A DNA stretch of 64,000 bases from Pseudomonadota bacterium (GTDB lineage Bacteria; Campylobacterota; Campylobacteria; Campylobacterales; Sulfurospirillaceae): assembly GCA_017860615.1 (NCBI GenBank), contig JAGDMU010000008.1, positions 1-64,000 of the forward strand, in the 5' to 3' direction. Below the pieces are notes generated by a model that was not told where the DNA came from, made no database searches, and saw only the letters and a list, made by a program, of their open reading frames with translations. Numbering within the stretch: the stretch's first letter is position 1; each line of letters opens with the position of its first letter. Of this stretch, positions 1-64,000 are shown one piece after another. A program made the position numbers and the translations under genes.

Positions 1-65
1 GCCCCAGAAACCAAACAAATAAATACAAATAATCCTGTTGTGAGTTGTTTACGCATCATCTTCAT
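1..65 (-). CDS. Start of an exported protein, probable MccB-like peptidyl-prolyl isomerase (partial)
   Basis: Only the first 21 or so codons lie in the window; the gene runs off the left edge. The visible translation is MKMMRKQLTTG followed by a hydrophobic run, which reads as a Sec signal peptide. AAAGG precedes the ATG at 65; further in-frame ATGs at 59 and 56 could also be used. It lies 72 bases downstream of mccA on the same strand. In Wolinella, mccA is followed by mccB, a periplasmic peptidyl-prolyl cis-trans isomerase needed for the cytochrome, so position suggests mccB. The visible residues alone cannot confirm this. Confidence 0.45.
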   Translation of the reverse strand, partial: MKMMRKQLTTGLFVFICLVSG

Positions 66-68
66 ACC

Positions 69-80
69 TTTACATGTAAA
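69..80. repeat. Recurrent intergenic palindrome TTTACATGTAAA, copy 1
   Basis: Perfect 12-bp palindrome four bases upstream of the mccB-like start codon; its AAA end runs into the AAAGG ribosome-binding site. Other copies lie at 6869-6880, 25107-25118, 45081-45092 and (10 bp core) 59311-59320, all between minus-strand genes. Confidence 0.6.
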
Positions 81-83
81 ATG

Positions 84-112
84 AAGTGAGCTATGAAATC
101 CATAGCTCACTT
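84..112 (-). other. Intercistronic hairpin between mccA and mccB-like gene
   Basis: Perfect 12-bp inverted repeat (AAGTGAGCTATG / CATAGCTCACTT) with a 5-base loop, 26 bases downstream of the mccA stop. There is no long T tract on the minus strand, so it looks more like an mRNA-stabilising or partially terminating hairpin than a full terminator. Such an element could keep the abundant cytochrome mRNA above that of the downstream genes; this role is inferred. Confidence 0.55.
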
Positions 113-137
113 TAACGTCGCATTTTTGGTGCAACAC

Positions 138-2207
138 CTATTTGAGGTTTTTGTTCACCACACGTTGCGCTTCATTGATATACTCAATCGAAGCATCAAG
201 TCTTTGTTTGGTGTACTTAAATCCGTGCATACCCCATGAACCATCTTTTTCGACAAGATCAACCGCTTGTTGCGCTTTTTCGATCAACTCGTACACTCTG
301 GTTTTATCCGTTGGAGCGAGTTTTTTGACTTCAAGGAGCGAGTAAAGTCCTTGGATGCCCACTTTCACCTGTGTAAGTTTCTCTTTCACAGGTGTTTGCC
401 ATCCCATAACTTCATCGTATGCTTGTTTTTGATCTTTGAAGTGAAGTGTCTCTTTGAGTTCTGAAACAACAGGACTGTGACACCCTTTTGCCTCGACTTG
501 CTCTTTATCTGCCCATGTTGTACGTGCACATGACCACATAAGATCAACAAAGTTACGTCCTTCATCATTTCGCTCAAAATGCCAATCTTTAGCATCTCTT
601 GGACCTGTCGCATTAGACCCTGGAACCAAAGATTTACGTTTTGGATCCACATCGATTTTCCAGATGTGTGAACGTCTTTGGGTATCCATACCCGCTTGGT
701 CTTGGAACTGAACCGCATACCAGTTTTCACAACTCATCATAAATGGCATATGACAGGTTTGGCATGAATTTTTACTGTGCGTATCGGATTTTGACTGGAT
801 ATACGCTTGCTCTTTATGACAATCCGCACACTCTTTTTTGAGTTTTGGTTTGGTATAGAGTGAGCTTAAATAACCTTGATTTGCATTGTAATTGGTACCT
901 TTGAGGTCTTTTTCGCCCGTTACAGGTCCTGTTACATCATGAGGATCATGGCAGGTTGCACAACGCATCCCTTTTTCATAGTGTGCTGTAAAGTAGGTTT
1001 GTGAACCTTCACTACCGCAGCCTGGTCCCATGGATTTGAATTTTGAACTGAGTGCAAGGTCTGGCTTACCGATATTTGCTGGATTTTTAGCCAAATCTGG
1101 ACTGTAGTTAAAGCGTTGGTGACAGCGTTCACAGTTAGAGATGAGAAGACCCGAACCACCCTCTAAGTGACCACCTGCACCATGACACTCTTCACACGAA
1201 ACACCTTTAGAGATGGTGTGTTTTTGAAGCTCTTTGGCATTACCAAGGGCAGAGTAGAACTCGTTTTGGTTTTTAAAATCAAACTTCCAAGGATGGCACA
1301 CTTCACAGTAAGAAGATCCCGCTTGGAAATCCATTGATTTTTTGTATTTCGCCGCATACGATGCTAAACCTCTGACATAGCCACCATTATCACCATAGTC
1401 CGCTAACGTTACAGGAAAATCAGGAATCCATTTTTTGATTTTCTTTGCCACTTCAGGGGTGAGGTTAAGTGCCCATGTTCTTTGCCATTGGTTTGCACCT
1501 GCTGTAATTTGACCCGTACCATTTTTAAGAAGTCCGCCTTCTACATGGTAGGTTCCACGAAGTAACCATGCATCCAAAAAGCCTAATTTTGTTCTAACAT
1601 GTCCTATAGTACAATAGATCACATCAGGGGTAATTCCTTTAGGAAGAATAGACGCTGTATCTTTGTCAAACACAGGATCGGTCAAGTTGTTGTTAAACTC
1701 TGGATGTTCTCCTGGGAACCTGATTGTTGTTGAGTGTCGCGACCTGCTCCAAGTCTCATATTGCGCAGGGTGACACTCACCGCATTTTTCGGGTCCAATG
1801 AATTTATTGGGGTATTGAAGCGTTGAGCTTCTTGCAACCCTGTACATCATTGCACTTATACCTTCACCATTACTTCGTTTACTTGCTTTAGACAAGTCTT
1901 TACCATGACCCTCCGCTATAAACTCTTTACCGCGATCTGCCACATGCATTTCACCGACCGTTTTACCACCGTACTTGGTAAAAATAGGGTGATTTTTAAA
2001 GAGCCAGTCATACATCACTTGCTCTTCGACTATGTAGTCTTGCAAGGAAATAACGCCTCTACTCTCCTTAGTTCCCTTCGGATTAGCGATGATTCCCCTT
2101 GCCTCCTTAGTCATTTGCATCCCCTCCATTCCTTCGGCGTTTAGACCAATGGAAAAGAGATTGATACACATGAATAAACCAAGTAACACTTTGTCCCAAT
2201 TTTTCAT
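138..2207 (-). CDS. mccA: Octahaem cytochrome c sulfite reductase MccA
   Basis: Periplasmic respiratory enzyme that reduces sulfite to sulfide with six electrons. The 689-residue protein has an N-terminal signal peptide, seven CXXCH sites (Cys at about 142, 301, 338, 359, 416, 460, 482) and one CX15CH site (Cys560 to His577). That CX15CH site is the hallmark of MccA and binds the active-site haem. Two extra cysteines, C397 (in GCGSEG) and C493 (in SCENW), sit almost exactly where the Wolinella enzyme has its two Cu(I) ligands. The start has a strong GGAGG site. A two-component system lies directly upstream and an mccB-like gene downstream, as expected for an mcc cluster. The family assignment is secure from the haem pattern; activity is inferred. 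Confidence 0.95.
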   Translation of the reverse strand: MKNWDKVLLGLFMCINLFSIGLNAEGMEGMQMTKEARGIIANPKGTKESRGVISLQDYIVEEQVMYDWLFKNHPIFTKYGGKTVGEMHVADRGKEFIAEGHGKDLSKASKRSNGEGISAMMYRVARSSTLQYPNKFIGPEKCGECHPAQYETWSRSRHSTTIRFPGEHPEFNNNLTDPVFDKDTASILPKGITPDVIYCTIGHVRTKLGFLDAWLLRGTYHVEGGLLKNGTGQITAGANQWQRTWALNLTPEVAKKIKKWIPDFPVTLADYGDNGGYVRGLASYAAKYKKSMDFQAGSSYCEVCHPWKFDFKNQNEFYSALGNAKELQKHTISKGVSCEECHGAGGHLEGGSGLLISNCERCHQRFNYSPDLAKNPANIGKPDLALSSKFKSMGPGCGSEGSQTYFTAHYEKGMRCATCHDPHDVTGPVTGEKDLKGTNYNANQGYLSSLYTKPKLKKECADCHKEQAYIQSKSDTHSKNSCQTCHMPFMMSCENWYAVQFQDQAGMDTQRRSHIWKIDVDPKRKSLVPGSNATGPRDAKDWHFERNDEGRNFVDLMWSCARTTWADKEQVEAKGCHSPVVSELKETLHFKDQKQAYDEVMGWQTPVKEKLTQVKVGIQGLYSLLEVKKLAPTDKTRVYELIEKAQQAVDLVEKDGSWGMHGFKYTKQRLDASIEYINEAQRVVNKNLK

Positions 2208-2348
2208 GTTTCCTCCTTTGAAAAATTGAACCTCACATCATTGACGCTTTTTCATGGGCATAAAAAAACATCCATCATGAGAGATCAACCAGCACGAATG
2301 CCTCATTGGAAATACTATCAGGAAAAAAGGGGGGAAAAGGGGGAAGTA

Positions 2349-2365
2349 TTAAATTAGTGTTAAAT
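2349..2365 (-). promoter_or_regulatory. Direct-repeat regulatory site upstream of mccA
   Basis: TTAAATTAGTGTTAAAT on the plus strand: two TTAAAT half-sites 11 bp apart. The same pattern (TTAAATnnGTGTTAAAT) occurs in front of the copper TonB receptor (10721-10737) and in front of exbB (12231-12247). Here it sits about 140 bp upstream of the mccA start, just past the mccS stop. Half-sites spaced by one helical turn are typical of OmpR/PhoB-type regulators; the neighbouring MccR-like protein is the obvious candidate. No -10 box is visible at the spacing seen in the other two promoters. Confidence 0.45.
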
Positions 2366-2372
2366 ATAAAAG

Positions 2373-3788
2373 TTAAAAGATAATCGTAAAGATAACGCCA
2401 TCATCGCTGTTTTCAACACGCAGTGTCGCACCATTTTTTTCAATAATCATTTTGCTCATATAAAGCCCAAGCCCACTACTAGACTCTTTGGTTGTAAAAT
2501 AAGGATCAAAAATTTTTTCAATAATAGCATCATTGATGCGACCTGCATTGTTTTGCAAGGTAATCACAGGTACGCCATTGTCTAAAAAAGCACAAATCTC
2601 AATCTTTCGCTCTTTAATCTCATGTGCTAAAAAAGCCTCCTTGGCATTGTTCATAATATTAATGAGCACTTGCACGATTTCATTCGCATATCCCAAACGT
2701 GTAAAGTTATTTTGGATATCTATGCGCACATCAATGGCGTATTTTTCCAACGATGCACTCAGAAGCTTTTGCGCCCTAAAAATCACTTCTTGCGCGCTAA
2801 ACTCTTTTGCAGAGGTGCTGGGCATGAAAAAGTTTTTAAAATCATCAATGGTGCTTGACATAAACGAGAGCTGTTCGTTCGCCTCTTTGATCTTTTGTGT
2901 TAACTTCTCTTTCGTGAGTTTATCTTTGTCACTGTGCAGTTCAAGATTGATCAAAATGGCGCCTACTTGCGCCAAAGGTTGCCGCCATTGATGCGAAATA
3001 TTGCCGATCATCTCGCCCATCGATGCCAAACGGTTTTGGCTCATCATCAGCATCGTGGTTTTCTCTTTAAGGCGTTGTTCGTTTCTGTAAATTTTATAGA
3101 TAAACAAAATAAAAATAACAAACACAATAAACATGACCGTTCCGCCCACTACAAACTCATTGATGTGGTAGGTTAAGATGCTGTATACTGGGATTTTAAA
3201 CGTTATCATAGCGATGACATCGCCTACTTTACTCTGAAAATCAGGAATCGTATGGTACTGCTCTATCATACGTTTAGGAGCACTGTTCATTGTGTGACAC
3301 TCTAAACAAGAGGGATGAGAGTTATGAATAGGCAGTCCCACAAAAAAGTAAGGCTTGTTGTTCTCTTTAATAATTTGCGAATACTCTTGGTATTTTCCCT
3401 CTTTAAAATCATCCAAAATCTCATTTTCAAAGCCATTACCCTCATGATCGGGATTCAAAGGATTTGTCGCAATGAGTTTATAGTCATAGTTTATATTTTT
3501 TTTAGCCCGTTGGATATTGTAGATTTCACGTGTAATATACGAAGATGAGAGCAATTTAGGATCAAAAAAATCTGCCGCCAAAAGTTTTTTTTCTTTCAAC
3601 TCCTCAATCAAAGGTCGCTGAACGGTTGAAACATAATCGCGAATCGCATTCATCGTATCTAAAATAAAAATCGCCTCTTGTCTGGCATCTTTCATGGCAA
3701 GTTCACGGTAAAAATTAAAAAAAAGCAGTGTAATGACCGCATAAAGCATCACAAAAAGGGCTACGATGATTTTAAAACTATATTTCAC
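2373..3788 (-). CDS. mccS: Haem-c-binding sensor histidine kinase (MccS-like)
   Basis: Membrane sensor kinase of 471 residues. TM1 is at about 5-27; the periplasmic domain resembles DUF3365/Tll0287 sensors and carries one CXXCH site (Cys161-His165, CLECH). TM2 is at about 211-235. The cytoplasmic kinase has the H-box ISHQWRQP (phospho-His about 266), an N-box (INIMNNAKEA) and a G-box (GLGLYM). It overlaps the upstream response regulator by 11 bp and is followed by mccA. In Wolinella a two-component pair, MccRS, controls the mcc operon, so this is probably its sulfite-responsive sensor. The ligand cannot be read from sequence. Confidence 0.8.
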   Translation of the reverse strand: MKYSFKIIVALFVMLYAVITLLFFNFYRELAMKDARQEAIFILDTMNAIRDYVSTVQRPLIEELKEKKLLAADFFDPKLLSSSYITREIYNIQRAKKNINYDYKLIATNPLNPDHEGNGFENEILDDFKEGKYQEYSQIIKENNKPYFFVGLPIHNSHPSCLECHTMNSAPKRMIEQYHTIPDFQSKVGDVIAMITFKIPVYSILTYHINEFVVGGTVMFIVFVIFILFIYKIYRNEQRLKEKTTMLMMSQNRLASMGEMIGNISHQWRQPLAQVGAILINLELHSDKDKLTKEKLTQKIKEANEQLSFMSSTIDDFKNFFMPSTSAKEFSAQEVIFRAQKLLSASLEKYAIDVRIDIQNNFTRLGYANEIVQVLINIMNNAKEAFLAHEIKERKIEICAFLDNGVPVITLQNNAGRINDAIIEKIFDPYFTTKESSSGLGLYMSKMIIEKNGATLRVENSDDGVIFTIIF

Positions 3789-4470
3789 ACACGTACCCTA
3801 CGCCGTAAAGGTTTTTGATAAAATTGTTATCGATTTTTTTACGAAGCTCTTTAACAATCGACTTTAGGGCTTCCTTGCTCGGCTGTTCAAACTCCCACAT
3901 ATAATCAAAAAGCTGCTCATACGTAACCGTTTGATTGGGGCGTTTTAAAAAATACTCTAAAAGCCTGCTCTCACTTTTAGAGAGGTGAACCAATTCACCT
4001 TCTTGGTGGCAAATCGTTTTTTTACAAAAGTCATATTTACATACAGGGGTCACTTGAAACATTGGCATATGCCCAATAAGCTCCATCGCAACATCTTCCA
4101 AGGCTTTAATGAGGGTGTTTTTGTCATAAGGTTTGACCAAATAGCGGGTTATTTTAAGCTCAACTGCTCGCCACAAGTATTCTTGTTCGGTGTGAGCAGA
4201 GAGGATGATGATGGGAATTTTTTTATCAAACTCACGGATTTTCTTTACCACTTCAAGCCCATCCATGTGCGGAATGGAGATGTCTAGCATTAAAACATCA
4301 TACAGATTGCTTTTGGCTTCATCTAACGCTTCTATGCCATCTTTGACACCCACAACTTTGCCAAAAAAAAGCTCTAATGACTCCATAATATTGTTTAAAA
4401 TACAGGCTTCATCTTCCACACAGAGTACTTTTTTATTGGAAAGAACATCTAAAAGATTGCATTCACTCAT
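3778..4470 (-). CDS. mccR: OmpR-family response regulator (MccR-like)
   Basis: Receiver domain at residues about 13-125 with acidic pocket (VEDE), phospho-acceptor D63 (MLDISIPHMDG) and the conserved K113 (LVKPYD), then a C-terminal winged-helix domain (about 155-230). Between them is an unusual cysteine cluster, C144-X4-C149-X4-C154-H, which could respond to metal or redox state. The 11-bp overlap with the kinase gene shows co-expression. It probably binds 11-bp-phased direct repeats such as those at 2349-2365, 10721-10737 and 12231-12247; that link is inference. Confidence 0.8.
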   Translation of the reverse strand: MSECNLLDVLSNKKVLCVEDEACILNNIMESLELFFGKVVGVKDGIEALDEAKSNLYDVLMLDISIPHMDGLEVVKKIREFDKKIPIIILSAHTEQEYLWRAVELKITRYLVKPYDKNTLIKALEDVAMELIGHMPMFQVTPVCKYDFCKKTICHQEGELVHLSKSESRLLEYFLKRPNQTVTYEQLFDYMWEFEQPSKEALKSIVKELRKKIDNNFIKNLYGVGYVCEI

Positions 4471-4637
4471 ATTTTTTTAACCCTATTTCATTAAATTTAA
4501 CGCTTCTTCGTGAATAGAATAACGCATCAAACCTTATAAAATTATTTTCTAAGTAATTCATAAGTTTTAAAAAACTCCCTATGTTATCTTGCGTTTATAA
4601 GCTGTTTTAAAGAGCCAACTCTCTACGTTAGATAGAG

Positions 4638-4733
4638 CCATTTTCTTGCTTTTCAGTACCACTTCTAATAATATCAACTCCGTATTTATCGCGTAGTTGG
4701 GTGGGTGTTATAAAGTTGGAGACAACGAGGCTA
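4638..4733 (-). pseudogene. Remnant of a Y-family DNA polymerase 3' end
   Basis: Translated on the minus strand this gives SNFITPTQ joined directly to LRDKYGVDIIRSGTEKQEN. Both pieces match the C-terminus of the intact polymerase at 5563-6858, but the 25 or so residues between TPTQ and LRDKYG are missing. Nucleotide identity is only moderate, so this is an old paralogous fragment rather than a recent duplication. The rest of 4471-4856 (386 bases between mccR and the next gene) is AT-rich and shows no other supportable gene. Confidence 0.7.
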
Positions 4734-4836
4734 CAAATAAGAATTAAGGGGTTAAGTTACATGAACAGAAGAAAATAAGACATAAGTACATGCTACTTTG
4801 CTTTTACATGTGATTTATTGCTTCATTTCATTAAAG

Positions 4837-4850
4837 TAGCCTGTCCCTAT
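4837..4850. repeat. Short inverted repeat flanking the 4857-5441 gene (left arm)
   Basis: TAGCCTGTCCCTAT here matches the reverse complement of 5470-5483 (TAGCCTGTCCCCAT) at 13 of 14 positions. The two arms bracket the secreted-protein gene almost exactly. They may be boundaries of a mobile or recombined segment; no transposase is present. Confidence 0.4.
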
Positions 4851-4856
4851 GCTCCT

Positions 4857-5441
4857 TTAAGCTTTGTTTTTATAGATACGAATAATAAAATTGACTTTTC
4901 TACCCATCATTTCAGGAAATGCTTCAATATTTTCGATGCGAAAGATATGTCTGCCTTTATCTAAAGAGATAATCGCAATGCCTCTTGTGTATAATCCAGG
5001 GCTATCGCCTTTAGTCATGTAGAGATTATCTGCAATTAGCTTCTTCGTATTGTCTTTATTGATTTGATGTATCGTTACTTTGATAGGAGCAATGGTTCCA
5101 TCGCAATCATACGTTTCATCGATTAAATCGCCTAAGTTTCGCTTTGCTAGTTCATAATCTCCAAATCTCAACTTTTTTCCATCATGCAAGCTATAACTGT
5201 TAAACCCTAGGAATTTTTCTATTTTTCTAGCATCGAATCCGCGATCATGAACTTCAAACTCTAAAAATAAATAATAAGCCCACGCTTCCTCTATCTTCAC
5301 TTCCTTTTCCACCACACTTCCTGCTTGACTGAGGTCAATAGGAATACTAATGGGGTCGGGGTTGCTTCCAAAAAGCAAACTCAACCAACCTGCATGTAAA
5401 AAACTCAGTAGTGCCATGGTGATTACTCCTATTTTTAGCAT
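4857..5441 (-). CDS. Exported protein of unknown function
   Basis: A 194-residue protein with a short N-terminal hydrophobic segment (residues 1-17, ending near LHAGW) that looks like a Sec signal. The body has no transmembrane segment. The pattern of a start motif ISIPIDLSQAGS, central acidic and aromatic segments and a final RHIFRIEN strand gives a beta-rich impression and is loosely like the DUF5625 group; that assignment is weak. The gene lies between a polymerase gene fragment and the intact polymerase gene, and is bracketed by 14-bp inverted repeats, which suggests an inserted cassette. No function is proposed. Confidence 0.6.
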   Translation of the reverse strand: MLKIGVITMALLSFLHAGWLSLLFGSNPDPISIPIDLSQAGSVVEKEVKIEEAWAYYLFLEFEVHDRGFDARKIEKFLGFNSYSLHDGKKLRFGDYELAKRNLGDLIDETYDCDGTIAPIKVTIHQINKDNTKKLIADNLYMTKGDSPGLYTRGIAIISLDKGRHIFRIENIEAFPEMMGRKVNFIIRIYKNKA

Positions 5442-5562
5442 TTGCGTTCCTTTGCAAGAAATAAAGTAAATGGGGACAGGCTATTTTTCACTTTGCAGTA
5501 AGCATTTTAACAAAAGTGTGTCACAGTTTACGTCACAAAAAATATTTTTAGACTTAATTTGA

Positions 5563-6858
5563 CTATTTGTTTTCTTGTTTCTCTGCACCACTTCGGATGA
5601 TATCCACACCATATTTATCACGCAGTTTGGTCAGTTTATCAGACAAGCGTTTGGATTTTTCATCATCTTCTGCATGTAAAAGCGAAAAGGTCTTGGTTTG
5701 GGTTGGGGTTATAAAATTTGAGACGGCAAGGCTGAGATAATGAATGCCATAATGCGGATGTGAATCGAGTGTTTTAAAACTCTGTACCACCCATTCTCGG
5801 TACATAATTTCGCTAAAAGAGCGGTCAATCGTTTGTGAAACTTTAGACGAAATGCCGTTTTCGTATTTAATAGCGAAAAAATAAGTCGTAGGATGCAGAT
5901 CAAGTTTAGCAATGGTATAAGAGAGATGACGTGAGAGGATGATGGTGCGGCGTAGTACCTCATCGCGGTTTGTGATGACATGAAAATTACGTGAAATGCC
6001 GATGGAACGGCGATCTCGTTTGGCGATTACTGGCTCATTATCGACCCCGCTGATGCGCAAGAGCAAATCTTTTCCGATGGTTCCCCAACCTGAGACAAGT
6101 TTTTGGTGTTTTAACACTTCACCCAAAGTTTCAATGCCATAACTGGCAAATTTTTTCTGAAGCACACGCCCGATACCAGGAAAACTTGCAATGGGCATGG
6201 AGGAGATGAAAGCCAGAATCTCATTTTGAGGGACAAGGGTTAGTCCATAAGGTTTGCGAAAATCGGTGGCAAGCTTTGCGATCCATTTAGAACTGGAGGC
6301 ACCAATAGAGATGGGAAGATCAAACGTTTCTAAAATCTCTTTTTGCAAAGAAGCCATAAACGCATACGTATCTTCTTCTTTGATCCAGCCTTTCAGATCA
6401 CCCCAAAACTCATCGATGCTGTACTGCTCTAAGATGGGAATTTTGGTCTGTAAAAAAGCTTTGAGTTTGGTGGAAAGCAGTTGGTAAAAAAGATGATCAC
6501 TGGGGACAATCCGTAGCTTTGGGCACATAGCAAGCGCATCACGAAGAGACGTTCCTGTTTTAATGCCATACTTCTTTGCTTCGTAACTCTTAGCAATCAC
6601 GATGCCATGCACCCTACCTCGCTCATCTAGAAACTCTTTTTTCCATGCATTCTTGTCAAACCCATTAAATACTTTTTTGTGCTGCATCAGCCCATTAAAA
6701 CCGCCCACCGATTCGGTCATCATGCTCTCACTGTCTTGCGTACTAAAGATTTTGGTATCACCGCTTTTGCATACAACAACGGGACAATCCCTTAGTTCAG
6801 GGCTTCTTGTACGCTCCGCCGAGACAAAAAAACAGTCTAAATCCAGATGAATAATCAC
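5563..6858 (-). CDS. Y-family (DinB/UmuC-type) DNA polymerase
   Basis: Translesion DNA polymerase of 431 residues. It carries the family motifs in order: the first catalytic motif DLDCFF at residues 5-10, the finger motif KSYEAKKYGIKTG near 90, the catalytic YSIDEFWGD near 145, then helix-hairpin-helix DNA contacts (SMPIASFPGIGRVL, about 220) and a little-finger domain. The insert after residue 45 (ESMMTESVGGFNGLMQHKK) is typical of bacterial DNA polymerase Y proteins rather than E. coli Pol IV. The start is GTG with AAAGGG upstream. A degraded second copy of its 3' end lies at 4638-4733. Confidence 0.88.
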   Translation of the reverse strand: MIIHLDLDCFFVSAERTRSPELRDCPVVVCKSGDTKIFSTQDSESMMTESVGGFNGLMQHKKVFNGFDKNAWKKEFLDERGRVHGIVIAKSYEAKKYGIKTGTSLRDALAMCPKLRIVPSDHLFYQLLSTKLKAFLQTKIPILEQYSIDEFWGDLKGWIKEEDTYAFMASLQKEILETFDLPISIGASSSKWIAKLATDFRKPYGLTLVPQNEILAFISSMPIASFPGIGRVLQKKFASYGIETLGEVLKHQKLVSGWGTIGKDLLLRISGVDNEPVIAKRDRRSIGISRNFHVITNRDEVLRRTIILSRHLSYTIAKLDLHPTTYFFAIKYENGISSKVSQTIDRSFSEIMYREWVVQSFKTLDSHPHYGIHYLSLAVSNFITPTQTKTFSLLHAEDDEKSKRLSDKLTKLRDKYGVDIIRSGAEKQENK

Positions 6859-6868
6859 GCAAACCCTT

Positions 6869-6880
6869 TTTACATGTAAA
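6869..6880. repeat. Recurrent intergenic palindrome TTTACATGTAAA, copy 2
   Basis: Perfect 12-bp palindrome 10 bases upstream of the Y-polymerase GTG start; as in copy 1, its right half leads into the ribosome-binding site (AAAGGG). The remainder of 6859-7196 holds the small RNA candidate described next and the DedA promoter. Confidence 0.6.
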
Positions 6881-7017
6881 GATAAAAACCAGTATAGAGC
6901 AATTTCAAAAAAAGATTGAAAAGTATTTCGTGCTGAAATATGCCTCTTTTTTTCCTGTTCATGTTTTATTTACTTTAGGTTAATAACACGTTTAATCTAT
7001 TCACCTATACTTTCTTT

Positions 7018-7110
7018 ACCAAGACAATTACCTCCTTTTTGTGTAGAACTCAATCACTTTAAAAGATGCACTCAGATTGCCCGGTCTGAGTGCTTATCTT
7101 TGTTTTCTTC
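7018..7110 (+). ncRNA. Candidate small RNA with terminator hairpin
   Basis: A plausible -10 box TATACT (7006-7011) is followed about 60 bases later by a 9-bp stem (GCACTCAGA 7068-7076 / TCTGAGTGC 7085-7093) and a T-rich tail, a typical intrinsic terminator. The predicted transcript contains ACCTCCTTTTT near 7031, complementary to Shine-Dalgarno sequences. The downstream dedA gene has its own -10-like TAGAAT at 7161, so the hairpin is not needed as part of its leader. No known RNA family is recognised. Confidence 0.35.
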
Positions 7111-7196
7111 TTTTTTTCACTTTTTTTTCTTTTCGTAACCAAAAAAACCTCTCTTTTTTGTAGAATACTGCACTTAAATCAACACAAACGGCACAC

Positions 7197-7769
7197 ATGG
7201 AAGCATTTTTTATCGAAAGTATCAAAGAGTATGGCTATGTTATTCTATTTTTCTGGAGCATTTTGGAAGGAGAGAGCGGTTTAGTCATGGCGGGGTTGTT
7301 AAGCCATACAGGCGATATGAACCTCTTTTTAGCTATTTTCATCGCAGGACTGGGCGGTTTTGCAGGCGATCAGCTCTATTTTTACATTGGACGATTTAAC
7401 AAAAACTACGTTTATCGCAATCTCAAACAACAACGACGTAAACTTGCTCTCGCACATCTGCTACTTAAAAAACATGGCTGGCCGATTATTTTTATACAAC
7501 GTTACTTGTACGGACTTCGCACCATCATCCCTATTGCCATTGGGCTTACAGGCTATAGTGCACAAAAATACGCACTGATTAACCTTATTGCAGCATGGTG
7601 TTGGAGCAGTGTGATTATACTTCCTGTATGGTATTTTGGAGATGCTATTTTAGGTGTGATTACGTGGGCAAAAGAGCATTGGTATATTGCACTTCCTTTC
7701 TTGGGCATACTCGTAGCAAGTGCTTATATCTATTTTCAGAACATGACACAAAAAACAAAACGCCTTTAA
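7197..7769 (+). CDS. DedA-family inner-membrane protein
   Basis: A 190-residue integral membrane protein of the DedA/VTT family, which is linked to lipid carrier recycling, membrane integrity and proton-motive force. The family features are visible: EGESGLVMAG near residue 24, the GD(Q)LYFYIGR motif near 60, and the R-Y-x-x-G-L-R segment followed by IPIAIGLTGYS near 105. Several hydrophobic segments follow, the last at about 165-183. A -10-like TAGAAT lies at 7161. Its stop overlaps the end of the convergent zinc-ribbon gene by 4 bases. Confidence 0.85.
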   Translation: MEAFFIESIKEYGYVILFFWSILEGESGLVMAGLLSHTGDMNLFLAIFIAGLGGFAGDQLYFYIGRFNKNYVYRNLKQQRRKLALAHLLLKKHGWPIIFIQRYLYGLRTIIPIAIGLTGYSAQKYALINLIAAWCWSSVIILPVWYFGDAILGVITWAKEHWYIALPFLGILVASAYIYFQNMTQKTKRL

Positions 7770-8116
7770 ACCACTTTTTTTAAAAAGGCACTTCCACAAC
7801 GCGGGCAGTTTCCATCCCATTCCAAAAGATGATTTCCGTGACATTGATGACAGGAAGGTTTTTGCAAAAGCTTAGGAACAAGCAAGGAAGGGTTGTGTTT
7901 ACGCCCTTTGGATACAAAATGTTTTACATGCAACCATAAAACTTTAAGAGCTTGAAGAAAAAGTCGTTTTGGGTGAGGCTTTTCTTGTAAGTGACGGCAC
8001 TCAAGGCAGACCATCCACTTTTTTTGCAAACTCATATGACGATACGTTCGAGCGAGTGTGATATGCTCTGTTTCATAACTACAAAGAGGGCATAACAGAT
8101 AATATTTTGCTTCCAT
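7766..8116 (-). CDS. Zinc-ribbon protein of unknown function
   Basis: A 116-residue protein with four CXXC knuckles in order: CPLC, CLEC, CHQC and CPRC, arranged as two zinc ribbons (N-terminal and C-terminal) separated by a basic helical stretch (RLFLQALKVLWLHVKHFV). The ATG at 8116 is chosen because AAAGGAGA precedes it; an upstream in-frame ATG at 8218 would start inside the terminal repeat of the palindromic element at 8205-8369 and has no ribosome site. Function unknown; a structural or nucleic-acid-binding role is possible. Confidence 0.7.
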   Translation of the reverse strand: MEAKYYLLCPLCSYETEHITLARTYRHMSLQKKWMVCLECRHLQEKPHPKRLFLQALKVLWLHVKHFVSKGRKHNPSLLVPKLLQKPSCHQCHGNHLLEWDGNCPRCGSAFLKKVV

Positions 8117-8204
8117 AAAGTCTCCTTTACAAGCTATCCCTGCTTCTAAAAAGTAGTGTAGCACAAAAAGGTTAAAGCATTTTAAATTCCATAATTTTAT
8201 AAAA

Positions 8205-8369
8205 TAGACTTCTTCCATAACCCTTGAAAAGAATAAGAGTTTGTCGAGAGTGCGTTAATTTTTTAAACTCAAAATTGAGTCATAGCCAAAGCTATGGCGA
8301 TGTTTTTAGTTTAAAAAAGTGATGTGCTATAGACGCACTCTTTTTTCAATGGGTTATGAAAGAAGTCTA
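8205..8369. mobile_element. Palindromic MITE-like element (165 bp)
   Basis: Terminal inverted repeats of 19 bp (8205-8223 and 8351-8369, 18 of 19 matching, TAGACTTCTT then CATAACCC) bound a segment that is itself an imperfect palindrome: GAGTGCGT/ACGCACTC arms, TTTTTTAAACT arms, and a central CATAGC-CAAA-GCTATG hairpin. The ends start with TA, consistent with a TA target duplication. There is no coding capacity. This is the form expected of a non-autonomous miniature inverted-repeat element; the parent transposase is not in the window. Confidence 0.6.
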
Positions 8370-8409
8370 ATATGTCGATATAGGTATAGCTCTTTAGAAG
8401 GAGTAGCCC

Positions 8410-8598
8410 ATGGACGCACTAAGCGCAAGTAGCCCAGCGAGTTCGGGAGTTTCTGCGCTGAAAAAAGCAACAAATGTTCAAGAAGAGGTTATCACTAAAT
8501 TGATGGAATCTCTTCCAAAACCTGAAGTTGCCCAAACAGCACAAGTCTCAGGACTCGCATCAGAGGGTATCGGGTCAAACCTTGATCTCAAGGCTTAA
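8410..8598 (+). CDS. Small YjfB-like putative motility protein
   Basis: A 62-residue protein with GAAGGAG seven bases before the ATG. The N-terminal part (SSGVSALKKATNVQEEVITKLMESLP) matches the layout of the YjfB-like putative motility proteins: a short Ser-rich start, a VLKKA-type motif, then an amphipathic helix ending in LxxSLP. No signal peptide or membrane segment is present. It stands alone between a MITE-like element and a hairpin, so neighbours give no extra clue. The family assignment is by eye and tentative. Confidence 0.6.
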   Translation: MDALSASSPASSGVSALKKATNVQEEVITKLMESLPKPEVAQTAQVSGLASEGIGSNLDLKA

Positions 8599-8607
8599 CC
8601 CAAAGCA

Positions 8608-8631
8608 GAGATAACCCAAAAGGGTTATCTC
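8608..8631 (+). terminator. Hairpin after the YjfB-like gene
   Basis: Perfect 10-bp stem GAGATAACCC / GGGTTATCTC with an AAAA loop, 9 bases after the stop codon. No T tract follows on the plus strand, so it may be a weak terminator. The convergent copper-receptor gene ends at 8696. Confidence 0.5.
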
Positions 8632-8695
8632 ATAGCATTAGAGTTCAGTACAGAACGTTTAAGACGTTTTGGAAGAAGTCGCTTCCATATAAACC

Positions 8696-10678
8696 TTAGA
8701 ACGTATAACGAAGGTTAGCGTAAAGGTAACGCCCTGGCTCATTAATCAACACAACATCGCCACCACCTGAGAGAAGTGAAATGTCTCTGTACGTGTTGGA
8801 AAGCGCATACTTTTTATCAAAGATATTATCAACGCCCAGTGTCACATCCACATTTTTAGTGACTTTATAATTGTATTTCACATTAAAGACCGCATAACCT
8901 GGAATTTCTTGCTCTCCATTGTCACTATCGTAGTTATTCCATCGTTTTGCTGCGACCATTTCGGTTTTGATGCTGTGCTCTGCAAAATGGTATCTTAACC
9001 CAAGATTGGCTTTTAGAGGAACAATGTCGGCTAAGTCTTTATCGCTCTGACCCGCAAGTGGTTCATCTTTTTTCCCTTTAAGATAGGTCATTCCATAATC
9101 CAACGTAAGTGTCTCACTCAGATCATAATAAGCATCTAATTCTGCTCCATAAATCACTGCATCCACATTGACATACTTTGCAGAGTTGTAGTAGATATAA
9201 TCTTTTAAAACACTGTAAAACACTTTACCATTCACACCAAATCCATCATAATGGGTTTTAAATCCAATATCTGTTTCGTAATTGGTTGTTTGATCGACAT
9301 TGCCTAAAGCGTTTGTTCCTCTGTAAAGCTCTTTGGCATCAGGCACACGGGATGCTTTTCCCAAACCAATAAAATAATCAACGCTATCACTTGCTCGTAG
9401 TGTTGCAATGGTATAAAAAGAGAGTGCTTCATAATCGTTTTTATCTCTTACCCCTACGGCAACAGGAGCATTTGCTTTGATGGTAGTGTCATCATAACGA
9501 CTTCCTACTTGTATGTTTACATTCTCAATATTGGTATTGTACTTAGCAAATAGCGCCCTATTGGTAGTGTCAACATCGGGTAAATTAGAGGTATGCGCCC
9601 CTTCGATTCCTGTGGCAACATTAGTCATGTAACTCTCACCATCCCAATTACGCCTGCTTATATCTACTCCGTATGTTAACTCTCCACTACCAACATTGGC
9701 AACATTTTTCAGCTTTGCACCTTCCATATCGGTGTACATCTTCGCTGTCATGTAATTGGTTGCGCCTGCTACTCTATTTTTGGTGGACATAGGATGTGTA
9801 ACCTCTGACTTATAGACCTCCAAGCTTACCTCTTTTGAGTAAGGTGAAAGATCGTAAAGACTGTACCCAAAGGTAAAAATATCGCTATCATCATAATCTG
9901 CATCCATGCTTCGTGATGGATACAAAACATTATCGCTACGATTGAGTGTGTAGCCTAAACGTATCTCTTGATTCTCCACAGGATTGATAAAAACTTTGCC
10001 CATAAAGGTTTTTTTCTCATAGGCTTTAAGATCCGGGTTGATGTAACGGTTACCCGCAACACCCATGCCCTGCGCGATGGCATTGTTTAGCTGATCCGAT
10101 AAGGTATTGCCATCACCATCTTTATATTGATCGCTCTGCTCTGTAGAAGCACTCAACAATACTCTTACAGTATCGTTTCCACCACTTGCACTTGCACTGG
10201 CTTTTTTATACCCATAACTTCCCATATTTAGGTTAACATCACCGCTTACTTCTTTGGTCGGATTTTTGGTCTCGGCGATAATCATACCGCTGAGTGTTCC
10301 AAAATGCTCGACATCATACGGACCTTCGACAATTTTGACATTTTCGACATTATCACTGTGAATATGTGAAAGTGCGGGATCCATCCTATTTGGGCAGCCT
10401 CCATATACTTTGGATTCATCCATTAAGATGTTGATATTATCGCGTTTTTGCCCGCGTAAGAGAATATCATTTGCAACACCGCTTCCCCTGATGATCGAGA
10501 TAGAAGCATTTTGACGTGAAAGAGCTTCCGCAAGATCTGCTGATCTAAGATCTTCTCCACTGATATCTTTAACCTCTTTCGAAAAGGTCTCACCTTGAAC
10601 AGTAATGGCTTCTAAAACGCCCGTTTCAGCCATTAAAAATGTCGATACGACTAACGAAACACCCATGACTTTTTTCAT
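8696..10678 (-). CDS. TonB-dependent copper receptor (OprC/NosA-like)
   Basis: Outer-membrane beta-barrel of 660 residues with a signal peptide (1-17) and a plug domain containing ISGEDLRSADLAEALSR and the RGQKRDNINILMD stretch. The plug carries GGCPNRMDPALSHIHS, closely matching the conserved GGCPN-MDP segment of OprC/NosA copper receptors; this includes the CxxxM copper-binding motif. The C-terminus ends in YLYANLRYTF, as in TonB receptors. The gene is followed upstream by its own exbB-exbD-tonB set. It probably brings copper into the periplasm, where the mccA-type sulfite reductase in this window needs Cu(I). Confidence 0.85.
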   Translation of the reverse strand: MKKVMGVSLVVSTFLMAETGVLEAITVQGETFSKEVKDISGEDLRSADLAEALSRQNASISIIRGSGVANDILLRGQKRDNINILMDESKVYGGCPNRMDPALSHIHSDNVENVKIVEGPYDVEHFGTLSGMIIAETKNPTKEVSGDVNLNMGSYGYKKASASASGGNDTVRVLLSASTEQSDQYKDGDGNTLSDQLNNAIAQGMGVAGNRYINPDLKAYEKKTFMGKVFINPVENQEIRLGYTLNRSDNVLYPSRSMDADYDDSDIFTFGYSLYDLSPYSKEVSLEVYKSEVTHPMSTKNRVAGATNYMTAKMYTDMEGAKLKNVANVGSGELTYGVDISRRNWDGESYMTNVATGIEGAHTSNLPDVDTTNRALFAKYNTNIENVNIQVGSRYDDTTIKANAPVAVGVRDKNDYEALSFYTIATLRASDSVDYFIGLGKASRVPDAKELYRGTNALGNVDQTTNYETDIGFKTHYDGFGVNGKVFYSVLKDYIYYNSAKYVNVDAVIYGAELDAYYDLSETLTLDYGMTYLKGKKDEPLAGQSDKDLADIVPLKANLGLRYHFAEHSIKTEMVAAKRWNNYDSDNGEQEIPGYAVFNVKYNYKVTKNVDVTLGVDNIFDKKYALSNTYRDISLLSGGGDVVLINEPGRYLYANLRYTF

Positions 10679-10703
10679 ACACTCTCCCTTTTAATAAGCG
10701 GTG

Positions 10704-10758
10704 AGTATAAAAAGGCTCTGTTAAATACGTGTTAAATTTGTATCAAATTAATGTTAAA
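10704..10758 (-). promoter_or_regulatory. Promoter of the copper receptor with four 11-bp direct repeats
   Basis: On the minus strand, four units start exactly 11 bp apart: GTTTAACATTA, ATTTGATACAA, ATTTAACACGT, ATTTAACAGAG. They are followed after about 10 bases by a -10 box TATACT (10704-10709). The two proximal units match the sites upstream of mccA and exbB. This is the PhoB/OmpR activator layout, in which the repeats replace the -35 element. Confidence 0.55.
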
Positions 10759-10760
10759 CA

Positions 10761-11414
10761 CTATTTCATTATATAAATGATGGGGATTTTTATCGTCACA
10801 TTTTCCAAAGGATGTGGAAAGTGTGCTTTGGCTTTATGCACACTCTCTATGGCAGCGGTACTTAAAAGCTTGCTTTTGGAGATCGCATCTACATCTTCTA
10901 CTTCACCCGTAGGCTTAATGGTAAAACTCACTTCCACAACACCTTCAATGGAGCGCTTTCTTGCAAGCTCAGGGTAACTCTTAGCTCTTTGGAGTGCTTC
11001 AACAATTTCATCTTTATGCAGTTCCAGATAAGACGGCTTTTCTGCTTGGGATACGCTCATTTCTAGTGGATTTGTTTGAGGTAATGTTACTTCATCAGGT
11101 AAAGAGGCATTATTATCTGCAAAAACCTGCACCGAAGATGGTTTGGATAGCTTCTCTTTCTTTGGGTTTTTCTTCAAAGGAGCTAATTCATGGGCTATTT
11201 GAGGCAATGGCTCTTTGAGGGGAACTTCATCACTCGTGGGTGAAAAATGATGCTCTGGCTCCTCTATCTTCGCAACCACCGTATTGATACGAAGGGAAAC
11301 GGGACTCTTTGGTGTTGAAGGTTTTTCTTTTTCAGCCATCTCATCATACAAAAAAGCGAGCATAGAAAGATGCAACATCAAAGAGAGCAGTAAAGAAAAC
11401 GTCGTTCGTCTCAT
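10761..11414 (-). CDS. tonB: TonB energy-transducing protein (copper receptor system)
   Basis: A 217-residue TonB with an N-terminal membrane anchor (residues 6-21), a proline/lysine-rich periplasmic linker (KEKPSTPKSP and onward) and a C-terminal TonB domain (about 140-217) with YPELARKRSIEGVVEVSFTI and the final IKIPIIYIMK strand. It overlaps exbD by 4 bases and precedes the copper receptor, which it presumably energises using the ExbBD proton channel. The plus-strand reading frame at 10777-10977 is a shadow. Confidence 0.9.
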   Translation of the reverse strand: MRRTTFSLLLSLMLHLSMLAFLYDEMAEKEKPSTPKSPVSLRINTVVAKIEEPEHHFSPTSDEVPLKEPLPQIAHELAPLKKNPKKEKLSKPSSVQVFADNNASLPDEVTLPQTNPLEMSVSQAEKPSYLELHKDEIVEALQRAKSYPELARKRSIEGVVEVSFTIKPTGEVEDVDAISKSKLLSTAAIESVHKAKAHFPHPLENVTIKIPIIYIMK

Positions 11415-11782
11415 TTTTCGATAACAATGTCTATGTTGCGAAATTGGCGTGTATTGAGCGTATCCAAAAGAGTTACAAAAAAATCAAAAGGGGCTTTTTT
11501 ATCGCAGTTGATTGAAAAATGCGTCTGAGACGTCAATGTTTTTAAATGTTCATTCAAGCGCTCATGCGTTATGGGTTCTTGCTCTAAAAAAAGCGTTCCT
11601 TGTTCATTGATGCTTATGACCACATTGGAAGATTCCATCTTTTCATTGGAAGCAGATTTGGGTACATCAAGAGGCAAGATGCCTTTGGCAATAAAGGTGG
11701 ATGTCAGAAGAACAATTGTCAATAAAACAAGCAAAATATCGACAAAAGGGATGACGTTGATGCTATCAAACTTCTTCATCAA
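11411..11782 (-). CDS. exbD: ExbD proton-channel subunit
   Basis: A 123-residue protein with a cytoplasmic start (KKFDSINVIPFVDI), a single membrane helix (residues about 11-30) containing the catalytic Asp of the VDILLVLLTI motif, and a periplasmic domain. It works with ExbB to harvest proton-motive force for TonB. It overlaps exbB by 17 bases and tonB by 4, showing a translationally coupled exbB-exbD-tonB operon. Confidence 0.9.
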   Translation of the reverse strand: MMKKFDSINVIPFVDILLVLLTIVLLTSTFIAKGILPLDVPKSASNEKMESSNVVISINEQGTLFLEQEPITHERLNEHLKTLTSQTHFSINCDKKAPFDFFVTLLDTLNTRQFRNIDIVIEK

Positions 11783-12182
11783 ACACTGCTAAGAATCGTT
11801 CAGAGTAACGCACTAAAATGTTGTTAAACACCATGGAGAGAATCGCAACAACCAGTCCAATAGCAGTTGTTTTAAGCGCAAGCGCTAAAGAGCTCATAAT
11901 TTTTGACGTTTCAATGCTCTGTTCTGACATATTCATAAAGGTAAGCATAATGGCAAGAACTGTGCCTAAAAGCCCAATATAAGGGGCATTGGATGTGATA
12001 GTGGCGATGGTAGTGAGATGGTTGCTGAGTGCAATTTCAAGTGATTTTTTGGTTTTGTAGTGGCTAAGTTCAAGCGATTTATAGAAGAAAACTCTCTCGA
12101 CAAATAACCCTAAAGAGACGATGCTCATCGCAAAAAGTAGCCCTATAATGCCATAATCAATCGCAAATTTTAGATATTCCAC
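11766..12182 (-). CDS. exbB: ExbB proton-channel subunit
   Basis: A 138-residue MotA/TolQ/ExbB protein with three hydrophobic segments (about 9-28, 62-85, 100-123) and the family motif TITSNAPYIGLLGTVLAIM. The start is GTG with GGAGAAGG before it. First gene of the exbB-exbD-tonB operon; its promoter region carries the same direct repeat as the copper receptor gene, implying that receptor and energy supply are co-regulated. Confidence 0.9.
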   Translation of the reverse strand: MEYLKFAIDYGIIGLLFAMSIVSLGLFVERVFFYKSLELSHYKTKKSLEIALSNHLTTIATITSNAPYIGLLGTVLAIMLTFMNMSEQSIETSKIMSSLALALKTTAIGLVVAILSMVFNNILVRYSERFLAVFDEEV

Positions 12183-12190
12183 ACCTTCTC

Positions 12191-12247
12191 CTCACCCCTC
12201 ATTTTAAGGGGTGAGTGTATAAAGCATGTATTAAATTTGTGTTAAAT
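12191..12247 (-). promoter_or_regulatory. exbB promoter: direct repeat, -10 box and 9-bp inverted repeat
   Basis: TTAAATTTGTGTTAAAT (12231-12247) matches the repeats before mccA and the copper receptor. On the minus strand it is followed 9 bases later by TATACA (12216-12221), then by the inverted repeat CTCACCCCT (12191-12199) / AGGGGTGAG (12207-12215), which lies at the likely transcription start and could be an operator or a leader hairpin just before the ribosome-binding site. Confidence 0.5.
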
Positions 12248-12250
12248 TTT

Positions 12251-13282
12251 TTACCTATAAAGCAGTGGTTTTTCACCTAAAGGCAAAATTTCTGCGATGA
12301 TAGCGCTGTACGTAAGCCCTTCATCTTTGAGATGTTGAAGCAGTTTTAGTGCGTCATCTTGCGACACTGCTATCAAAAGTCCACCTGACGTTTGGGCATC
12401 GTACAAGATGATCTCATCTTTATGCGCGATTTTTACTTCCACTTTAGAGCTTAAATAACTTTTATTGTTATACGCTCCTGCGGGAATAATGCCCATATCA
12501 GCTAGCGCTCTGGCTTCCTCTAAAATAGGAATATTGTGCATCTCAAACGCGATGGTAACACGGTTAAAACTCATCTCCGAGGCATGACCAAAGAGTCCAA
12601 AACCCGTCACATCGGTACAGGCACTCACATCATATTTTCTCATAATTTGTGAGGCTTTGTGGTTGAGGGTTGACAAGATGGAAGCTACTTTTTCAACCAC
12701 TTTCTCCTCTAACATATCTGCTTTAATCGCCGTTGTTAAAATGCCCATACCAAGGGGTTTGGTGAGAATCAGCACATCGCCGATGCGTGGCGTGTTGTTG
12801 CGGTAAATTTTCTGTGGATGCACAAAGCCTGTGACACTCATGCCATAGGTCATTTCAGGCGCTTCGATGGTATGTCCACCGATGATGATGCCACCACACT
12901 CAGCAACTTTACTCTGCCCACCTGCAAGGATCTCTTTAAGCACAGAGCGAGGGTGATGACATCCATCAAACCCTACGATGTTCATCGCCGTAGCGACTTC
13001 GCCACCCATGGAAAACACATCGCTCAGAGAGTTCGCCGCTGCAATCTGCCCGTACACATACGGGTCATCCACCACAGGGGTGATGATATCTACGGTTTGT
13101 ACAAGTGCGCGCTCTTCATCTAAGTAATAAACACTGGCATCATCGCTGGTGTCCATGCCAACCAAAACGTTCTCATGCGTGCAGGAAAGCCCACCAATAG
13201 CTTCTGTGAGGTCGCCCGGACCCAGCTTGGCAGCGCAACCAGCAGCTTTGACGTATTTGGTCAATTTTGCTTCGTTGTTCAT
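12251..13282 (-). CDS. selD: Selenide, water dikinase (selenophosphate synthetase)
   Basis: Makes selenophosphate from selenide and ATP for selenocysteine and selenouridine synthesis. The 343-residue protein has the N-terminal catalytic motif GCAAKLGPGDL with Cys at residue 16 (a Cys version; some bacteria have Sec here) and the essential Lys three residues on. It also has the AIR-synthase-like ATP-binding segments (DDASVYYLDEERALVQTVDIITP; GGHTIEAPEM) and the C-terminal SACTDVTGFGLFGHASEM motif. It lies next to yedF, and the window encodes a selenoprotein formate dehydrogenase (56178-59015) that needs this product. Confidence 0.95.
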   Translation of the reverse strand: MNNEAKLTKYVKAAGCAAKLGPGDLTEAIGGLSCTHENVLVGMDTSDDASVYYLDEERALVQTVDIITPVVDDPYVYGQIAAANSLSDVFSMGGEVATAMNIVGFDGCHHPRSVLKEILAGGQSKVAECGGIIIGGHTIEAPEMTYGMSVTGFVHPQKIYRNNTPRIGDVLILTKPLGMGILTTAIKADMLEEKVVEKVASILSTLNHKASQIMRKYDVSACTDVTGFGLFGHASEMSFNRVTIAFEMHNIPILEEARALADMGIIPAGAYNNKSYLSSKVEVKIAHKDEIILYDAQTSGGLLIAVSQDDALKLLQHLKDEGLTYSAIIAEILPLGEKPLLYR

Positions 13283-13320
13283 TTAGTACCTTAATTTCAA
13301 GCTTCTTGACTATGCAATGG

Positions 13321-13397
13321 GCAAGAAGCAGTATGAGCCTTCGCTTGGGAAAACCCAGTGTTAGCGTAGCTTGAGAAGCTTTGCTTTGAAAGCGTTA
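13321..13397. repeat. Dispersed intercistronic hairpin repeat, copy 1
   Basis: Contains AACCCAGTGTTAGCGTAG followed by GCTTGAGAAGC-TTT-GCTTTGAAAGC, a partly paired stem-loop. Related copies lie at 25125-25197 and 59341-59440. All three sit immediately after the stop codon of a minus-strand gene (here yedF), within a selenium or formate operon. The downstream half before AACCCAG also differs between copies but can form a small stem. Confidence 0.55.
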
Positions 13398-13988
13398 TTA
13401 CAATGAAATAGTGCCTTCTCCACCAAAAAGCATCTCTATCGTTCCAAAAGCATTGCCGATTTTACCGACTTTGAGCTTATCCGTTACGCCAAAAAACTCT
13501 AAACAAACACCGCATGAGTAGATCTCAACGCCTTTAGCTTCCAACGCTTTAAGCACTTCGGTAATAGGCGCACTCTCTTCAGCGGTTGTTAAAAGGACAG
13601 CTTGGTTGACACAAATAATACGCTTAGGTAATTTCGGAAGTTCTAATGTTGATTTTAAAAAGCCGACAATAAGTTTTGCTCCAAGCTCACCCTCGCCTAC
13701 TTTATCGCTTTTGAGAAACAACGTTTTATCTAAAAATTTTTCATTATCAGAGTTTTCAACAACATTGCAAGCAAAGCCCTTCACAATCGTAATAAGGCTT
13801 TTGCCCTCAGCCACATCCTCAGCTCTCGCGTCAAATCCACCATTTTGAGCAAAACGCAAAACGTTTTCTTTGGATGCAATTGAGCTTACCACAACCTCTA
13901 AAACAGAGTCATTTGGCAATGCTTCCAACGCTTTTTTCGTTTGTAATACAGGCTCTGGACACGCCAAGCCACTGCAATCTAATTTCAT
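13398..13988 (-). CDS. yedF: YedF-type selenium metabolism protein (TusA-DsrE fusion)
   Basis: A 196-residue protein: an N-terminal TusA/SirA domain (residues 1-70) with the signature LDCSGLACPEPVLQTKKAL, whose Cys10 is the sulfur/selenium carrier residue, and a C-terminal DsrE-like domain (about 95-196) with SCGVCLEFFGV. Proteins of this architecture are found with SelD in selenium-using bacteria and are thought to deliver selenium. It is upstream of selD on the same strand, 115 bases away, with the repeat element between them. Confidence 0.88.
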   Translation of the reverse strand: MKLDCSGLACPEPVLQTKKALEALPNDSVLEVVVSSIASKENVLRFAQNGGFDARAEDVAEGKSLITIVKGFACNVVENSDNEKFLDKTLFLKSDKVGEGELGAKLIVGFLKSTLELPKLPKRIICVNQAVLLTTAEESAPITEVLKALEAKGVEIYSCGVCLEFFGVTDKLKVGKIGNAFGTIEMLFGGEGTISL

Positions 13989-14065
13989 GATTTTCCTTTT
14001 GTAAGTAATAAAGCTGTCTAAACCTTAGACCTTAAGAAAAGAGGGAAGAGAGGATTTAACCTCTC

Positions 14066-14254
14066 TTATTTCGCGTTCATGATTTTTTCAACCCATGCAC
14101 TCGCTTTTTCGACACTGTCAAATTTATGGCTTTTTGCCACTTGATTTTGACCTTCGTAAAAACGTACACGGATGCCATCTTGCACCTCATCGATTTTAAT
14201 ACGTGTAATGCGATCTGCATTAAGATAGACTCTATCGTTTAGTTTTACAAACAT
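14066..14254 (-). CDS. Small conserved protein of unknown function
   Basis: A 62-residue protein rich in charged residues: MFVKLNDRVYLNADRITRI at the start, ending in EKASAWVEKIMNAK. No signal peptide, membrane segment or cysteine. AAGGAGC precedes the ATG. It lies upstream of yedF on the same strand with a 77-base gap, so it may belong to the yedF-selD unit. The YLNADRITRI segment is faintly like FlbD-type small proteins; I do not assign it. Confidence 0.6.
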   Translation of the reverse strand: MFVKLNDRVYLNADRITRIKIDEVQDGIRVRFYEGQNQVAKSHKFDSVEKASAWVEKIMNAK

Positions 14255-14374
14255 CTGTTGCTCCTTAATCTTGTAATGCTTTATTCTAGCACGATTTGGG
14301 TAAATTATGAATTTAGAAAATCATTTTTGTGTTATACTATGAATCCTAATATTGTTAGTCTCAAAGGTCAGCGC

Positions 14375-15157
14375 ATGGCACGTACATTTTTGATCTTTAT
14401 TGTGGCGATAAGCCTTACATCTTCACTCTTTGCAGATGCTCTCTCTTCTATTTTAGAAACTAAAAAAATTCGTGTTTGTATTTGGCCTGAGTATTATGGT
14501 ATCTCTTACGTCAATCCTAGAACACAAGAGCTCATTGGAATAGACGTTGATTTGGCAAAAGAGTTTGCAAAAGAGCTGGGTGTCAGCGTTGCTTTTAAAG
14601 AGAGTTCTTTTGCAACACTGATTAAAGATATTAGCACTAAAAATTGCGATATAGCTATGTTTGCCATTGGACACACCCCTGAGCGCAAAGAGCATTTAAG
14701 CCTCACAACACCCCATCTTGCAAGCGATGTGTATGCTGTCTCTTCTAAAAGCAATAAACGTATTCAAGTGTGGGAAGATATCGACAAAGTGGGCGTTGTC
14801 GTTGCTGTTGCAAAGGGAACATACCATGTTGCACTGATGCAAAAGAGCTTGCAAAAAGCCAAACTGCTCATCGTTGACTCACTGCACGCGCGTGAACAAG
14901 AGGTCGAAGCGGGGCGCGCTGATGTGTTTATGACCGATTATCCTTTCGGGATTCGTATGGTGGAAGAACGTGAATGGGCTAAACTTATCAAACCAACCAA
15001 ACCTTTTCACATGACGCCCTATGGTTGGGCATTGGCGCAAAATGAGCCTGCACTTTTGGAGAGAGTTGAAGCCTTTATCTCTGCCATCAAGCATGATGGA
15101 AGGCTTTTAAGTGCTGCTAAGCATCATCATTTAGAGCCCATTGTTTTAAGTAAATAA
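14375..15157 (+). CDS. Periplasmic solute-binding protein, family 3
   Basis: A 260-residue amino-acid-type binding protein with a signal peptide (MARTFLIFIVAISLTSSLFA) and the family-3 pattern: LETKKIRVCIWPEYYGISY, GIDVDLAKEFAKELGV, then KNCDIAMFAIGHTPERKEHLSLTTPH, and later VEAGRADVFMTDYPFG. The ATG at 14375 is chosen because it starts the signal peptide and has AAAGG before it; longer in-frame starts lack these. It ends 2 bases before the diguanylate cyclase gene and no ABC permease is nearby, so it more likely presents a ligand to that sensor than feeds a transporter. Confidence 0.85.
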   Translation: MARTFLIFIVAISLTSSLFADALSSILETKKIRVCIWPEYYGISYVNPRTQELIGIDVDLAKEFAKELGVSVAFKESSFATLIKDISTKNCDIAMFAIGHTPERKEHLSLTTPHLASDVYAVSSKSNKRIQVWEDIDKVGVVVAVAKGTYHVALMQKSLQKAKLLIVDSLHAREQEVEAGRADVFMTDYPFGIRMVEEREWAKLIKPTKPFHMTPYGWALAQNEPALLERVEAFISAIKHDGRLLSAAKHHHLEPIVLSK

Positions 15158-15159
15158 CC

Positions 15160-17397
15160 ATGAGCCTTTTGGTATTTCCTAAAAAAACGGTGACGCGCTA
15201 CCTTCTTGCGGCTCTTTTGATGGTAGGATTGATTATTGGTTTGATTATGACAGCCCTTACAAGCTTGCGTCAAGAAGCGATTCAAACGCACCGTCACATT
15301 GCTAATCTTCACGCCTATACACTCGAAGAGCACTTTTCACAAATTCTTCAACATATCAGCCTTACGATGGACCGTATTCCTCCGCTCAGCCATGAAGCGC
15401 CCGAGCAAGAAGAGATATTTCCCATCTTTATGGAACTTTTACACAATGCTCCTTACCTTCGTTCTTTATCACTTTTAAACGATGAAGGTGTTATTGAAGT
15501 CAGTTCACATGAAGCCAACATTGGGAAAAGAGTAAGGCTAGAAAACTTTTTGCCCGTTCCTTTTGGCGATATCCCCTTACTGCGTATGGGCATTCCTTGG
15601 GAAGGGAGGGATTTTGAAAATGCACGCCCTAGTACTATCCAAAAACCTATTGCTTCAGACGCCATCAGCTTTTTACCTCTGTTAAAAAAAGTCTATTTTG
15701 AAAAAAGAGTTTACTACATCATCGCAAACCTCAATACGGACTACCTGAACAATCACTATACCACCATTCTTCCCATAGAACAAGGCACGGTCTCTTTATG
15801 GAGGTTGGATGGTATTTTACTTTTCTCAACAGACCCTAAACGTGCCTTTGGTACAGAACATGAGGATGTAATACATACGGAAAATACAGATGATTTTTAC
15901 GAACACCTCAACCGTGATTCTCGTAACCCTTTAGATGTTTTTCGTTTAGCAAAATTTTTACCATTTATCGTTGAAATACAAACCAACGAAGCCAATGCCC
16001 TTGGATATTGGGACAAAGAACGTCACAAAGTCCTTGGCATTACCACATTATTGATAGTCCTTTCCAGTGGATTAGCACTTGCTTTGATTGCACGGTATTA
16101 TCGGGAGAATGAGCGTCAAAAGAGTCAGCTCTCTTACGAAAAACAGTTCCGTGTAGCGATGGAAGCGACCCAAACGGGTTTATGGACATGGGATTTGCAG
16201 ATCAATCGCATCACGTGGGATCCGCAGTGTTACTTACTCTTAGGCTATACACCAGATGCCTTTGAACCTTCATGGGACAAAATTGTCGAACTGACACATC
16301 CTGATGACTCTAAAAATATGCTTTTATCGATTCAAGAACAGATCATGGCACACTCAAGCTTTTTGATAGAACGTCGCATGATAACAGCACAAAAAGAGTG
16401 GGTATGGATACAAGTACGTGGAAAAGTGATCGAGTTTTCACAAGAGCATGAACCACTTTTCCTTACAGGTGTTTACATCAATATCGACGCGCAAAAAAAA
16501 GCTGAACAGCTCCACCTCTCTGCGGTTGCATTTGAGACACAAGAGGCTATCTTGATCACAGATGCCAAAGAAAGAGTGGTCAAAGTTAACGAAGCTTTTA
16601 CGCGCATTACAGGCTATAGTGACCATGAAATCATCGGGAAAACACCTCGTATTTTGCACTCAGGGTATCATGATAAGGCATTTTATGAAACCATGTGGAA
16701 AGCTTTACTTGAGGAAGGTTTCTGGCAAGGTGAGCTTTGGAATAAACGCAAAAATGGCGAAATCTATGCAGAGTCCATCACCATTACGACCATTCGTGAT
16801 GCCAAAGGCAAAACTACACACTTTATCGCTAATTTTAATGACATAACAACCCATAAAGCAGCTCAACAACAGATTCAAGAACTCGCCTACTACGATCCAC
16901 TAACCCATCTTGCCAACCGTCGTCTTTTTGATAAAACATTGAATGAAGCTGTTTGCCATAGTATGAAAGAGAAGCATTTTGGAGCACTTCTTTTTATCGA
17001 TCTTGACCTTTTTAAAGAGCTCAATGACACCTATGGACATGACGCTGGAGATATGCTGCTCATTCAAACCGCATCCAGACTCAAAGAGACCATTCGTGAA
17101 AGTGATCTGGTCGCACGCCTTGGTGGTGATGAGTTTGTCATCTTGCTTAAAAATCTAGGTGCTCAGCAAGGCATTGCACATCACATTACCCAAAGCATCG
17201 CTAAGAAAATTCTTTCTCTTTTATGCAAGCCCTACGCTCTCGCACATGGTAATTATATGCTGGGTGCGAGTATTGGGTGTACGATTTTTGGAGACACCTC
17301 CCAAAAAGACGGCGCCATGCTCCTCAAAGAAGCCGACCTTGCGATGTACCAAGCCAAAGACAAAGGACGTAATCAGATCTGTTTTTATGAGAAATAA
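15160..17397 (+). CDS. Membrane diguanylate cyclase with Cache and PAS domains
   Basis: A 745-residue signalling protein that should make cyclic di-GMP. TM1 is at about 14-34, then a periplasmic Cache-like sensor domain to about 285 and TM2 at about 288-307. Two PAS domains follow (about 325-435 and 445-560, with FRVAMEATQTGLWTWD and ITGYSDHEIIGKTPR), then a GGDEF domain (about 575-742). The active-site motif is the intact RLGGDEFVI; no EAL domain is present. Co-transcribed with the binding protein upstream, whose ligand-bound form may be the periplasmic input. Confidence 0.9.
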   Translation: MSLLVFPKKTVTRYLLAALLMVGLIIGLIMTALTSLRQEAIQTHRHIANLHAYTLEEHFSQILQHISLTMDRIPPLSHEAPEQEEIFPIFMELLHNAPYLRSLSLLNDEGVIEVSSHEANIGKRVRLENFLPVPFGDIPLLRMGIPWEGRDFENARPSTIQKPIASDAISFLPLLKKVYFEKRVYYIIANLNTDYLNNHYTTILPIEQGTVSLWRLDGILLFSTDPKRAFGTEHEDVIHTENTDDFYEHLNRDSRNPLDVFRLAKFLPFIVEIQTNEANALGYWDKERHKVLGITTLLIVLSSGLALALIARYYRENERQKSQLSYEKQFRVAMEATQTGLWTWDLQINRITWDPQCYLLLGYTPDAFEPSWDKIVELTHPDDSKNMLLSIQEQIMAHSSFLIERRMITAQKEWVWIQVRGKVIEFSQEHEPLFLTGVYINIDAQKKAEQLHLSAVAFETQEAILITDAKERVVKVNEAFTRITGYSDHEIIGKTPRILHSGYHDKAFYETMWKALLEEGFWQGELWNKRKNGEIYAESITITTIRDAKGKTTHFIANFNDITTHKAAQQQIQELAYYDPLTHLANRRLFDKTLNEAVCHSMKEKHFGALLFIDLDLFKELNDTYGHDAGDMLLIQTASRLKETIRESDLVARLGGDEFVILLKNLGAQQGIAHHITQSIAKKILSLLCKPYALAHGNYMLGASIGCTIFGDTSQKDGAMLLKEADLAMYQAKDKGRNQICFYEK

Positions 17398-17462
17398 GAA
17401 CAAAAAATGGATCAAAAATTGCTTATTTTTCAAGATGATATCTGCATCAAAAGGAGTATGTC

Positions 17463-18194
17463 ATGCATGTGAAAGAAAGCGGAACATTTTACGATGTCTA
17501 CGTCAAAAATGATGCCTACTACCAAAAATTTCTTGATCTTTGTAATGATAAAAACACTGCTCTTGATACGAGTTTCAATGACTACATGAATGAAATACAA
17601 GCGAGCATCCCTGAACTTGCCACTGTCTCTATTGGCACGATAGAAATTCATGTTTTACCTGAAAGCTCAACCGATAAAAGCAGTAGTAGCACTGCTGATG
17701 TTAGTGATGATATTATTGGGATGACCACTTCAAATTACTACTATGAAGCGGATGAAACGGTAGGTTTAGGTATAACAACTTCTGAAAATATGATCTTTAA
17801 TATTACTCCCGATAAAACAGCTGTAAGCAGATTGCTCGATAAACTTGAAACCATTTATGAAGACGATACCAAACTGAGTGCTACGCTCAACCGCTACTCC
17901 AACCCCGAAACATTTGTCGATGATTTTTTAAGCTCGAGTGTTGATGAAAACGGTGAAAAGTTGTATACACTAAGCGCTGTTGATAATCCTTTAGCTTATG
18001 CTATTGCGAGCCTTAACAGTGAATTGACGGGTGAATCTCTCGGTGATATTATGGATGAAAAATGTTTTTTTGGAGCAGAGTCTATCAAAGAAATGCTCGA
18101 AGAACTCGCTGAAGAGAAAAAACGCGAAAATGAAAATGCTCTTTTAAAAACCACCGATGTGACTGATTCTAACACTACTTTGGAACGGAGTTAG
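17463..18194 (+). CDS. Unknown acidic cytoplasmic protein
   Basis: A 243-residue acidic protein without signal peptide or membrane segment; AAAAGGAG lies eight bases before the ATG. Visible features are a Ser/Asp-rich linker near residues 70-82 (SSTDKSSSSTADVSDD), a middle region with a DKTAVSRLLDKLETIYEDD helix, and a C-terminal charged coiled-coil-like helix (IKEMLEELAEEKKRENENALL). It sits 3 bases upstream of the next secreted-protein gene and 65 bases after the cyclase gene. I do not recognise the family. Confidence 0.65.
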   Translation: MHVKESGTFYDVYVKNDAYYQKFLDLCNDKNTALDTSFNDYMNEIQASIPELATVSIGTIEIHVLPESSTDKSSSSTADVSDDIIGMTTSNYYYEADETVGLGITTSENMIFNITPDKTAVSRLLDKLETIYEDDTKLSATLNRYSNPETFVDDFLSSSVDENGEKLYTLSAVDNPLAYAIASLNSELTGESLGDIMDEKCFFGAESIKEMLEELAEEKKRENENALLKTTDVTDSNTTLERS

Positions 18195-18197
18195 ATA

Positions 18198-18818
18198 ATG
18201 AAAATGTATGGAATTTTCCTTATGCTATGCACCTCTTTGATGGCCGATCTCTCTTATTTTGAGCGCGATGTCAATGCAGCGCAACTTGAACAATGCAAGG
18301 CATTTTTTACACATGAAAAAGATATCAAAACAATTCACTTACTCAACGGTCAAAAAATGGAATTAAAAGATGAATATTTTGACAATGACCAAGAATACAA
18401 AACCTTACTCTACACACTTAAAGGCTGTTTTTTCAAAGAAAAATACCTCATCTACAGTGATTTTATGCCAGATTCTGAAGCGTATCATGCACTTGATTTA
18501 CACGATGGTAGTGATATATTGCTTGAAGGAATGCCCTATCTTTCACCCAAACACCACTTTTTTACCACGGAAGCCGAAAGCTCTCATCGTCTGAGTCTTT
18601 ACGCATTTAAAGCAGATAAAATTGTCAAAGTGTTTTCCCAACAGTACCCTGAGCACTGTCTTGTACAACATCCTTTATGGATAAACGATACAACGCTTAG
18701 CTTTGTTCTCAGCTGTGAAAGGCTGTTTGATAGCGATACCAATACCACTAAAGCAGCCACTAAAGAAGTTTTGAGAGCAATTCAAAACGAGTTCAAGTGG
18801 GAGATAATCCAACCCTAA
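18198..18818 (+). CDS. Exported protein of unknown function
   Basis: A 206-residue protein with a signal peptide (MKMYGIFLMLCTSLMA). The mature part has four cysteines (in EQCKAF, LKGCFFK, EHCLVQ and LSCERLF), which could form two disulfides in the periplasm, and alternating hydrophobic strands. It starts 3 bases after the stop of the 17463-18194 gene, so the two are co-transcribed. No recognised domain. Confidence 0.65.
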   Translation: MKMYGIFLMLCTSLMADLSYFERDVNAAQLEQCKAFFTHEKDIKTIHLLNGQKMELKDEYFDNDQEYKTLLYTLKGCFFKEKYLIYSDFMPDSEAYHALDLHDGSDILLEGMPYLSPKHHFFTTEAESSHRLSLYAFKADKIVKVFSQQYPEHCLVQHPLWINDTTLSFVLSCERLFDSDTNTTKAATKEVLRAIQNEFKWEIIQP

Positions 18819-18898
18819 ATCTTCGTTAAAAAAGACGACCAAAAAAGAAAGCTGTAATGTTCACAAAGAAGAGTATACTCTAGCTGAAAGGCTCTTAC

Positions 18899-19546
18899 AT
18901 GAACGACCAGCAGCTTCTCTCCCTTTTTATAGGGATTATCATGGTGTGCATGGTGATTATTGCCACCGCTATTGTTTTTCTTACAATCAAACATATTCAA
19001 ACCATGCACAAAGCAACTGCGTTTATCGCTCTAGGTCAAAATGAATTAAGTACGCTTTGTCAAAAAGCCACATTCATGCTAGACGATGTCAGCGAACTCA
19101 TAGCTACGCTTGAAGAAAAAAGTCACTTTTTAGCACAAAAAGCATCGGGAAGTATCGCTCAATTTTCCCATGTCACGACTGCTATTAAAACATTTTCACA
19201 GCTATTTAAATCACCGCAAAAAGAGGACACAATGAACCAAAATAATTTACTCAGTTTCGCACTTGGTGCGACCATTACAGGTATTAGTGCGTATTATGTT
19301 TATAAAAACAAAGATGAGATCGCGTGTAAACTCAATGATCTTGAAGAAACGTTGGTGGATGACTACGAAATCTTGGTGGATAAAGCAAAAGCAAAATTTG
19401 AAGCGCTAAACCAAGCCTTTAAAGAGACAACCCAAAACGTTATGAACACCGATATGGACGATGTCATGAAAGGGAGTGAAATCAAACACTTACTGAAAAA
19501 ACTCGACAAACTTCAAAAAGAGATCCAAGTCCTTACCAAAAGCTAG
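18899..19546 (+). CDS. Membrane-anchored DUF948-like / YtxH-like fusion protein
   Basis: A 215-residue protein. The first half has a membrane helix (about 8-30) and a helical region resembling DUF948 proteins. The second half, from residue 112 (MNQNNLLSFALGATITGISAYYVY), has a second hydrophobic segment and a charged helix typical of YtxH-like proteins. An AAAGAGGACACA sequence precedes the internal ATG near 19231, so the second half could also be translated alone. In many bacteria these two modules are separate adjacent genes. Function is likely envelope stress or structure; unproven. Confidence 0.6.
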   Translation: MNDQQLLSLFIGIIMVCMVIIATAIVFLTIKHIQTMHKATAFIALGQNELSTLCQKATFMLDDVSELIATLEEKSHFLAQKASGSIAQFSHVTTAIKTFSQLFKSPQKEDTMNQNNLLSFALGATITGISAYYVYKNKDEIACKLNDLEETLVDDYEILVDKAKAKFEALNQAFKETTQNVMNTDMDDVMKGSEIKHLLKKLDKLQKEIQVLTKS

Positions 19547-19561
19547 GCTTTCACTATACCT

Positions 19562-20635
19562 CTACGCATGACCAAGATTTGAGCGATTGGCTTTGCGTAA
19601 GGCCCTAAGTGTCGTAAGTGCGAGTGCAATAATCGCAGGCCCTAAGATAAAACCCCAAAATCCAAACGTCGCTAAACCTCCCACAATGGCAAAAAAGATA
19701 ATAAATTCATTGATGCGTTTTTTTCCATTACTCAGTGTTTTATTCACAAAATTTAGCAGAACGAGTTTCACGATATTGTCAATAAAAAAAGCCATCATCG
19801 CCCACGAATACACTGCAATCACTACGGCATTGATCGTATTGCCTTGAAAGTACTCATTTGCTGCAATCGGCATCCACACAAGTGCCGTTCCCGCGATGGG
19901 AATGATCGACGAAATCCCCGTTAAAAACCCTAACAATAAAGCATTATAGCCATCAAAAAATGCGATGAAAACGCCAAATGCGATGCCTTGCGCAAGCATC
20001 ACACCCGCAAGAGAGTAAAAAACCACCGCCATTGTTGTTGTCATCTCCTCTAAAAAATTGCGCTTCATGGAGCGGCTTAGAGGAATAATGGGGAAAAGAA
20101 AGAGAATGATTTTACGTCCATAGAGGCTCAGAAAAAAGAAAAATACAATCACCATCGCCATATCAACCAGCATCGCCATAAACGTTTTAAGTCCATTCCC
20201 CAGCCAACTGGCTAATGTAGCGGTAATCTCATCTTTGTGAAGTTTTGACATCTCGATCAGACTCTCGATGGGCGAAACAATCCACGTTAAATAACTTGGA
20301 AGATGTTTGCTTTGCGCCTCTATCTGATCTCCAATGGAGCGAATCATATCAAGCGTATCGGAAGGGTGACTGAGGAGGTTGAACAAAAAAAGTGTGATCG
20401 GTACAAAAATAATCAATGAAAAGGCTAAGGTTACAATACTTGCTGAAAGCACAGGCGCAACCTTCTTGAACCTTGGGTGTTTGGAAAGAAAACGTTGCAA
20501 GCGATAATGCAGTGGTGATACCGCCATCGCCATCAAAAGTGCGACAAAAAAACTTTTCAAAAAAGGGAAAAAGAGCCAAATAATGAGTGCTAAAATGCCA
20601 CACCCAAGCCAACGTAAAAAAGAGTTTTGTGCCAT
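19562..20635 (-). CDS. AI-2E-family membrane transporter
   Basis: A 357-residue polytopic inner-membrane protein with about seven or eight hydrophobic segments and the family pattern: an N-terminal pair of helices (LGCGILALIIWLFFPFLKSFFVALLMAMAVSPL), the central conserved segment with FFDGYNALLLGFLTGISSIIPIAGTALVWMP, and a final helix pair (IVGGLATFGFWGFILGPAIIALALTTL). Members export varied substrates (AI-2, Na+/H+); the substrate here is unknown. Convergent with the preceding gene. Confidence 0.88.
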   Translation of the reverse strand: MAQNSFLRWLGCGILALIIWLFFPFLKSFFVALLMAMAVSPLHYRLQRFLSKHPRFKKVAPVLSASIVTLAFSLIIFVPITLFLFNLLSHPSDTLDMIRSIGDQIEAQSKHLPSYLTWIVSPIESLIEMSKLHKDEITATLASWLGNGLKTFMAMLVDMAMVIVFFFFLSLYGRKIILFLFPIIPLSRSMKRNFLEEMTTTMAVVFYSLAGVMLAQGIAFGVFIAFFDGYNALLLGFLTGISSIIPIAGTALVWMPIAANEYFQGNTINAVVIAVYSWAMMAFFIDNIVKLVLLNFVNKTLSNGKKRINEFIIFFAIVGGLATFGFWGFILGPAIIALALTTLRALRKANRSNLGHA

Positions 20636-20728
20636 GGTATCTGCCTTTGAATGACTGCATAAAATCAGTTAGAACACAGTATACCCAAATACCCTTGCCT
20701 TCAAGATTTTACGCTTTGGTACAACGTG

Positions 20729-21766
20729 TTACGCCTCTTTAGAAGGCACTTTAATCGCTGATTTGGCAAAACTTACAGAGACATTCTGAGAAGGGTAAAA
20801 GTGGTAACGCTCAAAATACTCAAAGCTCTCAATGCACTCTAACACATGATTACCGATGACAATTTTGAGTGAAATTTCATTGGTTTTGGTGAGATGCAAG
20901 ACATCTCTGATGATGCCTGTTAAACAAATCAGATCTTCTTTACATTCAAATGGAGTCAAAGAGATTGAAATATCTCGTGGGTTGATAGCAACACCTCGCT
21001 TCTCTCCAATACGGTAGGATTTTGGAAGCGACATACTTTGCGTTTCATCAAAATCAAAAAATCGCTCGTCGTCCTTCTCACGCCATTTACCCACAATAAG
21101 ATTGGTCGTTGAGAAGTCCATCAAACGCCCAAAGTGAAGCCCTATTTTTCGTGTTGCGATCTCACTAAGCCATAAAAGGTCGTGACTTGCGATGATAACG
21201 GTGGTTCCCCACTCACGATTGGCATGTAAAATGGCATCGGTAAATTGAGGAATGCCACTGTAATCCAAACTGTTGGTTGGCTCATCCAGTAGAAGTGTTT
21301 TTGGACGAAGCACCAGTCTTGATGCAAGTGCCACACGCTGGGTTTCACCACTAGAGAGCTCGTGCCACGCTCGGTGCATAAATTTTTTTGGTAAAAGTCC
21401 TACCAGCTCTAACGCTTCGTGAATGCGCTGATCGGAGTTATGGGCTTCTCCACGCACTTTTAAGCCAAACAGCAAATTTTCTCTGACTGTACGTTTGAGC
21501 AGGTATGGTTCAGGCAATAAGATACTAATATCACGTCTGATTGAAAGCGGGATAGACGTCGCATCTAATCCACAATACTGAAGTTTTCCACTTTGCGCCG
21601 CTTCTAAAAAAGCAAGATGGCGTAAAAGGGTACTTTTACCACTGCCATTTGAGCCTACAAGCCCTAAAATTTCACCCTCTTCAACTTTCAGTGAGTGAAT
21701 ATCTAAAACAGGTTTTTCCCCATAGAGTGTTCGTAAATTTTGAAGTTCATAGACAAAAGGTTTCAT
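20729..21766 (-). CDS. tupC: Tungstate ABC transporter ATP-binding protein TupC
   Basis: A 345-residue ATPase with Walker A GSNGSGKST (about 38), signature LSSGETQR (about 138), Walker B TLLLDEPTNSLD, and H-loop ASHDLLWLS. After residue 240 there is an extra C-terminal domain with TOBE-like strands (KTNEISLKIVIGNHVLECIESFE), which may bind oxyanion as a regulatory domain. It overlaps tupB by 4 bases and lies opposite tupA. It powers uptake of tungstate for the formate dehydrogenases. Confidence 0.9.
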   Translation of the reverse strand: MKPFVYELQNLRTLYGEKPVLDIHSLKVEEGEILGLVGSNGSGKSTLLRHLAFLEAAQSGKLQYCGLDATSIPLSIRRDISILLPEPYLLKRTVRENLLFGLKVRGEAHNSDQRIHEALELVGLLPKKFMHRAWHELSSGETQRVALASRLVLRPKTLLLDEPTNSLDYSGIPQFTDAILHANREWGTTVIIASHDLLWLSEIATRKIGLHFGRLMDFSTTNLIVGKWREKDDERFFDFDETQSMSLPKSYRIGEKRGVAINPRDISISLTPFECKEDLICLTGIIRDVLHLTKTNEISLKIVIGNHVLECIESFEYFERYHFYPSQNVSVSFAKSAIKVPSKEA

Positions 21767-22464
21767 ACAGCAATTCTCGCACGTTTTTTCAAAAAGAAGA
21801 GCATAAAATTCAGTAAAAAGGCGATGCTGATAAGCACAATTCCTAGCGCAATGCCTGTTGCAAATTCACCTTTATTGGTTTCAAGTGAAATGGCGGTTGT
21901 GATGGTGCGCGTAAACCATTTAATGTTTCCACCTATCATCATCGCAATGCCCACTTCTGCCACCACCCTACCATAAGCAGCCACTGCGACAGCGACCAGT
22001 GCGTGACGAAGCTCCCACACCACACTTTGGATCATCTGTATCGTGGTTAAACCAAACGAAGCCAGCGTGAGGTAAAGCTTCTTCTCCATGCCTTCAACGG
22101 CTGTAGCACTTAAAGAGACAATAATTGGCAGTGCTAAAAGGGTTTGACCTATGACAATGCCAGGTAACGTATAGAGCAGTTCATAACTCCCAAAAGGTCC
22201 GCGATTGGAGATAAAGGCATACACAATGAGACCAACAACAACGGTAGGAATCGCTAAAAGTGTATCGGAAAGCAATTTAAGCGCTTTGCGTCCTGGGAAG
22301 TTAAAAAAGCCCAAACAAAAACCTAAGGGAAGTCCAATAATAATACTAAAAATGATTGATAAAGTTGAGCTTTTAAGCGTCACATCTATGGCTGAAATTG
22401 TTTCAGGATCAAGGTTGATGAGCAACCACAATGCCTCTTTTAAACCCGATAAAATAAAATCCAA
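21763..22464 (-). CDS. tupB: Tungstate ABC transporter permease TupB
   Basis: A 233-residue binding-protein-dependent permease with about five membrane helices and the cytoplasmic EAA-type loop (VWELRHALVAVAVAAYGRVVAEVGIAMMIGGN). Good match to TupB-type permeases such as in Campylobacter and Eubacterium. The ATG at 22464 has GAGGG before it. Divergently transcribed from tupA across an 84-base gap. Confidence 0.9.
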   Translation of the reverse strand: MDFILSGLKEALWLLINLDPETISAIDVTLKSSTLSIIFSIIIGLPLGFCLGFFNFPGRKALKLLSDTLLAIPTVVVGLIVYAFISNRGPFGSYELLYTLPGIVIGQTLLALPIIVSLSATAVEGMEKKLYLTLASFGLTTIQMIQSVVWELRHALVAVAVAAYGRVVAEVGIAMMIGGNIKWFTRTITTAISLETNKGEFATGIALGIVLISIAFLLNFMLFFLKKRARIAV

Positions 22465-22511
22465 AAATCATCCCTCTTTTACATATAATTTAAAAAAGAT
22501 ACGCTACACTA

Positions 22512-22537
22512 CCAATATGCTAAATAAACATATTTGG
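22512..22537. promoter_or_regulatory. Near-palindrome in the tupB-tupA intergenic region
   Basis: CCAATATG (22512-22519) and CATATTTGG (22529-22537) form an imperfect inverted repeat that overlaps the tupA ribosome-binding site. It is placed to control tupA, and perhaps tupBC. It does not resemble the ModE-like boxes elsewhere in this window, so a different regulator (for example the ModE-like protein at 23514-24251) is possible. Confidence 0.3.
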
Positions 22538-22548
22538 AGGATTATTCA

Positions 22549-23388
22549 ATGTTTTCAGTAAAGAACCGCTTAAAAGGCACCGTCCTTTTCTCACTCCTTG
22601 CCCTCAGCTCACTGCTGTGTGCAGCTGATCTTAAAATGGCAACCACAACCAGTACAGGTGATACAGGACTTCTTGATGTCCTTGTACCCAAATACAAAGC
22701 CGATACGGGCGTTGATCTTAAATGGGTCGCCGTTGGTACAGGCAATGCGCTTAAACTCGGTGAAAACTGTGATGTCAGTGTACTTTTCGTTCACTCACCT
22801 TCATCTGAAAAAACCTACATGGACAAAGGCTTTGGCGTTGAGCGCACTCCTGTTATGTACAATGACTTTGTGCTTATCGGAACACCTGACATGAAAGCCA
22901 AATTTGCAGGTAAAAGCCTCGCTGAAGCATTTAAAATCATCGAAACAGAACAGATTAAATTCGTCAGCCGTGGCGACAAATCTGGAACCCATGACAAAGA
23001 AAAAGGTGTCTGGAATGCTGCTTTAGGAAAAGTGCCTGAAAAACAACCGTGGTACTTAGAAGCAGGTCAAGGCATGATCGCTACCATCAACATCGCGGCA
23101 GAGCAAAAAGGTGTTACATTGACAGACCGTGGTACCTTCATCAAATACGAAGCAAACCACAAAGGTAACCCGCCACTTGTTATCGTTTATGAAGGTGCGG
23201 ATGCTCTGAAAAACTTCTACTCTGTCATCGCCGTTAATCCACAACGTTGCACAAACACCAACTATAAAGGTGCTTTACAATTTATCGAATGGATTACAAC
23301 AGACAAAATTCAAACCGAAATCGCGAACTTTAAATTGCTAGATAAACAACTCTTCTATCCAGACTTTAAAACACGCGCTAGAAACTAA
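22549..23388 (+). CDS. tupA: Tungstate-binding periplasmic protein TupA
   Basis: A 279-residue binding protein with a signal peptide (about 1-25, ending LLCAA) and the TupA signature TTTSTGDTGLLD, followed by WVAVGTGNAL, VLFVHSPSSEK and SRGDKSGTHDKE, which build the oxyanion site. The ATG at 22549 has TTGGAGG eight bases upstream; a longer in-frame TTG start at 22534 would lie inside that ribosome-binding site. It captures tungstate with high selectivity in the known family and hands it to TupBC. Confidence 0.93.
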   Translation: MFSVKNRLKGTVLFSLLALSSLLCAADLKMATTTSTGDTGLLDVLVPKYKADTGVDLKWVAVGTGNALKLGENCDVSVLFVHSPSSEKTYMDKGFGVERTPVMYNDFVLIGTPDMKAKFAGKSLAEAFKIIETEQIKFVSRGDKSGTHDKEKGVWNAALGKVPEKQPWYLEAGQGMIATINIAAEQKGVTLTDRGTFIKYEANHKGNPPLVIVYEGADALKNFYSVIAVNPQRCTNTNYKGALQFIEWITTDKIQTEIANFKLLDKQLFYPDFKTRARN

Positions 23389-23398
23389 ATAACGTGTA

Positions 23399-23422
23399 AG
23401 GTTGCCCATAAAAGGGCAACCT
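23399..23422 (+). terminator. Hairpin after tupA
   Basis: Perfect 9-bp stem AGGTTGCCC / GGGCAACCT with a 6-base loop, 10 bases after the tupA stop. No long T tract follows, so it may terminate weakly or protect the 3' end. The convergent regulator gene ends at 23514. Confidence 0.55.
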
Positions 23423-23513
23423 ATACGAACTTCACAAGAATATAACCTACTCTTAAATCGGACTAACAAAGACATCTTACATTACTTTCGTAGCATCAAA
23501 ATAGCTTAGACAC

Positions 23514-24251
23514 TTAGTCTTCAAACTCTTTTTTATTGCGAGGTTTCAAAAACAACTCTTTAAAACGCTCATTGGCATAATCTTCAATGTCTGCTTGAAG
23601 TCTGCGGTAATTGTCCATAAACTCACGCGCTACTGGAGTAAGCGTTGTACCCGCATCTTCCCCACCGCCTTGTTTGGTTTGCACCATCGTGTCGTTGATG
23701 TTGCGTTGTAAAATCTTGATGTGCGTCCATGCTTTTTTATAGTTCATGCCGATTTTTTCAGACGCTTTAGAGATGGAACCCTCTTGCTCAATCAGCTCTA
23801 GTATCTCGGTTTTACCTTTTCCAAAAAGAAGCTCACCCTCAGCATTTTCAATCCACGTTTTGGTTTTGACATACAAACGTGGGCGTAGTTTTTCTTTAAA
23901 ACAACCCAGTTCACAAAAGGTCACATCGTAATTTTTTTCTTTTAACGTACCCCGAATTTTCTTAAGTCCAATACCAGCAGCTTGGGCGCGAGCCGCTTTA
24001 CAGGTGACACGGTTTTTTTCATCTAAAAGAGGTTTGAGACGGTTTTCAGCTTCAACATCGTAGATGCCACCCTCAAGCTTGCCAAACTGACCTAGTTCAC
24101 ACGAGTCAATGCGTATATCCATCGCTTTAGCACACGCCCCTACTTCGAGCGTAGAGCATTTGAGTTTCGCAGCAATTTTAAAACCATCAGAACAGTCAAG
24201 CTTGCCTTTTTCATTCAGATATTTTTTAATCAGCTCTTCCATCTCAGACAT
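23514..24251 (-). CDS. ModE-like regulator with duplicated N-terminal domain
   Basis: A 245-residue protein. The N-terminus has two repeats of about 50 residues, each ending in a CELGxF motif (SCELGQFG near 50, FCELGCFK near 112). The C-terminal half holds a ModE/LysR-type winged helix (GKTEILELIEQEGSISKASEKIGMNYKKAW, then QGGGEDAGTTLTP). It lacks the usual oxyanion-binding Mop domains, so its signal must come from the N-terminal repeats. The ATG at 24251 has AAGGAG and overlaps the fdhD stop by 8 bases. It probably controls molybdenum/tungsten or formate dehydrogenase genes. Confidence 0.75.
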   Translation of the reverse strand: MSEMEELIKKYLNEKGKLDCSDGFKIAAKLKCSTLEVGACAKAMDIRIDSCELGQFGKLEGGIYDVEAENRLKPLLDEKNRVTCKAARAQAAGIGLKKIRGTLKEKNYDVTFCELGCFKEKLRPRLYVKTKTWIENAEGELLFGKGKTEILELIEQEGSISKASEKIGMNYKKAWTHIKILQRNINDTMVQTKQGGGEDAGTTLTPVAREFMDNYRRLQADIEDYANERFKELFLKPRNKKEFED

Positions 24252-25026
24252 TAATTCTCCTTGGATGGCGGTAAACATTCATCGTGTCTCCACGCACAAA
24301 TCCGATGAGTGTCAGTCCAAATTTCTCAGCGATCATCAAACCTAAACAGGTCGATGCCGTACGTGATGCGAGAATGGGTATCTGATGCATAACCGCTTTA
24401 GCAACCATCTCCGAAGAGAGACGTCCACTGACCATTAAAAAGGCGTTACTCACATCAATGCCCGCCATTTGGGCTTTTCCAACGACTTTATCAATCGTAT
24501 TGTGTTGGGCAATGTCTTCGCCAATGAAGTACGTATGTTCATCCGTAAACAATTTTGCCGTATGCACACACCCTGTCTGCTCGTACAAAGGGCATTCGGT
24601 GTAAAACTGGCTCATCGCTGTACTTAAGCGTTCCGCACTTATGCTAAAATCGCTTTTAATGACTTTGGCTTCAATGGCTTCAGGGTCGATGTTTGCGGTC
24701 ATACTTTTACCACAACCGCTGATGACAACACCCTCGGCATTGAGCTTTTTAATATTCGCCTCGTTGACTTTGGATTCAATGTGTACTTGCATACCATCGT
24801 TTAGGAGTTTGAGCGAAGTGACATCGCTAAATTTTTCGATGATGTTCTCACTCATCAAATAGCCAATAGCAAGGGCTTCTTGATCCACAGGAGTCGCCAT
24901 AACAGCACCCACTTTTTCGCCATTGACATAAATTTCTAACTTGATTTCACGAACAAGTGTGTCTTCTCGCTCAAACTTCTCTTTACCTTTGATCTTGGTG
25001 ATCGTCGTTTTAAAAACTGGCTCCAT
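24244..25026 (-). CDS. fdhD: Formate dehydrogenase accessory sulfurtransferase FdhD
   Basis: A 260-residue FdhD, which carries sulfur to the Mo/W-bis-MGD cofactor to activate formate dehydrogenase. Family features visible: the N-terminal VREIKLEIYVNGEKVGAVMATPVDQEALAIGYLMSE block, EGVVISGCGKS, and the C-terminal ASRTASTCLGLMIAEKFGLTLIGFVRGDTMNVY stretch. The CxxC pair of E. coli FdhD is represented here by the single CPLYEQTGC region (Cys near 144 and 152). Lies downstream of fdh operon 1 and overlaps the regulator gene. Confidence 0.92.
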   Translation of the reverse strand: MEPVFKTTITKIKGKEKFEREDTLVREIKLEIYVNGEKVGAVMATPVDQEALAIGYLMSENIIEKFSDVTSLKLLNDGMQVHIESKVNEANIKKLNAEGVVISGCGKSMTANIDPEAIEAKVIKSDFSISAERLSTAMSQFYTECPLYEQTGCVHTAKLFTDEHTYFIGEDIAQHNTIDKVVGKAQMAGIDVSNAFLMVSGRLSSEMVAKAVMHQIPILASRTASTCLGLMIAEKFGLTLIGFVRGDTMNVYRHPRRINV

Positions 25027-25106
25027 ACCATTCCTTTAACGTGCTTCTTTTGCATATTTTAGCATTAAAAAATAAATAAAGAGCAAGAGATTTTACACTT
25101 TTGCTC

Positions 25107-25118
25107 TTTACATGTAAA
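25107..25118. repeat. Recurrent intergenic palindrome TTTACATGTAAA, copy 3
   Basis: Perfect 12-bp palindrome in the 174-base gap between fdhC1 and fdhD, next to repeat copy 2. Confidence 0.6.
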
Positions 25119-25124
25119 ACATTC

Positions 25125-25197
25125 TGCCTCTCAAGAGGCAAGCTTTAGTAACCTAGTGTTTAACGTAGACTCTTGAGCTTTGCCCAAGAGTCGTGTA
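25125..25197. repeat. Dispersed intercistronic hairpin repeat, copy 2
   Basis: Contains GCCTCTCAAGAGGC (small stem), CTAGTGTTTAACGTAG, and the long stem GACTCTTG/CAAGAGTC around AGC-TTT-GCC. Compared with the copy at 59398-59440 (GTCTTTA/TAAAGAC), both arms changed together, so pairing is conserved. It begins 4 bases after the fdhC1 stop in the direction of transcription. Confidence 0.6.
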
Positions 25198-25200
25198 AAG

Positions 25201-26100
25201 TTAAAACTTACCTTGATCCTTAAGCTTTTTATACCACGTGCTGTGAAGAATCTTGATCTCTTCTTCTTCAACATACCCAGTGATAATACTATGTACTGCT
25301 CCTTTAATCGCAAACATAGACATATACACATGGGTGATGAACAGTGCTAAGACTGCAAATCCCATCACATTATGGATAATCGCTGCTGCTCTTAACATAT
25401 CGATTTGACTCATTCCTGTTAAGTTATGAAGCATCTCCATCTTAAAGTCTAAGAAGTACATAAAAGCGCCACTTAAGATCATGGTAATACCACCTAGAAT
25501 TGCAACCCAATACCACATCTTTTGACCCGCGTTAAACTTACCTGCTAAGATAGGCTTTTTCTCTTTCGATAAGTACCCACCTAGGATCATAAACCATTTA
25601 ATATCATCCATATTAAACAGTGCTTCTTTAAGCCACATTAAGGCCATTGGAATGACCACAATGGTAAATGGAATGGTAAAGATGCCATGAAGGTTTTTTG
25701 CCATTCTTACAAAGGTTCCACCCCCAAAGAAGTCACCAAAGATGATGATAAATCCTGTTGGGATGATGACCAAGAAACTCACAGCAGCTACTTGGTGGAT
25801 AATTCGATTATAGAGATTAAAGGCGTAGTATTTTTTCTCACTGTGAGGAAATACTTTTGGGCCTATAATCTTATAATGGATAAAGAAGGCTGCTGGTACG
25901 CCAATTAACACACCTAGGAATATCCATGCAAAGTATTTATGCTGTAGCATGGTGAACAAGGGTCCTAATTTCCATGACTCTTCTTGTCCATATCCTAGGA
26001 TATTTTGGATGCGCATCTCACCCCATATTTGGCTATCAGCGGCGTATGCCACTGATGCCAAACTTAGGAGCGCAATGAACAGTGTCACATACTTTCTCAT
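25201..26100 (-). CDS. fdhC: Formate dehydrogenase cytochrome b subunit FdhC (operon 1)
   Basis: A 299-residue membrane subunit that passes electrons from the FeS subunit to menaquinone. It has a signal-like N-terminus (MRKYVTLFIALLSLASVAYA), then four main membrane helices with haem-ligand histidines in the YNRIIHQVAAVSF, NLHGIFTIPF, EMLHNLTGM and IHNVMGFAVLALFITHVYMSMF segments. The ATG at 26100 is preferred (AAAGGAGC before it); the paralogue FdhC2 (54692-55591) has the same length and start. The two copies are very similar along their length. Confidence 0.92.
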   Translation of the reverse strand: MRKYVTLFIALLSLASVAYAADSQIWGEMRIQNILGYGQEESWKLGPLFTMLQHKYFAWIFLGVLIGVPAAFFIHYKIIGPKVFPHSEKKYYAFNLYNRIIHQVAAVSFLVIIPTGFIIIFGDFFGGGTFVRMAKNLHGIFTIPFTIVVIPMALMWLKEALFNMDDIKWFMILGGYLSKEKKPILAGKFNAGQKMWYWVAILGGITMILSGAFMYFLDFKMEMLHNLTGMSQIDMLRAAAIIHNVMGFAVLALFITHVYMSMFAIKGAVHSIITGYVEEEEIKILHSTWYKKLKDQGKF

Positions 26101-26111
26101 TGCTGCTCCTT

Positions 26112-26714
26112 TCATTGGTTTTTATAAGCCTTATCCCATCCATAAGGGGAGTTTGAGCCTTTTCCACCACGAGCCATAACACGCGCTCTGTAAACGTTTG
26201 ATACGGATTCAGAATCTCCTACTAAAAGTGCTTTTGTGGAACACATTGCAGCGCACACAGGTACTTTTCCCTCAGCGATTCTATTTTGACCGTAAAGATG
26301 TCTCTCTTTCTCAGAGTTCGTTTCCAATGGTCCACCTGCACACATCGTACATTTATCCATAGCCCCTTTAGCACCAAACGCACCATCTCTTGGGAACTGT
26401 GGAGCACCAAACGGACATGCGTACAAGCAGTAACCACAACCAATACATTTATCTTTATCATGAAGAACGATGCCGTCCTCTCTGATATAGAAACAATCCA
26501 CTGGGCATACTTGCTCACACGGAGCGTCCGTACAATGCATACATGCAATCGATGTACTCATCTCACGGCCTGGGATGCCTTCATTGATAGTCACAACTTT
26601 TCGTCTGCTAATACCTACTGGCAATTCATGCGCCTCAGCACACGCAATTGAGCAACCATCACACTCTATACATCTGCTCTCATCGCAGTAAAATTTCATT
26701 CTTGCGTAATCCAT
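26112..26714 (-). CDS. fdhB: Formate dehydrogenase iron-sulfur subunit FdhB (operon 1)
   Basis: A 200-residue ferredoxin-like subunit with four 4Fe-4S motifs: CIECDGCSIACAEAHELP, CMHCTDAPCEQVCPVDC, CIGCGYCLYACPFGAPQFP, and the CTMCAGG plus VPVCAAMCSTKAL pair. It carries electrons from the catalytic subunit to the cytochrome b. The C-terminal tail (RGGKGSNSPYGWDKAYKNQ) is longer than in FdhB2. Ten bases separate it from fdhA1. Confidence 0.93.
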   Translation of the reverse strand: MDYARMKFYCDESRCIECDGCSIACAEAHELPVGISRRKVVTINEGIPGREMSTSIACMHCTDAPCEQVCPVDCFYIREDGIVLHDKDKCIGCGYCLYACPFGAPQFPRDGAFGAKGAMDKCTMCAGGPLETNSEKERHLYGQNRIAEGKVPVCAAMCSTKALLVGDSESVSNVYRARVMARGGKGSNSPYGWDKAYKNQ

Positions 26715-26724
26715 CTCTCACCCC

Positions 26725-29421
26725 CTACGCTTTTTCGATGCGACATAAGCCGCCCTTAGTTTCAGGAATCTGAGTAATGATGTCGTAACCATAGTTAGTG
26801 ACGGTATTGACACTCTCGCCGCTTGCATAAGGCTTCGTTCCTGCTGGGAAATTACCCGTAAGAACACTATGAGAATACTTCGCTTTCACTTTAATTTTGG
26901 TACCTTCTGGTGAGTGTACCCACATCATTCCACCGTTTCTAATGCCATGTTTGAGCGCTAAATCTGGGTGAATGTCACAGAACATCTCAGGTGTTAAGGC
27001 TGCAATGTACTTAGACGCCCTATTTTCGATACCCGCACCGTTCATGGTTACTAAACGTCCTGTTACCATGTTGATTGGGAAATCTTTCGCATAATCTGCT
27101 GCACTTTGAACAGAAATATACTTCGTCATAACACGGAAGTGGTTTGGCTTATCTGGATACGCAGGGTATTTTTGAGCCAAATCAGTGCGCGGTGAGTGAA
27201 GTGGTTCACGGTGCATTGGGATATGATCTGGGAAGTTCCAAACAATCGCTCTCGCTTTCGCGTTACCATAAGGACAAACGCCCGCTTCCATACACTTTTG
27301 AACTAAAATGCCGCTATTATCGACTTTCCAGTTTGCACCACATGCCGCTTTTTCTTCCTCGGTCAATGTAATACCAAGAACTTTTTCAATGTTTTCTTTG
27401 GTGATTTCAGGATACCCTGTCTCAATTTTTGAGCCTTTAGGGAAAGAGCCTTTTTCAGCCAAGAGGTTCACACCATCTTTTTCCAAACCAAAGTTATTTC
27501 TAAAGCCCATACCACCTTGACTAACAGGAATACTGGTATCGTAAAGGTTTGGAGAACCACCGTGTGTTTTGGTCCAACAAGGCCATGGTAGTCCGTAGAA
27601 CTCGCCTTTCATTGGTCCCATTCCAGCACCCGTTACTTCATCAAACATATGCCAGTTATCGGTATGTTTTTTAACGCGCTCAGCCGTCCAGCCTGTTAAG
27701 CCGATGGTTTTGATGATACGCGCAATTTCATTGGTCGCATCTTCTGGCCATTGGAATGCTTTTTTCTCAGGAATCATCTCGAGTTTGCCATCTCGTGTCT
27801 CTTGCATCAACATAGCTTTCGTATATTGCTCATAGAAACCTAAACGCTTTGCAAGTTCAAACATAATCTCTTGATCTGGTTTGCTCTCATAAAGTGGTTC
27901 AACAACTTTGTATCTCCATTGTGCACTTCTGTTGGTTGCAACAACCAAACCACTCGTTTCAAACTGAGTCGCTGCTGGGAGAATAAAGACGTTGTCTTTT
28001 TTATCGGTCAAAATGGCTGCTTCGTTTACGAATGGATCCGCTAAAACAATCATCTCTAAATTATCAAGACCCTCTTTGATTTTCGCTTGTTGTGCAACAG
28101 AGGTGATACCATTACCCATAACAACGAGAGCTTTTAGGGTTGTGCCTGCATTTTCGATTTTATCATCACTTTTAACACCCGCAACACCTGCCCACCAACG
28201 AGCGAGCGTAAAGCCATTTTTTTCCATCCATGAAGGATCTTTAAACTGAGAAGCGATGTAGTCATACTCTACGCCCCACTGTTTTGCAAAGTATTTCCAT
28301 GAACCCGCTGCTAGGCCATAATACCCTGGGAGTGAATCCGCCAAACATCCCATATCCGTAGCACCTTGAACGTTATCATGACCACGAAGAATGTTAGTAC
28401 CACCACCAGCTCGTCCCATGTTGCCAAGAGCAAGTTGAAGAATCGGAGCCATACGTGTGTTGCTTGTACCAATACTGTGCTGAGTAAGACCCATAGCCCA
28501 GATCAATGTACCAGGACGATTTTTTGCGTATAACGTTGTAATTTGAATGAGTTTTTCAGCAGGAACACCTGTTACATCAGCAACAAGTTCTGGTGTCCAC
28601 TTGGCAGCTTCATCTCTGATTTTATCCATACCAAATACACGGTCATTAATATACTCTTTATCTTCCCAACCATTTTTGAAGATGATATTGAGCATTCCGT
28701 ACATAAATGGAATGTCTGTACCAGGGCGAATTTGTGCAAAAATATCTGCTTTTGCCGCTGTTTTAGTAAAGCGTGGATCGATAACGATCAATTGAGAGTT
28801 GTTTCTCTCTTTCGCTTTTAAGAAATGTTGGAAACCAACAGGGTGATTGACCGCTGGGTTTGCTCCAAAAATAATAATAGACTTAGACTTCTGAATATCT
28901 CCAAGGGAGTTTTTTCTAAAGTAGTAGGCTTGCTCATTACTCATTTTGGCTGATCCTAAAAACTGAACGGAGTCTGGACCATCTTTTTTCTTAAGTTCTG
29001 CCATTTTTGTTGCAATACGGTTAAGCGCATCGTCCCAAGAAAGGCGTTTCCACTGACCATTCTCTTTGACCATTGGATACTTAAGGCGTACTTCTGATCT
29101 GACCATATCGATCATATCAGCGCCCTTACAGCAGTGTCCACCAAGGCTGATTGGGTGGTCTTGAGCAACTTCTTGACGAACCCATACTCCATTTTGAACT
29201 TCTGCGATCACACCACACCCTACTGAACATGATGTACAGATGGTTTTAACTTTTTTACTTCCAGGAAATGGGTTTTTAACCTCTTCCTCTGTTGCTGCAC
29301 GTGTTACTTTCTCACTAGCAAATGCTGAAGTGGCACCAAAGGCACCAGCAACCGCTGCCATTTTGAGGAAAGAACGACGACCGACAGTCGTACTTAGAGC
29401 ACGTTCTGTTGTTTTTTCCAT
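26725..29421 (-). CDS. fdhA: Formate dehydrogenase large subunit FdhA1 lacking active-site segments
   Basis: Tat-exported Mo/W-bis-MGD protein of 898 residues (GRRSFLK at 14-20; 4Fe-4S cysteines CTSCSVGC and HCCKG). Compared with FdhA2 (56178-59015), it lacks about 35 residues right after FRK170: the segment that holds the catalytic Sec, the following His, and the GYGAMT stretch. It also lacks about 19 residues near the C-terminus (after KVKAKYSHSV), removing the equivalent of RICLPYNFAGVFQG. Both losses are in frame and the rest reads cleanly, with the cofactor motifs GHDNVQGATDMG and QLALGNMG present. It may be inactive or do another job; assembly error should also be considered. Confidence 0.85.
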   Translation of the reverse strand: MEKTTERALSTTVGRRSFLKMAAVAGAFGATSAFASEKVTRAATEEEVKNPFPGSKKVKTICTSCSVGCGVIAEVQNGVWVRQEVAQDHPISLGGHCCKGADMIDMVRSEVRLKYPMVKENGQWKRLSWDDALNRIATKMAELKKKDGPDSVQFLGSAKMSNEQAYYFRKNSLGDIQKSKSIIIFGANPAVNHPVGFQHFLKAKERNNSQLIVIDPRFTKTAAKADIFAQIRPGTDIPFMYGMLNIIFKNGWEDKEYINDRVFGMDKIRDEAAKWTPELVADVTGVPAEKLIQITTLYAKNRPGTLIWAMGLTQHSIGTSNTRMAPILQLALGNMGRAGGGTNILRGHDNVQGATDMGCLADSLPGYYGLAAGSWKYFAKQWGVEYDYIASQFKDPSWMEKNGFTLARWWAGVAGVKSDDKIENAGTTLKALVVMGNGITSVAQQAKIKEGLDNLEMIVLADPFVNEAAILTDKKDNVFILPAATQFETSGLVVATNRSAQWRYKVVEPLYESKPDQEIMFELAKRLGFYEQYTKAMLMQETRDGKLEMIPEKKAFQWPEDATNEIARIIKTIGLTGWTAERVKKHTDNWHMFDEVTGAGMGPMKGEFYGLPWPCWTKTHGGSPNLYDTSIPVSQGGMGFRNNFGLEKDGVNLLAEKGSFPKGSKIETGYPEITKENIEKVLGITLTEEEKAACGANWKVDNSGILVQKCMEAGVCPYGNAKARAIVWNFPDHIPMHREPLHSPRTDLAQKYPAYPDKPNHFRVMTKYISVQSAADYAKDFPINMVTGRLVTMNGAGIENRASKYIAALTPEMFCDIHPDLALKHGIRNGGMMWVHSPEGTKIKVKAKYSHSVLTGNFPAGTKPYASGESVNTVTNYGYDIITQIPETKGGLCRIEKA

Positions 29422-29439
29422 GACTCCACGCCTCCTATG

Positions 29440-29637
29440 TTATAGGGCAGATTTATAATAATCTTCCCATGCTTGTGTTTTAGTATAAGTAATCTCTTTC
29501 TTTTTAGATTTACCTACAACAACGCCATTTGTACCTTTTGAACCAGAAGTACCTGCTTGTGCACCCACTACCCCAACGGTAGCAACAGCACCAACAAGTG
29601 CAGCTTTTTTAACAAAGCCACGTCTGCTTTCGTTCAT
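29440..29637 (-). CDS. Small Tat-signal protein of the formate dehydrogenase region (operon 1)
   Basis: A 65-residue protein with a twin-arginine signal (ESRRGFVKKAALVGAVATVGVV) and a short mature tail containing GKSKKKEITYTKTQAWEDYYKSAL. It matches the TIGR02811-type 'formate dehydrogenase region Tat target' proteins that precede fdhA in Campylobacterota. The ATG at 29637 is preferred because AAGGAGG precedes it; a longer reading to 29688 lacks this. The paralogue at 59025-59228 has the same tail motif. Its role is unknown but probably in enzyme assembly or export. Confidence 0.82.
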   Translation of the reverse strand: MNESRRGFVKKAALVGAVATVGVVGAQAGTSGSKGTNGVVVGKSKKKEITYTKTQAWEDYYKSAL

Positions 29638-29723
29638 TGAGCGCCTCCTTGATAGTCTAAATCTCTTACGCGCTAAGAGATTGCTCAAAGCTGCTAAACA
29701 GCCTTGAGCAACCTCTTTGGTTG

Positions 29724-30476
29724 CTATACTTCGACTGTTTTTTTAGCTTTATCAGCCTCTTTTTTGGCTTTGTTCTCTGCACGTCTACGCGCTTCTGCCC
29801 CAGAGATAACTTCAACGGGTTTCACCACACGTATTTTTTCTTTCATCGGTGGTTTTGCCACTTCAAAATACATACGCTCAAATGCTACAAACGCATTAAG
29901 AACAATAGCAATAGATTTGTAAGCTTTGGACATTGGGTGTTCATAGACGTTAATGATAAACTCATCGACAAAAGGATTAATTACTTCGGTAAAGAGACAA
30001 TGTTGGATATTTGCATACTCTTTTTGGTCTTGCATAATGAGTTCGATGAGTTCGTGCATAAAGGTAAAAATAAAACCAACGCTGTCTTCATTCTCTTTGA
30101 AATAATTTTCATTGCGTCTGATTTTGGTTTTAGCAAGGAAGTTTTTAACAGCAAGTCGTTGATGACCGCTTTCAACGCCTTCATCATAGTAGGAAGCGGT
30201 ATTGCGAACAACTTTATAGGCAGGATTGTGGAAAATATCATCGTACTCTTGAATGAGCGCTTCTTGTCCACAGGTAGTGAGAAAAGCTTGAATCTCTTTG
30301 AGTGCTTCACCTGAATTTTCATCAATAGGGTTTTGGATCATCACTTCAAGCGCTTCATTTACTCCTGCATAACGTTCATCGCTTGTAGTGAAAACAAACA
30401 TTTTACTCAAAAAGCCATAGTAGAGTGAGCGGGCTTTATTAACAGATTCTTTATTTATCATGTTTTTATTCCTCAT
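29724..30476 (-). CDS. TorD/DmsD-like chaperone for formate dehydrogenase (operon 1)
   Basis: A 250-residue helical cytoplasmic protein of the TorD/DmsD/NarJ family, which binds Tat signals of molybdoenzymes and holds them until cofactor insertion. Features: NKARSLYYGFLSKMFVF at the start, EYDDIFHNPAYKVVRNTASYYDEGVESG (the family Y-D-x-x-F-x-x-P region), and HLMHELIEL-like helices. It ends in a basic repeat-like tail (RRRAENKAKKEADKAKKTV). First gene of fdh operon 1. Confidence 0.85.
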   Translation of the reverse strand: MRNKNMINKESVNKARSLYYGFLSKMFVFTTSDERYAGVNEALEVMIQNPIDENSGEALKEIQAFLTTCGQEALIQEYDDIFHNPAYKVVRNTASYYDEGVESGHQRLAVKNFLAKTKIRRNENYFKENEDSVGFIFTFMHELIELIMQDQKEYANIQHCLFTEVINPFVDEFIINVYEHPMSKAYKSIAIVLNAFVAFERMYFEVAKPPMKEKIRVVKPVEVISGAEARRRAENKAKKEADKAKKTVEV

Positions 30477-30610
30477 TTCTTAAAGTCAACAAAAGCAGAC
30501 CGATTTAGTCTGAATAGGTTGATACGGTTTAAAAAGCTCGAAAACAAGGGAAAAACACGGTATCTTTGTAGAAACAATACCCTTTTTTTACGATACATTA
30601 TGTTACATCA

Positions 30611-30626
30611 GTAAACAACTGTTTAC
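30611..30626. promoter_or_regulatory. Palindromic operator candidate upstream of fdh operon 1
   Basis: GTAAACAACTGTTTAC: GTAAA-N6-TTTAC, perfect 7-bp arms. The same arrangement, also with TCG next to it on the minus strand, occurs 17 bases before fdh operon 2 (61866-61881). The rest of the 330-base gap 30477-30806 is AT-rich; it also contains a direct repeat ATGCATATT-ATGCATATT near 30712-30730 and no supportable gene. Confidence 0.5.
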
Positions 30627-30806
30627 CGATTTTGAGAAAATGTACCACAGATTTGCTTAGGTGAAAATGGCATAAAAAGAGTAGTTTAAAAACTTAAAAA
30701 TAACTTAAATATGCATATTATGCATATTAGTTGGAGGATTAAAGCAGCTGACAAAGTATAGTTCAGAGAACTTTAAAGCTCCCTGAACTCGCTTAGTATG
30801 AAAAGT

Positions 30807-32861
30807 CTAGAATTGATACTTAACGTTACTGTAAACAACTCGCCCCGCTTCGGGGTAACCATAGTTGATATAATAGTTGTCGTCAAAAATATTTTTAACA
30901 CCAGCCTCAAACGCCAATGCTTTGGTTGGGCGATAAATCAATTTTGTTCCCCAAATAGATGCAGAATCTGAAGAGTAATACGTTGTTGTTCCAGAAGAGG
31001 CATATGCAGTCAATCGTTCTGAATCATACTCATACGTTGTTATCCACGAAAACTGTTTGTTGAAATCATAGTTTGCGGAGACCAATACTTTGTGCTTTGG
31101 AACATCGGTAATCTTAACGCTTGGGTTACTCTCATTTTGCATATCAAGGCGTGTATAGCTTCCCTCCACACTCCATGAATCATTGAGCATCACAGAAGCA
31201 TCGAGTTCAAACCCTTTTTCTTCCACCTCACCAATATTTTGTAGTTGCTGTTGTTGGGTTGTGTTATACCAAACAGGAACATACGCACTTTGAATATAGT
31301 CTTCAATTTTGGCATAAAAGACAGAAGCACGAAGCAACACGTTATCAAACGACTTACTGCCTCCAATTTCATAATTCACAATGCTCTCTTCCTCTAAGTC
31401 AGGATTGGGAACATACGTACCCAAGCGGTAAGAGTAACGATCTTTAATGGAAGGGATACGGCTTTTTTTGGAGATACCTCCATACAGTGTCGTTGTATCA
31501 TCCAGTTTTGTGTCAAGTTTGATCATTGGGTTCAGCGCTGTTGCTTCACCTAATTCAAACCCTTGGTAGGTTGTATAACTTGTGATGATAGGACCTGTGG
31601 ATGAGCCTGAACGGAAGGTACCGCTGGTTGAGCCATAACTGCCGTTATCTGCTCTTTGTGCTTTTTCCACATCATAACTAGCTCCCACGGTTAATGTGGT
31701 TGCATTGGTAAACGCGTGTTTGTATTCTAAGCCTGCGGAGTAGATCTCATCTTTCATTTTGTACTCGGTTGAAGCAAGCCCTGTTGTGGTATTGGTTCCT
31801 CCTTCTAAATGGTTGTCACTTTTATAGTGTACCGCCATTTTAAGCAGATCATCTGAGCTGAGTCTAAAGCCCACTTCGGAACTTACACCTTTTGTGAAGT
31901 CATCGTAAAAACTAGGATTTGCACTACCAGATTGGAGTGTCGAGTAGGTTGCATTCGTGTACGTTGCTAAAGAATTTTGGAATACATCATAATAAAGACG
32001 GGTTTTAATATACCATGTATCAAAGTCAGTTTTCGAGAGAAAATAGTAACTCTCTTTATCCCAATAGCGCCATTTCCAATAACGCACCTGACCCGTTCCA
32101 GCACGTCCTGCAAACGGTGGGACATCTTTTTCAGCATCTTGTTTGATGTAGTTGAAAGAGTACTCATCGGTATTATTGGGCGTGTACCCTACTTTGATAT
32201 TGATTTTACTGTCTTTTGAAGATGAGTTATTGCGTGCATTGCCATCTTCACTGGTGATACTCGTAGGAAAATCATTAGAAAGTGGATAATTATCGCGCTC
32301 TGTTCCTGAGAGCGATACAATGCCATAATAGTTGCCTTGGTTCGTACCCGCAGTGATGTAGCCATCTTTGCCATTACCACTAAAAACACCTGCACCCATT
32401 TCGCCTTCAAACGCTTTGGTTGGCTTTTTAGTCACCATATTGATAGCGCCTGCAAAGGTATTGGGCCCGAGTAAAACAGACGTCAAGCCTTTACTGACCT
32501 CTATTTCGGAGAGATCATAGGTCGTAAAACGGCTAAAATCAACATAACCATCGTAGGGTACAGCAATAGGAATACCATCAATAAAAAGCGGGGCATGTTT
32601 CACATCAAAACCACGCAACATAATCATCTGCTCATTACGAGCACCATTGTTTTGAATGGCAATTCCCGAAATGCCATTCAAAGCATCCACAATAGTGTTT
32701 TGCTCTTTATCCTGCATGGTTTTAGAATCTATTACCGTTGTAGTTGATGTAGAATCTACCTGCTTCGACTCACTTACCTCAATTTTACCCAGTTCAAATG
32801 TCTCACCCATCAACACGGATGCGGTGATCAATGAAAGCGCTAAGCCAACTTTGTATTTCAT
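30807..32861 (-). CDS. TonB-dependent outer-membrane receptor, ModE-box controlled (receptor 1)
   Basis: A beta-barrel receptor of about 684 residues with signal peptide (MKYKVGLALSLITASVLMGE), a TonB-box-like start (FELGKIEVSES), a plug domain (NTIVDALNGISGIAIQNNG, MLRGFDVKHAPLFIDGIP, GPNTFAGAINMVTKKP) and a C-terminal barrel ending YSNVKYQF. The ATG at 32861 has AAAAGGAG; an earlier start at 32885 does not. It is last in order after a TonB/ABC operon, separated by a gap with a ModE-like box, so the likely cargo is molybdate or tungstate, or a complex of these. Cargo is inferred from regulation and neighbours. Confidence 0.85.
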   Translation of the reverse strand: MKYKVGLALSLITASVLMGETFELGKIEVSESKQVDSTSTTTVIDSKTMQDKEQNTIVDALNGISGIAIQNNGARNEQMIMLRGFDVKHAPLFIDGIPIAVPYDGYVDFSRFTTYDLSEIEVSKGLTSVLLGPNTFAGAINMVTKKPTKAFEGEMGAGVFSGNGKDGYITAGTNQGNYYGIVSLSGTERDNYPLSNDFPTSITSEDGNARNNSSSKDSKINIKVGYTPNNTDEYSFNYIKQDAEKDVPPFAGRAGTGQVRYWKWRYWDKESYYFLSKTDFDTWYIKTRLYYDVFQNSLATYTNATYSTLQSGSANPSFYDDFTKGVSSEVGFRLSSDDLLKMAVHYKSDNHLEGGTNTTTGLASTEYKMKDEIYSAGLEYKHAFTNATTLTVGASYDVEKAQRADNGSYGSTSGTFRSGSSTGPIITSYTTYQGFELGEATALNPMIKLDTKLDDTTTLYGGISKKSRIPSIKDRYSYRLGTYVPNPDLEEESIVNYEIGGSKSFDNVLLRASVFYAKIEDYIQSAYVPVWYNTTQQQQLQNIGEVEEKGFELDASVMLNDSWSVEGSYTRLDMQNESNPSVKITDVPKHKVLVSANYDFNKQFSWITTYEYDSERLTAYASSGTTTYYSSDSASIWGTKLIYRPTKALAFEAGVKNIFDDNYYINYGYPEAGRVVYSNVKYQF

Positions 32862-32892
32862 TCCTTTTCTCCTTTTATATGTCATACCAAGA

Positions 32893-32916
32893 CAATGTAT
32901 TTTATTTTATATAACG
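32893..32916 (-). promoter_or_regulatory. ModE-like box before TonB receptor 1
   Basis: 24-bp site with a conserved right half TATATAACG and a degenerate left half (CAATGTA). Lies 32 bases upstream of the receptor start. Fits the pattern CGTTATA-N10-TATAACG shown by the better copies at 43957-43980 and 61946-61969. Confidence 0.5.
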
Positions 32917-32956
32917 ATAGACGTACCCTCTTCCAAAAATAATCTTCAACCTCCTG

Positions 32957-33739
32957 CTACTTAGTCTGCACAAACGCTGGAATACAAACAGGATACCCGC
33001 AAAGTGTCTGTTTGAGTGCAACGTTTGTGTTATAAAGCTCATTAATAAGCGTTTCTGTTATAGTTTTACTGGTAAGCCCATGCGCTAAAATATGCCCCTC
33101 TTTGAGGGCATACGTATAGCCTCCCAACATCAAAGCATGTTCAGGAAAATGGGTGGATTTTAAAAAGGTGTAACCCTCTTTGGAAAGGCTCATGATGGTC
33201 TCTAAAAGACGGAGCTGATTGCCATAGTCTAAGCCAGAGACTGGCTCATCCATTACCAAGATTTTTGCCCCTTGCGCTAAGGAACGTGCTATGAGAACCA
33301 ACTGCTTTTCACCGCCACTGAGCGTTTGAAAGGTACGTTTTTCCAAATGCACAATGCCCAGTCGCTCCATCGCCTCACGCGCAAGAGTAATGTCTGTTTG
33401 CGAAGCTCGTTTAAACCATGACTCAAAAGCAATCCGCCCCATAAGCACCATATCTAAAGCACAAAACGCAAACGCAATCTGTGTACTTTGTGGAACATAA
33501 CTGACGTGTAATGCTCGCTCTTTGATTGAATAAGCGTGCAAAGATTTCCCTTTTAACATCACTTCACCGCTGCTTGGATGCAATAGCCCTAAAAAAAGCT
33601 TCATCAATGTACTTTTACCCGTTCCATTCGCACCCAGCAATGAGACGATAGAACCCTCTTCTATGCGTAAATCAACGCCCTTTAAGATCACTTTATCGTT
33701 GTAGGAGAAATGAAGATTATGCGCTTCATAAAAACTCAT
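32957..33739 (-). CDS. ABC transporter ATPase of FecE/MolC type
   Basis: A 260-residue ATPase with Walker A GANGTGKST (about 36-44), signature LSGGEKQL (about 137), Walker B ILVMDEPVSGLD and the H-loop STHFPEHA. It pairs with the FecCD-type permease just upstream (4-base ATGA overlap). The ATG at 33739 matches the family start; in-frame upstream codons would read into the permease gene. By analogy with Haemophilus MolBCA, and because of the ModE-like boxes, it may import molybdate or tungstate rather than iron. Confidence 0.85.
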   Translation of the reverse strand: MSFYEAHNLHFSYNDKVILKGVDLRIEEGSIVSLLGANGTGKSTLMKLFLGLLHPSSGEVMLKGKSLHAYSIKERALHVSYVPQSTQIAFAFCALDMVLMGRIAFESWFKRASQTDITLAREAMERLGIVHLEKRTFQTLSGGEKQLVLIARSLAQGAKILVMDEPVSGLDYGNQLRLLETIMSLSKEGYTFLKSTHFPEHALMLGGYTYALKEGHILAHGLTSKTITETLINELYNTNVALKQTLCGYPVCIPAFVQTK

Positions 33740-34752
33740 ACAAATCCTTTTTTGGCATTGCGAAGCGCTAGTACAAAAATGGGGATACCAATGAGTGATG
33801 TAGCAATGCCTATAGGAATTTCGATACTCATAGAAGTACGGCACAAGGTATCGACGATGACTAAAAACGTAGCGCCTAAAAGCGCACACATGGGAAGGAG
33901 CACACGGTTATCCGCCCCCACCAAAAAGCGCGCAATATGCGGTATGATAAGCCCTACCCAGCCAATCATCCCTGCTACCACAACGGTGAGGGTACTCAGT
34001 AAAGTAGCCAGCAAAATGGCGCTATTGCGCACCCACGCTACTCTTACACCCAGAGCCTTAGCATCATCATCGCCAAGGCTTAAGATATTGAGATACTTGC
34101 CCATTAAAGAGAGGATGACCGTACTCAGAAGCAGAGGAATTGCCACACTTATAAGGGTTTTCATATCGACAGCGCTAAAAGAGCCCATCAACCAGTAAAC
34201 AATGGTTGGAAGCTTATTGTAAGGATCTGCGACAAATTTGACAACGGAGAGCAGCGCAGAAAAAAGCGAACTGGAAATCACGCCACCTAAAACCAATAAA
34301 ATCATCTGTGAGCCATTTTTCCCATAAATTTTAGCAACGCCAAGTGCCGCTAAAACTGCTAAAAACCCAAAAGCAAATGCAAACAGTTGCACACCTAACC
34401 AGCTGTTTGAGATCATAATGCCAAGCGCTGCTCCAAAAGAAGCACCTGCTAAAACACCTAAGATGCCAGGGGAAACCAAAGGGTTCACAAACATCGCTTG
34501 AAACGCGCCTCCTGAGACCGAAAGCGCAGCCCCTACGAGCACAACGGCTAAAATGCGTGGCAAACGTATATCAAAAACGATGTTGGAAAGCAGCGTTACA
34601 TCGTGTGGTGCACTTCCAACACTCAAGCACTTCCAGACTAAAAGTTGCCAAAGGGTGCCAAGCTCAATCTCATAACGCCCCAACGCCAAAGAGATCAGCA
34701 TACTAGCACCCAGACTTGCCACAATCAGCCCAAAAAGTAACGAGTTTTTCAT
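33736..34752 (-). CDS. FecCD/BtuC-type ABC permease (MolB-like)
   Basis: A 338-residue permease with about ten hydrophobic helices and FecCD signatures: RLPRILAVVLVGAALSVSGGAFQAMFVNPLVSPGILGVLAGASFGAALG, LGVRVAWVRN, and VAGMIGWVGLIIPHIARFLVGADNR. Overlaps the binding-protein gene by 4 bases and the ATPase gene by 4 bases, so all three are coupled. Type II importer architecture; the cargo is read from context only. Confidence 0.88.
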   Translation of the reverse strand: MKNSLLFGLIVASLGASMLISLALGRYEIELGTLWQLLVWKCLSVGSAPHDVTLLSNIVFDIRLPRILAVVLVGAALSVSGGAFQAMFVNPLVSPGILGVLAGASFGAALGIMISNSWLGVQLFAFAFGFLAVLAALGVAKIYGKNGSQMILLVLGGVISSSLFSALLSVVKFVADPYNKLPTIVYWLMGSFSAVDMKTLISVAIPLLLSTVILSLMGKYLNILSLGDDDAKALGVRVAWVRNSAILLATLLSTLTVVVAGMIGWVGLIIPHIARFLVGADNRVLLPMCALLGATFLVIVDTLCRTSMSIEIPIGIATSLIGIPIFVLALRNAKKGFV

Positions 34753-35765
34753 ACCATACCCAAGATTTTTTGTAGCTGCGCATCCTCTAAGTCAATGTTC
34801 AAAAAGAGTTTGTAAAATGCTTTCATCTCTGTTTTAAACTGCTCCGCATTAGGCGTGTCATAAAGTACATGTGTCAACCACTGTATGCCCAAAAGACGCA
34901 TAAACGAAGGAGGTCTGTCGATCCAGTTAAACGGCACTTTGGGAACTAAAAAAACTTTTCCCTCTTTGATCGCCTTAATCGAACGCCATCTCGCATCATT
35001 TTTCACTTTCTCAACAAATTCCCTCTCTTGTGCGATGATAATGTCAGGATTGTAAAGAATAACTTGCTCTAAAGAAACTTTCTCTAACCCTAACCCACTT
35101 TTGGTGGAACACAGATGAGGGTTGATACCCCCTGAAAATTTGATTGCTTCATAGTGAAATGACTGGTCGCACTCCGTAGCTAACCCATCGGCTCCTTCGG
35201 CATAGTAGACAACAGGGCGTTTAGTGGCATTGGATTTAACAACATTTTTGGTTTTTTCAAGCGCCTCACTAGCATACGCTGAGAGGATTTTAGCACGGGG
35301 CATCCGATTTAAAACATCACCAAAAAAGAGGTAGGCTTTGGGAAGGCTCTCAACACTTTCAAGTTCTACATTGATGCTGGGAATTTTGCTGCTCTCAAAC
35401 AGATACTGCGCAAGTTGGCTAGAAGCATCATTGTTCCATAAAAAAACCACATCAGGATGCAACGAGAGCAAGGTTTCTCTATTCATACTATTGCCACCAC
35501 CTTGCAAACCTCCTACAATGGGCAGTGCCATAAAACGAGCATCAAGCATATTGGAGGATTCATTATTGCCACGAGCATGGTTGAAGTTAAGCCCGACAAT
35601 CAGTGAAGCATCAATCGTATAAATCATATAGGTTGATGGAGGCGATGTCCCAAACACTTTGGTGATGGTATCGGGAATGTGAACCTTTTTTCCGCCCATA
35701 TCGATAATTTCACGTGCATTCACACTGATGAGTAAAAACAGACACAACAACACTATTTTTTTCAT
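34749..35765 (-). CDS. FecB/BtuF-type binding protein (MolA-like)
   Basis: A 338-residue periplasmic binding protein: signal peptide MKKIVLLCLFLLISVNA, then the class III fold pattern (VHIPDTITKVFGTSPPSTYMIYTIDASLIVGLN; LLSLHPDVVFLWNNDAS; EQVILYNPDIIIAQE). It shares with the second binding protein at 42872-43897 a distinctive C-terminal segment, VPKxPFNWxDRPPSFMR, and an ATECD/QTECD plus SFH segment mid-protein. Haemophilus MolA is the precedent for this fold binding molybdate/tungstate. Sits within the exbB-to-ATPase operon. Confidence 0.85.
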   Translation of the reverse strand: MKKIVLLCLFLLISVNAREIIDMGGKKVHIPDTITKVFGTSPPSTYMIYTIDASLIVGLNFNHARGNNESSNMLDARFMALPIVGGLQGGGNSMNRETLLSLHPDVVFLWNNDASSQLAQYLFESSKIPSINVELESVESLPKAYLFFGDVLNRMPRAKILSAYASEALEKTKNVVKSNATKRPVVYYAEGADGLATECDQSFHYEAIKFSGGINPHLCSTKSGLGLEKVSLEQVILYNPDIIIAQEREFVEKVKNDARWRSIKAIKEGKVFLVPKVPFNWIDRPPSFMRLLGIQWLTHVLYDTPNAEQFKTEMKAFYKLFLNIDLEDAQLQKILGMV

Positions 35766-36796
35766 ACGACTTCCTTCGTTGCTTCACAATACGGACGCAC
35801 CGTTTCGTTAAATTTTCGTAAAAGCTCTACGTTCTCAAATAAATCTGCCCCTAAAGGCTTAAGCGCTATGGTGACATTGCAAAGAGCTTCTTGAATCGCA
35901 TTGATTTTTTCAATACATGCTTGTGCGTCCCCGATGATGCCACAGTCAAAAAACTTCTGCCCATCAAAAAAGGTGTTGCGCTCAGTGATGAGTGCTTCAT
36001 AATGCCTGCGGTTAAAATAGGGCGATTTATTAAACGCCGATGCCGCACGCATCGACTTTGCAAAGTGCTCTATCATCGGGCGTGCTTTAATACAGGCACT
36101 GGCATGGCACTCTGAGACATAAAAGGTTCGTAATAAAACAATCTCTGGTTTAAACCCAGCGATGGATTCGTAAAGGGTGCTTACACGCATACACTCCTCG
36201 ACATCAACCCCTTGTGAGAGCATCAGACCAAATCCTTTTTGGGCGGCAAAGGCTATCGTTTCATCCGATGCAAAGGTGGCGATGTAGGTGGGGATTTTCT
36301 CTTGAAGCGGTTTTGGCTCGATGTCCACTTCCGCAAAATTCATATAAGCACCCTCATAGCCAACGGCTCTCTCTTTGGTATACAGAAGCTGACTCACCGC
36401 GTCTGCACACTCTCTCATCCGAGGGCGTAATTGCTCTTTGGTGACATTAAAATGTTTCGAATCGGGTGCAAATGCGCCTTTGGCAAAGCCTAGATTGATG
36501 CGCCCATGACTTAAAATATCAAGCATTGCCACCTCTTCGGCTAAACGAATGGCATCGTAAAAAGGAGCTAAGAAGCCTGCAACCCCCAATCTTACATGTT
36601 TTGTGCGGGCAGCGATGTGGGCTAAAAGCAGTGAAGGTGAAGGGCAAATGCTAAAGTCATTAAAGTGGTGTTCGCCTAGCCAGACCTCATCAAAGCGCAT
36701 AGCATCGGCTAACTCAATGAGTTTCATCTGATTTTCTATCGCATCCTTAGCCTCACCATTAAAACGTTCAAAAAGACAAAAAATTCCCCATTTCAT
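35762..36796 (-). CDS. Luciferase-like (LLM) flavin-dependent oxidoreductase
   Basis: A 344-residue TIM-barrel flavoprotein of the bacterial luciferase-like monooxygenase family: start MKWGIFCLFERFNG, then FDEVWLGEHHFNDFSICPSPSLLLAHIAARTKHVRLGVAG, and LDILSHGRINLGFAKGAF, which form the FMN/F420 pocket. It overlaps the binding-protein and globin genes by 4 bases each, so it is an integral member of the operon. LLM enzymes often oxidise small organic ligands, so it could process a metal-binding ligand; a role in uptake is inference and the substrate is unknown. Confidence 0.85.
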   Translation of the reverse strand: MKWGIFCLFERFNGEAKDAIENQMKLIELADAMRFDEVWLGEHHFNDFSICPSPSLLLAHIAARTKHVRLGVAGFLAPFYDAIRLAEEVAMLDILSHGRINLGFAKGAFAPDSKHFNVTKEQLRPRMRECADAVSQLLYTKERAVGYEGAYMNFAEVDIEPKPLQEKIPTYIATFASDETIAFAAQKGFGLMLSQGVDVEECMRVSTLYESIAGFKPEIVLLRTFYVSECHASACIKARPMIEHFAKSMRAASAFNKSPYFNRRHYEALITERNTFFDGQKFFDCGIIGDAQACIEKINAIQEALCNVTIALKPLGADLFENVELLRKFNETVRPYCEATKEVV

Positions 36797-37335
36797 ACGA
36801 TTCCAAACTCCCCTTTGATGGCTTCATAGGGTACACGCATAGGTGAGAGGTTACGTTTGTTCACCATGCGAAGCGAAAAGGACTCTATCCAATTCCAAAA
36901 CACTTCAATCCACTCTTTGGGAAACGCTAAATCATGCAGTGTCTGTTTGTATGCCTCAAGCCAGACACAACGCGCCTGCTCATCGATGGCAAAAGGCGCA
37001 TGGGTACGGCATAACATGGGTGAGCCATAGCTATACGTGTATATTTTTTCTCCACCCAACGCTTCAATGAGAAAATGCGTTGCTTTGGCAACTCCTTCTA
37101 AAAACGCTGCTTCATCACTCGGATACATATGCGAAATGCTACTATGGCGCAACAGCCTGTGATGGTGCAACACTATTTTTGCGATAGCCCCCGGTCCTAC
37201 TTGCTCTAAAAATGTTTTAGGAGGAAACACAATCGGAGGAAGCATGGATGTAATGTCTGCCATGCCCCATTGAAGGCATTGCGCATTTCCATCAAACTGT
37301 TTGACGCGGTATAAAAGACGACGACTTTGACACAT
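36793..37335 (-). CDS. Truncated-haemoglobin-like protein (globin 1)
   Basis: A 180-residue protein with the 2/2 globin pattern: a helical region ALGGEKIYTYSYGSPMLCRTHAPFAID, where His of RTHAPF is the likely proximal haem ligand (F8), followed by ARCVWLEAYKQTLHD. Upstream are IVLHHHRLLRHSSISHMYPSDEAAFLEG (B/E-helix region). The same layout is found in the 40167-40736 protein, so these are paralogues. AAGGAG precedes the ATG. Part of the exbB-tonB operon; the oxygen/NO/flavoenzyme partner role is unknown. Confidence 0.8.
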   Translation of the reverse strand: MCQSRRLLYRVKQFDGNAQCLQWGMADITSMLPPIVFPPKTFLEQVGPGAIAKIVLHHHRLLRHSSISHMYPSDEAAFLEGVAKATHFLIEALGGEKIYTYSYGSPMLCRTHAPFAIDEQARCVWLEAYKQTLHDLAFPKEWIEVFWNWIESFSLRMVNKRNLSPMRVPYEAIKGEFGIV

Positions 37336-37345
37336 GGAACACTCC

Positions 37346-38044
37346 TTAAGAGGTTAATTTAAACACGACAGGCACTTTAATCTCAATCTCTTCACGAGGA
37401 GGAAACTCAAATGGAAGTGCTTCAATAACGGCATCAATGGCATTGCGATCTAAAACCGCTTTCCCACTGGATTTGGCGATTTTGATAGATGAAGTATCAA
37501 CCATGCCATTGGCATGGATCAAAAACTGCACTACCGCCTCTCCTTCTAAACCCATCTTTTTTGCCATAGAGGGGTAGCGAAGGCTCTCTTGGATTTTATG
37601 CCTCACTTTGGCGAGATACAAAGAAAGAAGATCATCGCTTTGGTGTGATGAAGTGGTGGAAGCTTTTTCATTGCTTGACGTAGTCACTTGCGTTGGCACA
37701 CGCTCTTCTGTCACAGACTCCATTGTAGTTGCTGGTACTACGTGTGTTGTAGCTATAGGTTCTTTGATAGCTCTTTGGACGGGGGTTGTTTTTACCACCT
37801 CTTTTAAAACTTTTTTTTCAGGCTTTTTCTCTACAATGGGTTCAACCTTTTGAATACACTCTTCCTTTAGCGTTTCAAGTATAGGTGTTGGTTTGGGAGC
37901 CTCTAAAAAACTAACTTCTGTGACAATCAACTCTCTAACAGAGGGTTTTGGAAGCATCACGCTGCCCATAAAAAGGGTATACCCAATAAAAAGATGTATC
38001 AAAAGCGTTCCCAAAGAGGCTACATAAAAACGTGATGTCCTCAT
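37346..38044 (-). CDS. tonB: TonB energy-transducing protein (ModE-island system)
   Basis: A TonB of about 232 residues: N-terminal anchor (RFYVASLGTLLIHLFIGYTLFMGSV), a long Pro/Lys/Glu/Thr-rich linker, and a C-terminal domain with LRYPSMAKKMGLEGEAVVQFLIHANG and a final EIEIKVPVVFKLTS. The start at 38044 has GGGGGGAGC before it; the longer in-frame start at 38098 does not. Overlaps exbD by 4 bases. Powers the two TonB receptors in this island. Confidence 0.9.
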   Translation of the reverse strand: MRTSRFYVASLGTLLIHLFIGYTLFMGSVMLPKPSVRELIVTEVSFLEAPKPTPILETLKEECIQKVEPIVEKKPEKKVLKEVVKTTPVQRAIKEPIATTHVVPATTMESVTEERVPTQVTTSSNEKASTTSSHQSDDLLSLYLAKVRHKIQESLRYPSMAKKMGLEGEAVVQFLIHANGMVDTSSIKIAKSSGKAVLDRNAIDAVIEALPFEFPPREEIEIKVPVVFKLTS

Positions 38045-38442
38045 GCTCCCCCCTTTGTTGTTTGAATCGCAAAGGCGCTGATGCGGTTTTTTTTGCAAAT
38101 ATCAATCACTTTCACCACATACTCAAACGGTGTTTTAGCGTCACTACGAAGCACAATCTGTGGCTCGTGAATCTGCGCTATTTTTTTATCCAATTCATCA
38201 AGCGAGAGTGCCACATCATCGTAATAAAGCTCACCCGATTCACTGAGTGTTAATGTAATAGGTTTGCGTTCGTCTTTAATGTTCTGGGTTTGACTTGCCT
38301 CTGGAAGATTCAGCGGAATTTTTCCTTGTGTGACAAAGGTCGCCGTCACCATAAAGATGACTAAAATCACTAAGACAATATCGACAAAAGGGGTCATATT
38401 GATCTCAGCGATATCGCTTTCATAAGAGGGTTCACGCCTCAT
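38041..38442 (-). CDS. exbD: ExbD proton-channel subunit (ModE-island system)
   Basis: A 133-residue ExbD with one membrane helix; motif INMTPFVDIVLVILVIFMVTATFV includes the catalytic Asp of FVDIVL. The periplasmic domain ends KNRISAFAIQTTKGGA. Second gene of an exbB-exbD-tonB set distinct from the copper-linked set at 10761-12182. Confidence 0.9.
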   Translation of the reverse strand: MRREPSYESDIAEINMTPFVDIVLVILVIFMVTATFVTQGKIPLNLPEASQTQNIKDERKPITLTLSESGELYYDDVALSLDELDKKIAQIHEPQIVLRSDAKTPFEYVVKVIDICKKNRISAFAIQTTKGGA

Positions 38443-38878
38443 TGAGCTGTGCCTCTTTTTGGGTTAAGATGACTTTGACACGTCTGATAAAGTAGTTATA
38501 CGCAATCACACAAGGAATAGCAACAAAAAGCCCTGTCGCTGTGGCGATGAGTGCCTCAGAGATACCTTGCATAATGGGCTGAACATCAAATGCATTGTTA
38601 GAGCCTATGGTATGAAACGCTTGAATAATGCCTAAAACAGTTCCAAAAAGCCCAATAAATGGGGCATTGTTTCCAAAAGTAGCGAGTATGCCCAAATGTG
38701 ATTCAAGACTAAGACGTAAAGTATAATAATCCATAATATGGTAATTTTTTTGAATTTGATGAAACGCTAAAGCGCGTTCTATCATCACACCAACCGCGAT
38801 GACACTCATAGCAACCAATAACCAAAGTACAGGATCAATTCCTAAAAGTGCAAACGACAAAAGCTTTTCACTGAGCAT
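38432..38878 (-). CDS. exbB: ExbB proton-channel subunit (ModE-island system)
   Basis: A 148-residue ExbB with three hydrophobic segments and the conserved block LATFGNNAPFIGLFGTVLGIIQAFHTIG. First gene of an operon exbB-exbD-tonB-globin-LLM-binding protein-permease-ATPase. The upstream region shared with modE carries a ModE-like box (38992-39015), so both directions may be under ModE control. Confidence 0.9.
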   Translation of the reverse strand: MLSEKLLSFALLGIDPVLWLLVAMSVIAVGVMIERALAFHQIQKNYHIMDYYTLRLSLESHLGILATFGNNAPFIGLFGTVLGIIQAFHTIGSNNAFDVQPIMQGISEALIATATGLFVAIPCVIAYNYFIRRVKVILTQKEAQLNEA

Positions 38879-38991
38879 CTTCTCTCCTTACTAAACACAG
38901 ACCAAAACCCTTTTGGCTCAATCGCTATATACTTCACATAAATAACGGTTGAGCGAAAAAGAGTTGACAACAAGAAACGAGAACATTATAT

Positions 38992-39015
38992 CGCAATATA
39001 TATATAAATACAACG
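38992..39015. promoter_or_regulatory. ModE-like box in the exbB-modE intergenic region
   Basis: 24 bp starting CGCAATATAT and ending AATACAACG, a divergent but recognisable copy of the CGTTATA-N10-TATAACG palindrome. Its position between divergent exbB and modE suggests autoregulation plus control of the uptake operon. Confidence 0.45.
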
Positions 39016-39156
39016 ATAAAATACACATACGGTTGTTCTTTTTTTGTATAAAAAATAGGCATATCTTTTTTTTCGCTTCTGCTCACACTGCGTTTAGAGA
39101 AACTTTTGTGCTATACTTGCTCATCAATTACTCCTGTTAGGATTTAGAGGAAACGC

Positions 39157-39930
39157 ATGTTAGAAGCACGACTTTGGATGAAAAAAAGCGATAAAAACTA
39201 CCTGGGAAAAGGACGTATTGAACTCTTAGAGCGCATTCGGGAGCATGGCTCCATACACGCTGCTGCCAAAGCCATGAAGATGAGTTACAAAGCGGCATGG
39301 GACTCTGTCGATGCGATGAATAACCTCTCAGAAACACCGCTTGTTGAAAAAATCAGTGGTGGTAAAGGTGGAGGAGGAACGTTTTTAACCGCTAAAGGGG
39401 AAGAGGTCATTGCCGCTTTTCACAACTTGCAAACGAAGCACCAACAGTTTTTAGACCTTTTTGCAAGCAGTGATGATCTGCAAACCATCGTTCAAACACT
39501 TAGTCGCCTCTCTTTAAAACTCAGCGCTCGCAATCAACTCATCGGCACCATTAGCGCTATCAAAGAGGATGCGGTCAATGTTGCCATAGAATTGACGATA
39601 AAAGAGTCCGATAAACTTTACTCCAGCATTACCAAAAACAGTTACCAAGAGCTAGGGCTTCATCTTGGAGAAAGTGCCATCGCTATCATTAAAGCCAGCT
39701 CTGTATTACTCTCTAAAACTAAACCTACTATCGCCTGCGAAAACCTTCTGCAAGGAAAAATTATCCAAATTTTAAGTGACACCTCCAACACCGAAGTGAC
39801 GCTAGAACTTAAAAGTCAAAGTACCATCACAGCCACCATCGCCAATGATGCGTTTGAGCCATTAGGATTAAAAATTAACGAAGAAGCGTATGCTTTCTTT
39901 AAAGCATCTAACGTTATGTTGGGCGTTTAA
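39157..39930 (+). CDS. modE: Full-length molybdate/tungstate-responsive regulator ModE
   Basis: A 257-residue ModE. The N-terminal winged helix (about 15-95) has GRIELLERIREHGSIHAAAKAMKMSYKAAWDSVDAMNNL and the wing KISGGKGGGGTFLTAKGEE; the C-terminus has two Mop/TOBE domains (about 128-190 and 193-257: LIGTISAIKEDAVNVAIELTI; GKIIQILSDTSNTEVTLELK) that bind the oxyanion. In Campylobacter and E. coli, metal-loaded ModE represses uptake genes at palindromes such as the five seen here. It is divergent from exbB. Confidence 0.92.
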   Translation: MLEARLWMKKSDKNYLGKGRIELLERIREHGSIHAAAKAMKMSYKAAWDSVDAMNNLSETPLVEKISGGKGGGGTFLTAKGEEVIAAFHNLQTKHQQFLDLFASSDDLQTIVQTLSRLSLKLSARNQLIGTISAIKEDAVNVAIELTIKESDKLYSSITKNSYQELGLHLGESAIAIIKASSVLLSKTKPTIACENLLQGKIIQILSDTSNTEVTLELKSQSTITATIANDAFEPLGLKINEEAYAFFKASNVMLGV

Positions 39931-40095
39931 GCTTAACATAACCACCTGACCTTACAGCGATCTTCCTCCTCCCCTAAAACAATACTTTCAAACTACACTT
40001 TTTGATTAAATATTAGTCATTTATATGAATAAAAAATATCCTATTTCTTCATTTTAGGCTTTTTTACTCTTGAAAAGCACTTTTTTTCCTGCTAC

Positions 40096-40119
40096 CATTA
40101 TATTTTTATTTATATAACG
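40096..40119 (+). promoter_or_regulatory. ModE-like box before the globin 2 operon
   Basis: 24-bp palindrome-like site, left half CATTATAT and right half TTATATAACG, located 48 bases upstream of the globin 2 start. Matches CGTTATA-N10-TATAACG with one left-end mismatch. The rest of 39931-40166 is AT-rich with no gene. Confidence 0.6.
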
Positions 40120-40166
40120 AATGAGTCTAAAAATTATCATCTATTCTAATAGTTCAAGGAGAAAAT

Positions 40167-40736
40167 ATGCCTGTCATGATTGATGGTGTTAAAGTTCAAT
40201 TGTTTAGCGAATGCGATACCAATGCCCCCTTCCCAAAAACGGATGAAAATCCAAGGCGCGCTCATCCAAAGATCGATATGATCTTTCCTGAGCTCTTTTT
40301 CCCTTCCAATAAAACTTACCTAGCAGTTGGAGAAGCCAAAATTCGCGAAGTAGTTAAAGTACACCATGATCTCGTTCGTAAAAGTAAAATTGGTCATCTC
40401 TACCCACAAGATGAAGCTGATTTTATCGCTGCTACAACCAAGATTGAAGATTTCTTTGTACAAATGTTAGGAGGGACTGATCTATACACATCAAAACAAG
40501 GTCATCCAAAACTAAGAAATCGTCATTTTCCTTTTGAAGTCACGGAGGCAGGGCGTGATATTTGGTTGATGAGCTTTCGTAAAGCGCTCAAACAATGCGC
40601 CATTCCTAAAGAACTCTTGCCTGAAATTTGGAATTGGGTTGAGGCTATTTCTATTCGTATGATTAACAGACGAACGAGCATGGAAATGGTCAAGCGCTAC
40701 CCATTCGAGAGTATTCAATTCTATTTTGATGCTTAA
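40167..40736 (+). CDS. Truncated-haemoglobin-like protein (globin 2)
   Basis: A 189-residue protein homologous to globin 1. Shared segments: VHHDLVRKSKIGHLYPQDEADF, then MLGGTDLYTSKQGHPKLRNRHFPFEVTEAGRDIWL, where the His of NRHFPF is the likely proximal haem ligand. It has an extra N-terminal 35 or so residues. AAGGAG precedes the ATG. It lies 39 bases upstream of the second TonB receptor, and together with the following binding protein repeats the globin-receptor-binding protein grouping of the first island operon. Confidence 0.8.
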   Translation: MPVMIDGVKVQLFSECDTNAPFPKTDENPRRAHPKIDMIFPELFFPSNKTYLAVGEAKIREVVKVHHDLVRKSKIGHLYPQDEADFIAATTKIEDFFVQMLGGTDLYTSKQGHPKLRNRHFPFEVTEAGRDIWLMSFRKALKQCAIPKELLPEIWNWVEAISIRMINRRTSMEMVKRYPFESIQFYFDA

Positions 40737-40775
40737 TCCATTATCTACAAACAAACCAATACCTAAGGAATTAGA

Positions 40776-42863
40776 ATGAAGAAAAACCCGCTTTTATGGA
40801 TCCTTGCGATGAGTTTATGTTCTTTGTCTGCTACCTATGCAGCACAGAGTGTTACCCTAGAGTCTGTTGCTGTTGAAGGAGAGAATGAGACATCTTCAAC
40901 GCTCAATCTCAGTCATTCAAAAACTACCATTAATGTTGAAGAGCTTTCAAATCAACCTATAAACCTCAATGAAGCACTGAGCGATACGTTTTTTGTCAAT
41001 TATAAAAAAGCGGGTGAGTACAATTCTGAGCCTTACATCAGAGGGCGTGGTGTCAATGGTGTACCGATTTATATCGAAGGAATGCGTATCAACGCGGCAC
41101 ATCCTGATTCAACCAATCTTTTTAATATGATTGATGCAGAAGAAGTCGATGTTTACCGAGGTGCTAATGGTGCCAATGTTGGTATGGGAGCTATGAATGG
41201 TGCTGTTGTTATCAAGCTCAAAGAGCCAAAATTTAGCACGACCGATGAATTTCAAATGTCAAATTTCATTGATGCCAAAACATCGCTTTTTTCACAAACA
41301 GGCTACACTACCGCTATTGGAACAACACTGTATAATCAATTTGTCAACCTCTCACTCAGTGGAAGTGTTAGTGAATATAATAACTACAGCAACGGATCAG
41401 GAGACGAAGTTCTTCATTCAGAGTCTAATAGCAAACATTATAACATTGCAACGGCGGTTAAAACAGGCGATGATAGCTATATTTACGGACGCTATATGAA
41501 AGATAAAAGTAGCTCAGCCGACCCTCTCTCTCGCTACCAACAAGGCGGTATTTGGTTTTACAATGACCATCCCAATGATGATGCAAAAACATACTTTTTT
41601 GGCTTTAGAAAAGGAGAATGGTATGGCTTAAGTGACATTGACCTCCAATTTTTTGGCAATGATTTACACTATGATGTCAATACCAAAAAAGAATCAGGTG
41701 TACCGTATGCAACAGAGCTTTTTAGAGAGAGCGAAACCAAAGGAGTTAAACTTTCGGCTAAAAAAGAGATTGATGAGCACCATCTCCTCTCGTTTTCGAT
41801 GCTTTATTCTCGTATGGAAATTAGCAATGGTGTGAGACAATGGAACTCTGGTTCAGGCACTTGGAATGCTTGGAGCAGTGCCTTTGGAATCAAAGGCGGT
41901 GACATCACAACGGTTGGTGCCCAAATTGTGGATGACATCAAATATGACAAAGCATTTTACACACTTGCTGCTGGCTATGAAAATGTCAAACGCAATGTCA
42001 CTTCCAACGTCAATACAACGGCTTTAGATAACCTCATCCCCGATGCACTTGACCCTCTCATTCAAAAAACCAATACCGATGAACGAGATAACCTTCTCTC
42101 TTTCAGTGCAAAAGCGGGTTATGAAATTTCCCCTGCTTTTATACCCTACATCAAACTCTCCAATGCAGAGAGAACACCTTATTTTAATGAGGCGTATGGC
42201 AACAATCCAAGCAATGGAAGTCAAATTCCCAATCAAACACTTGAAAATGAAAAAGTATGGGATATCGATCTAGGAATGGATGGTAAATATGAGCGCTTTT
42301 ACTACACTTCAGCACTTTACTACCAACGCTACTCTAATTACATTGAGCTTGTTCAAACAGGCTACGTTACTACAGGAAATCTTGCTATTAAACGTTATGT
42401 CAACCTTGATGAAGCGACCATTTACGGTGCGGAAGTCATGGCAGGCTATGAAGTGGGCAAAGACCTTTTTGTGGAAGCAACTTATCTTTACACACATGGT
42501 CAGAACGAAGATGATGACACACCACTGGCTTTTATAGCACCACAAAAGCTCACCCTCTCACTCGCACAAAAGCGCACCAAAGGGCTTAGTTGGAAAATTG
42601 AAGAGGTCTTTGTTGATAATCAAGACCGCATCTCTAGTGTCAATGGCGAAGTCGCAACACCTGGCTATTCTCTCACGAATGCTTCGATGAGTTATGGGTT
42701 TTCAAAATTAGGTCTGCTTAAAAATGCTGTCGTACGCTTTGAGCTCAATAACATTTTCGATAAATCATACCGCGAACATCTCGATAAAGTCTCTTCAACC
42801 GCATGGTATCTGCCAGATAACGCTGGTATTAACGGTGTTTTATCGCTTAAAGCGGCATTTTAA
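40776..42863 (+). CDS. TonB-dependent outer-membrane receptor (receptor 2)
   Basis: A 695-residue receptor: signal peptide ending near TYAAQS, a TonB-box-like VTLESVAVEGE, a plug with INLNEALSDTFFVNYKKAG, IRGRGVNGVPIYIEGMRI and the VYRGANGANVGMGAMNGAVVIKLKEP block, and a C-terminal barrel ending GVLSLKAAF. It is not close to receptor 1 except for the family framework, so the two may take different complexes. Fourth element of an operon with globin 2 upstream and a binding protein 8 bases downstream. Confidence 0.85.
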   Translation: MKKNPLLWILAMSLCSLSATYAAQSVTLESVAVEGENETSSTLNLSHSKTTINVEELSNQPINLNEALSDTFFVNYKKAGEYNSEPYIRGRGVNGVPIYIEGMRINAAHPDSTNLFNMIDAEEVDVYRGANGANVGMGAMNGAVVIKLKEPKFSTTDEFQMSNFIDAKTSLFSQTGYTTAIGTTLYNQFVNLSLSGSVSEYNNYSNGSGDEVLHSESNSKHYNIATAVKTGDDSYIYGRYMKDKSSSADPLSRYQQGGIWFYNDHPNDDAKTYFFGFRKGEWYGLSDIDLQFFGNDLHYDVNTKKESGVPYATELFRESETKGVKLSAKKEIDEHHLLSFSMLYSRMEISNGVRQWNSGSGTWNAWSSAFGIKGGDITTVGAQIVDDIKYDKAFYTLAAGYENVKRNVTSNVNTTALDNLIPDALDPLIQKTNTDERDNLLSFSAKAGYEISPAFIPYIKLSNAERTPYFNEAYGNNPSNGSQIPNQTLENEKVWDIDLGMDGKYERFYYTSALYYQRYSNYIELVQTGYVTTGNLAIKRYVNLDEATIYGAEVMAGYEVGKDLFVEATYLYTHGQNEDDDTPLAFIAPQKLTLSLAQKRTKGLSWKIEEVFVDNQDRISSVNGEVATPGYSLTNASMSYGFSKLGLLKNAVVRFELNNIFDKSYREHLDKVSSTAWYLPDNAGINGVLSLKAAF

Positions 42864-42871
42864 AAGGAGAT

Positions 42872-43897
42872 TTGATGCGTTTTATTCTGGCTTTCTTACT
42901 GATTTTTACAACATTATATGCCAATGAAGCACGTACCTTTGTCGATATTTCAGGCAAAACCATCACCCTACCTGAGCATATCACACGCATTTATGGCTCA
43001 GCACCACCCATTAGTTTTATGATTTATGTCATTGATGACACCCCACTCATTGGTGTCAATTTTCCACAAACCAACAAAGACAACAGCGATGGTGAAAAGT
43101 TTTTGAGTAAACATTTTATGAGTCTCCCTATTTTAGGGGGCTGGCATGGCAATAATATTCCTAATTTAGAGGCTATCATCGCTGCAAAACCTGATGTCAT
43201 CATTACATGGGATACACCACTCCTCAATGAAAAAACAGCTAAAGATTTAGCGCGCATTCATATCCCTGCTCTTAAAGTAAATATCGATGATTCGCGCAAT
43301 TATCCTGAGGTATTTCGTTATCTTGGTAAAGTGATGCACAAAGAGGAACGTGCCAATAAACTCGCTAATATGGCGCAAACCTACTTAGATGAGCTCAAAA
43401 TATTTGTCGCGAATATTCCTGAGAAAGAGCGCACGAAAGTTTATTACGCTGAAGGAGATTTTGGGCTTCAAACAGAGTGCGACGTCTCGTTTCACTCCGA
43501 GCCTTTGGCGCTTGCTGGAGGCAATTTAGTGCATAAATGTGTTCAAAACAGCGTGATAGGGTTACAAGAAGTAAGCTTTGAGCAGATTATCATTTATGCG
43601 CCTGATGTCATTATTGTGCAAAATCCTGCCTTTTATAAAACGGTTTTTGAAGATAAAAAATGGGCAATGCTCAAAGCCGTTCAAAATAAACGCGTGTACT
43701 TAGTTCCAAAATCTCCTTTTAACTGGACAGACCGCCCACCTTCCTTTATGCGTATTATTGGTGCACATTGGATTGCAAGTAAGCTCTATCCAACACGCTA
43801 TCCATACAAAATTCACGAGAAAATAAGAGCGTTTTACCGACTATTTTTTGGTGTTGAACTCAGTGATGAAGAGCTTCAAGCTTATTTCTCACTTTAA
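42872..43897 (+). CDS. FecB/BtuF-type binding protein, paralogue of the MolA-like protein
   Basis: A 341-residue periplasmic binding protein with signal peptide (MRFILAFLLIFTTLYA). Strong similarity to the 34749-35765 protein: ISGKTITLPEHITRIYGSAPPISFMIYVID, GDFGLQTECDVSFHSEPLALAGG, and VPKSPFNWTDRPPSFMRIIGAHW. It has no permease or ATPase of its own here, so it probably docks to the single FecCD-type importer at 32957-34752, or delivers ligand elsewhere. Confidence 0.85.
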   Translation: MMRFILAFLLIFTTLYANEARTFVDISGKTITLPEHITRIYGSAPPISFMIYVIDDTPLIGVNFPQTNKDNSDGEKFLSKHFMSLPILGGWHGNNIPNLEAIIAAKPDVIITWDTPLLNEKTAKDLARIHIPALKVNIDDSRNYPEVFRYLGKVMHKEERANKLANMAQTYLDELKIFVANIPEKERTKVYYAEGDFGLQTECDVSFHSEPLALAGGNLVHKCVQNSVIGLQEVSFEQIIIYAPDVIIVQNPAFYKTVFEDKKWAMLKAVQNKRVYLVPKSPFNWTDRPPSFMRIIGAHWIASKLYPTRYPYKIHEKIRAFYRLFFGVELSDEELQAYFSL

Positions 43898-43956
43898 CGT
43901 TTGAGAGTCTATGGTATAAATTTAACCACTTTTCTCTTGTACTTATGTCTATTTTT

Positions 43957-43980
43957 CGTTATAGTTTCAAGTATATAACG
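43957..43980 (+). promoter_or_regulatory. ModE-like box before the methyltransferase gene
   Basis: Near-perfect palindrome CGTTATA-N10-TATAACG (left half CGTTATAGTT, right half AGTATATAACG), 17 bases upstream of the ATG at 43997. In this position a bound regulator would cover the transcription start region. Confidence 0.7.
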
Positions 43981-43996
43981 ATTTAAAGGATATTTC

Positions 43997-44761
43997 ATGG
44001 AACCCACTTTTAACTTTTGGGACAATATGGCAAAGCGTTACCCACGCTTTAACGATGCTTCTATGTGTAAAGATGTCAATCACATCTTAAACTGGTGCCA
44101 AAATAAAAATGTTTCATTTGATGGTGCTTCTATTTTAGATATTGGTGCAGGCACAGGAACCATCGCCATTCCTTTAGCACAAAAAGGCGCTCAAGTAACT
44201 GCTATGGATATATCAGAAGGGATGTTAGCCGCTTTAAATGAAGATGCTAAAGAGCAAGGACTAAGCTCTAAAGTGCATACATACCAAAGCGATTGGGATG
44301 CTTTTCCACTCAATCAAAAATACGACATTGTGATCGCTTCGATGACACCTGCTATTAGCGATGAACAAAAAATTGACAAGATGCTTGGGGCAACAAAAGG
44401 ACTGGGTATTTATGTTGGTTGGGGAAAATATCGCAACAATAAACTGGTTGAAGCCTTAGTCAAAGCACATACCACAGAAGAAGAGGATTGTGCTTCGGCT
44501 GGCTGTATTAAAGCCAATCAATTTATTGAGATTTTAAAAGAGAAAAACATTCCCTTTGAGAGTGATTTTTTTGAAACATCATGGATTGATACGTACACCT
44601 TTGATGAGGCAAAAGAGTATGCCTATGACCAACTGAAACGTAAAGAGATAACGCCTAATGAAGCAATTGTAGAGTCTATTTTAGTCTCATTTCTTCAAGG
44701 TGATAAAGTCCATGTAACCACCGAAGCTGAAAAAGGGATGGTTTTGTGGAACGTCGCTTAA
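43997..44761 (+). CDS. Class I SAM-dependent methyltransferase
   Basis: A 254-residue protein with the SAM-binding motif I ILDIGAGTGTIAIPLAQKG (about 47), motif II VTAMDISEGMLAAL, and a KYDIVIASM segment (about 110). The start has AAAGGA. The only regulatory mark is the ModE-like palindrome directly upstream, so the enzyme belongs to the putative molybdenum/tungsten regulon. The methyl acceptor is unknown; the CASAGCIK cysteine pair (about 156-160) is unusual for the family. Confidence 0.8.
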   Translation: MEPTFNFWDNMAKRYPRFNDASMCKDVNHILNWCQNKNVSFDGASILDIGAGTGTIAIPLAQKGAQVTAMDISEGMLAALNEDAKEQGLSSKVHTYQSDWDAFPLNQKYDIVIASMTPAISDEQKIDKMLGATKGLGIYVGWGKYRNNKLVEALVKAHTTEEEDCASAGCIKANQFIEILKEKNIPFESDFFETSWIDTYTFDEAKEYAYDQLKRKEITPNEAIVESILVSFLQGDKVHVTTEAEKGMVLWNVA

Positions 44762-44764
44762 AAT

Positions 44765-44791
44765 AAAGATGCCCTATTTTAGGGCATCTTT
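44765..44791. terminator. Bidirectional terminator between methyltransferase and mop
   Basis: Stem of 11 bp AAAGATGCCCT / AGGGCATCTTT with a 5-base AT loop, in a 38-base gap between convergent genes. T-rich ends on both sides suit termination in both directions. Confidence 0.75.
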
Positions 44792-44799
44792 ACAGAGTA

Positions 44800-45009
44800 C
44801 TATTCTTTAATCAATAAAACACTGACTGCTTTAACGATCACTTTTACTTTATCGCCTTCTTTAAGCCCCATCTCTTCGATAGACTCCGTGGTCATAACAG
44901 AACTCATTTTATTCGCGATAATGTCACCCACATCGACTTGACACATAACCGTGCCTTTTTTGATCTTCTGAATCGTTGCGGTGATCTCATTTCTAGCGCC
45001 GTATTTCAT
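44800..45009 (-). CDS. mop: Molbindin (Mop) molybdate/tungstate-binding protein
   Basis: A 69-residue single Mop/TOBE domain: ARNEITATIQKIKKGTVMCQVDVGDIIANKMSSVMTTESIEEMGLKEGDKVKVIVKAVSVLLIKE-like pattern with the SxxT-type oxyanion loop. Family members form hexamers that store or buffer molybdate and tungstate in the cytoplasm. AAGGAG precedes the ATG. It follows cysA by 88 bases. Confidence 0.9.
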   Translation of the reverse strand: MKYGARNEITATIQKIKKGTVMCQVDVGDIIANKMSSVMTTESIEEMGLKEGDKVKVIVKAVSVLLIKE

Positions 45010-45080
45010 GTCACACTCCTTAGGATTTTACTGTAACAAAATGCTACTCCAAAGCCTTATAGCATGTCAATTCCAAACGT

Positions 45081-45092
45081 TTTACATGTAAA
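45081..45092. repeat. Recurrent intergenic palindrome TTTACATGTAAA, copy 4
   Basis: Perfect 12-bp palindrome between cysA and mop. Confidence 0.6.
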
Positions 45093-45097
45093 TACTT

Positions 45098-46177
45098 TTA
45101 GATGACATAATCATTCCACGAAGCTTCGTTGGTATAGATGCGCGCGTTAGAGAAATGCACAAATAGCGTGTCGTTTTCATGCGCTTTAATCGCTTGCCAT
45201 TCCCCTTTAGAAATTTCTGCTTCAACCTTTTGATGCGCGTGCACGGTTTCAAGCTCGACACGTACCCTAGGCCCTACCAATCGCCAGCCAATCAGTTTCG
45301 CTTCGATGCCACCACCAAGGGCATTGTCGATGCTGATGTGTATCTCATGCGGACGAACAAAAAGCGATGCTTCTTTGGAACTTCCAAGGTCTGGCGTGTT
45401 GAGTTCTGTGTTTTCAAGATGAAGTGAGCCTTGTTCCACACGGGCATGAAAGAGATTGACATTGCCTAAAAAGCTATAGACAAATGGATTGGTAGGTCTG
45501 TCGTACACCTCTTCGGGAGTACCGATTTGCTCGATTTTGCCTTGATTCATGACGACAATTTTATCGGAGACTTCAAGCGCCTCTTCTTGGTCATGGGTCA
45601 CAAACACGCTGGTGATGTGAATTTCATCGTGTAGACTTCTCAGCCACTGGCGCAGTTCTTGGCGAACTTTGGCATCGAGCGCACCAAAGGGCTCATCGAG
45701 TAACAACACTTTTGGCTCAACCGCAAGAGCGCGTGCTAAGGCAACACGTTGGCGTTGTCCACCTGAGAGTTGTGATGGATAACGATTGGCGATCCAATCA
45801 AGCTGAATGAGCTTGAGCAATTTATGCACCCGTTCGTTAATTTCCTCTTCACTTGGGCGTGTGGCTTTAGGTCTGACGCGAAGTCCAAATGCTACGTTTT
45901 CAAACACACTCATGTGGCGAAAAAGCGCGTAGTGCTGAAATACAAACCCCACACCTCGGTCACGTACATGCGTTGCGGTCGTATCTTCACCGTTAAAATA
46001 AATCGTTCCGCTATCCGCCTCTTCAAGTCCAGCGATAATGCGAAGCAAGGTTGTTTTACCTGAGCCTGATGGACCTAAAAGTGCTACAAGTTCACCATCG
46101 GGAATGGTTAAGTTAATGTTATCTAATGCTACAAAATTATCAAAACGCTTGTTAATATTTGAAATCTGAATACTCAT
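45098..46177 (-). CDS. cysA: Sulfate/thiosulfate ABC transporter ATPase CysA
   Basis: A 359-residue ATPase: Walker [10 protein letters not shown] (about 36), signature [33 protein letters not shown]-loop [17 protein letters not shown], then a C-terminal TOBE-like domain. Takes sulfate or thiosulfate into the cell together with CysTW and a periplasmic binding protein. Ten bases after cysW. Confidence 0.9.
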
Positions 46178-46186
46178 GGTTTATCC

Positions 46187-47023
46187 TTAGTGAGCGAGTA
46201 AGCGTTTTTTACCGATGCGCCACTCAATGAAACTTTTTAACACCAATGTCACCAGTGCTAGAAGGGTCAAAAGTGAAGCAACCGCAAAGGCTGCAGTGAA
46301 AAGGTACTCGCCGTATAAAATTTCTACATGTAAAGGCATTGTGGTGGTCATTCCTCTGATGTGACCTGAAACAACCGCAACCGCTCCAAATTCGCCCATC
46401 GCTCTGGCATTACTTAAAATCACACCATACAAAAGTCCCCATTTGATATTGGGAAGGGTCACTTTCCAAAACGTTTGCCACCCTGAGGCGCCGAGTGTTA
46501 AGGCCGATTCTTCTTCATCTTTGCCTTGTTCTTGCATGAGAGGAATGATCTCACGTGCCACAAACGGAGAGGTGATAAATAGGGTTGCAAGTATAATTCC
46601 CGGTGTGGCAAATACAATGCGTATATCATGTTCGCTTAGCCACGCTCCAAACCAACCTTGACTTCCAAATAAAAGCACAAAAATCAGACCTGCAATAACA
46701 GGAGAAACCGCAAAAGGAAGATCAATCAACGTGATCAAAAGCCCTTTACCCCGAAATTCAAACTTGGCGATCAGCCAAGCAGTGGCAACACCAAAAACAG
46801 TATTGAGCGGAACGGTTATAAGCACCACTAAAAGAGTGAGTTTGATCGCCGCTATGGCATCTGGCTCCGTAATAGAAGCCCAATACACTTTCCACCCCTT
46901 TGCCAAGGCTTCACTAAATACGACTCCCAAAGGAAGCGCTAAAAAAATGGCTAGAAAAAGAAGCGTTGTACCCAGTAAAAGTGGTTTAAGCCACCTAGGC
47001 TCTAAACGATGTTCTGTTTGCAT
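46187..47023 (-). CDS. cysW: Sulfate ABC transporter permease CysW
   Basis: A 278-residue permease with about six hydrophobic segments and the CysW features [31 protein letters not shown] and a coupling loop [36 protein letters not shown]. Second permease of the sulfate system; it lies 9 bases after cysT. Confidence 0.9.
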
Positions 47024-47032
47024 TTTCTTTTC

Positions 47033-47863
47033 CTATAAACTTTTTTCGCGACTGTAAATCTGAATAGCATTAATCAAAAACAAAATCACAAACGTGGCAA
47101 GCAACATCACCGTTCCCACCGCCGTTGCACCCACATAATCAAACTGTGAAAGCTTGGTCACGATGATGAGCGGGACGATTTCACTGACAAAGGGCATATT
47201 ACTTGAGATAAAAATGATGGAACCGTACTCACCCAATGCTCTTGCAAAAGAGAGAGCAAAGCCTGTTAAAAGGGCTGGCATTAAAGAGGGTAAAATGACT
47301 CTGCTAAACGTCTGCCACCAGCTTGCTCCAAGGCTTGTCGATGCCTCTTCAAACTCTTTTTCAAACTCTTCGATGACGGGTTGAACCGTGCGTACTACAA
47401 AAGGAAGCCCAATGAAAACAAGGGCTACCACAACGCCCGCCCTCGAATAAGCGATTTGAATGCCAAGTGGCTCTAAAAGTGCGCCTATCCAACCATTGGA
47501 CGCAAAGATAGCCGCAAGGGCAATACCTGCAACCGCAGTAGGAAGGGCAAACGGTAAATCAACCAGTGCATCGACAATTTTTTTGCCAAAAAAGTTATAC
47601 CGAGACAGAGTCCACGCAACGATCAGTCCAAAAAAGAGGTTGATAACCGCCGCAATAAGACTCGCTCCAAAACTGAGTTTAAATGAAGCCAAAACCCTAG
47701 GATCAAGGATGACCGCACCAAATTCGTTCCACGAAAGTTTCGTCGTATAAAGCAGTAACCCTCCTAGTGGAATGAGCACTAGGAGGGTTACGTAGGTCAG
47801 GCTAAAGCCAAGCGTCAAGCCAAAACCTGGCAAGACACTCGGTTTTCTCAATTGCCACTTCAT
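47033..47863 (-). CDS. cysT: Sulfate ABC transporter permease CysT (CysU)
   Basis: A 276-residue permease with about six hydrophobic segments and the CysT pattern [28 protein letters not shown] and coupling loop [36 protein letters not shown]. Overlaps the binding-protein gene by 4 bases (ATGA). Confidence 0.9.
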
Positions 47864-48876
47864 CGCTTAATTGAAGCAAAGATCTTGTCAAACTCGCCAC
47901 CATCGGCAAAGTGTTTTTTCTGAGCTTCACCCCATCCGTTAAAGACGGCATCAATCGTAAAGAGTTTAAGCTTTGGAAAGTTAGCTGCTGTCTCTTTTGC
48001 GATTTCAGGATCGGTTGGACGATAGTAATTTTTAGCCGCAATACGTTGACCCTCTTTTGAGTAAAGGTATTGCAAATAAGCCGTTGCTACCTCTTTCGTT
48101 CCTTTTTTCTCTACATTTTTATCGACGATGCTGACACTTGGTTCTGCTAAAATGCTCACGCTTGGAACAATGATTTCAAATTTATCACGGCCAAGTTCAT
48201 TGATAGAGAGAATTGCTTCATTTTCCCATGCAAGCAGTACATCACCTAAACCTCTTTGGACAAAGGTATTGGTAGCACCACGTGCGCCTGAGTCAAGGAC
48301 AGGGACATTGGCATAAATTTTGGTCACAAACTCTCTGGCTTTGTCTTCACTGCCGTATTTTTCAAGGGCATATCCCCAAGCAGCTAAATGATTCCATCTA
48401 GCCCCTCCTGAAGTTTTAGGGTTGGGCGTGATGACTTTAACGTCAGATTTTACTAAATCATCCCAATCTTTGATGCCTTTTGGATTACCTTTACGTACCA
48501 AGAAAACGATAGTCGAGGTGTAGGGTGCGCTATTATGCGTAAAGCGTTTTTGCCAATTGGTATCAATTGCATGTGCTTTTTGGGCGATAGCATCGACATC
48601 ATAGGCAAGTGCCAACGTAACAACATCGGCATCCAAACCATCAATGACACTTCTGGCTTGTGAACCAGAACCACCATGAGACTGACGCACGGTTACATTA
48701 TCGCCTTTAAGCTCTTTCCAGTGTTTGGCAAAGGCTTGGTTGTACTCTTTATAAAACTCTCGTGTCGGATCGTACGAAACGTTGAGCAATGATATATCTG
48801 CAGCGTGAATAAAAGGCGCTACAAGCGCCAAAACGGCTATAGCTATTCCAAAGAGGTTTGATTTTAAACTTTTCAT
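47860..48876 (-). CDS. sbp: Periplasmic sulfate-binding protein
   Basis: A 338-residue binding protein with a signal peptide ending near [21 protein letters not shown], the conserved start of sulfate-binding proteins. Other family segments: [59 protein letters not shown], and [28 protein letters not shown]. First structural gene of the sulfate operon; preceded by the leader peptide at 48937-49002. Confidence 0.92.
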
Positions 48877-48936
48877 TTTTGTTTCCTTTATGTGTTGTTG
48901 ACTTAAAATATTTTATTTGAGATGAAAGACGTTTTT

Positions 48937-49002
48937 TTAGCAACACATCAGACAAAAAACATGAGTACTCTTCCCATGAATAGGGCGAAAATTAGACTTC
49001 AT
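48937..49002 (-). CDS. Cys-rich leader peptide of the sulfate operon
   Basis: A 21-codon open frame starting at 49002 with a strong AAGGAGG ribosome-binding site. The peptide begins MKSNFRPIHGK and ends VFCLMCC, with three cysteines in its last five residues directly before the TAA stop. It ends 60 bases upstream of the sbp start. A short Cys-ending leader in front of a sulfate operon suggests translation-coupled attenuation by cysteine availability; stalling or slow reading at the Cys codons could expose the sbp start. No family is claimed. Confidence 0.6.
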   Translation of the reverse strand: MKSNFRPIHGKSTHVFCLMCC

Positions 49003-49145
49003 GGTTTACCTCCTTGTTTTAAATTGACGAAATAATATCAAATTCCTTTTTTATTGTCAAGAATATAGAGCGATTTAGTAGTGTATAAAAATAGTCGGGA
49101 TTCTTTTATGGTATAATCTCAACAAAGTATATTAAAGGTTTTGGG

Positions 49146-49535
49146 ATGATTTATACCATTTTGGCTATTTTCTCAGGTGCTGGTTTTGGCGCACTGTTAC
49201 GCTGGTTTTTAGGCACAAAACTCAATACGCTTTATCCCACCATTCCACTAGGAACACTCAGTGCCAATCTTCTTGGCGGTTATCTCATCGGTTTAGCGAT
49301 TGCTTTTTTTGCTTCAAACACAGCTATTGCCCCTGAATGGCGTCTGTTCATCATCACAGGATTTTTAGGTGGGTTGACCACGTTTAGTACGTTTAGTGCT
49401 GAGATCGTCACCCTCATTCAAGAAGGACGCCTTAGTATGAGTATCATTGCCGTTCTTTTACATGTCATGGGTTCTATTGTTATGACACTGCTGGGCATTG
49501 CCAGTTACACCCTACTTCAAAAAGGAAGTTTATGA
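49146..49535 (+). CDS. crcB: Fluoride channel CrcB/FluC
   Basis: A 129-residue channel with four membrane segments and the family block [29 protein letters not shown], and the [15 protein letters not shown] motif that forms the fluoride pore. Exports fluoride. Overlaps the following DUF190 gene by 4 bases. No fluoride riboswitch is visible upstream. Confidence 0.93.
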
Positions 49536-49843
49536 AAGGTTTTCAACTTATTTTTTCAACCCTCCAAAGTCGTAAACACCCCAATGGTAAGCAGATCAGC
49601 CACTGGCTTGTTGAAGTTGCTGAAGAACTTGGCATTAAAGGTGTAACGATTTTAAATGCAGCACAAGGCATCGGACGCGATGGCAAACTCCACTCTTCTA
49701 CTTTTTTTGAACTCGCCGATGAACCGCAAGAGATCATTATGAATGTCAATGAAGTTGAATGTGAAAAACTCTTTGCTCTTTTGAACGAAGAAAAATTAGG
49801 ACTTTTTTACACTAAAACTGCCATAGAGTATGGGGTCGTTTAA
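49532..49843 (+). CDS. DUF190 family protein
   Basis: A 103-residue protein with the DUF190 layout: [41 protein letters not shown], then [22 protein letters not shown]. Frequently next to crcB, as here (4-base overlap); it may be a nucleotide-binding regulator of fluoride resistance. Function not settled. Confidence 0.85.
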
Positions 49844-50339
49844 AACTTCTCTTTGGTACTCTTGATTTTTCATTATAGGTTGAGCACTCAAAGTCTTTTT
49901 CAAAATATGACGAATAATATATGAATAAAATTTTATACTGCCTCTTTTGTTATCTAAAACTTATTTTTTGATATTACATCATACTTTATATTAAAAAAAT
50001 AGTCCGATTGTCACAAAAATATATTTCATCACTGTTTGTACGAAAGTACAAAAAACTACCTACATGCATCAAAACACCATAAATACGTTGTAAAATACAC
50101 TATTTTGACACAAAAAAGACATTTTTTGAACAGATTATGGCTTAAAAGTACTATCATTTATCCTTAAAATCCATTTATATACACCTTAGTCATCTGATAT
50201 ACTTTCTTAAAATTTGGATTTCTTAAGGTTTATTATTTGTATTCTCCTAACTCAAATCTCTTGAAATGATGACGAAAAAATAATTTAAATCTTAATTCTT
50301 ATCCTTTTTGCTTTTAAACTTTTTTAAAAAGGAGTCATT
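49844..50339. other. 496-base gap with no supportable gene
   Basis: Very AT-rich. It contains a 7-bp hairpin TTTGTAC-GAAA-GTACAAA at 50035-50052 (GNRA-type loop) and a likely promoter region for the AraC gene; nothing else is supportable. Its composition differs from the flanking genes and could mark an insertion boundary. Confidence 0.4.
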
Positions 50340-51152
50340 ATGACCGCACCTTTTTTTAATTTCGCAAAAGAGACGTTTAGAATCGAAAGAATAGACTTTT
50401 ACCCACCTATTCCAAGGCATAAACATTCTTGTTACGAACTTTTTTTCATTGTTGGAGGATCAGGAACATTTTATATTGATTGTCAGAGCTATGATATTCA
50501 AAAAAATACACTTTTTCTCGTCTCACCTGAGCGCATCCATGGATGGGAGCAAACACATAACCTTCAAGCTTATTTACTCAAATTCGACCTTTCTATCTTT
50601 CCAGAAAAATCTTTTAGTGACCATTTATCTATTTTTCATTTTGACACTGTCAATGTTCAAGAAAATGAATTCAAATCGATAGAAAACATCCTGTCAACCC
50701 TTTTAGAAGAGTATCAAGCAACACGCTCTTTTAAAGAATGTACCATTTTAAATTTACTCAATATTTTACTCATTTATGTCAAAAGAACCTTACCAGCGGC
50801 ACCTTCATCGTTTACAACCAATACACTCTTTGTGCAATTAAATGATCTTATGCAACAAAACAATTATCAACTTACACCGACAACCTACTATGCTAAAAAA
50901 TTAAAAACCAGTGTTAAATTACTCAATCAAGCTATAAAAGAAATTACAGGACTAAATAGCAGCGAATACATTCGATCTAAAACAATGTTAGAAGCTAAAA
51001 GACTCCTAAAATATGACACCATGACATGCAATGAAATCGCTGATCATCTAGGTTTTGTCGACCCTGCTTACTTCAGCAGATTCTTCAAAAGAGAAGTTGG
51101 AATCGCAGCAAAACACTTCCGAACTGCCACAGACGAAAAGTACAATTTTTAA
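50340..51152 (+). CDS. AraC-family transcriptional regulator (1)
   Basis: A 270-residue protein: N-terminal cupin-like sensor (HKHSCYELFFIVGGSGTFYIDCQSYDIQKNTLFLVSPERIHGW) and C-terminal AraC HTH pair (about 175-260: TYYAKKLKTSVKLLNQAIKEITGLNSSEYIRSK then CNEIADHLGFVDPAYFSRFFKREVG). Clear paralogue of the 53802-54644 regulator. AAAGGAG precedes the ATG. Likely regulates the porin-YceI-DoxX genes that follow; the ligand is unknown. Confidence 0.88.
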   Translation: MTAPFFNFAKETFRIERIDFYPPIPRHKHSCYELFFIVGGSGTFYIDCQSYDIQKNTLFLVSPERIHGWEQTHNLQAYLLKFDLSIFPEKSFSDHLSIFHFDTVNVQENEFKSIENILSTLLEEYQATRSFKECTILNLLNILLIYVKRTLPAAPSSFTTNTLFVQLNDLMQQNNYQLTPTTYYAKKLKTSVKLLNQAIKEITGLNSSEYIRSKTMLEAKRLLKYDTMTCNEIADHLGFVDPAYFSRFFKREVGIAAKHFRTATDEKYNF

Positions 51153-51226
51153 TAATGAAAATCCATTTTAAAAAGAAAAACTAACCGTTATAATTTATCT
51201 GAAATTTAATTTTCGGAGGAATTAAT

Positions 51227-52534
51227 ATGAAAAAAATCGCTGTCGTACTTTTAAGTACAGTTGTTTGTGGCACTTTGGCGAGTGCTAAAATTGTTCAACA
51301 ATTTGAACCAGAAAAAGATACTTCTGCTTTCAAAGGAAAGCCTGAAGTGAGTCTTGCTACTGATTTGTCTTTTTATTATCAAGGTATTGGTCAAGATATT
51401 AAAGGAACTACCACTAATGGTACTACCTATACTACGCCAGCTTCAATTGAGTCTGGTCTTATCTTACCAACAGCAAACTTTGATATTAATGCAAAAATCA
51501 TGAGTGGTTTTAATGTCAAATTACAAACCATGCTAGCGTCTCATCACCATAATGATACTTATGTTAAAGGTGGTTATGCAACCATTGATAACCTTGATTT
51601 CATTGCACCTGGTTTTCTCTCAGAATTTATGCGAAATGCAACCATTAAAATCGGTGTTAATGATATCAATTACGGTGATGATCAATACAGAAGAACCGAT
51701 AATGCCAATGTTATGAGAAATCCATTTATTAACAATATGGCTGTTGAAGGTTATTTACAAGGTACCCATGTAGAACTTCTTTACCGTATCCCATCTATTA
51801 GCTCTTTTGCAATGGTTGGTATTACCAATGGACAAGCAAATCCACAAGATGTCACAAAAACTGAATACGATAATACCAGTGCAACAGCAAGTAGCAATCG
51901 CTACGGTATTTATACTAAACTTGGTTTTGATCAACAAATCAATGATGATCTAAGATTTAGAGCTACGGAATCAGTCTATATTATTGAAGGTGCCAATAGA
52001 AATGATCTCTATTCAAGCGATAAAGCAGGTAACGTTATGACAACTGTCTTTGGTGCTGACTCTGCTGCTTCTATGTCATCTGGCTGGAATGCAATGTCAG
52101 GTTATGTGAAAACGCCAGCGGGTACATACGTTTCAAAATCAGCAGCCGATGTTCTTGCTTCAAAAACAAATCTTTTCTTAAAATATAAAGATACTGAATT
52201 GTATGGAATGTATGAAATTGCTGATGGTGCGGACGTGTATGATAAATCTATGACCATGAACCATTACGCAGTCGATCTTGTTCAACGTTTCAACAATGAT
52301 AAATTCTGGTTAGCCGCACGTTATGAAAATGCTGTTGTGGAATATCAAGATGCATTCAATGATTTTGGTGATGCAGAATTAACACAATGGCAATTAACTG
52401 CAGGTTGGTTCCTCTCTAAAAATGCTGTTGCTAAAATAGAATACATTGATCAAGAACGTGAGAATTTTTCTATCTATAGAGATGGCAAAGCAAGCTTTAA
52501 TGGCTTTATGATTAACGCATCTCTTAGCTTCTAA
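51227..52534 (+). CDS. Outer-membrane porin-like protein
   Basis: A 435-residue beta-barrel protein with signal peptide (MKKIAVVLLSTVVCGTLASA) and alternating strands ending in a C-terminal aromatic residue (MINASLSF), as in porins. Mid-protein segments (NIKIGVNDINYGDDQYRR; MVGITNGQANPQDV) look like outer-membrane anion or organic-compound porins of Campylobacterota. It precedes yceI by 18 bases. Strong GGAGG site before the ATG. Confidence 0.8.
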   Translation: MKKIAVVLLSTVVCGTLASAKIVQQFEPEKDTSAFKGKPEVSLATDLSFYYQGIGQDIKGTTTNGTTYTTPASIESGLILPTANFDINAKIMSGFNVKLQTMLASHHHNDTYVKGGYATIDNLDFIAPGFLSEFMRNATIKIGVNDINYGDDQYRRTDNANVMRNPFINNMAVEGYLQGTHVELLYRIPSISSFAMVGITNGQANPQDVTKTEYDNTSATASSNRYGIYTKLGFDQQINDDLRFRATESVYIIEGANRNDLYSSDKAGNVMTTVFGADSAASMSSGWNAMSGYVKTPAGTYVSKSAADVLASKTNLFLKYKDTELYGMYEIADGADVYDKSMTMNHYAVDLVQRFNNDKFWLAARYENAVVEYQDAFNDFGDAELTQWQLTAGWFLSKNAVAKIEYIDQERENFSIYRDGKASFNGFMINASLSF

Positions 52535-52552
52535 ATTATATAAGGATTTAAT

Positions 52553-53035
52553 GTGAAAAAATTGATTTGTAGCCTTTTGCTTTTATCAGGACTCGTTTAT
52601 GCGGAAAATGTTGAGATTCATGGAACATCAACACTTCATGATTGGAAAATGGTATCTAACGAAACAAAAACTGTTTTCGAAAATGACGGTTCTAAAATCA
52701 CAAAATTGAACGTTTCTGTTCAAATTAAAACACTTAAAAGCGGTGACACAGGCCTTGATGAAAAAGCCTATGAAACGCTTAAAATTGATAGAAACAATGT
52801 TATTACGTTCAAGCTTCTTGAAGCTGATCTTGCTGCTGGTACTATCAAAGGTGTTTTCAAAGTTCTTGATAAAGAGCGAACAGAAACTTTAAAACCAGAA
52901 GTGTTAACGCTTGAGCACGTTTCGGGTAGTTTTAAAGTTAAAATGACTGAATTTGGTTTAGAAATCCCTTCAGTTATGTTTGGTGCTATCAAATCTGGTG
53001 ATGAAGTTACTGTTAAGTACGACATCAAGAAATAA
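52553..53035 (+). CDS. YceI-family periplasmic protein
   Basis: A 160-residue protein with signal peptide (MKKLICSLLLLSGLVYA) and YceI lipocalin-like features: VEIHGTSTLHDWKMVSNE at the start, KIDRNNVITFKLLEADLAAGTIKGVF, and a final GDEVTVKYDI strand. These bind isoprenoid-like molecules. Start is GTG at 52553; an ATG two bases upstream is out of frame. Follows the porin gene by 18 bases, with DoxX 261 bases on. Confidence 0.85.
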   Translation: MKKLICSLLLLSGLVYAENVEIHGTSTLHDWKMVSNETKTVFENDGSKITKLNVSVQIKTLKSGDTGLDEKAYETLKIDRNNVITFKLLEADLAAGTIKGVFKVLDKERTETLKPEVLTLEHVSGSFKVKMTEFGLEIPSVMFGAIKSGDEVTVKYDIKK

Positions 53036-53108
53036 GATCCTTTTTTACCCTTGGAGAGAGGACAAGTTCCGCCAAGCTTCCTCTCTTCTATCTCCTTGAA
53101 TAATTAAT

Positions 53109-53147
53109 AAAACCATGACTATGAAACCAAAAAATAGTCATGGTTTT
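53109..53147 (+). terminator. Terminator-like hairpin after yceI
   Basis: 14-bp stem AAAACCATGACTAT / ATAGTCATGGTTTT around an 11-base loop; a T run lies at the 3' end of the stem. Probably ends the porin-yceI transcript. Confidence 0.65.
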
Positions 53148-53296
53148 ATCATAAGATCATGATATGCTTTATCAATTTTATTGTACTATTAGACTATTTT
53201 AATTCCTAAAAGTACAATAATTTGCCGTGAAAGTCTATTTTTGCTTTGCACTAAAGTAGCTATACTTCTTGCTTATAATATAACAAGGAGTCTGTA

Positions 53297-53725
53297 GTGT
53301 TGAGTATAGAAAAAAAATTAGCAAAGTATTTGACGGAAGAAACTGGGAAATTGCTTTTGCGTCTTAGTGTTGCCATTTTAATACTTTTTCATGGATTTAA
53401 AAAATTTAGTTATGGGATTAGTGGCGTTAAAGCATTGGTATTGAAAGCGGGATTACCTGAATTCTTAGCTTATGGCGTTTATATGGGAGAGCTTATTATT
53501 CCTTTTTTACTTATTATTGGGCTCTTTACGCGTATCAGTGCACTTATCTTAAGTGTTACAATGATGGCCGCTATTTTTTTGGCTTATTCAGATAAGTTAT
53601 TGATGTTAGATGCTAAAACAGGAGGTCCTCTAATCGAGCTTCCTTTACTCTATCTCTTAGCTTCTCTTAGTATTGCTTTTTTAGGTGCTGGTAAGTACAG
53701 CTTAGATCGAAAAATACATTCTTAA
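53297..53725 (+). CDS. DoxX-family membrane protein
   Basis: A 142-residue membrane protein with about four hydrophobic segments and DoxX features: LLRLSVAILILFHGFKKF, KAGLPEFLAYGVYMGELIIPFLLIIGLFTR, and LPLLYLLASLSIAFLGAGKYSLDRK. GTG start at 53297 with AAGGAG eight bases before it. Members of the family take part in redox or quinone-linked membrane processes; the partner is not clear here. Confidence 0.85.
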   Translation: MLSIEKKLAKYLTEETGKLLLRLSVAILILFHGFKKFSYGISGVKALVLKAGLPEFLAYGVYMGELIIPFLLIIGLFTRISALILSVTMMAAIFLAYSDKLLMLDAKTGGPLIELPLLYLLASLSIAFLGAGKYSLDRKIHS

Positions 53726-53801
53726 TAAGGATTAAGATTGCATGAATAAATGATCAAAATATCATTTATTCATCTGTTTGTTTGTGTGATAAGGAAATAG
53801 A

Positions 53802-54644
53802 ATGATTACAGAAGTTAAAATTTTTTATGATATGGATCCCAATAGCCCTAATGAAGAAAAAAATTTCTTTATTGGAAAAATAAAACATACAGCCTTGCCA
53901 GAAGGTACACCACCCCCTCTTCCTCATAGACATCCTTTTTACGAGATTATTTTCGTTACAAAAGGAGAAGGTATTATGCGGATTGATTTTGTTGATAGAC
54001 CCATGCAACAAGGCTCTTTGTACCTCATGTTACCATCGCAAATTCATTTGCCTATTTATACAGGAGAGTTTCAAGGATTTTTGCTTCGTTTCGATCTCTC
54101 AATTTTTGCAGACAAAGCTTTTATGGAAAATCTCTCTATTTTTAATTTTGATTATTTATCTGTTGAAGAGCCTGCGTACAGTAGTCTAGAAAATTTGCTT
54201 TTAAGCCTGTATGATGAGTTTATGACACACCAAGCACTCAAACAATGCACGATTAATAACTTGCTCAAACTCTTTTTGATTCAAGTTCAAAGGCTACTAC
54301 CCGAAGTTGTTAATGAGACAGTTCAAACAACGCTTTTTGGGGCACTTAATACACTTTTGGAAGAGAATAATTATAAAATAAACACACCTATTTATTATGC
54401 TAAAAAACTCAAAATTCCCATTAAATCACTCAATCTTGTTGTAAAAGAGTACACAGGTATTCCTTGTGGCGAGTATGTACGCTCTAAAACAATCATCGAA
54501 GCAAAAAGACTGCTGTGTTATACCAACATGAATTCCAATGAAATTGCTACAACGTTAGGCTTTGAAGATGCCGCTTATTTTAGTCGCTTTTTTAAGAGAG
54601 AGACAGGATTTTCACCCATTCATTTTAGAAAAAATTCTGCATAA
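53802..54644 (+). CDS. AraC-family transcriptional regulator (2)
   Basis: A 280-residue AraC regulator, paralogue of 50340-51152: cupin segment HRHPFYEIIFVTKGEGIMRIDFVDRPMQQGSLYLMLPSQIH, and C-terminal HTH pair with YYAKKLKIPIKSLNLVVKEYTGIPCGEYVRSK and NSNEIATTLGFEDAAYFSRFFKRETG. Pairs of such regulators bracketing a small transport/processing gene group suggest ligand-controlled expression; ligand unknown. Confidence 0.88.
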   Translation: MITEVKIFYDMDPNSPNEEKNFFIGKIKHTALPEGTPPPLPHRHPFYEIIFVTKGEGIMRIDFVDRPMQQGSLYLMLPSQIHLPIYTGEFQGFLLRFDLSIFADKAFMENLSIFNFDYLSVEEPAYSSLENLLLSLYDEFMTHQALKQCTINNLLKLFLIQVQRLLPEVVNETVQTTLFGALNTLLEENNYKINTPIYYAKKLKIPIKSLNLVVKEYTGIPCGEYVRSKTIIEAKRLLCYTNMNSNEIATTLGFEDAAYFSRFFKRETGFSPIHFRKNSA

Positions 54645-54650
54645 AAAGCA

Positions 54651-54677
54651 ATGAAAGCCCTAATATAGGGCTTTCAT
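54651..54677. terminator. Bidirectional terminator between araC (2) and fdhC2
   Basis: 12-bp stem ATGAAAGCCCTA / TAGGGCTTTCAT with a 3-base loop, in a 47-base gap between convergent genes. Confidence 0.75.
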
Positions 54678-54691
54678 CCTTTAACTCAATC

Positions 54692-55591
54692 CTAAAACTT
54701 ACCTTGATCCTTAAGCTTTTTATACCATTTGTTATGAAGAAACTTAACTTCTTCTTCTTCAACATAACCCGTGATAATACTGTGCACTGCTCCTTTAATC
54801 GCAAACATAGACATATACACATGGGTAATGAAAAGGGCTACAACAGCAAATCCCATCACGTTATGAAGGATTGCGGCTGCTCTTAAGAGGTCGATTTGAC
54901 TCATTCCTGTTAAGTTATGCAACATCTCCATTTTAAAGTCTAGGAAGAACATAAAAGCGCCACTAAAAATCATAGTGATTCCTCCAAGGATGGCTACCCA
55001 GTACCACATCTTTTGGCCTGCATTAAATTGGCTTGCATGAATGATCTGTTTCTCTTTAGAGAGATACCCTCCTAGGATTAGAAACCACTTCACATCATCG
55101 AGGTTAAAGAGTGCTTCCTTAAGCCACATCAATGCCATAGGAATAACCACAATGGTGAAAGGAATCGTAAAGATACCATGAAGGTTCTTTGCCATTCGTA
55201 CCAGTGTTCCACCTCCAAAGAAGTCACCAAAAACAATGATAAATCCTGTTGGTACGATCACCAAGAAGCTGACTGCAGCTACTTGGTGGATGATTCTATT
55301 ATAGAGGTTAAAGGCGTAGTATTTCTTTTCACTGTGTGGAAATACCTTAGGTCCTACGATCTTATAATGCATAAAAAAGACAGCAGGAACACCTAGAAGA
55401 ACTCCTAGAAATATCCATGCAAAGTATTGACTTTGCAACATCGTAAACAAGGGTCCTAATTTCCATGACTCTTCTTGTCCATATCCTAGGATATTTTGGA
55501 TGCGCATCTCACCCCAGATTTGGCTTTCATTAGCGTACACCGCTGATGCCAAACAAAGAGCTCCAATGATCAGATAGATATACTTTCTCAT
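54692..55591 (-). CDS. fdhC: Formate dehydrogenase cytochrome b subunit FdhC (operon 2)
   Basis: A 299-residue membrane cytochrome b subunit, very close to FdhC1: signal-like start MRKYIYLIIGALCLASAVYA, then the same helices and haem histidines (YNRIIHQVAAVSFLVIVPTGF, NLHGIFTIPF, HNLTGMSQIDLLRAAAILHNVMGF). Conveys electrons to menaquinone. Confidence 0.92.
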   Translation of the reverse strand: MRKYIYLIIGALCLASAVYANESQIWGEMRIQNILGYGQEESWKLGPLFTMLQSQYFAWIFLGVLLGVPAVFFMHYKIVGPKVFPHSEKKYYAFNLYNRIIHQVAAVSFLVIVPTGFIIVFGDFFGGGTLVRMAKNLHGIFTIPFTIVVIPMALMWLKEALFNLDDVKWFLILGGYLSKEKQIIHASQFNAGQKMWYWVAILGGITMIFSGAFMFFLDFKMEMLHNLTGMSQIDLLRAAAILHNVMGFAVVALFITHVYMSMFAIKGAVHSIITGYVEEEEVKFLHNKWYKKLKDQGKF

Positions 55592-55600
55592 TGTTGCTCC

Positions 55601-56167
55601 TTATGAACGCTGACCACGACCAGCGACCCTTTTACGATAGATGTTAGAGACACTCTCCGCATCACCAACAAGAAGAGCGTTGGTGGAACACACCGCCGCA
55701 CACATAGGCACTTTTCCCTCAGCGATTCTGTTTTGACCATAGAGATGTCTCTCTTTTTCGGAGTTTGTCTCAAGTGGTCCGCCAGCACACATGGTACATT
55801 TATCCATTGCTCCCTTGTGCCCAAAGGCACCATCTCTTGGGAACTGTGGAGCACCAAATGGGCAAGCGTAAAGACAATAGCCACAACCGATACATTTATC
55901 TTTATCATGAAGAACGATGCCGTCTTCTCTGATATAGAAACAATCCACTGGACATACTTGCTCACACGGAGCGTCCGTACAATGCATACATGCGATGGAT
56001 GTTGAGACCTCTTTTCCCTCTACGCCATCATGTAACGTTATAACTTTACGACGACTAATGCCTGTTGGAAGTTCATGCGCTTCTGCACATGCAACGGAAC
56101 ACGCAAAACACTCAATACATCTGTGATCATCACAGTAAAATTTCATTCTTGCCATTTCATTACTCAT
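55601..56167 (-). CDS. fdhB: Formate dehydrogenase iron-sulfur subunit FdhB (operon 2)
   Basis: A 188-residue subunit with the four 4Fe-4S motifs (CIECFACSVACAEAHELP, CMHCTDAPCEQVCPVDC, CIGCGYCLYACPFGAPQFP, CTMCAGG with CAAVCSTNAL). Shorter at the C-terminus than FdhB1. Separated by 10 bases from fdhA2. Confidence 0.93.
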   Translation of the reverse strand: MSNEMARMKFYCDDHRCIECFACSVACAEAHELPTGISRRKVITLHDGVEGKEVSTSIACMHCTDAPCEQVCPVDCFYIREDGIVLHDKDKCIGCGYCLYACPFGAPQFPRDGAFGHKGAMDKCTMCAGGPLETNSEKERHLYGQNRIAEGKVPMCAAVCSTNALLVGDAESVSNIYRKRVAGRGQRS

Positions 56168-56177
56168 TTGCCACCCC

Positions 56178-59015
56178 CTATGCTTTCTCTACGCGGCATA
56201 GACCAGCGTTGAACTCTGAAATTTGTGTGATCACGTCAAAACCATAGTTAGTAATGGTATTTGAACTCTCACCGATAGCATACGGTTTGGTGCCTTCTGG
56301 GTAATTTGCACTTAAATCCGCTCCTTGAAACACACCCGCGAAGTTGTACGGTAGACAGATACGGTCAGCGGTTACGCTGTGGTTATGGTAGGCTTTAACC
56401 TTGATTTTTGTGCCATGTGGCGCATGAATCCACATCATATCACGATCTCGTATACCATGCTTAAGCGCTAAGTCTGGGTGAATGTTCGCAAACATCTCTG
56501 GCGTAATCGCTGAGAGATATTTGCTGGTTCGCTCCAACATACCAGCACCTGAGAGGTTAACAACCCTCATACTGACCAACATGATTGGGAACTCTTTTGA
56601 CCAGTCTTGCTTTTGTTGCTCAGACTTAAATTTTGTCTCAACACGGAAATTTTTCGGCTGATCATCATATGTTGGGAACTTTTGAACCAAATCCCAACGT
56701 GGTGAGTGGATCGGTTCACGATGCAATGGTACAGGATCTGGGAATTCCCAAACAATGGTACGTGCTTTCGCATTTCCATAAACACAGACACCTGCCTCGC
56801 GTGCTTTTTGCTGGATGAGTCCACTAAAGTCCATCGCCCAGCTTCCACCCATTTGCGCTTTTTCAGCCTCAGTGAGGGTAATCCCAAGTACTTTTTCGAT
56901 ATTCTCTTTGGTAAGCTGTGGATAACCACCTTCGATTTTTGAGCCCGCAACGGTTACGCTCTTATCGGCGAGTTGGCTCACGCCATTGTGCTCTAAACCA
57001 AAACGATTTCTAAAGCCCATACCACCCTCAGCCACAGGAACATCACGACGGTAAAGGATAGGAGAACCTGGATGTTTGTCATCCCAACATGGCCATGGAA
57101 GACCGTAATACTGGCCTTTCATCGGCCCTTTTCCCTCTAAGGTAACAGGATCAAACATATGCCAGTTTTCTTGATGGCTGCGAAGACGTTCTGGCGTCCA
57201 GCCACTTAAACCAATAGATTTGATCGTTCGAGCAATCTCACGAACAGCATCATCTGGCCACTTAAAGTCATTTTTGACTTGTACGACTTTGCCATCTTTG
57301 ACATCCATTTTCATACCCTGAACAAACTGATCGTAGAAGCCAAATTTTTTCGCAAAGGCAAACATCACTTCTTCATCAGATTTACTCTCATAAAGAGGCT
57401 CAACTACTTTACTTCTCCACTGTGCAGAGCGATTTGTAGCCGTTACGGTACCTTCTGATTCAAATTGAGTACCGACAGGAAGAATGTAAATATTGTCTTT
57501 TCTGCTCGTAAGAACGGCCGCTTCATTCACAAATGGCTCAGCAATGACTACTAAATCAACTTTATCCAATGCCTCTTTGATTTTCGCTTGTTGCGACATA
57601 GAGGTGATACCTGTTCCTTGAATCCAAACAGCACGAATTGGCGCTGAAGAGTAGGTTTTTTCTTCTTGCAGTACGCCTTGGTACCATTTAGCCAATGAGT
57701 ACCCTTTTTCGTTCATCCATTTTTTCTCAAAGAATCTGCCTTTAAGCCATTCGTAATCCACACCCCATGATGTTGCAAAGTATTTCCATGCGTTATCATC
57801 CAGACCATAATAGCCTGAGAGTGTATCGGCAAGGTTACCCATATCGGTTGCGCCTTGAACGTTATCGTGTCCACGAATGATGTAAAGTCCGCCACCTTTT
57901 TTACCCATGTTGCCAAGAGCAATTTGAAGAATCGGAAGGATTCTGGTGTTAGATGAACCTACTGAGTGTTGCGTAATACCGAGTGACCATGCAATAGCAC
58001 TTGGTGTATTTTTAGCAAACAGTGTGGTTGCTTGAATGATTTGATCGACCGGAATGCCTGTTACATCCGAAGTGAGTTCGGGTGTCCATTTGGCAGCTTC
58101 TGCGCGGATTTGATCCATCGCGTAAGAGCGTGTTTCAATAAATTCTTTATCTTCCCAACCATTTTTAAAGATGATGTGAAGCATACCGTACACAAAGGCA
58201 ATGTCCGTACCTGAACGAATACGTAGGTAGAGATCCGCTTTTGCCGCACTTCGGGTATAAATTGGATCAACAACGATCAATTTTGTACCATTACGGTCTT
58301 TTGCTTGTAAGAAGTGTTTAAAACCAATAGGGTTTGCAACGGCTGAGTTTGCACCAATCATCATAATGACTTTTGCATTAACAGCATCGCCGAATTGTTG
58401 TGTCATAGCACCGTATCCAAATGTATTCGCAGCACCTGCGACGGAAGCACTATGTCAAATTCGAGCAACGTGATCTATATTGTTTGTTCCCCACATTGCC
58501 GCAAATTTTCTAAAATAGAAAGCCTGTTGCAAGCTGAATTTTGCAGAACCTAAAAACTCTACGATGTCTGGGCCATTTTCGGCACGCATTTTTAACATTT
58601 TCTCTGAAATCTCATTAACGGCTTGATCCCAACTGATACGTTGCCATTTTCCATCCACTTTTTTCAGAGGATACTTAATACGTTGTGTGCTCTTCACCAA
58701 ATCAATTTGGTCAATGCCTTTACAGCAGTGACTACCTTCACTGATTGGGTGGTCTTGTGCCACGTCTTGGCGAACCCACACGCCGTTTTGAACTTCAGCG
58801 ATGATTCCGCATCCTGCTGAACAAATACTACAAATCGTTTTAACTCTCTTGCTACCTGGGAATGGATTTTTCACTTCTTCTTCTGTGGCTGGTCTGATTG
58901 AGTCACTGGATGCAAACGCGCTGCCTGCTCCAAAACTCGCTCCGATCGCTGCCATTTTAAGAAATGATCGTCTTCCCATGTGCAAAGAGGCGTCTTTTAA
59001 CATCTCTTTACTCAT
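56178..59015 (-). CDS. fdhA: Selenocysteine-containing formate dehydrogenase large subunit FdhA2
   Basis: One gene of 945 codons broken in a naive reading by an in-frame TGA at 58455-58457 (codon 187). The frame continues as R-I-U-H-SASVAGAANTFGYGAMT, the catalytic Sec-His of Mo/W formate dehydrogenases, and a bacterial SECIS-like hairpin follows the UGA. Tat signal (GRRSFLKMAA), 4Fe-4S cysteines (CSICSAGC, HCCKG), and MGD-binding segments (RGHDNVQGATDMG; ALGNMG) are present. The ATG at 59015 has AAGGAG. This is the complete formate dehydrogenase of the window; the sister FdhA1 lacks the Sec segment. Confidence 0.93.
58427..58457 (-). other. Sec codon (UGA) and bSECIS hairpin in fdhA2
   Basis: The UGA (58455-58457, minus strand) is followed after 13 bases by a 5-bp stem UCGCA / UGCGA with a GGUGC loop (58427-58441). 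A loop beginning GGU at this distance is the usual bacterial SECIS layout recognised by SelB. SelD and YedF are encoded in the window; SelA/SelB/SelC would lie elsewhere. Confidence 0.8.
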
Positions 59016-59024
59016 CTAATCTCC

Positions 59025-59228
59025 TTAGACTGCCGCGTGATAATACGCGTCCCAATTGGCTGTTTTTTTATAGAGAATCTCTTTTTTCTTCGATTTTCCC
59101 TTAACAACACCGTTACTTCCTGCTGTTTTTGCACCTGTGTCACCGGCGATTGCACCGACACTCACGGTTGCAGCAACGGCACCCACACTCAGAGTTTTTT
59201 TAAGAAAACTCCTTCTTTGATCTTGCAT
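59025..59228 (-). CDS. Small Tat-signal protein of the formate dehydrogenase region (operon 2)
   Basis: A 67-residue protein: twin-arginine signal (DQRRSFLKKTLSVGAVAATVSVGAIAG) and mature tail with GKSKKKEILYKKTANWDAYYHAAV. Paralogue of 29440-29637. The ATG at 59228 has AAGGAG nine bases upstream; the ATG at 59234 is also possible. Confidence 0.82.
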   Translation of the reverse strand: MQDQRRSFLKKTLSVGAVAATVSVGAIAGDTGAKTAGSNGVVKGKSKKKEILYKKTANWDAYYHAAV

Positions 59229-59310
59229 GGTCATTTTCTCCTTGCAGAATTTCTCTTTGGACACCAAAGAGAGAGCTGAAAAAACCACTGTTTTTTCAGC
59301 TCTAAAATCC

Positions 59311-59320
59311 TTACATGTAA
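59311..59320. repeat. Recurrent intergenic palindrome, copy 5 (TTACATGTAA core)
   Basis: 10-bp core of the TTTACATGTAAA palindrome, between torD2 and the Tat-signal gene, next to repeat copy 3. Confidence 0.5.
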
Positions 59321-59340
59321 AGCGTTTATATTATGCAAAA

Positions 59341-59440
59341 TTAGCATATTTATAGAACATGAAGCACCAAAGGTGCGTGGGCTTTCTGCCAAAGAAAACC
59401 CAGTGTTAACGTAGTCTTTAGAGCTTTGCTTTAAAGACGT
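59341..59440. repeat. Dispersed intercistronic hairpin repeat, copy 3
   Basis: Contains AAAACCCAGTGTTAACGTAG and the stem GTCTTTA/TAAAGAC around AGC-TTT-GCT (59413-59438). The stem sequence differs from copy 2 (GACTCTTG/CAAGAGTC) but pairing is kept. It starts 10 bases after the torD2 stop. Confidence 0.6.
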
Positions 59441-59449
59441 ATTCAAAGA

Positions 59450-60169
59450 TTAGAGTACAAACTCTTCAAAATTCTTTTTCGGTCTTGGCGTCAATGGTTT
59501 ACGTGGTTTTTTGTGCTCTTTGGTGTAGACTTTCGGCACTTCATCCTCTTTTTCTTTGAGCGGTTTTTTCACATCCAAATAGAGTCGCTCTAATGCTATA
59601 AAAGAGTGCATAATCACGGCTAATTCTTGGTAAAAATGACTGTCTTCATGAATGTAAAGAGCGCCAATAAAGTCATCCACAAAGGGATTGAGAATATTAA
59701 CAAACACTTCGCGCGCAAGCTGTGCACTTTTCTCATTATCCGCAAGTTCTTCTTCGATCATTTTTTGCAAAAACAACATTACAAAACCAACATGGTCTTC
59801 AAGCTCTTTAAACTTTTCCGTATCGCGTCTGAAGTTAGAACTTAAAACATAATTGACCATTTCTAAGCGCTTTTTTCCATCATCTCGGTTCTCAAGAAAA
59901 TAGGATGCCGTTACAGGGATAAAGGCTGAATAAGGGCTAAAAAAGATCGTATCGCTCTCTTCTTTTAGAAGCGCATAGCCTTCACTAATAAGCAAATTTT
60001 GCATATTACTAAACGCACGTTTACTCTCTTCATCAAGTGGGTTTTGCGCTAAAATATCGATCGTTTTTTGAATCACTTCAAGATCATTCTTGTTCTCAAA
60101 AAACATCAAAAGTGAAGCAAAGAGCCCGTAGTAAACGGCTCTTGCTTTATTAATTGCCTCTTGATTCAT
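59450..60169 (-). CDS. TorD/DmsD-like chaperone for formate dehydrogenase (operon 2)
   Basis: A 239-residue helical protein of the TorD/DmsD family: NKARAVYYGLFASLLMFFENK, EESDTIFFSPYSAFIPVTASYFLENRDDGKKR, and a C-terminal basic tail (KEHKKPRKPLTPRPKKNFEEF). Overlaps the polyferredoxin gene by 4 bases. Presumably guards FdhA2 during cofactor insertion. Confidence 0.83.
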   Translation of the reverse strand: MNQEAINKARAVYYGLFASLLMFFENKNDLEVIQKTIDILAQNPLDEESKRAFSNMQNLLISEGYALLKEESDTIFFSPYSAFIPVTASYFLENRDDGKKRLEMVNYVLSSNFRRDTEKFKELEDHVGFVMLFLQKMIEEELADNEKSAQLAREVFVNILNPFVDDFIGALYIHEDSHFYQELAVIMHSFIALERLYLDVKKPLKEKEDEVPKVYTKEHKKPRKPLTPRPKKNFEEFVL

Positions 60170-61848
60170 AGGCTAGGTCCTTTTTGTTCATTTTTCATAT
60201 GCGCCTTAAACATCACTTTGGGCTTACAGGCAGCACAGCAGTAGAGTGTTCTAAGTTTTACTTCATCATTGCCAAAAAGTGGTGTCATGATAGCTGCAAT
60301 TTTTTCCACCGCTTTAACGGTCGCAAAAGGCATTCCGCACTCAAGACAGGTGAAAAGCTCATCTTTTGCCATAATACGTTGTGAAAACCAACTCGGTTTT
60401 AAACTGATCTCATCTTTAATGACAGTGAGACAATCCTTCTCAGGACAGGTCACTTCACAGTAGCCACAATTCGTACAAATCGAAGCGTTAAAACGAAGGG
60501 AATTGTCTTCAGGATGTGCTGTCAAGGCGCGTACATTACACGCACCCACACAACTAAGACACAAGGTACACTTACTCTCATCGATTTTGATATCACCGTA
60601 ATGAACATGCTCACCCGTCTTCACCACACCTAAATCTTCACCATCGACTAAGTGTGCAAGACGTGCTGAGAAGATCTCACGTTTGCGAAGACCGTCTTCA
60701 TTGATGCCGTACATACACTCAGGAAAACTCTCTAAACTTTCAAAAATGCGCGCTAAATCGGCACTATCTTCACACACATAAATCGCTTTTTTGTGATACT
60801 TTTTCTCAAAAATTTCGTTAAGGATGCGAATGACATCGCCTGTACCTTTGGAGATAAAATCGGTGTAGAAAATGATCGGATTACCACTGGTTTGAAGCAG
60901 ATTTAAAAGGTGCGCTTCATGTAAATATTTTTCACCCTCAATCATCAAAGGTAAAACGCCCTCTTTCAAAGGAATGTCAATCAAGCCTAAATCCATTTTA
61001 TGCGGAATAATGAGCGCCGTTGAGCCTTTAAAATAATCGCTCAAATGCGCAAAAGCAATGCGTGGCATCTGCGTATAATCAAGCGCTCCACTAGGACAAA
61101 CGCTGATACATCCACCACAGCCATGACAGTCAATATGAGAGAATGCCAAATGCTTGGTTTCATCTTCTTTCAAAATCGCTACAGTTGGGCAGACCTCAGC
61201 ACACTTACCACACACCTCAACGCGACGTTCATGGTACTGGCAGATGGAAGGATCGTAATTGATATAGTTTTTATAGTGGTATTCGCCTTTGTTGTCACGA
61301 AGCTTTTTAAGTGCCCCTTCCAATCCAAGTAGAGCTGGATCATACACACCGCTTTGCTTCATAGCAAAACTTGGAGCACTCCACCAGATAATCTGGTCAC
61401 ATTCAAGTTCAAGCAATTCACCCTCTTTTTTAAGGGTTACACTAAGAGCTCCAATGTGCCCATTGACATCTAAAATCATTGAAGGTGAAAGAACAATAAC
61501 CGTAAAAGCTTCATTTGTAAGCTCTGTTTTAAGGGTATCATGTTCTGCATTATCAGTGACGATTAAAACTTTACTACCCACCTCTTGAGAGTAGTCCATA
61601 TCTTGCGCAAAATCAAAGCCAAGTGCACGAATAGCGTAAAGTTTTGTTATATTATTAATCTTTTGGGCAATACTATCACGGGAGTGTTGGAGGTAAAAAT
61701 TGATCTCAGGAGCATAAATAATTGCTTCTGCCTCAGGGTGGTTTGAGACCAAAAAGTCACCAGAACATGGGCTTTTCACCAGTTCGATCGCTTCGTTAAG
61801 AGGGAAATCAATACCAACGGTATCGTAGAAAACGTACTCTTTTTGCAT
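60166..61848 (-). CDS. Polyferredoxin-type iron-sulfur protein of the formate dehydrogenase operon
   Basis: A 560-residue cytoplasmic protein, first in operon 2. It has at least four 4Fe-4S motifs: CGKCAEVCP, CHGCGGCISVCP, CTLCLSCVGAC and CTNCGYCEVTCPEKDC, plus a C-terminal CLECGMPF / CCAACKP pair. Related proteins lie in Campylobacter fdh clusters. No Tat or Sec signal. It likely supports assembly or electron transfer for FdhA; operon 1 has no counterpart. Confidence 0.85.
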   Translation of the reverse strand: MQKEYVFYDTVGIDFPLNEAIELVKSPCSGDFLVSNHPEAEAIIYAPEINFYLQHSRDSIAQKINNITKLYAIRALGFDFAQDMDYSQEVGSKVLIVTDNAEHDTLKTELTNEAFTVIVLSPSMILDVNGHIGALSVTLKKEGELLELECDQIIWWSAPSFAMKQSGVYDPALLGLEGALKKLRDNKGEYHYKNYINYDPSICQYHERRVEVCGKCAEVCPTVAILKEDETKHLAFSHIDCHGCGGCISVCPSGALDYTQMPRIAFAHLSDYFKGSTALIIPHKMDLGLIDIPLKEGVLPLMIEGEKYLHEAHLLNLLQTSGNPIIFYTDFISKGTGDVIRILNEIFEKKYHKKAIYVCEDSADLARIFESLESFPECMYGINEDGLRKREIFSARLAHLVDGEDLGVVKTGEHVHYGDIKIDESKCTLCLSCVGACNVRALTAHPEDNSLRFNASICTNCGYCEVTCPEKDCLTVIKDEISLKPSWFSQRIMAKDELFTCLECGMPFATVKAVEKIAAIMTPLFGNDEVKLRTLYCCAACKPKVMFKAHMKNEQKGPSL

Positions 61849-61865
61849 TTTACATCCATTAAGTG

Positions 61866-61881
61866 GTAAATAAGAATTTAC
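61866..61881 (-). promoter_or_regulatory. Palindromic operator candidate at the start of fdh operon 2
   Basis: GTAAATAAGAATTTAC: GTAAA-N6-TTTAC, 17 bases upstream of the first operon-2 start codon. Same arrangement as 30611-30626 before operon 1, sharing TCGGTAAA on the minus strand. Confidence 0.5.
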
Positions 61882-61945
61882 CGAATTGTAAAATGAATTG
61901 GATTAAATGGCTCTTAACAAGACAAAGTTTATCCGCTTGAAAGAT

Positions 61946-61969
61946 CGTTATATATATATTTATATAACG
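61946..61969. promoter_or_regulatory. ModE-like box between fdh operon 2 and the binding-protein gene
   Basis: Perfect palindromic halves CGTTATATA ... TATATAACG with six central bases. About 100 bases upstream of the fdh operon 2 start and 84 bases before the plus-strand binding-protein gene. The best ModE-like match of the window, suggesting Mo/W-dependent control of the selenoprotein dehydrogenase. Confidence 0.7.
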
Positions 61970-62052
61970 TATTTTGGGCGCATTTGTTTAATTAGGTTGC
62001 GTTAATCTTCTTAGGCTATAATAACTATCATCAATATTTAAGGTGACTCATT

Positions 62053-63216
62053 TTGGTAAACAAAAACTTTCTAATCGTAAGCTTTTTAGCCCTAATTATT
62101 TTGGCACTCTTCTTTTTCTTTACCGCTTCGTTTAAAGGTATAGAGAAAAATTCAATTGTGCTAGGTGCGTCCCTTCCCTTAACAGGTATTAACAGTCATT
62201 TAGGACGTGATGTGGTTGTAGGAGCCAATGCCTACTTTAGCCACACCAATGCCAGAGGGGGTGTACAAGGTAAAAAGATTGAATTTATCCAATATGATGA
62301 CAAATATGAGCCTGAAAATACCTTTAGTAACACCATCAAACTTATCACCAAAGATGACGTTTTTGCACTCTTTGGTTTTGTAGGAACCCCAACAGTCAAA
62401 CGTGTACTACCGCTCATTTCTGAAACGAACATCCCTTTTATAGCGCCTTACACAGGGGCTTCTTTTCTTCGTACCAAAGAGACTCCCAACATTGTTAATT
62501 TCAGAAGCTCCTACACCGAAGAGTTGGATGCCTTAGTCGAGTACCTCACCAAACAAAAAAGTATTACCCGCTTTGCTATTTTTTATCAAAACGATGACTA
62601 TGGTGAAGAAGGCTACATCGCGCTCTCAAACGCCCTTACTAAACGCAATCTCACACTCAGTGCCGAAGGGACGTATAAACGCAACACCCTCTCCATCCGC
62701 CATGCCATCCATGAAATTGAAGCGGCAAAACCTGAAGCCATCATTTTGGTAGGTTCTTACAAACCGACGGCTCGTTTTATTGAAAAAGTCAAAGAACACA
62801 TTCCTTCAAAAATGATTTTCTGCCCTATCTCATTTGTCAACGCTGACGCGCTGATGGGTGAACTTCAAGGCAAAGGCGAGAACATCCTCTTCTCCCAAAC
62901 CGTTCCTTCTTACGATGATTTTTACTCTAAAGAGGCAGTGGAGTACCTTAAAAACCTTGCATTTTACTACCCTGAAGAGAAACCCTCTTTGGTCTCTTAT
63001 GAAGCCTATTTAGCGGCAAAATCCGTCGTTACAGCACTTAAGGCCATCAATGGAACGATTACACCCAGCAAATTTTTGGACAAACTGAAACACATTCCTT
63101 CCCATACACTCGATAATATTCCTTTAAAATACAACCATGCGCAACTTCTAAACCAAGTCTATCTCTCAAATTATGTCAATGGCAAATTTGAGATTATTCA
63201 AAAGTACGAGTACTAA
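62053..63216 (+). CDS. Branched-chain-amino-acid-type (LivJ-like) binding protein
   Basis: A 387-residue periplasmic-binding-fold protein with an N-terminal membrane anchor (residues 4-24), then IVLGASLPLTGINSHLGRDVVVGANAYFSHTNARGG, FGFVGTPTVKRVLPLISETNIPFIAPYTGA, and RFAIFYQNDDYGEEGY. Start is TTG with AAGGTGA upstream. It ends one base before the next gene (sensor protein). No transporter follows, so it may act as a sensing partner. Confidence 0.8.
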   Translation: MVNKNFLIVSFLALIILALFFFFTASFKGIEKNSIVLGASLPLTGINSHLGRDVVVGANAYFSHTNARGGVQGKKIEFIQYDDKYEPENTFSNTIKLITKDDVFALFGFVGTPTVKRVLPLISETNIPFIAPYTGASFLRTKETPNIVNFRSSYTEELDALVEYLTKQKSITRFAIFYQNDDYGEEGYIALSNALTKRNLTLSAEGTYKRNTLSIRHAIHEIEAAKPEAIILVGSYKPTARFIEKVKEHIPSKMIFCPISFVNADALMGELQGKGENILFSQTVPSYDDFYSKEAVEYLKNLAFYYPEEKPSLVSYEAYLAAKSVVTALKAINGTITPSKFLDKLKHIPSHTLDNIPLKYNHAQLLNQVYLSNYVNGKFEIIQKYEY

Positions 63217-63217
63217 G

Positions 63218-64000
63218 ATGACGTTTGTAGAGTTTATTAACCAAAAATTAGAGACCATCAAGTTTTCTAATAAAACCAAAATTCTCATCTTTATCATTTT
63301 AAGTGGTACGATTACCATTGGCTTTTTGATGTTTGTCTCCATTTTTGCCCTCAAATACGACTACGAAACCCTATTCCAAAAACACACGCAACCTCAAGTT
63401 GATCTTGAAGAAATCAAAGACAATTATCGAGTAAACATTGCTGAAACACTGCGTGATATTCGTGAAAAACAGATCAGCAACAACGATGCGATTGAAGTGA
63501 TTTATTTAGCGCAGCAGATCATTCACAAACAATGGGATAGTTACCAATTTGCAACCAATCGTCAAATTGGAGGGCTTCCTTATTTTGCAAGTAAATGGCT
63601 CAGTCTCTTTTTAGTTACCCCTGAAATTCCTGAAAAAACGATCTTTCAGCGAGGTATTGTCGATAAAATAAGTGTTAAAATGCAAAGTATCGACAGTAAA
63701 ATCAATATTATGCTTGATCTTTTAAAATACTCAAAAACCGAACAGGCAGCTTTTTTGATCGATGATATTACGCTAGAAGCTAACTCCCTCAATATCTACC
63801 TTTCAAGCTTGATTACCACACATCTTAAACAAGCCATTACCGAAAAACAGGTCAATGACAGCCTTTTTAAGACCAGTACCGTTATGCTGATTCTTCTCAT
63901 CGGTATGATTTTCTTTTTCATTACCATGGTACTGCTTATCATCATTAACCACTTTAAGAATTTGCATAACTACCTTGAAGAGAATGTTTTAATTAAAACC
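63218..64000 (+). CDS. N-terminal part of a membrane sensor protein, probably a histidine kinase (partial)
   Basis: The 261 visible residues start MTFVEFINQKLETIKFSNKTKIL, with TM1 at about 22-45, a periplasmic helical region (45-220, with IREKQISNNDAIEVIYLAQQIIHKQWD) and TM2 at about 222-247. The C-terminal signalling domain lies past the window end. Start follows the upstream stop by one base, so it is coupled to the binding protein gene, a TorT/TorS-like arrangement. A methyl-accepting or kinase output cannot be told apart from the visible part. Confidence 0.6.
   Translation, partial: MTFVEFINQKLETIKFSNKTKILIFIILSGTITIGFLMFVSIFALKYDYETLFQKHTQPQVDLEEIKDNYRVNIAETLRDIREKQISNNDAIEVIYLAQQIIHKQWDSYQFATNRQIGGLPYFASKWLSLFLVTPEIPEKTIFQRGIVDKISVKMQSIDSKINIMLDLLKYSKTEQAAFLIDDITLEANSLNIYLSSLITTHLKQAITEKQVNDSLFKTSTVMLILLIGMIFFFITMVLLIIINHFKNLHNYLEENVLIKT

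Follow-up and report, generated by a model that had tools for sequence, protein, structure and literature searches.

Copper two-component systems are mostly tied to resistance. In the Campylobacterota, the literature links one such system to copper, CrdRS of Helicobacter pylori, whose targets include urease, acetone carboxylase, and hofD; the paper gives no binding motif (PMC9927306). The same species offers a described operator in HP1043 (HsrA), two TTTAA-type hexamers on the coding strand whose centers lie 11 bp apart and which stand in for the −35 box (PMC5253667). In Bordetella, TonB-dependent copper import by crtA (bfrG) is linked to a respiratory copper oxidase, with exbBD-tonB and PCuAC sometimes nearby, and is controlled post-transcriptionally by CruR (PMC12914433). 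The open-access literature that we searched describes neither an operator for MccR nor a copper-uptake regulator in Campylobacterota.

We analyzed a stretch of 64,000 nucleotides (the window) from a 2.79-Mb Sulfurospirillaceae genome. As in the mcc sulfite reduction system of Wolinella, it carries mccA next to genes for a kinase and regulator pair. The octaheme copper sulfite reductase MccA (positions 138 to 2207, minus strand, like all window genes and promoter elements given below) is a full-length ortholog of Wolinella MccA (4rkm/4rkn; phmmer, E = 0 over 688 residues) with seven CXXCH heme motifs and one of the CX15CH type. Upstream lie an mccS-like gene (2373 to 3788) for a histidine kinase with a Tll0287-like sensor domain (Pfam) and a CXXCH at residue 161, and an mccR-like gene (3778 to 4470) for an OmpR-type response regulator (Pfam Response_reg and Trans_reg_C). 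The TonB-dependent copper receptor (8696 to 10678) is OprC-like: OprC is its best solved relative (2e-30); with regard to the CxxxM-HxM copper site of OprC/NosA receptors, its CPNRM motif aligns to Cys143-Met147 of OprC, and an HPM motif follows at 295 to 297, outside the stretch covered by that alignment. Against TIGR01778 (TonB-dependent copper receptor equivalog) it scores 206 bits, under the curated cut-off of 472. Unlike Pseudomonas OprC/NosA, this receptor has its own exbB-exbD-tonB operon, a double NosL chaperone, and, in relatives, a dedicated two-component regulator nearby. The operon comprises exbB (11766 to 12182; Pfam MotA_ExbB, slightly below the cut-off of NCBIfam exbB2), exbD (11411 to 11782; Pfam ExbD), and tonB (10761 to 11414; Pfam TonB_C).

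The initial annotation had reported a repeat common to mccA, the receptor gene, and exbB-exbD-tonB, and the window does hold three perfect copies of the 17-mer ATTTAACAC-NN-ATTTAA (gene orientation), at 2349 to 2365, 10721 to 10737, and 12231 to 12247, all three before minus-strand genes. Pattern searches of the genome found exactly five perfect matches. Two further copies, outside the view of the initial annotation, lie on other contigs; they stand upstream of the gene for a double-NosL copper chaperone and of ccoN (cbb3 oxidase), and they give the repeat a different meaning. Shuffles, a Markov model, and reversed-pattern controls rule out a chance origin, which the annotation had named as a refuting condition: the five genomic 17-mers compare with 0.028 expected, and the consensus TTTAACA-N4-TTTAAYA (gene orientation) has four perfect genomic matches where an order-3 Markov model predicts 0.34. 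With up to two mismatches the window contains five 17-mers against 0.64 expected, a number reached by none of 100 shuffles. A degenerate scan of the genome (up to three mismatches) gave 35 matches against 24 in the reversed control; those with zero or one mismatch alone look meaningful, and weaker ones were left out.

Head-to-tail repeats with an 11-bp period occur at all five promoters. At those of the receptor, exbB, and nosL, the TTTAACA pair replaces the −35 box and lies 16 bp, start to start, from the −10 box, which supports the suggested layout of an OmpR/PhoB-type activator. The exbB promoter combines TTTAACA-N4-TTTAATA (12229 to 12246) with TACACT (12214 to 12219). The receptor promoter has four copies within 10719 to 10758 (10752 to 10758, 10741 to 10747, 10730 to 10736, and 10719 to 10725) ahead of TATACT (10704 to 10709); their starts are exactly 11 bp apart, as first noted, and the copy at 10741 to 10747 is imperfect (TTTGATA). 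Across the receptor promoters of 15 species of the genus, the proximal pair is kept in all 15 while the flanks have diverged, so that the pair and the −10 box are the sole survivors; at ccoN the entire promoter is conserved and the site is not singled out. The arrangement resembles that of HP1043, also an OmpR-family protein with two TTTAA-type repeats 11 bp apart in place of the −35 box. It differs in sequence (TTTAACA rather than TTTAAG) and in targets (copper rather than housekeeping genes).

Among 24 genomes of the genus, we found 56 perfect 17-mers against a single one in the reversed control, and all 56 precede ccoN (22), nosL (14), mccA (7), exbB (5), the copper receptor gene (3), another TonB receptor gene (1), or an FTR1-type permease gene (4). 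An order-wide search of 200 genomes for the pair followed by N9 and TAYACT, with at most one mismatch, returned about 55 matches in 37 genomes (5 in the reversed control). Thirty-two of the 46 distinct readable sites precede genes for NosL, a TonB receptor/ExbB/TonB, PCuAC, DsbD_2, or the response regulator RR184; the other 14 precede genes without a known copper link, and a related repeat is present at the secG promoters of two families. The motif appears to occur, in Sulfurospirillum and its relatives, almost only before copper-handling genes, copper-dependent respiratory enzymes included.

RR184 is a pyrC-linked OmpR-type response regulator accompanied by a short histidine kinase, HK184; HP1043, in contrast, is an orphan whose receiver is degenerate. 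In this genome it is encoded on another contig (G000:C29:50975-51637), with HK184 just downstream. In Sulfurospirillum it adjoins none of the sites, but in five other families its gene lies in the same operon as, or beside, motif-bearing copper genes. One family has pyrC-RR-HK-exbB-exbD-tonB-nosL clusters, several with sites inside them (for instance pyrC-RR-HK-site-exbB-exbD-tonB-nosL), and other arrangements are site-RR-CuTBDR-exbB-exbD, RR-HK-site-TBDR...exbB-exbD-tonB, and RR-HK-nosL. The single RR184 ortholog of this genome falls in a clade with 100/99 support. Its recognition helix, RVYINNLKK, is nearly invariant across families. Co-occurrence of RR184 and motif is uninformative, with an RR184 match in 170 of 200 genomes at the threshold used.

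From these comparisons we propose, with a probability of roughly 70%, that the repeat serves as operator for an OmpR/PhoB-family regulator of copper acquisition, RR184 rather than MccR, with a regulon that includes two cuproenzymes. In its phosphorylated form, RR184 would occupy TTTAACA repeats spaced by 11 bp in head-to-tail fashion, bring RNA polymerase to promoters that have no −35 box, and so switch on the copper receptor, exbB-exbD-tonB, and the double-NosL chaperone. Such a regulon would, like the crtA operon of Bordetella, tie TonB-dependent copper import to the function of a respiratory copper oxidase, with a two-component system in place of CruR, and RR184/HK184 would join CrdRS as a copper-linked two-component system of the Campylobacterota. 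Copper sensing by HK184 is not evident, because the kinase lacks a sensor domain and its membrane part contains no conserved Cys, Met, or His. A pure starvation response would hardly be expected to move mccA, ccoN, and copper import in the same direction.

The mccA promoter departs from the common layout that had been assumed. A pair is indeed present upstream (TTTAACA-N4-TTTAATA, 2347 to 2364), not in the −35 position but behind a second repeat with an 11-bp period, CCCCCTTTTCCCCCCTTTTTT (2323 to 2343), which is followed by a predicted extended −10 box (TG-A-TAGTAT, 2312 to 2320; TGnTAnnAT is kept across mccA promoters). This second repeat, CCCCCTTTT-n-CCCTTTTT, sits directly against the −10 box in all 13 Sulfurospirillum mccA promoters that were readable, does so in Campylobacter too, and is also kept in S. 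arcachonense. Expected 0.008 times per genome, it is essentially mccA-specific in the genomes searched and is missing from the copper promoters; the CCCCTTTT repeat is likely to be the MccR box. The TTTAACA pair is likewise retained by all 13 of these Sulfurospirillum promoters, at a constant 21 bp from the CCCC box. It is absent from the mccA promoters of Campylobacter and S. arcachonense, where the second repeat stands alone, and it is this added distal pair that sets Sulfurospirillum apart from the Wolinella-type mcc system. At mccA and ccoN, then, the same pair would have been added further upstream, in roughly matching helical phase, and at mccA directly behind the presumed MccR box. Sulfite reductase would thereby receive two inputs, sulfite or redox state via MccR and copper status or demand via RR184.

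The sign of control at these two promoters is where the strongest rival enters. The same regulator might activate the importers at copper shortage and repress or restrain mccA and ccoN from the upstream site, thereby sparing copper. At both promoters the pair is displaced upstream by about 20 bp relative to the import promoters, and at mccA it directly adjoins the presumed MccR box; however, ordinary upstream activator sites occupy the same position, and the displacement almost preserves helical phase. The sequence favors neither sign at mccA or ccoN, and we regard copper sparing as unlikely, though less so than the rivals below. Somewhat less probable still is that a paralogous response regulator, RR180 (G000:C29:27493), binds the sites alone or with RR184. 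RR180 belongs to a related subfamily (recognition helix RTYIKNLRK), its cluster, which includes a kinase with a larger N-terminal portion and neighboring c-type cytochromes, has a near-match site, TTTAACATTAAATTAACA, close by, and its ortholog L147_8 lies opposite a promoter that bears a double site of TTTAACA repeats before a DsbD_2 gene. Unlike RR184, however, it shows no linkage to exbB/tonB/nosL/receptor operons, and sites near it tend toward ATTAACA as the second arm.

The initial annotation had MccR bind the TTTAACA repeat and activate sulfite reductase and copper supply together. The tie between mccA and copper supply stands, and MccR is indeed a regulator of the OmpR type whose gene lies two genes from one site, a site kept throughout the readable Sulfurospirillum mccA promoters. 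As the binder we reject it on comparative grounds and consider it very improbable. The motif does not occur wherever mccA and mccR do, as Campylobacter and S. arcachonense show, and Campylobacter keeps the other repeat beside the −10 box. Conversely, the motif precedes copper genes in Sulfurospirillum genomes without a detected mccA (e.g., G020, G207, G209, G210, and G211), and the copper promoters lack the second mccA repeat. In other families it is RR184 that is linked to the sites; MccR lies outside its clade and has an unlike recognition helix (LKSIVKELRKK). The response regulator encoded just upstream of ccoN (L130) was also rejected, since by BLAST it resembles MccR-like rather than copper-linked regulators. 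Least probable of all is the phylum's housekeeping OmpR-type regulator (HsrA/HP1043, CosR): the published motif, TTTAAG-N5-TTTAAG, has the same period and position (PMC5253667) and the secG repeats are related, but the consensus here (TTTAACA-N4-TTTAACA) has C rather than G as sixth base, followed by A, and the 17-mer precedes copper-related genes exclusively, not translation genes.

More tentatively, and at somewhat less than even odds, RR184/HK184 may represent a widespread, undescribed Campylobacterota two-component system in which a two-helix membrane kinase, though it has no sensor domain, senses the status of copper or the demand for it. One regulon would take in copper import, periplasmic copper chaperones, and cuproenzymes (sulfite reductase, cbb3 oxidase, and, for certain species, an FTR1-type iron permease), and boxes for two two-component systems would be stacked in matching helical phase at mccA. 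The second mccA repeat, as a candidate MccR operator, would open the control of respiratory sulfite reduction to direct tests. The TTTAACA motif is short and testable as well, and could predict the regulon in dozens of genomes. If true, an apparently positive two-component regulon for copper acquisition that extends to copper-dependent respiratory enzymes would show by what means Campylobacterota living microaerophilically or anaerobically adjust their copper supply to the synthesis of these enzymes.

Each site consists of a TTTAACA-N4-TTTAAYA pair with an 11-bp period. The three sites reported in the initial annotation are exact and lie in gene orientation on the minus strand, before mccA (2347-2364), the TonB receptor gene (10719-10736), and exbB (12229-12246). 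At the receptor promoter, a second pair (10741-10758, minus strand) gives the four repeat starts at exact 11-bp steps that had been described. A pattern search of the whole 2.79-Mb genome found four perfect pairs, the fourth at C27:248270, 62 bp upstream of the gene for a double-NosL protein of 378 aa, and five perfect copies of the overlapping 17-mer noted initially, the fifth upstream of ccoN; an order-3 Markov model trained on 257 kb from this genome predicts 0.34 and 0.028, respectively. Under this model, the three perfect sites combining the pair, N9, and TAYACT (receptor, exbB, and nosL) compare with 0.00015 expected.

The mccA product aligns over its full length with Wolinella MccA (4rkm). 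The closest solved relative of the TonB receptor is OprC (2e-30), whose Cys143 and Met147, two of four copper ligands (PMC8610252), line up with the receptor's CPNRM motif; HPM is found at 295-297. Since the receptor scores below the NCBIfam copper-receptor cutoff (206 versus 472 bits required), its assignment to copper is based on the ligand motif together with the genes around it. NosL is described as a Cu(I) chaperone of denitrifiers (PMC6530538), and the cbb3-type haem-copper oxidase has CcoN as its catalytic subunit (PMC8267372). The mccS-like kinase (window 2373-3788) may be a haem-c sensor, because its Tll0287-like periplasmic domain contains a CXXCH motif (CLECH, residue 161). The window begins (1-60) at the end of contig C28, so the gene after mccA is truncated shortly past its start.

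In 24 genomes of this genus, 56 perfect copies of the 17-mer stand against one of the reversed pattern. All 56 lie upstream of ccoN (22), nosL (14), mccA (7), exbB (5), the copper receptor (3), another TonB receptor (1), or an FTR1-family permease identified by Pfam FTR1 (4), as allotted by locus reading and coordinate matching to gene positions, several by coordinate only. C. jejuni P19, partner of an FTR1-type permease, is listed as a periplasmic copper-containing protein (PMC8267372). In four species (L428, L429, L430, and L438), the FTR1-type permease promoters have a Fur-box-like sequence downstream of the perfect 17-mer. In an alignment of 15 receptor promoters of the genus, only the proximal pair and the -10 box (TAtAcT) form conserved blocks, the flanks having diverged; four repeats occur in four species besides the window's own, and mostly two in the others. 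The receptor promoters need no -35 box, because the second repeat fills that place, as in the H. pylori HP1043 promoters, where TTTAAG-N5-TTTAAG, with centres 11 bp apart, occurs without a -35 (PMC5253667).

Order-wide, the full-architecture pattern has about 55 matches in 37 of 200 genomes, versus 5 for the reversed pattern. Among 46 distinct readable sites, 32 are upstream of NosL, TonB receptor/ExbB/TonB, PCuAC, DsbD_2, or RR184-type regulator genes, a tally in which copper transport is not proven for every TonB receptor. The remainder include HtrA-like protease and secG sites, for which other OmpR-type regulators that recognize similar sequences may be responsible. A related TTTAA-type repeat with a -10 box occurs at secG promoters in two families (G000:C12:24849, in the window's genome, and L149), possibly as an HsrA/CosR-type site, and HtrA/DegP-like protease promoters of another family (L026, L029, and L030) combine such repeats with TATACT. 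A perfect full-architecture site with ATTAACA as its second arm (G000:C6:122907-122939; L131:9908) precedes a small secreted DUF1104/Metal_resist-like protein.

A candidate regulator emerged from the regions around motif matches read in the 200 genomes. In G077 and relatives, the genes run pyrC, response regulator, short kinase, exbB, exbD, tonB, nosL; in several of these genomes, sites lie in the kinase-exbB gap and ahead of nosL or a TonB receptor gene. G028 has a perfect site upstream of the regulator itself, followed by a copper receptor, exbB, and exbD; G165 has a one-mismatch site after the kinase, ahead of a receptor gene and exbB-exbD-tonB; in G042, the regulator-kinase pair adjoins nosL. 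In a tree of 53 regulators, all the copper-linked ones group in one 100/99 clade, which also includes orthologs without copper genes nearby (e.g., L302-L307 and L310-L312) and exactly one regulator of the window's genome, RR184 (C29:50975-51637, after pyrC). The recognition helix of the copper-linked clade is near-invariant (RVYINNLKK), which fits the conservation of the motif from family to family. The partner kinases lack a sensor domain; they have two membrane helices and a short loop. Elsewhere on C29, a near-match site (25481-25513; L133:9497) precedes a gene pair weakly similar to cytochrome bd oxidase, close to the paralogous RR180/HK180 pair.

MccR, initially proposed to act on the shared repeat and switch on mccA and copper uptake together, falls in a different clade, and its recognition helix reads LKSIVKELRKK. 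The TTTAACA-type pair is kept in 13/13 readable Sulfurospirillum mccA promoters, with variable spacer letters. Its distance to a second repeat, CCCCCTTTT-n-CCCTTTTT, is always 21 bp; this second repeat adjoins an extended -10, and the two pairs form a series of four repeats in nearly unbroken 11-bp steps. The second repeat is the stronger MccR-box candidate, because it is present in Campylobacter and S. arcachonense mccA promoters, where TTTAACA is missing, nearly every perfect match to it in the genus lies at mccA, and the copper promoters within the window lack it. The TTTAACA pair would be a second input at mccA. At ccoN, the pair is found in 20/20 readable promoters, similarly far upstream of TATAAT, and its surroundings are conserved as well.

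The sites, their spacing and conservation, their restriction to copper-related genes, and the regulator linkage are established. The most economical account is a copper-acquisition two-component regulon with the operator TTTAACA-N4-TTTAACA, whose regulator would bind the repeat and activate the import promoters. In Sulfurospirillum, mccA and ccoN would be extra members, on which the pair may act. If the signal is copper starvation, cuproenzymes rising together with import would not be the expected response; this poor fit suggests either that the signal is demand-like or that mccA and ccoN are held back, not activated, from their upstream sites.
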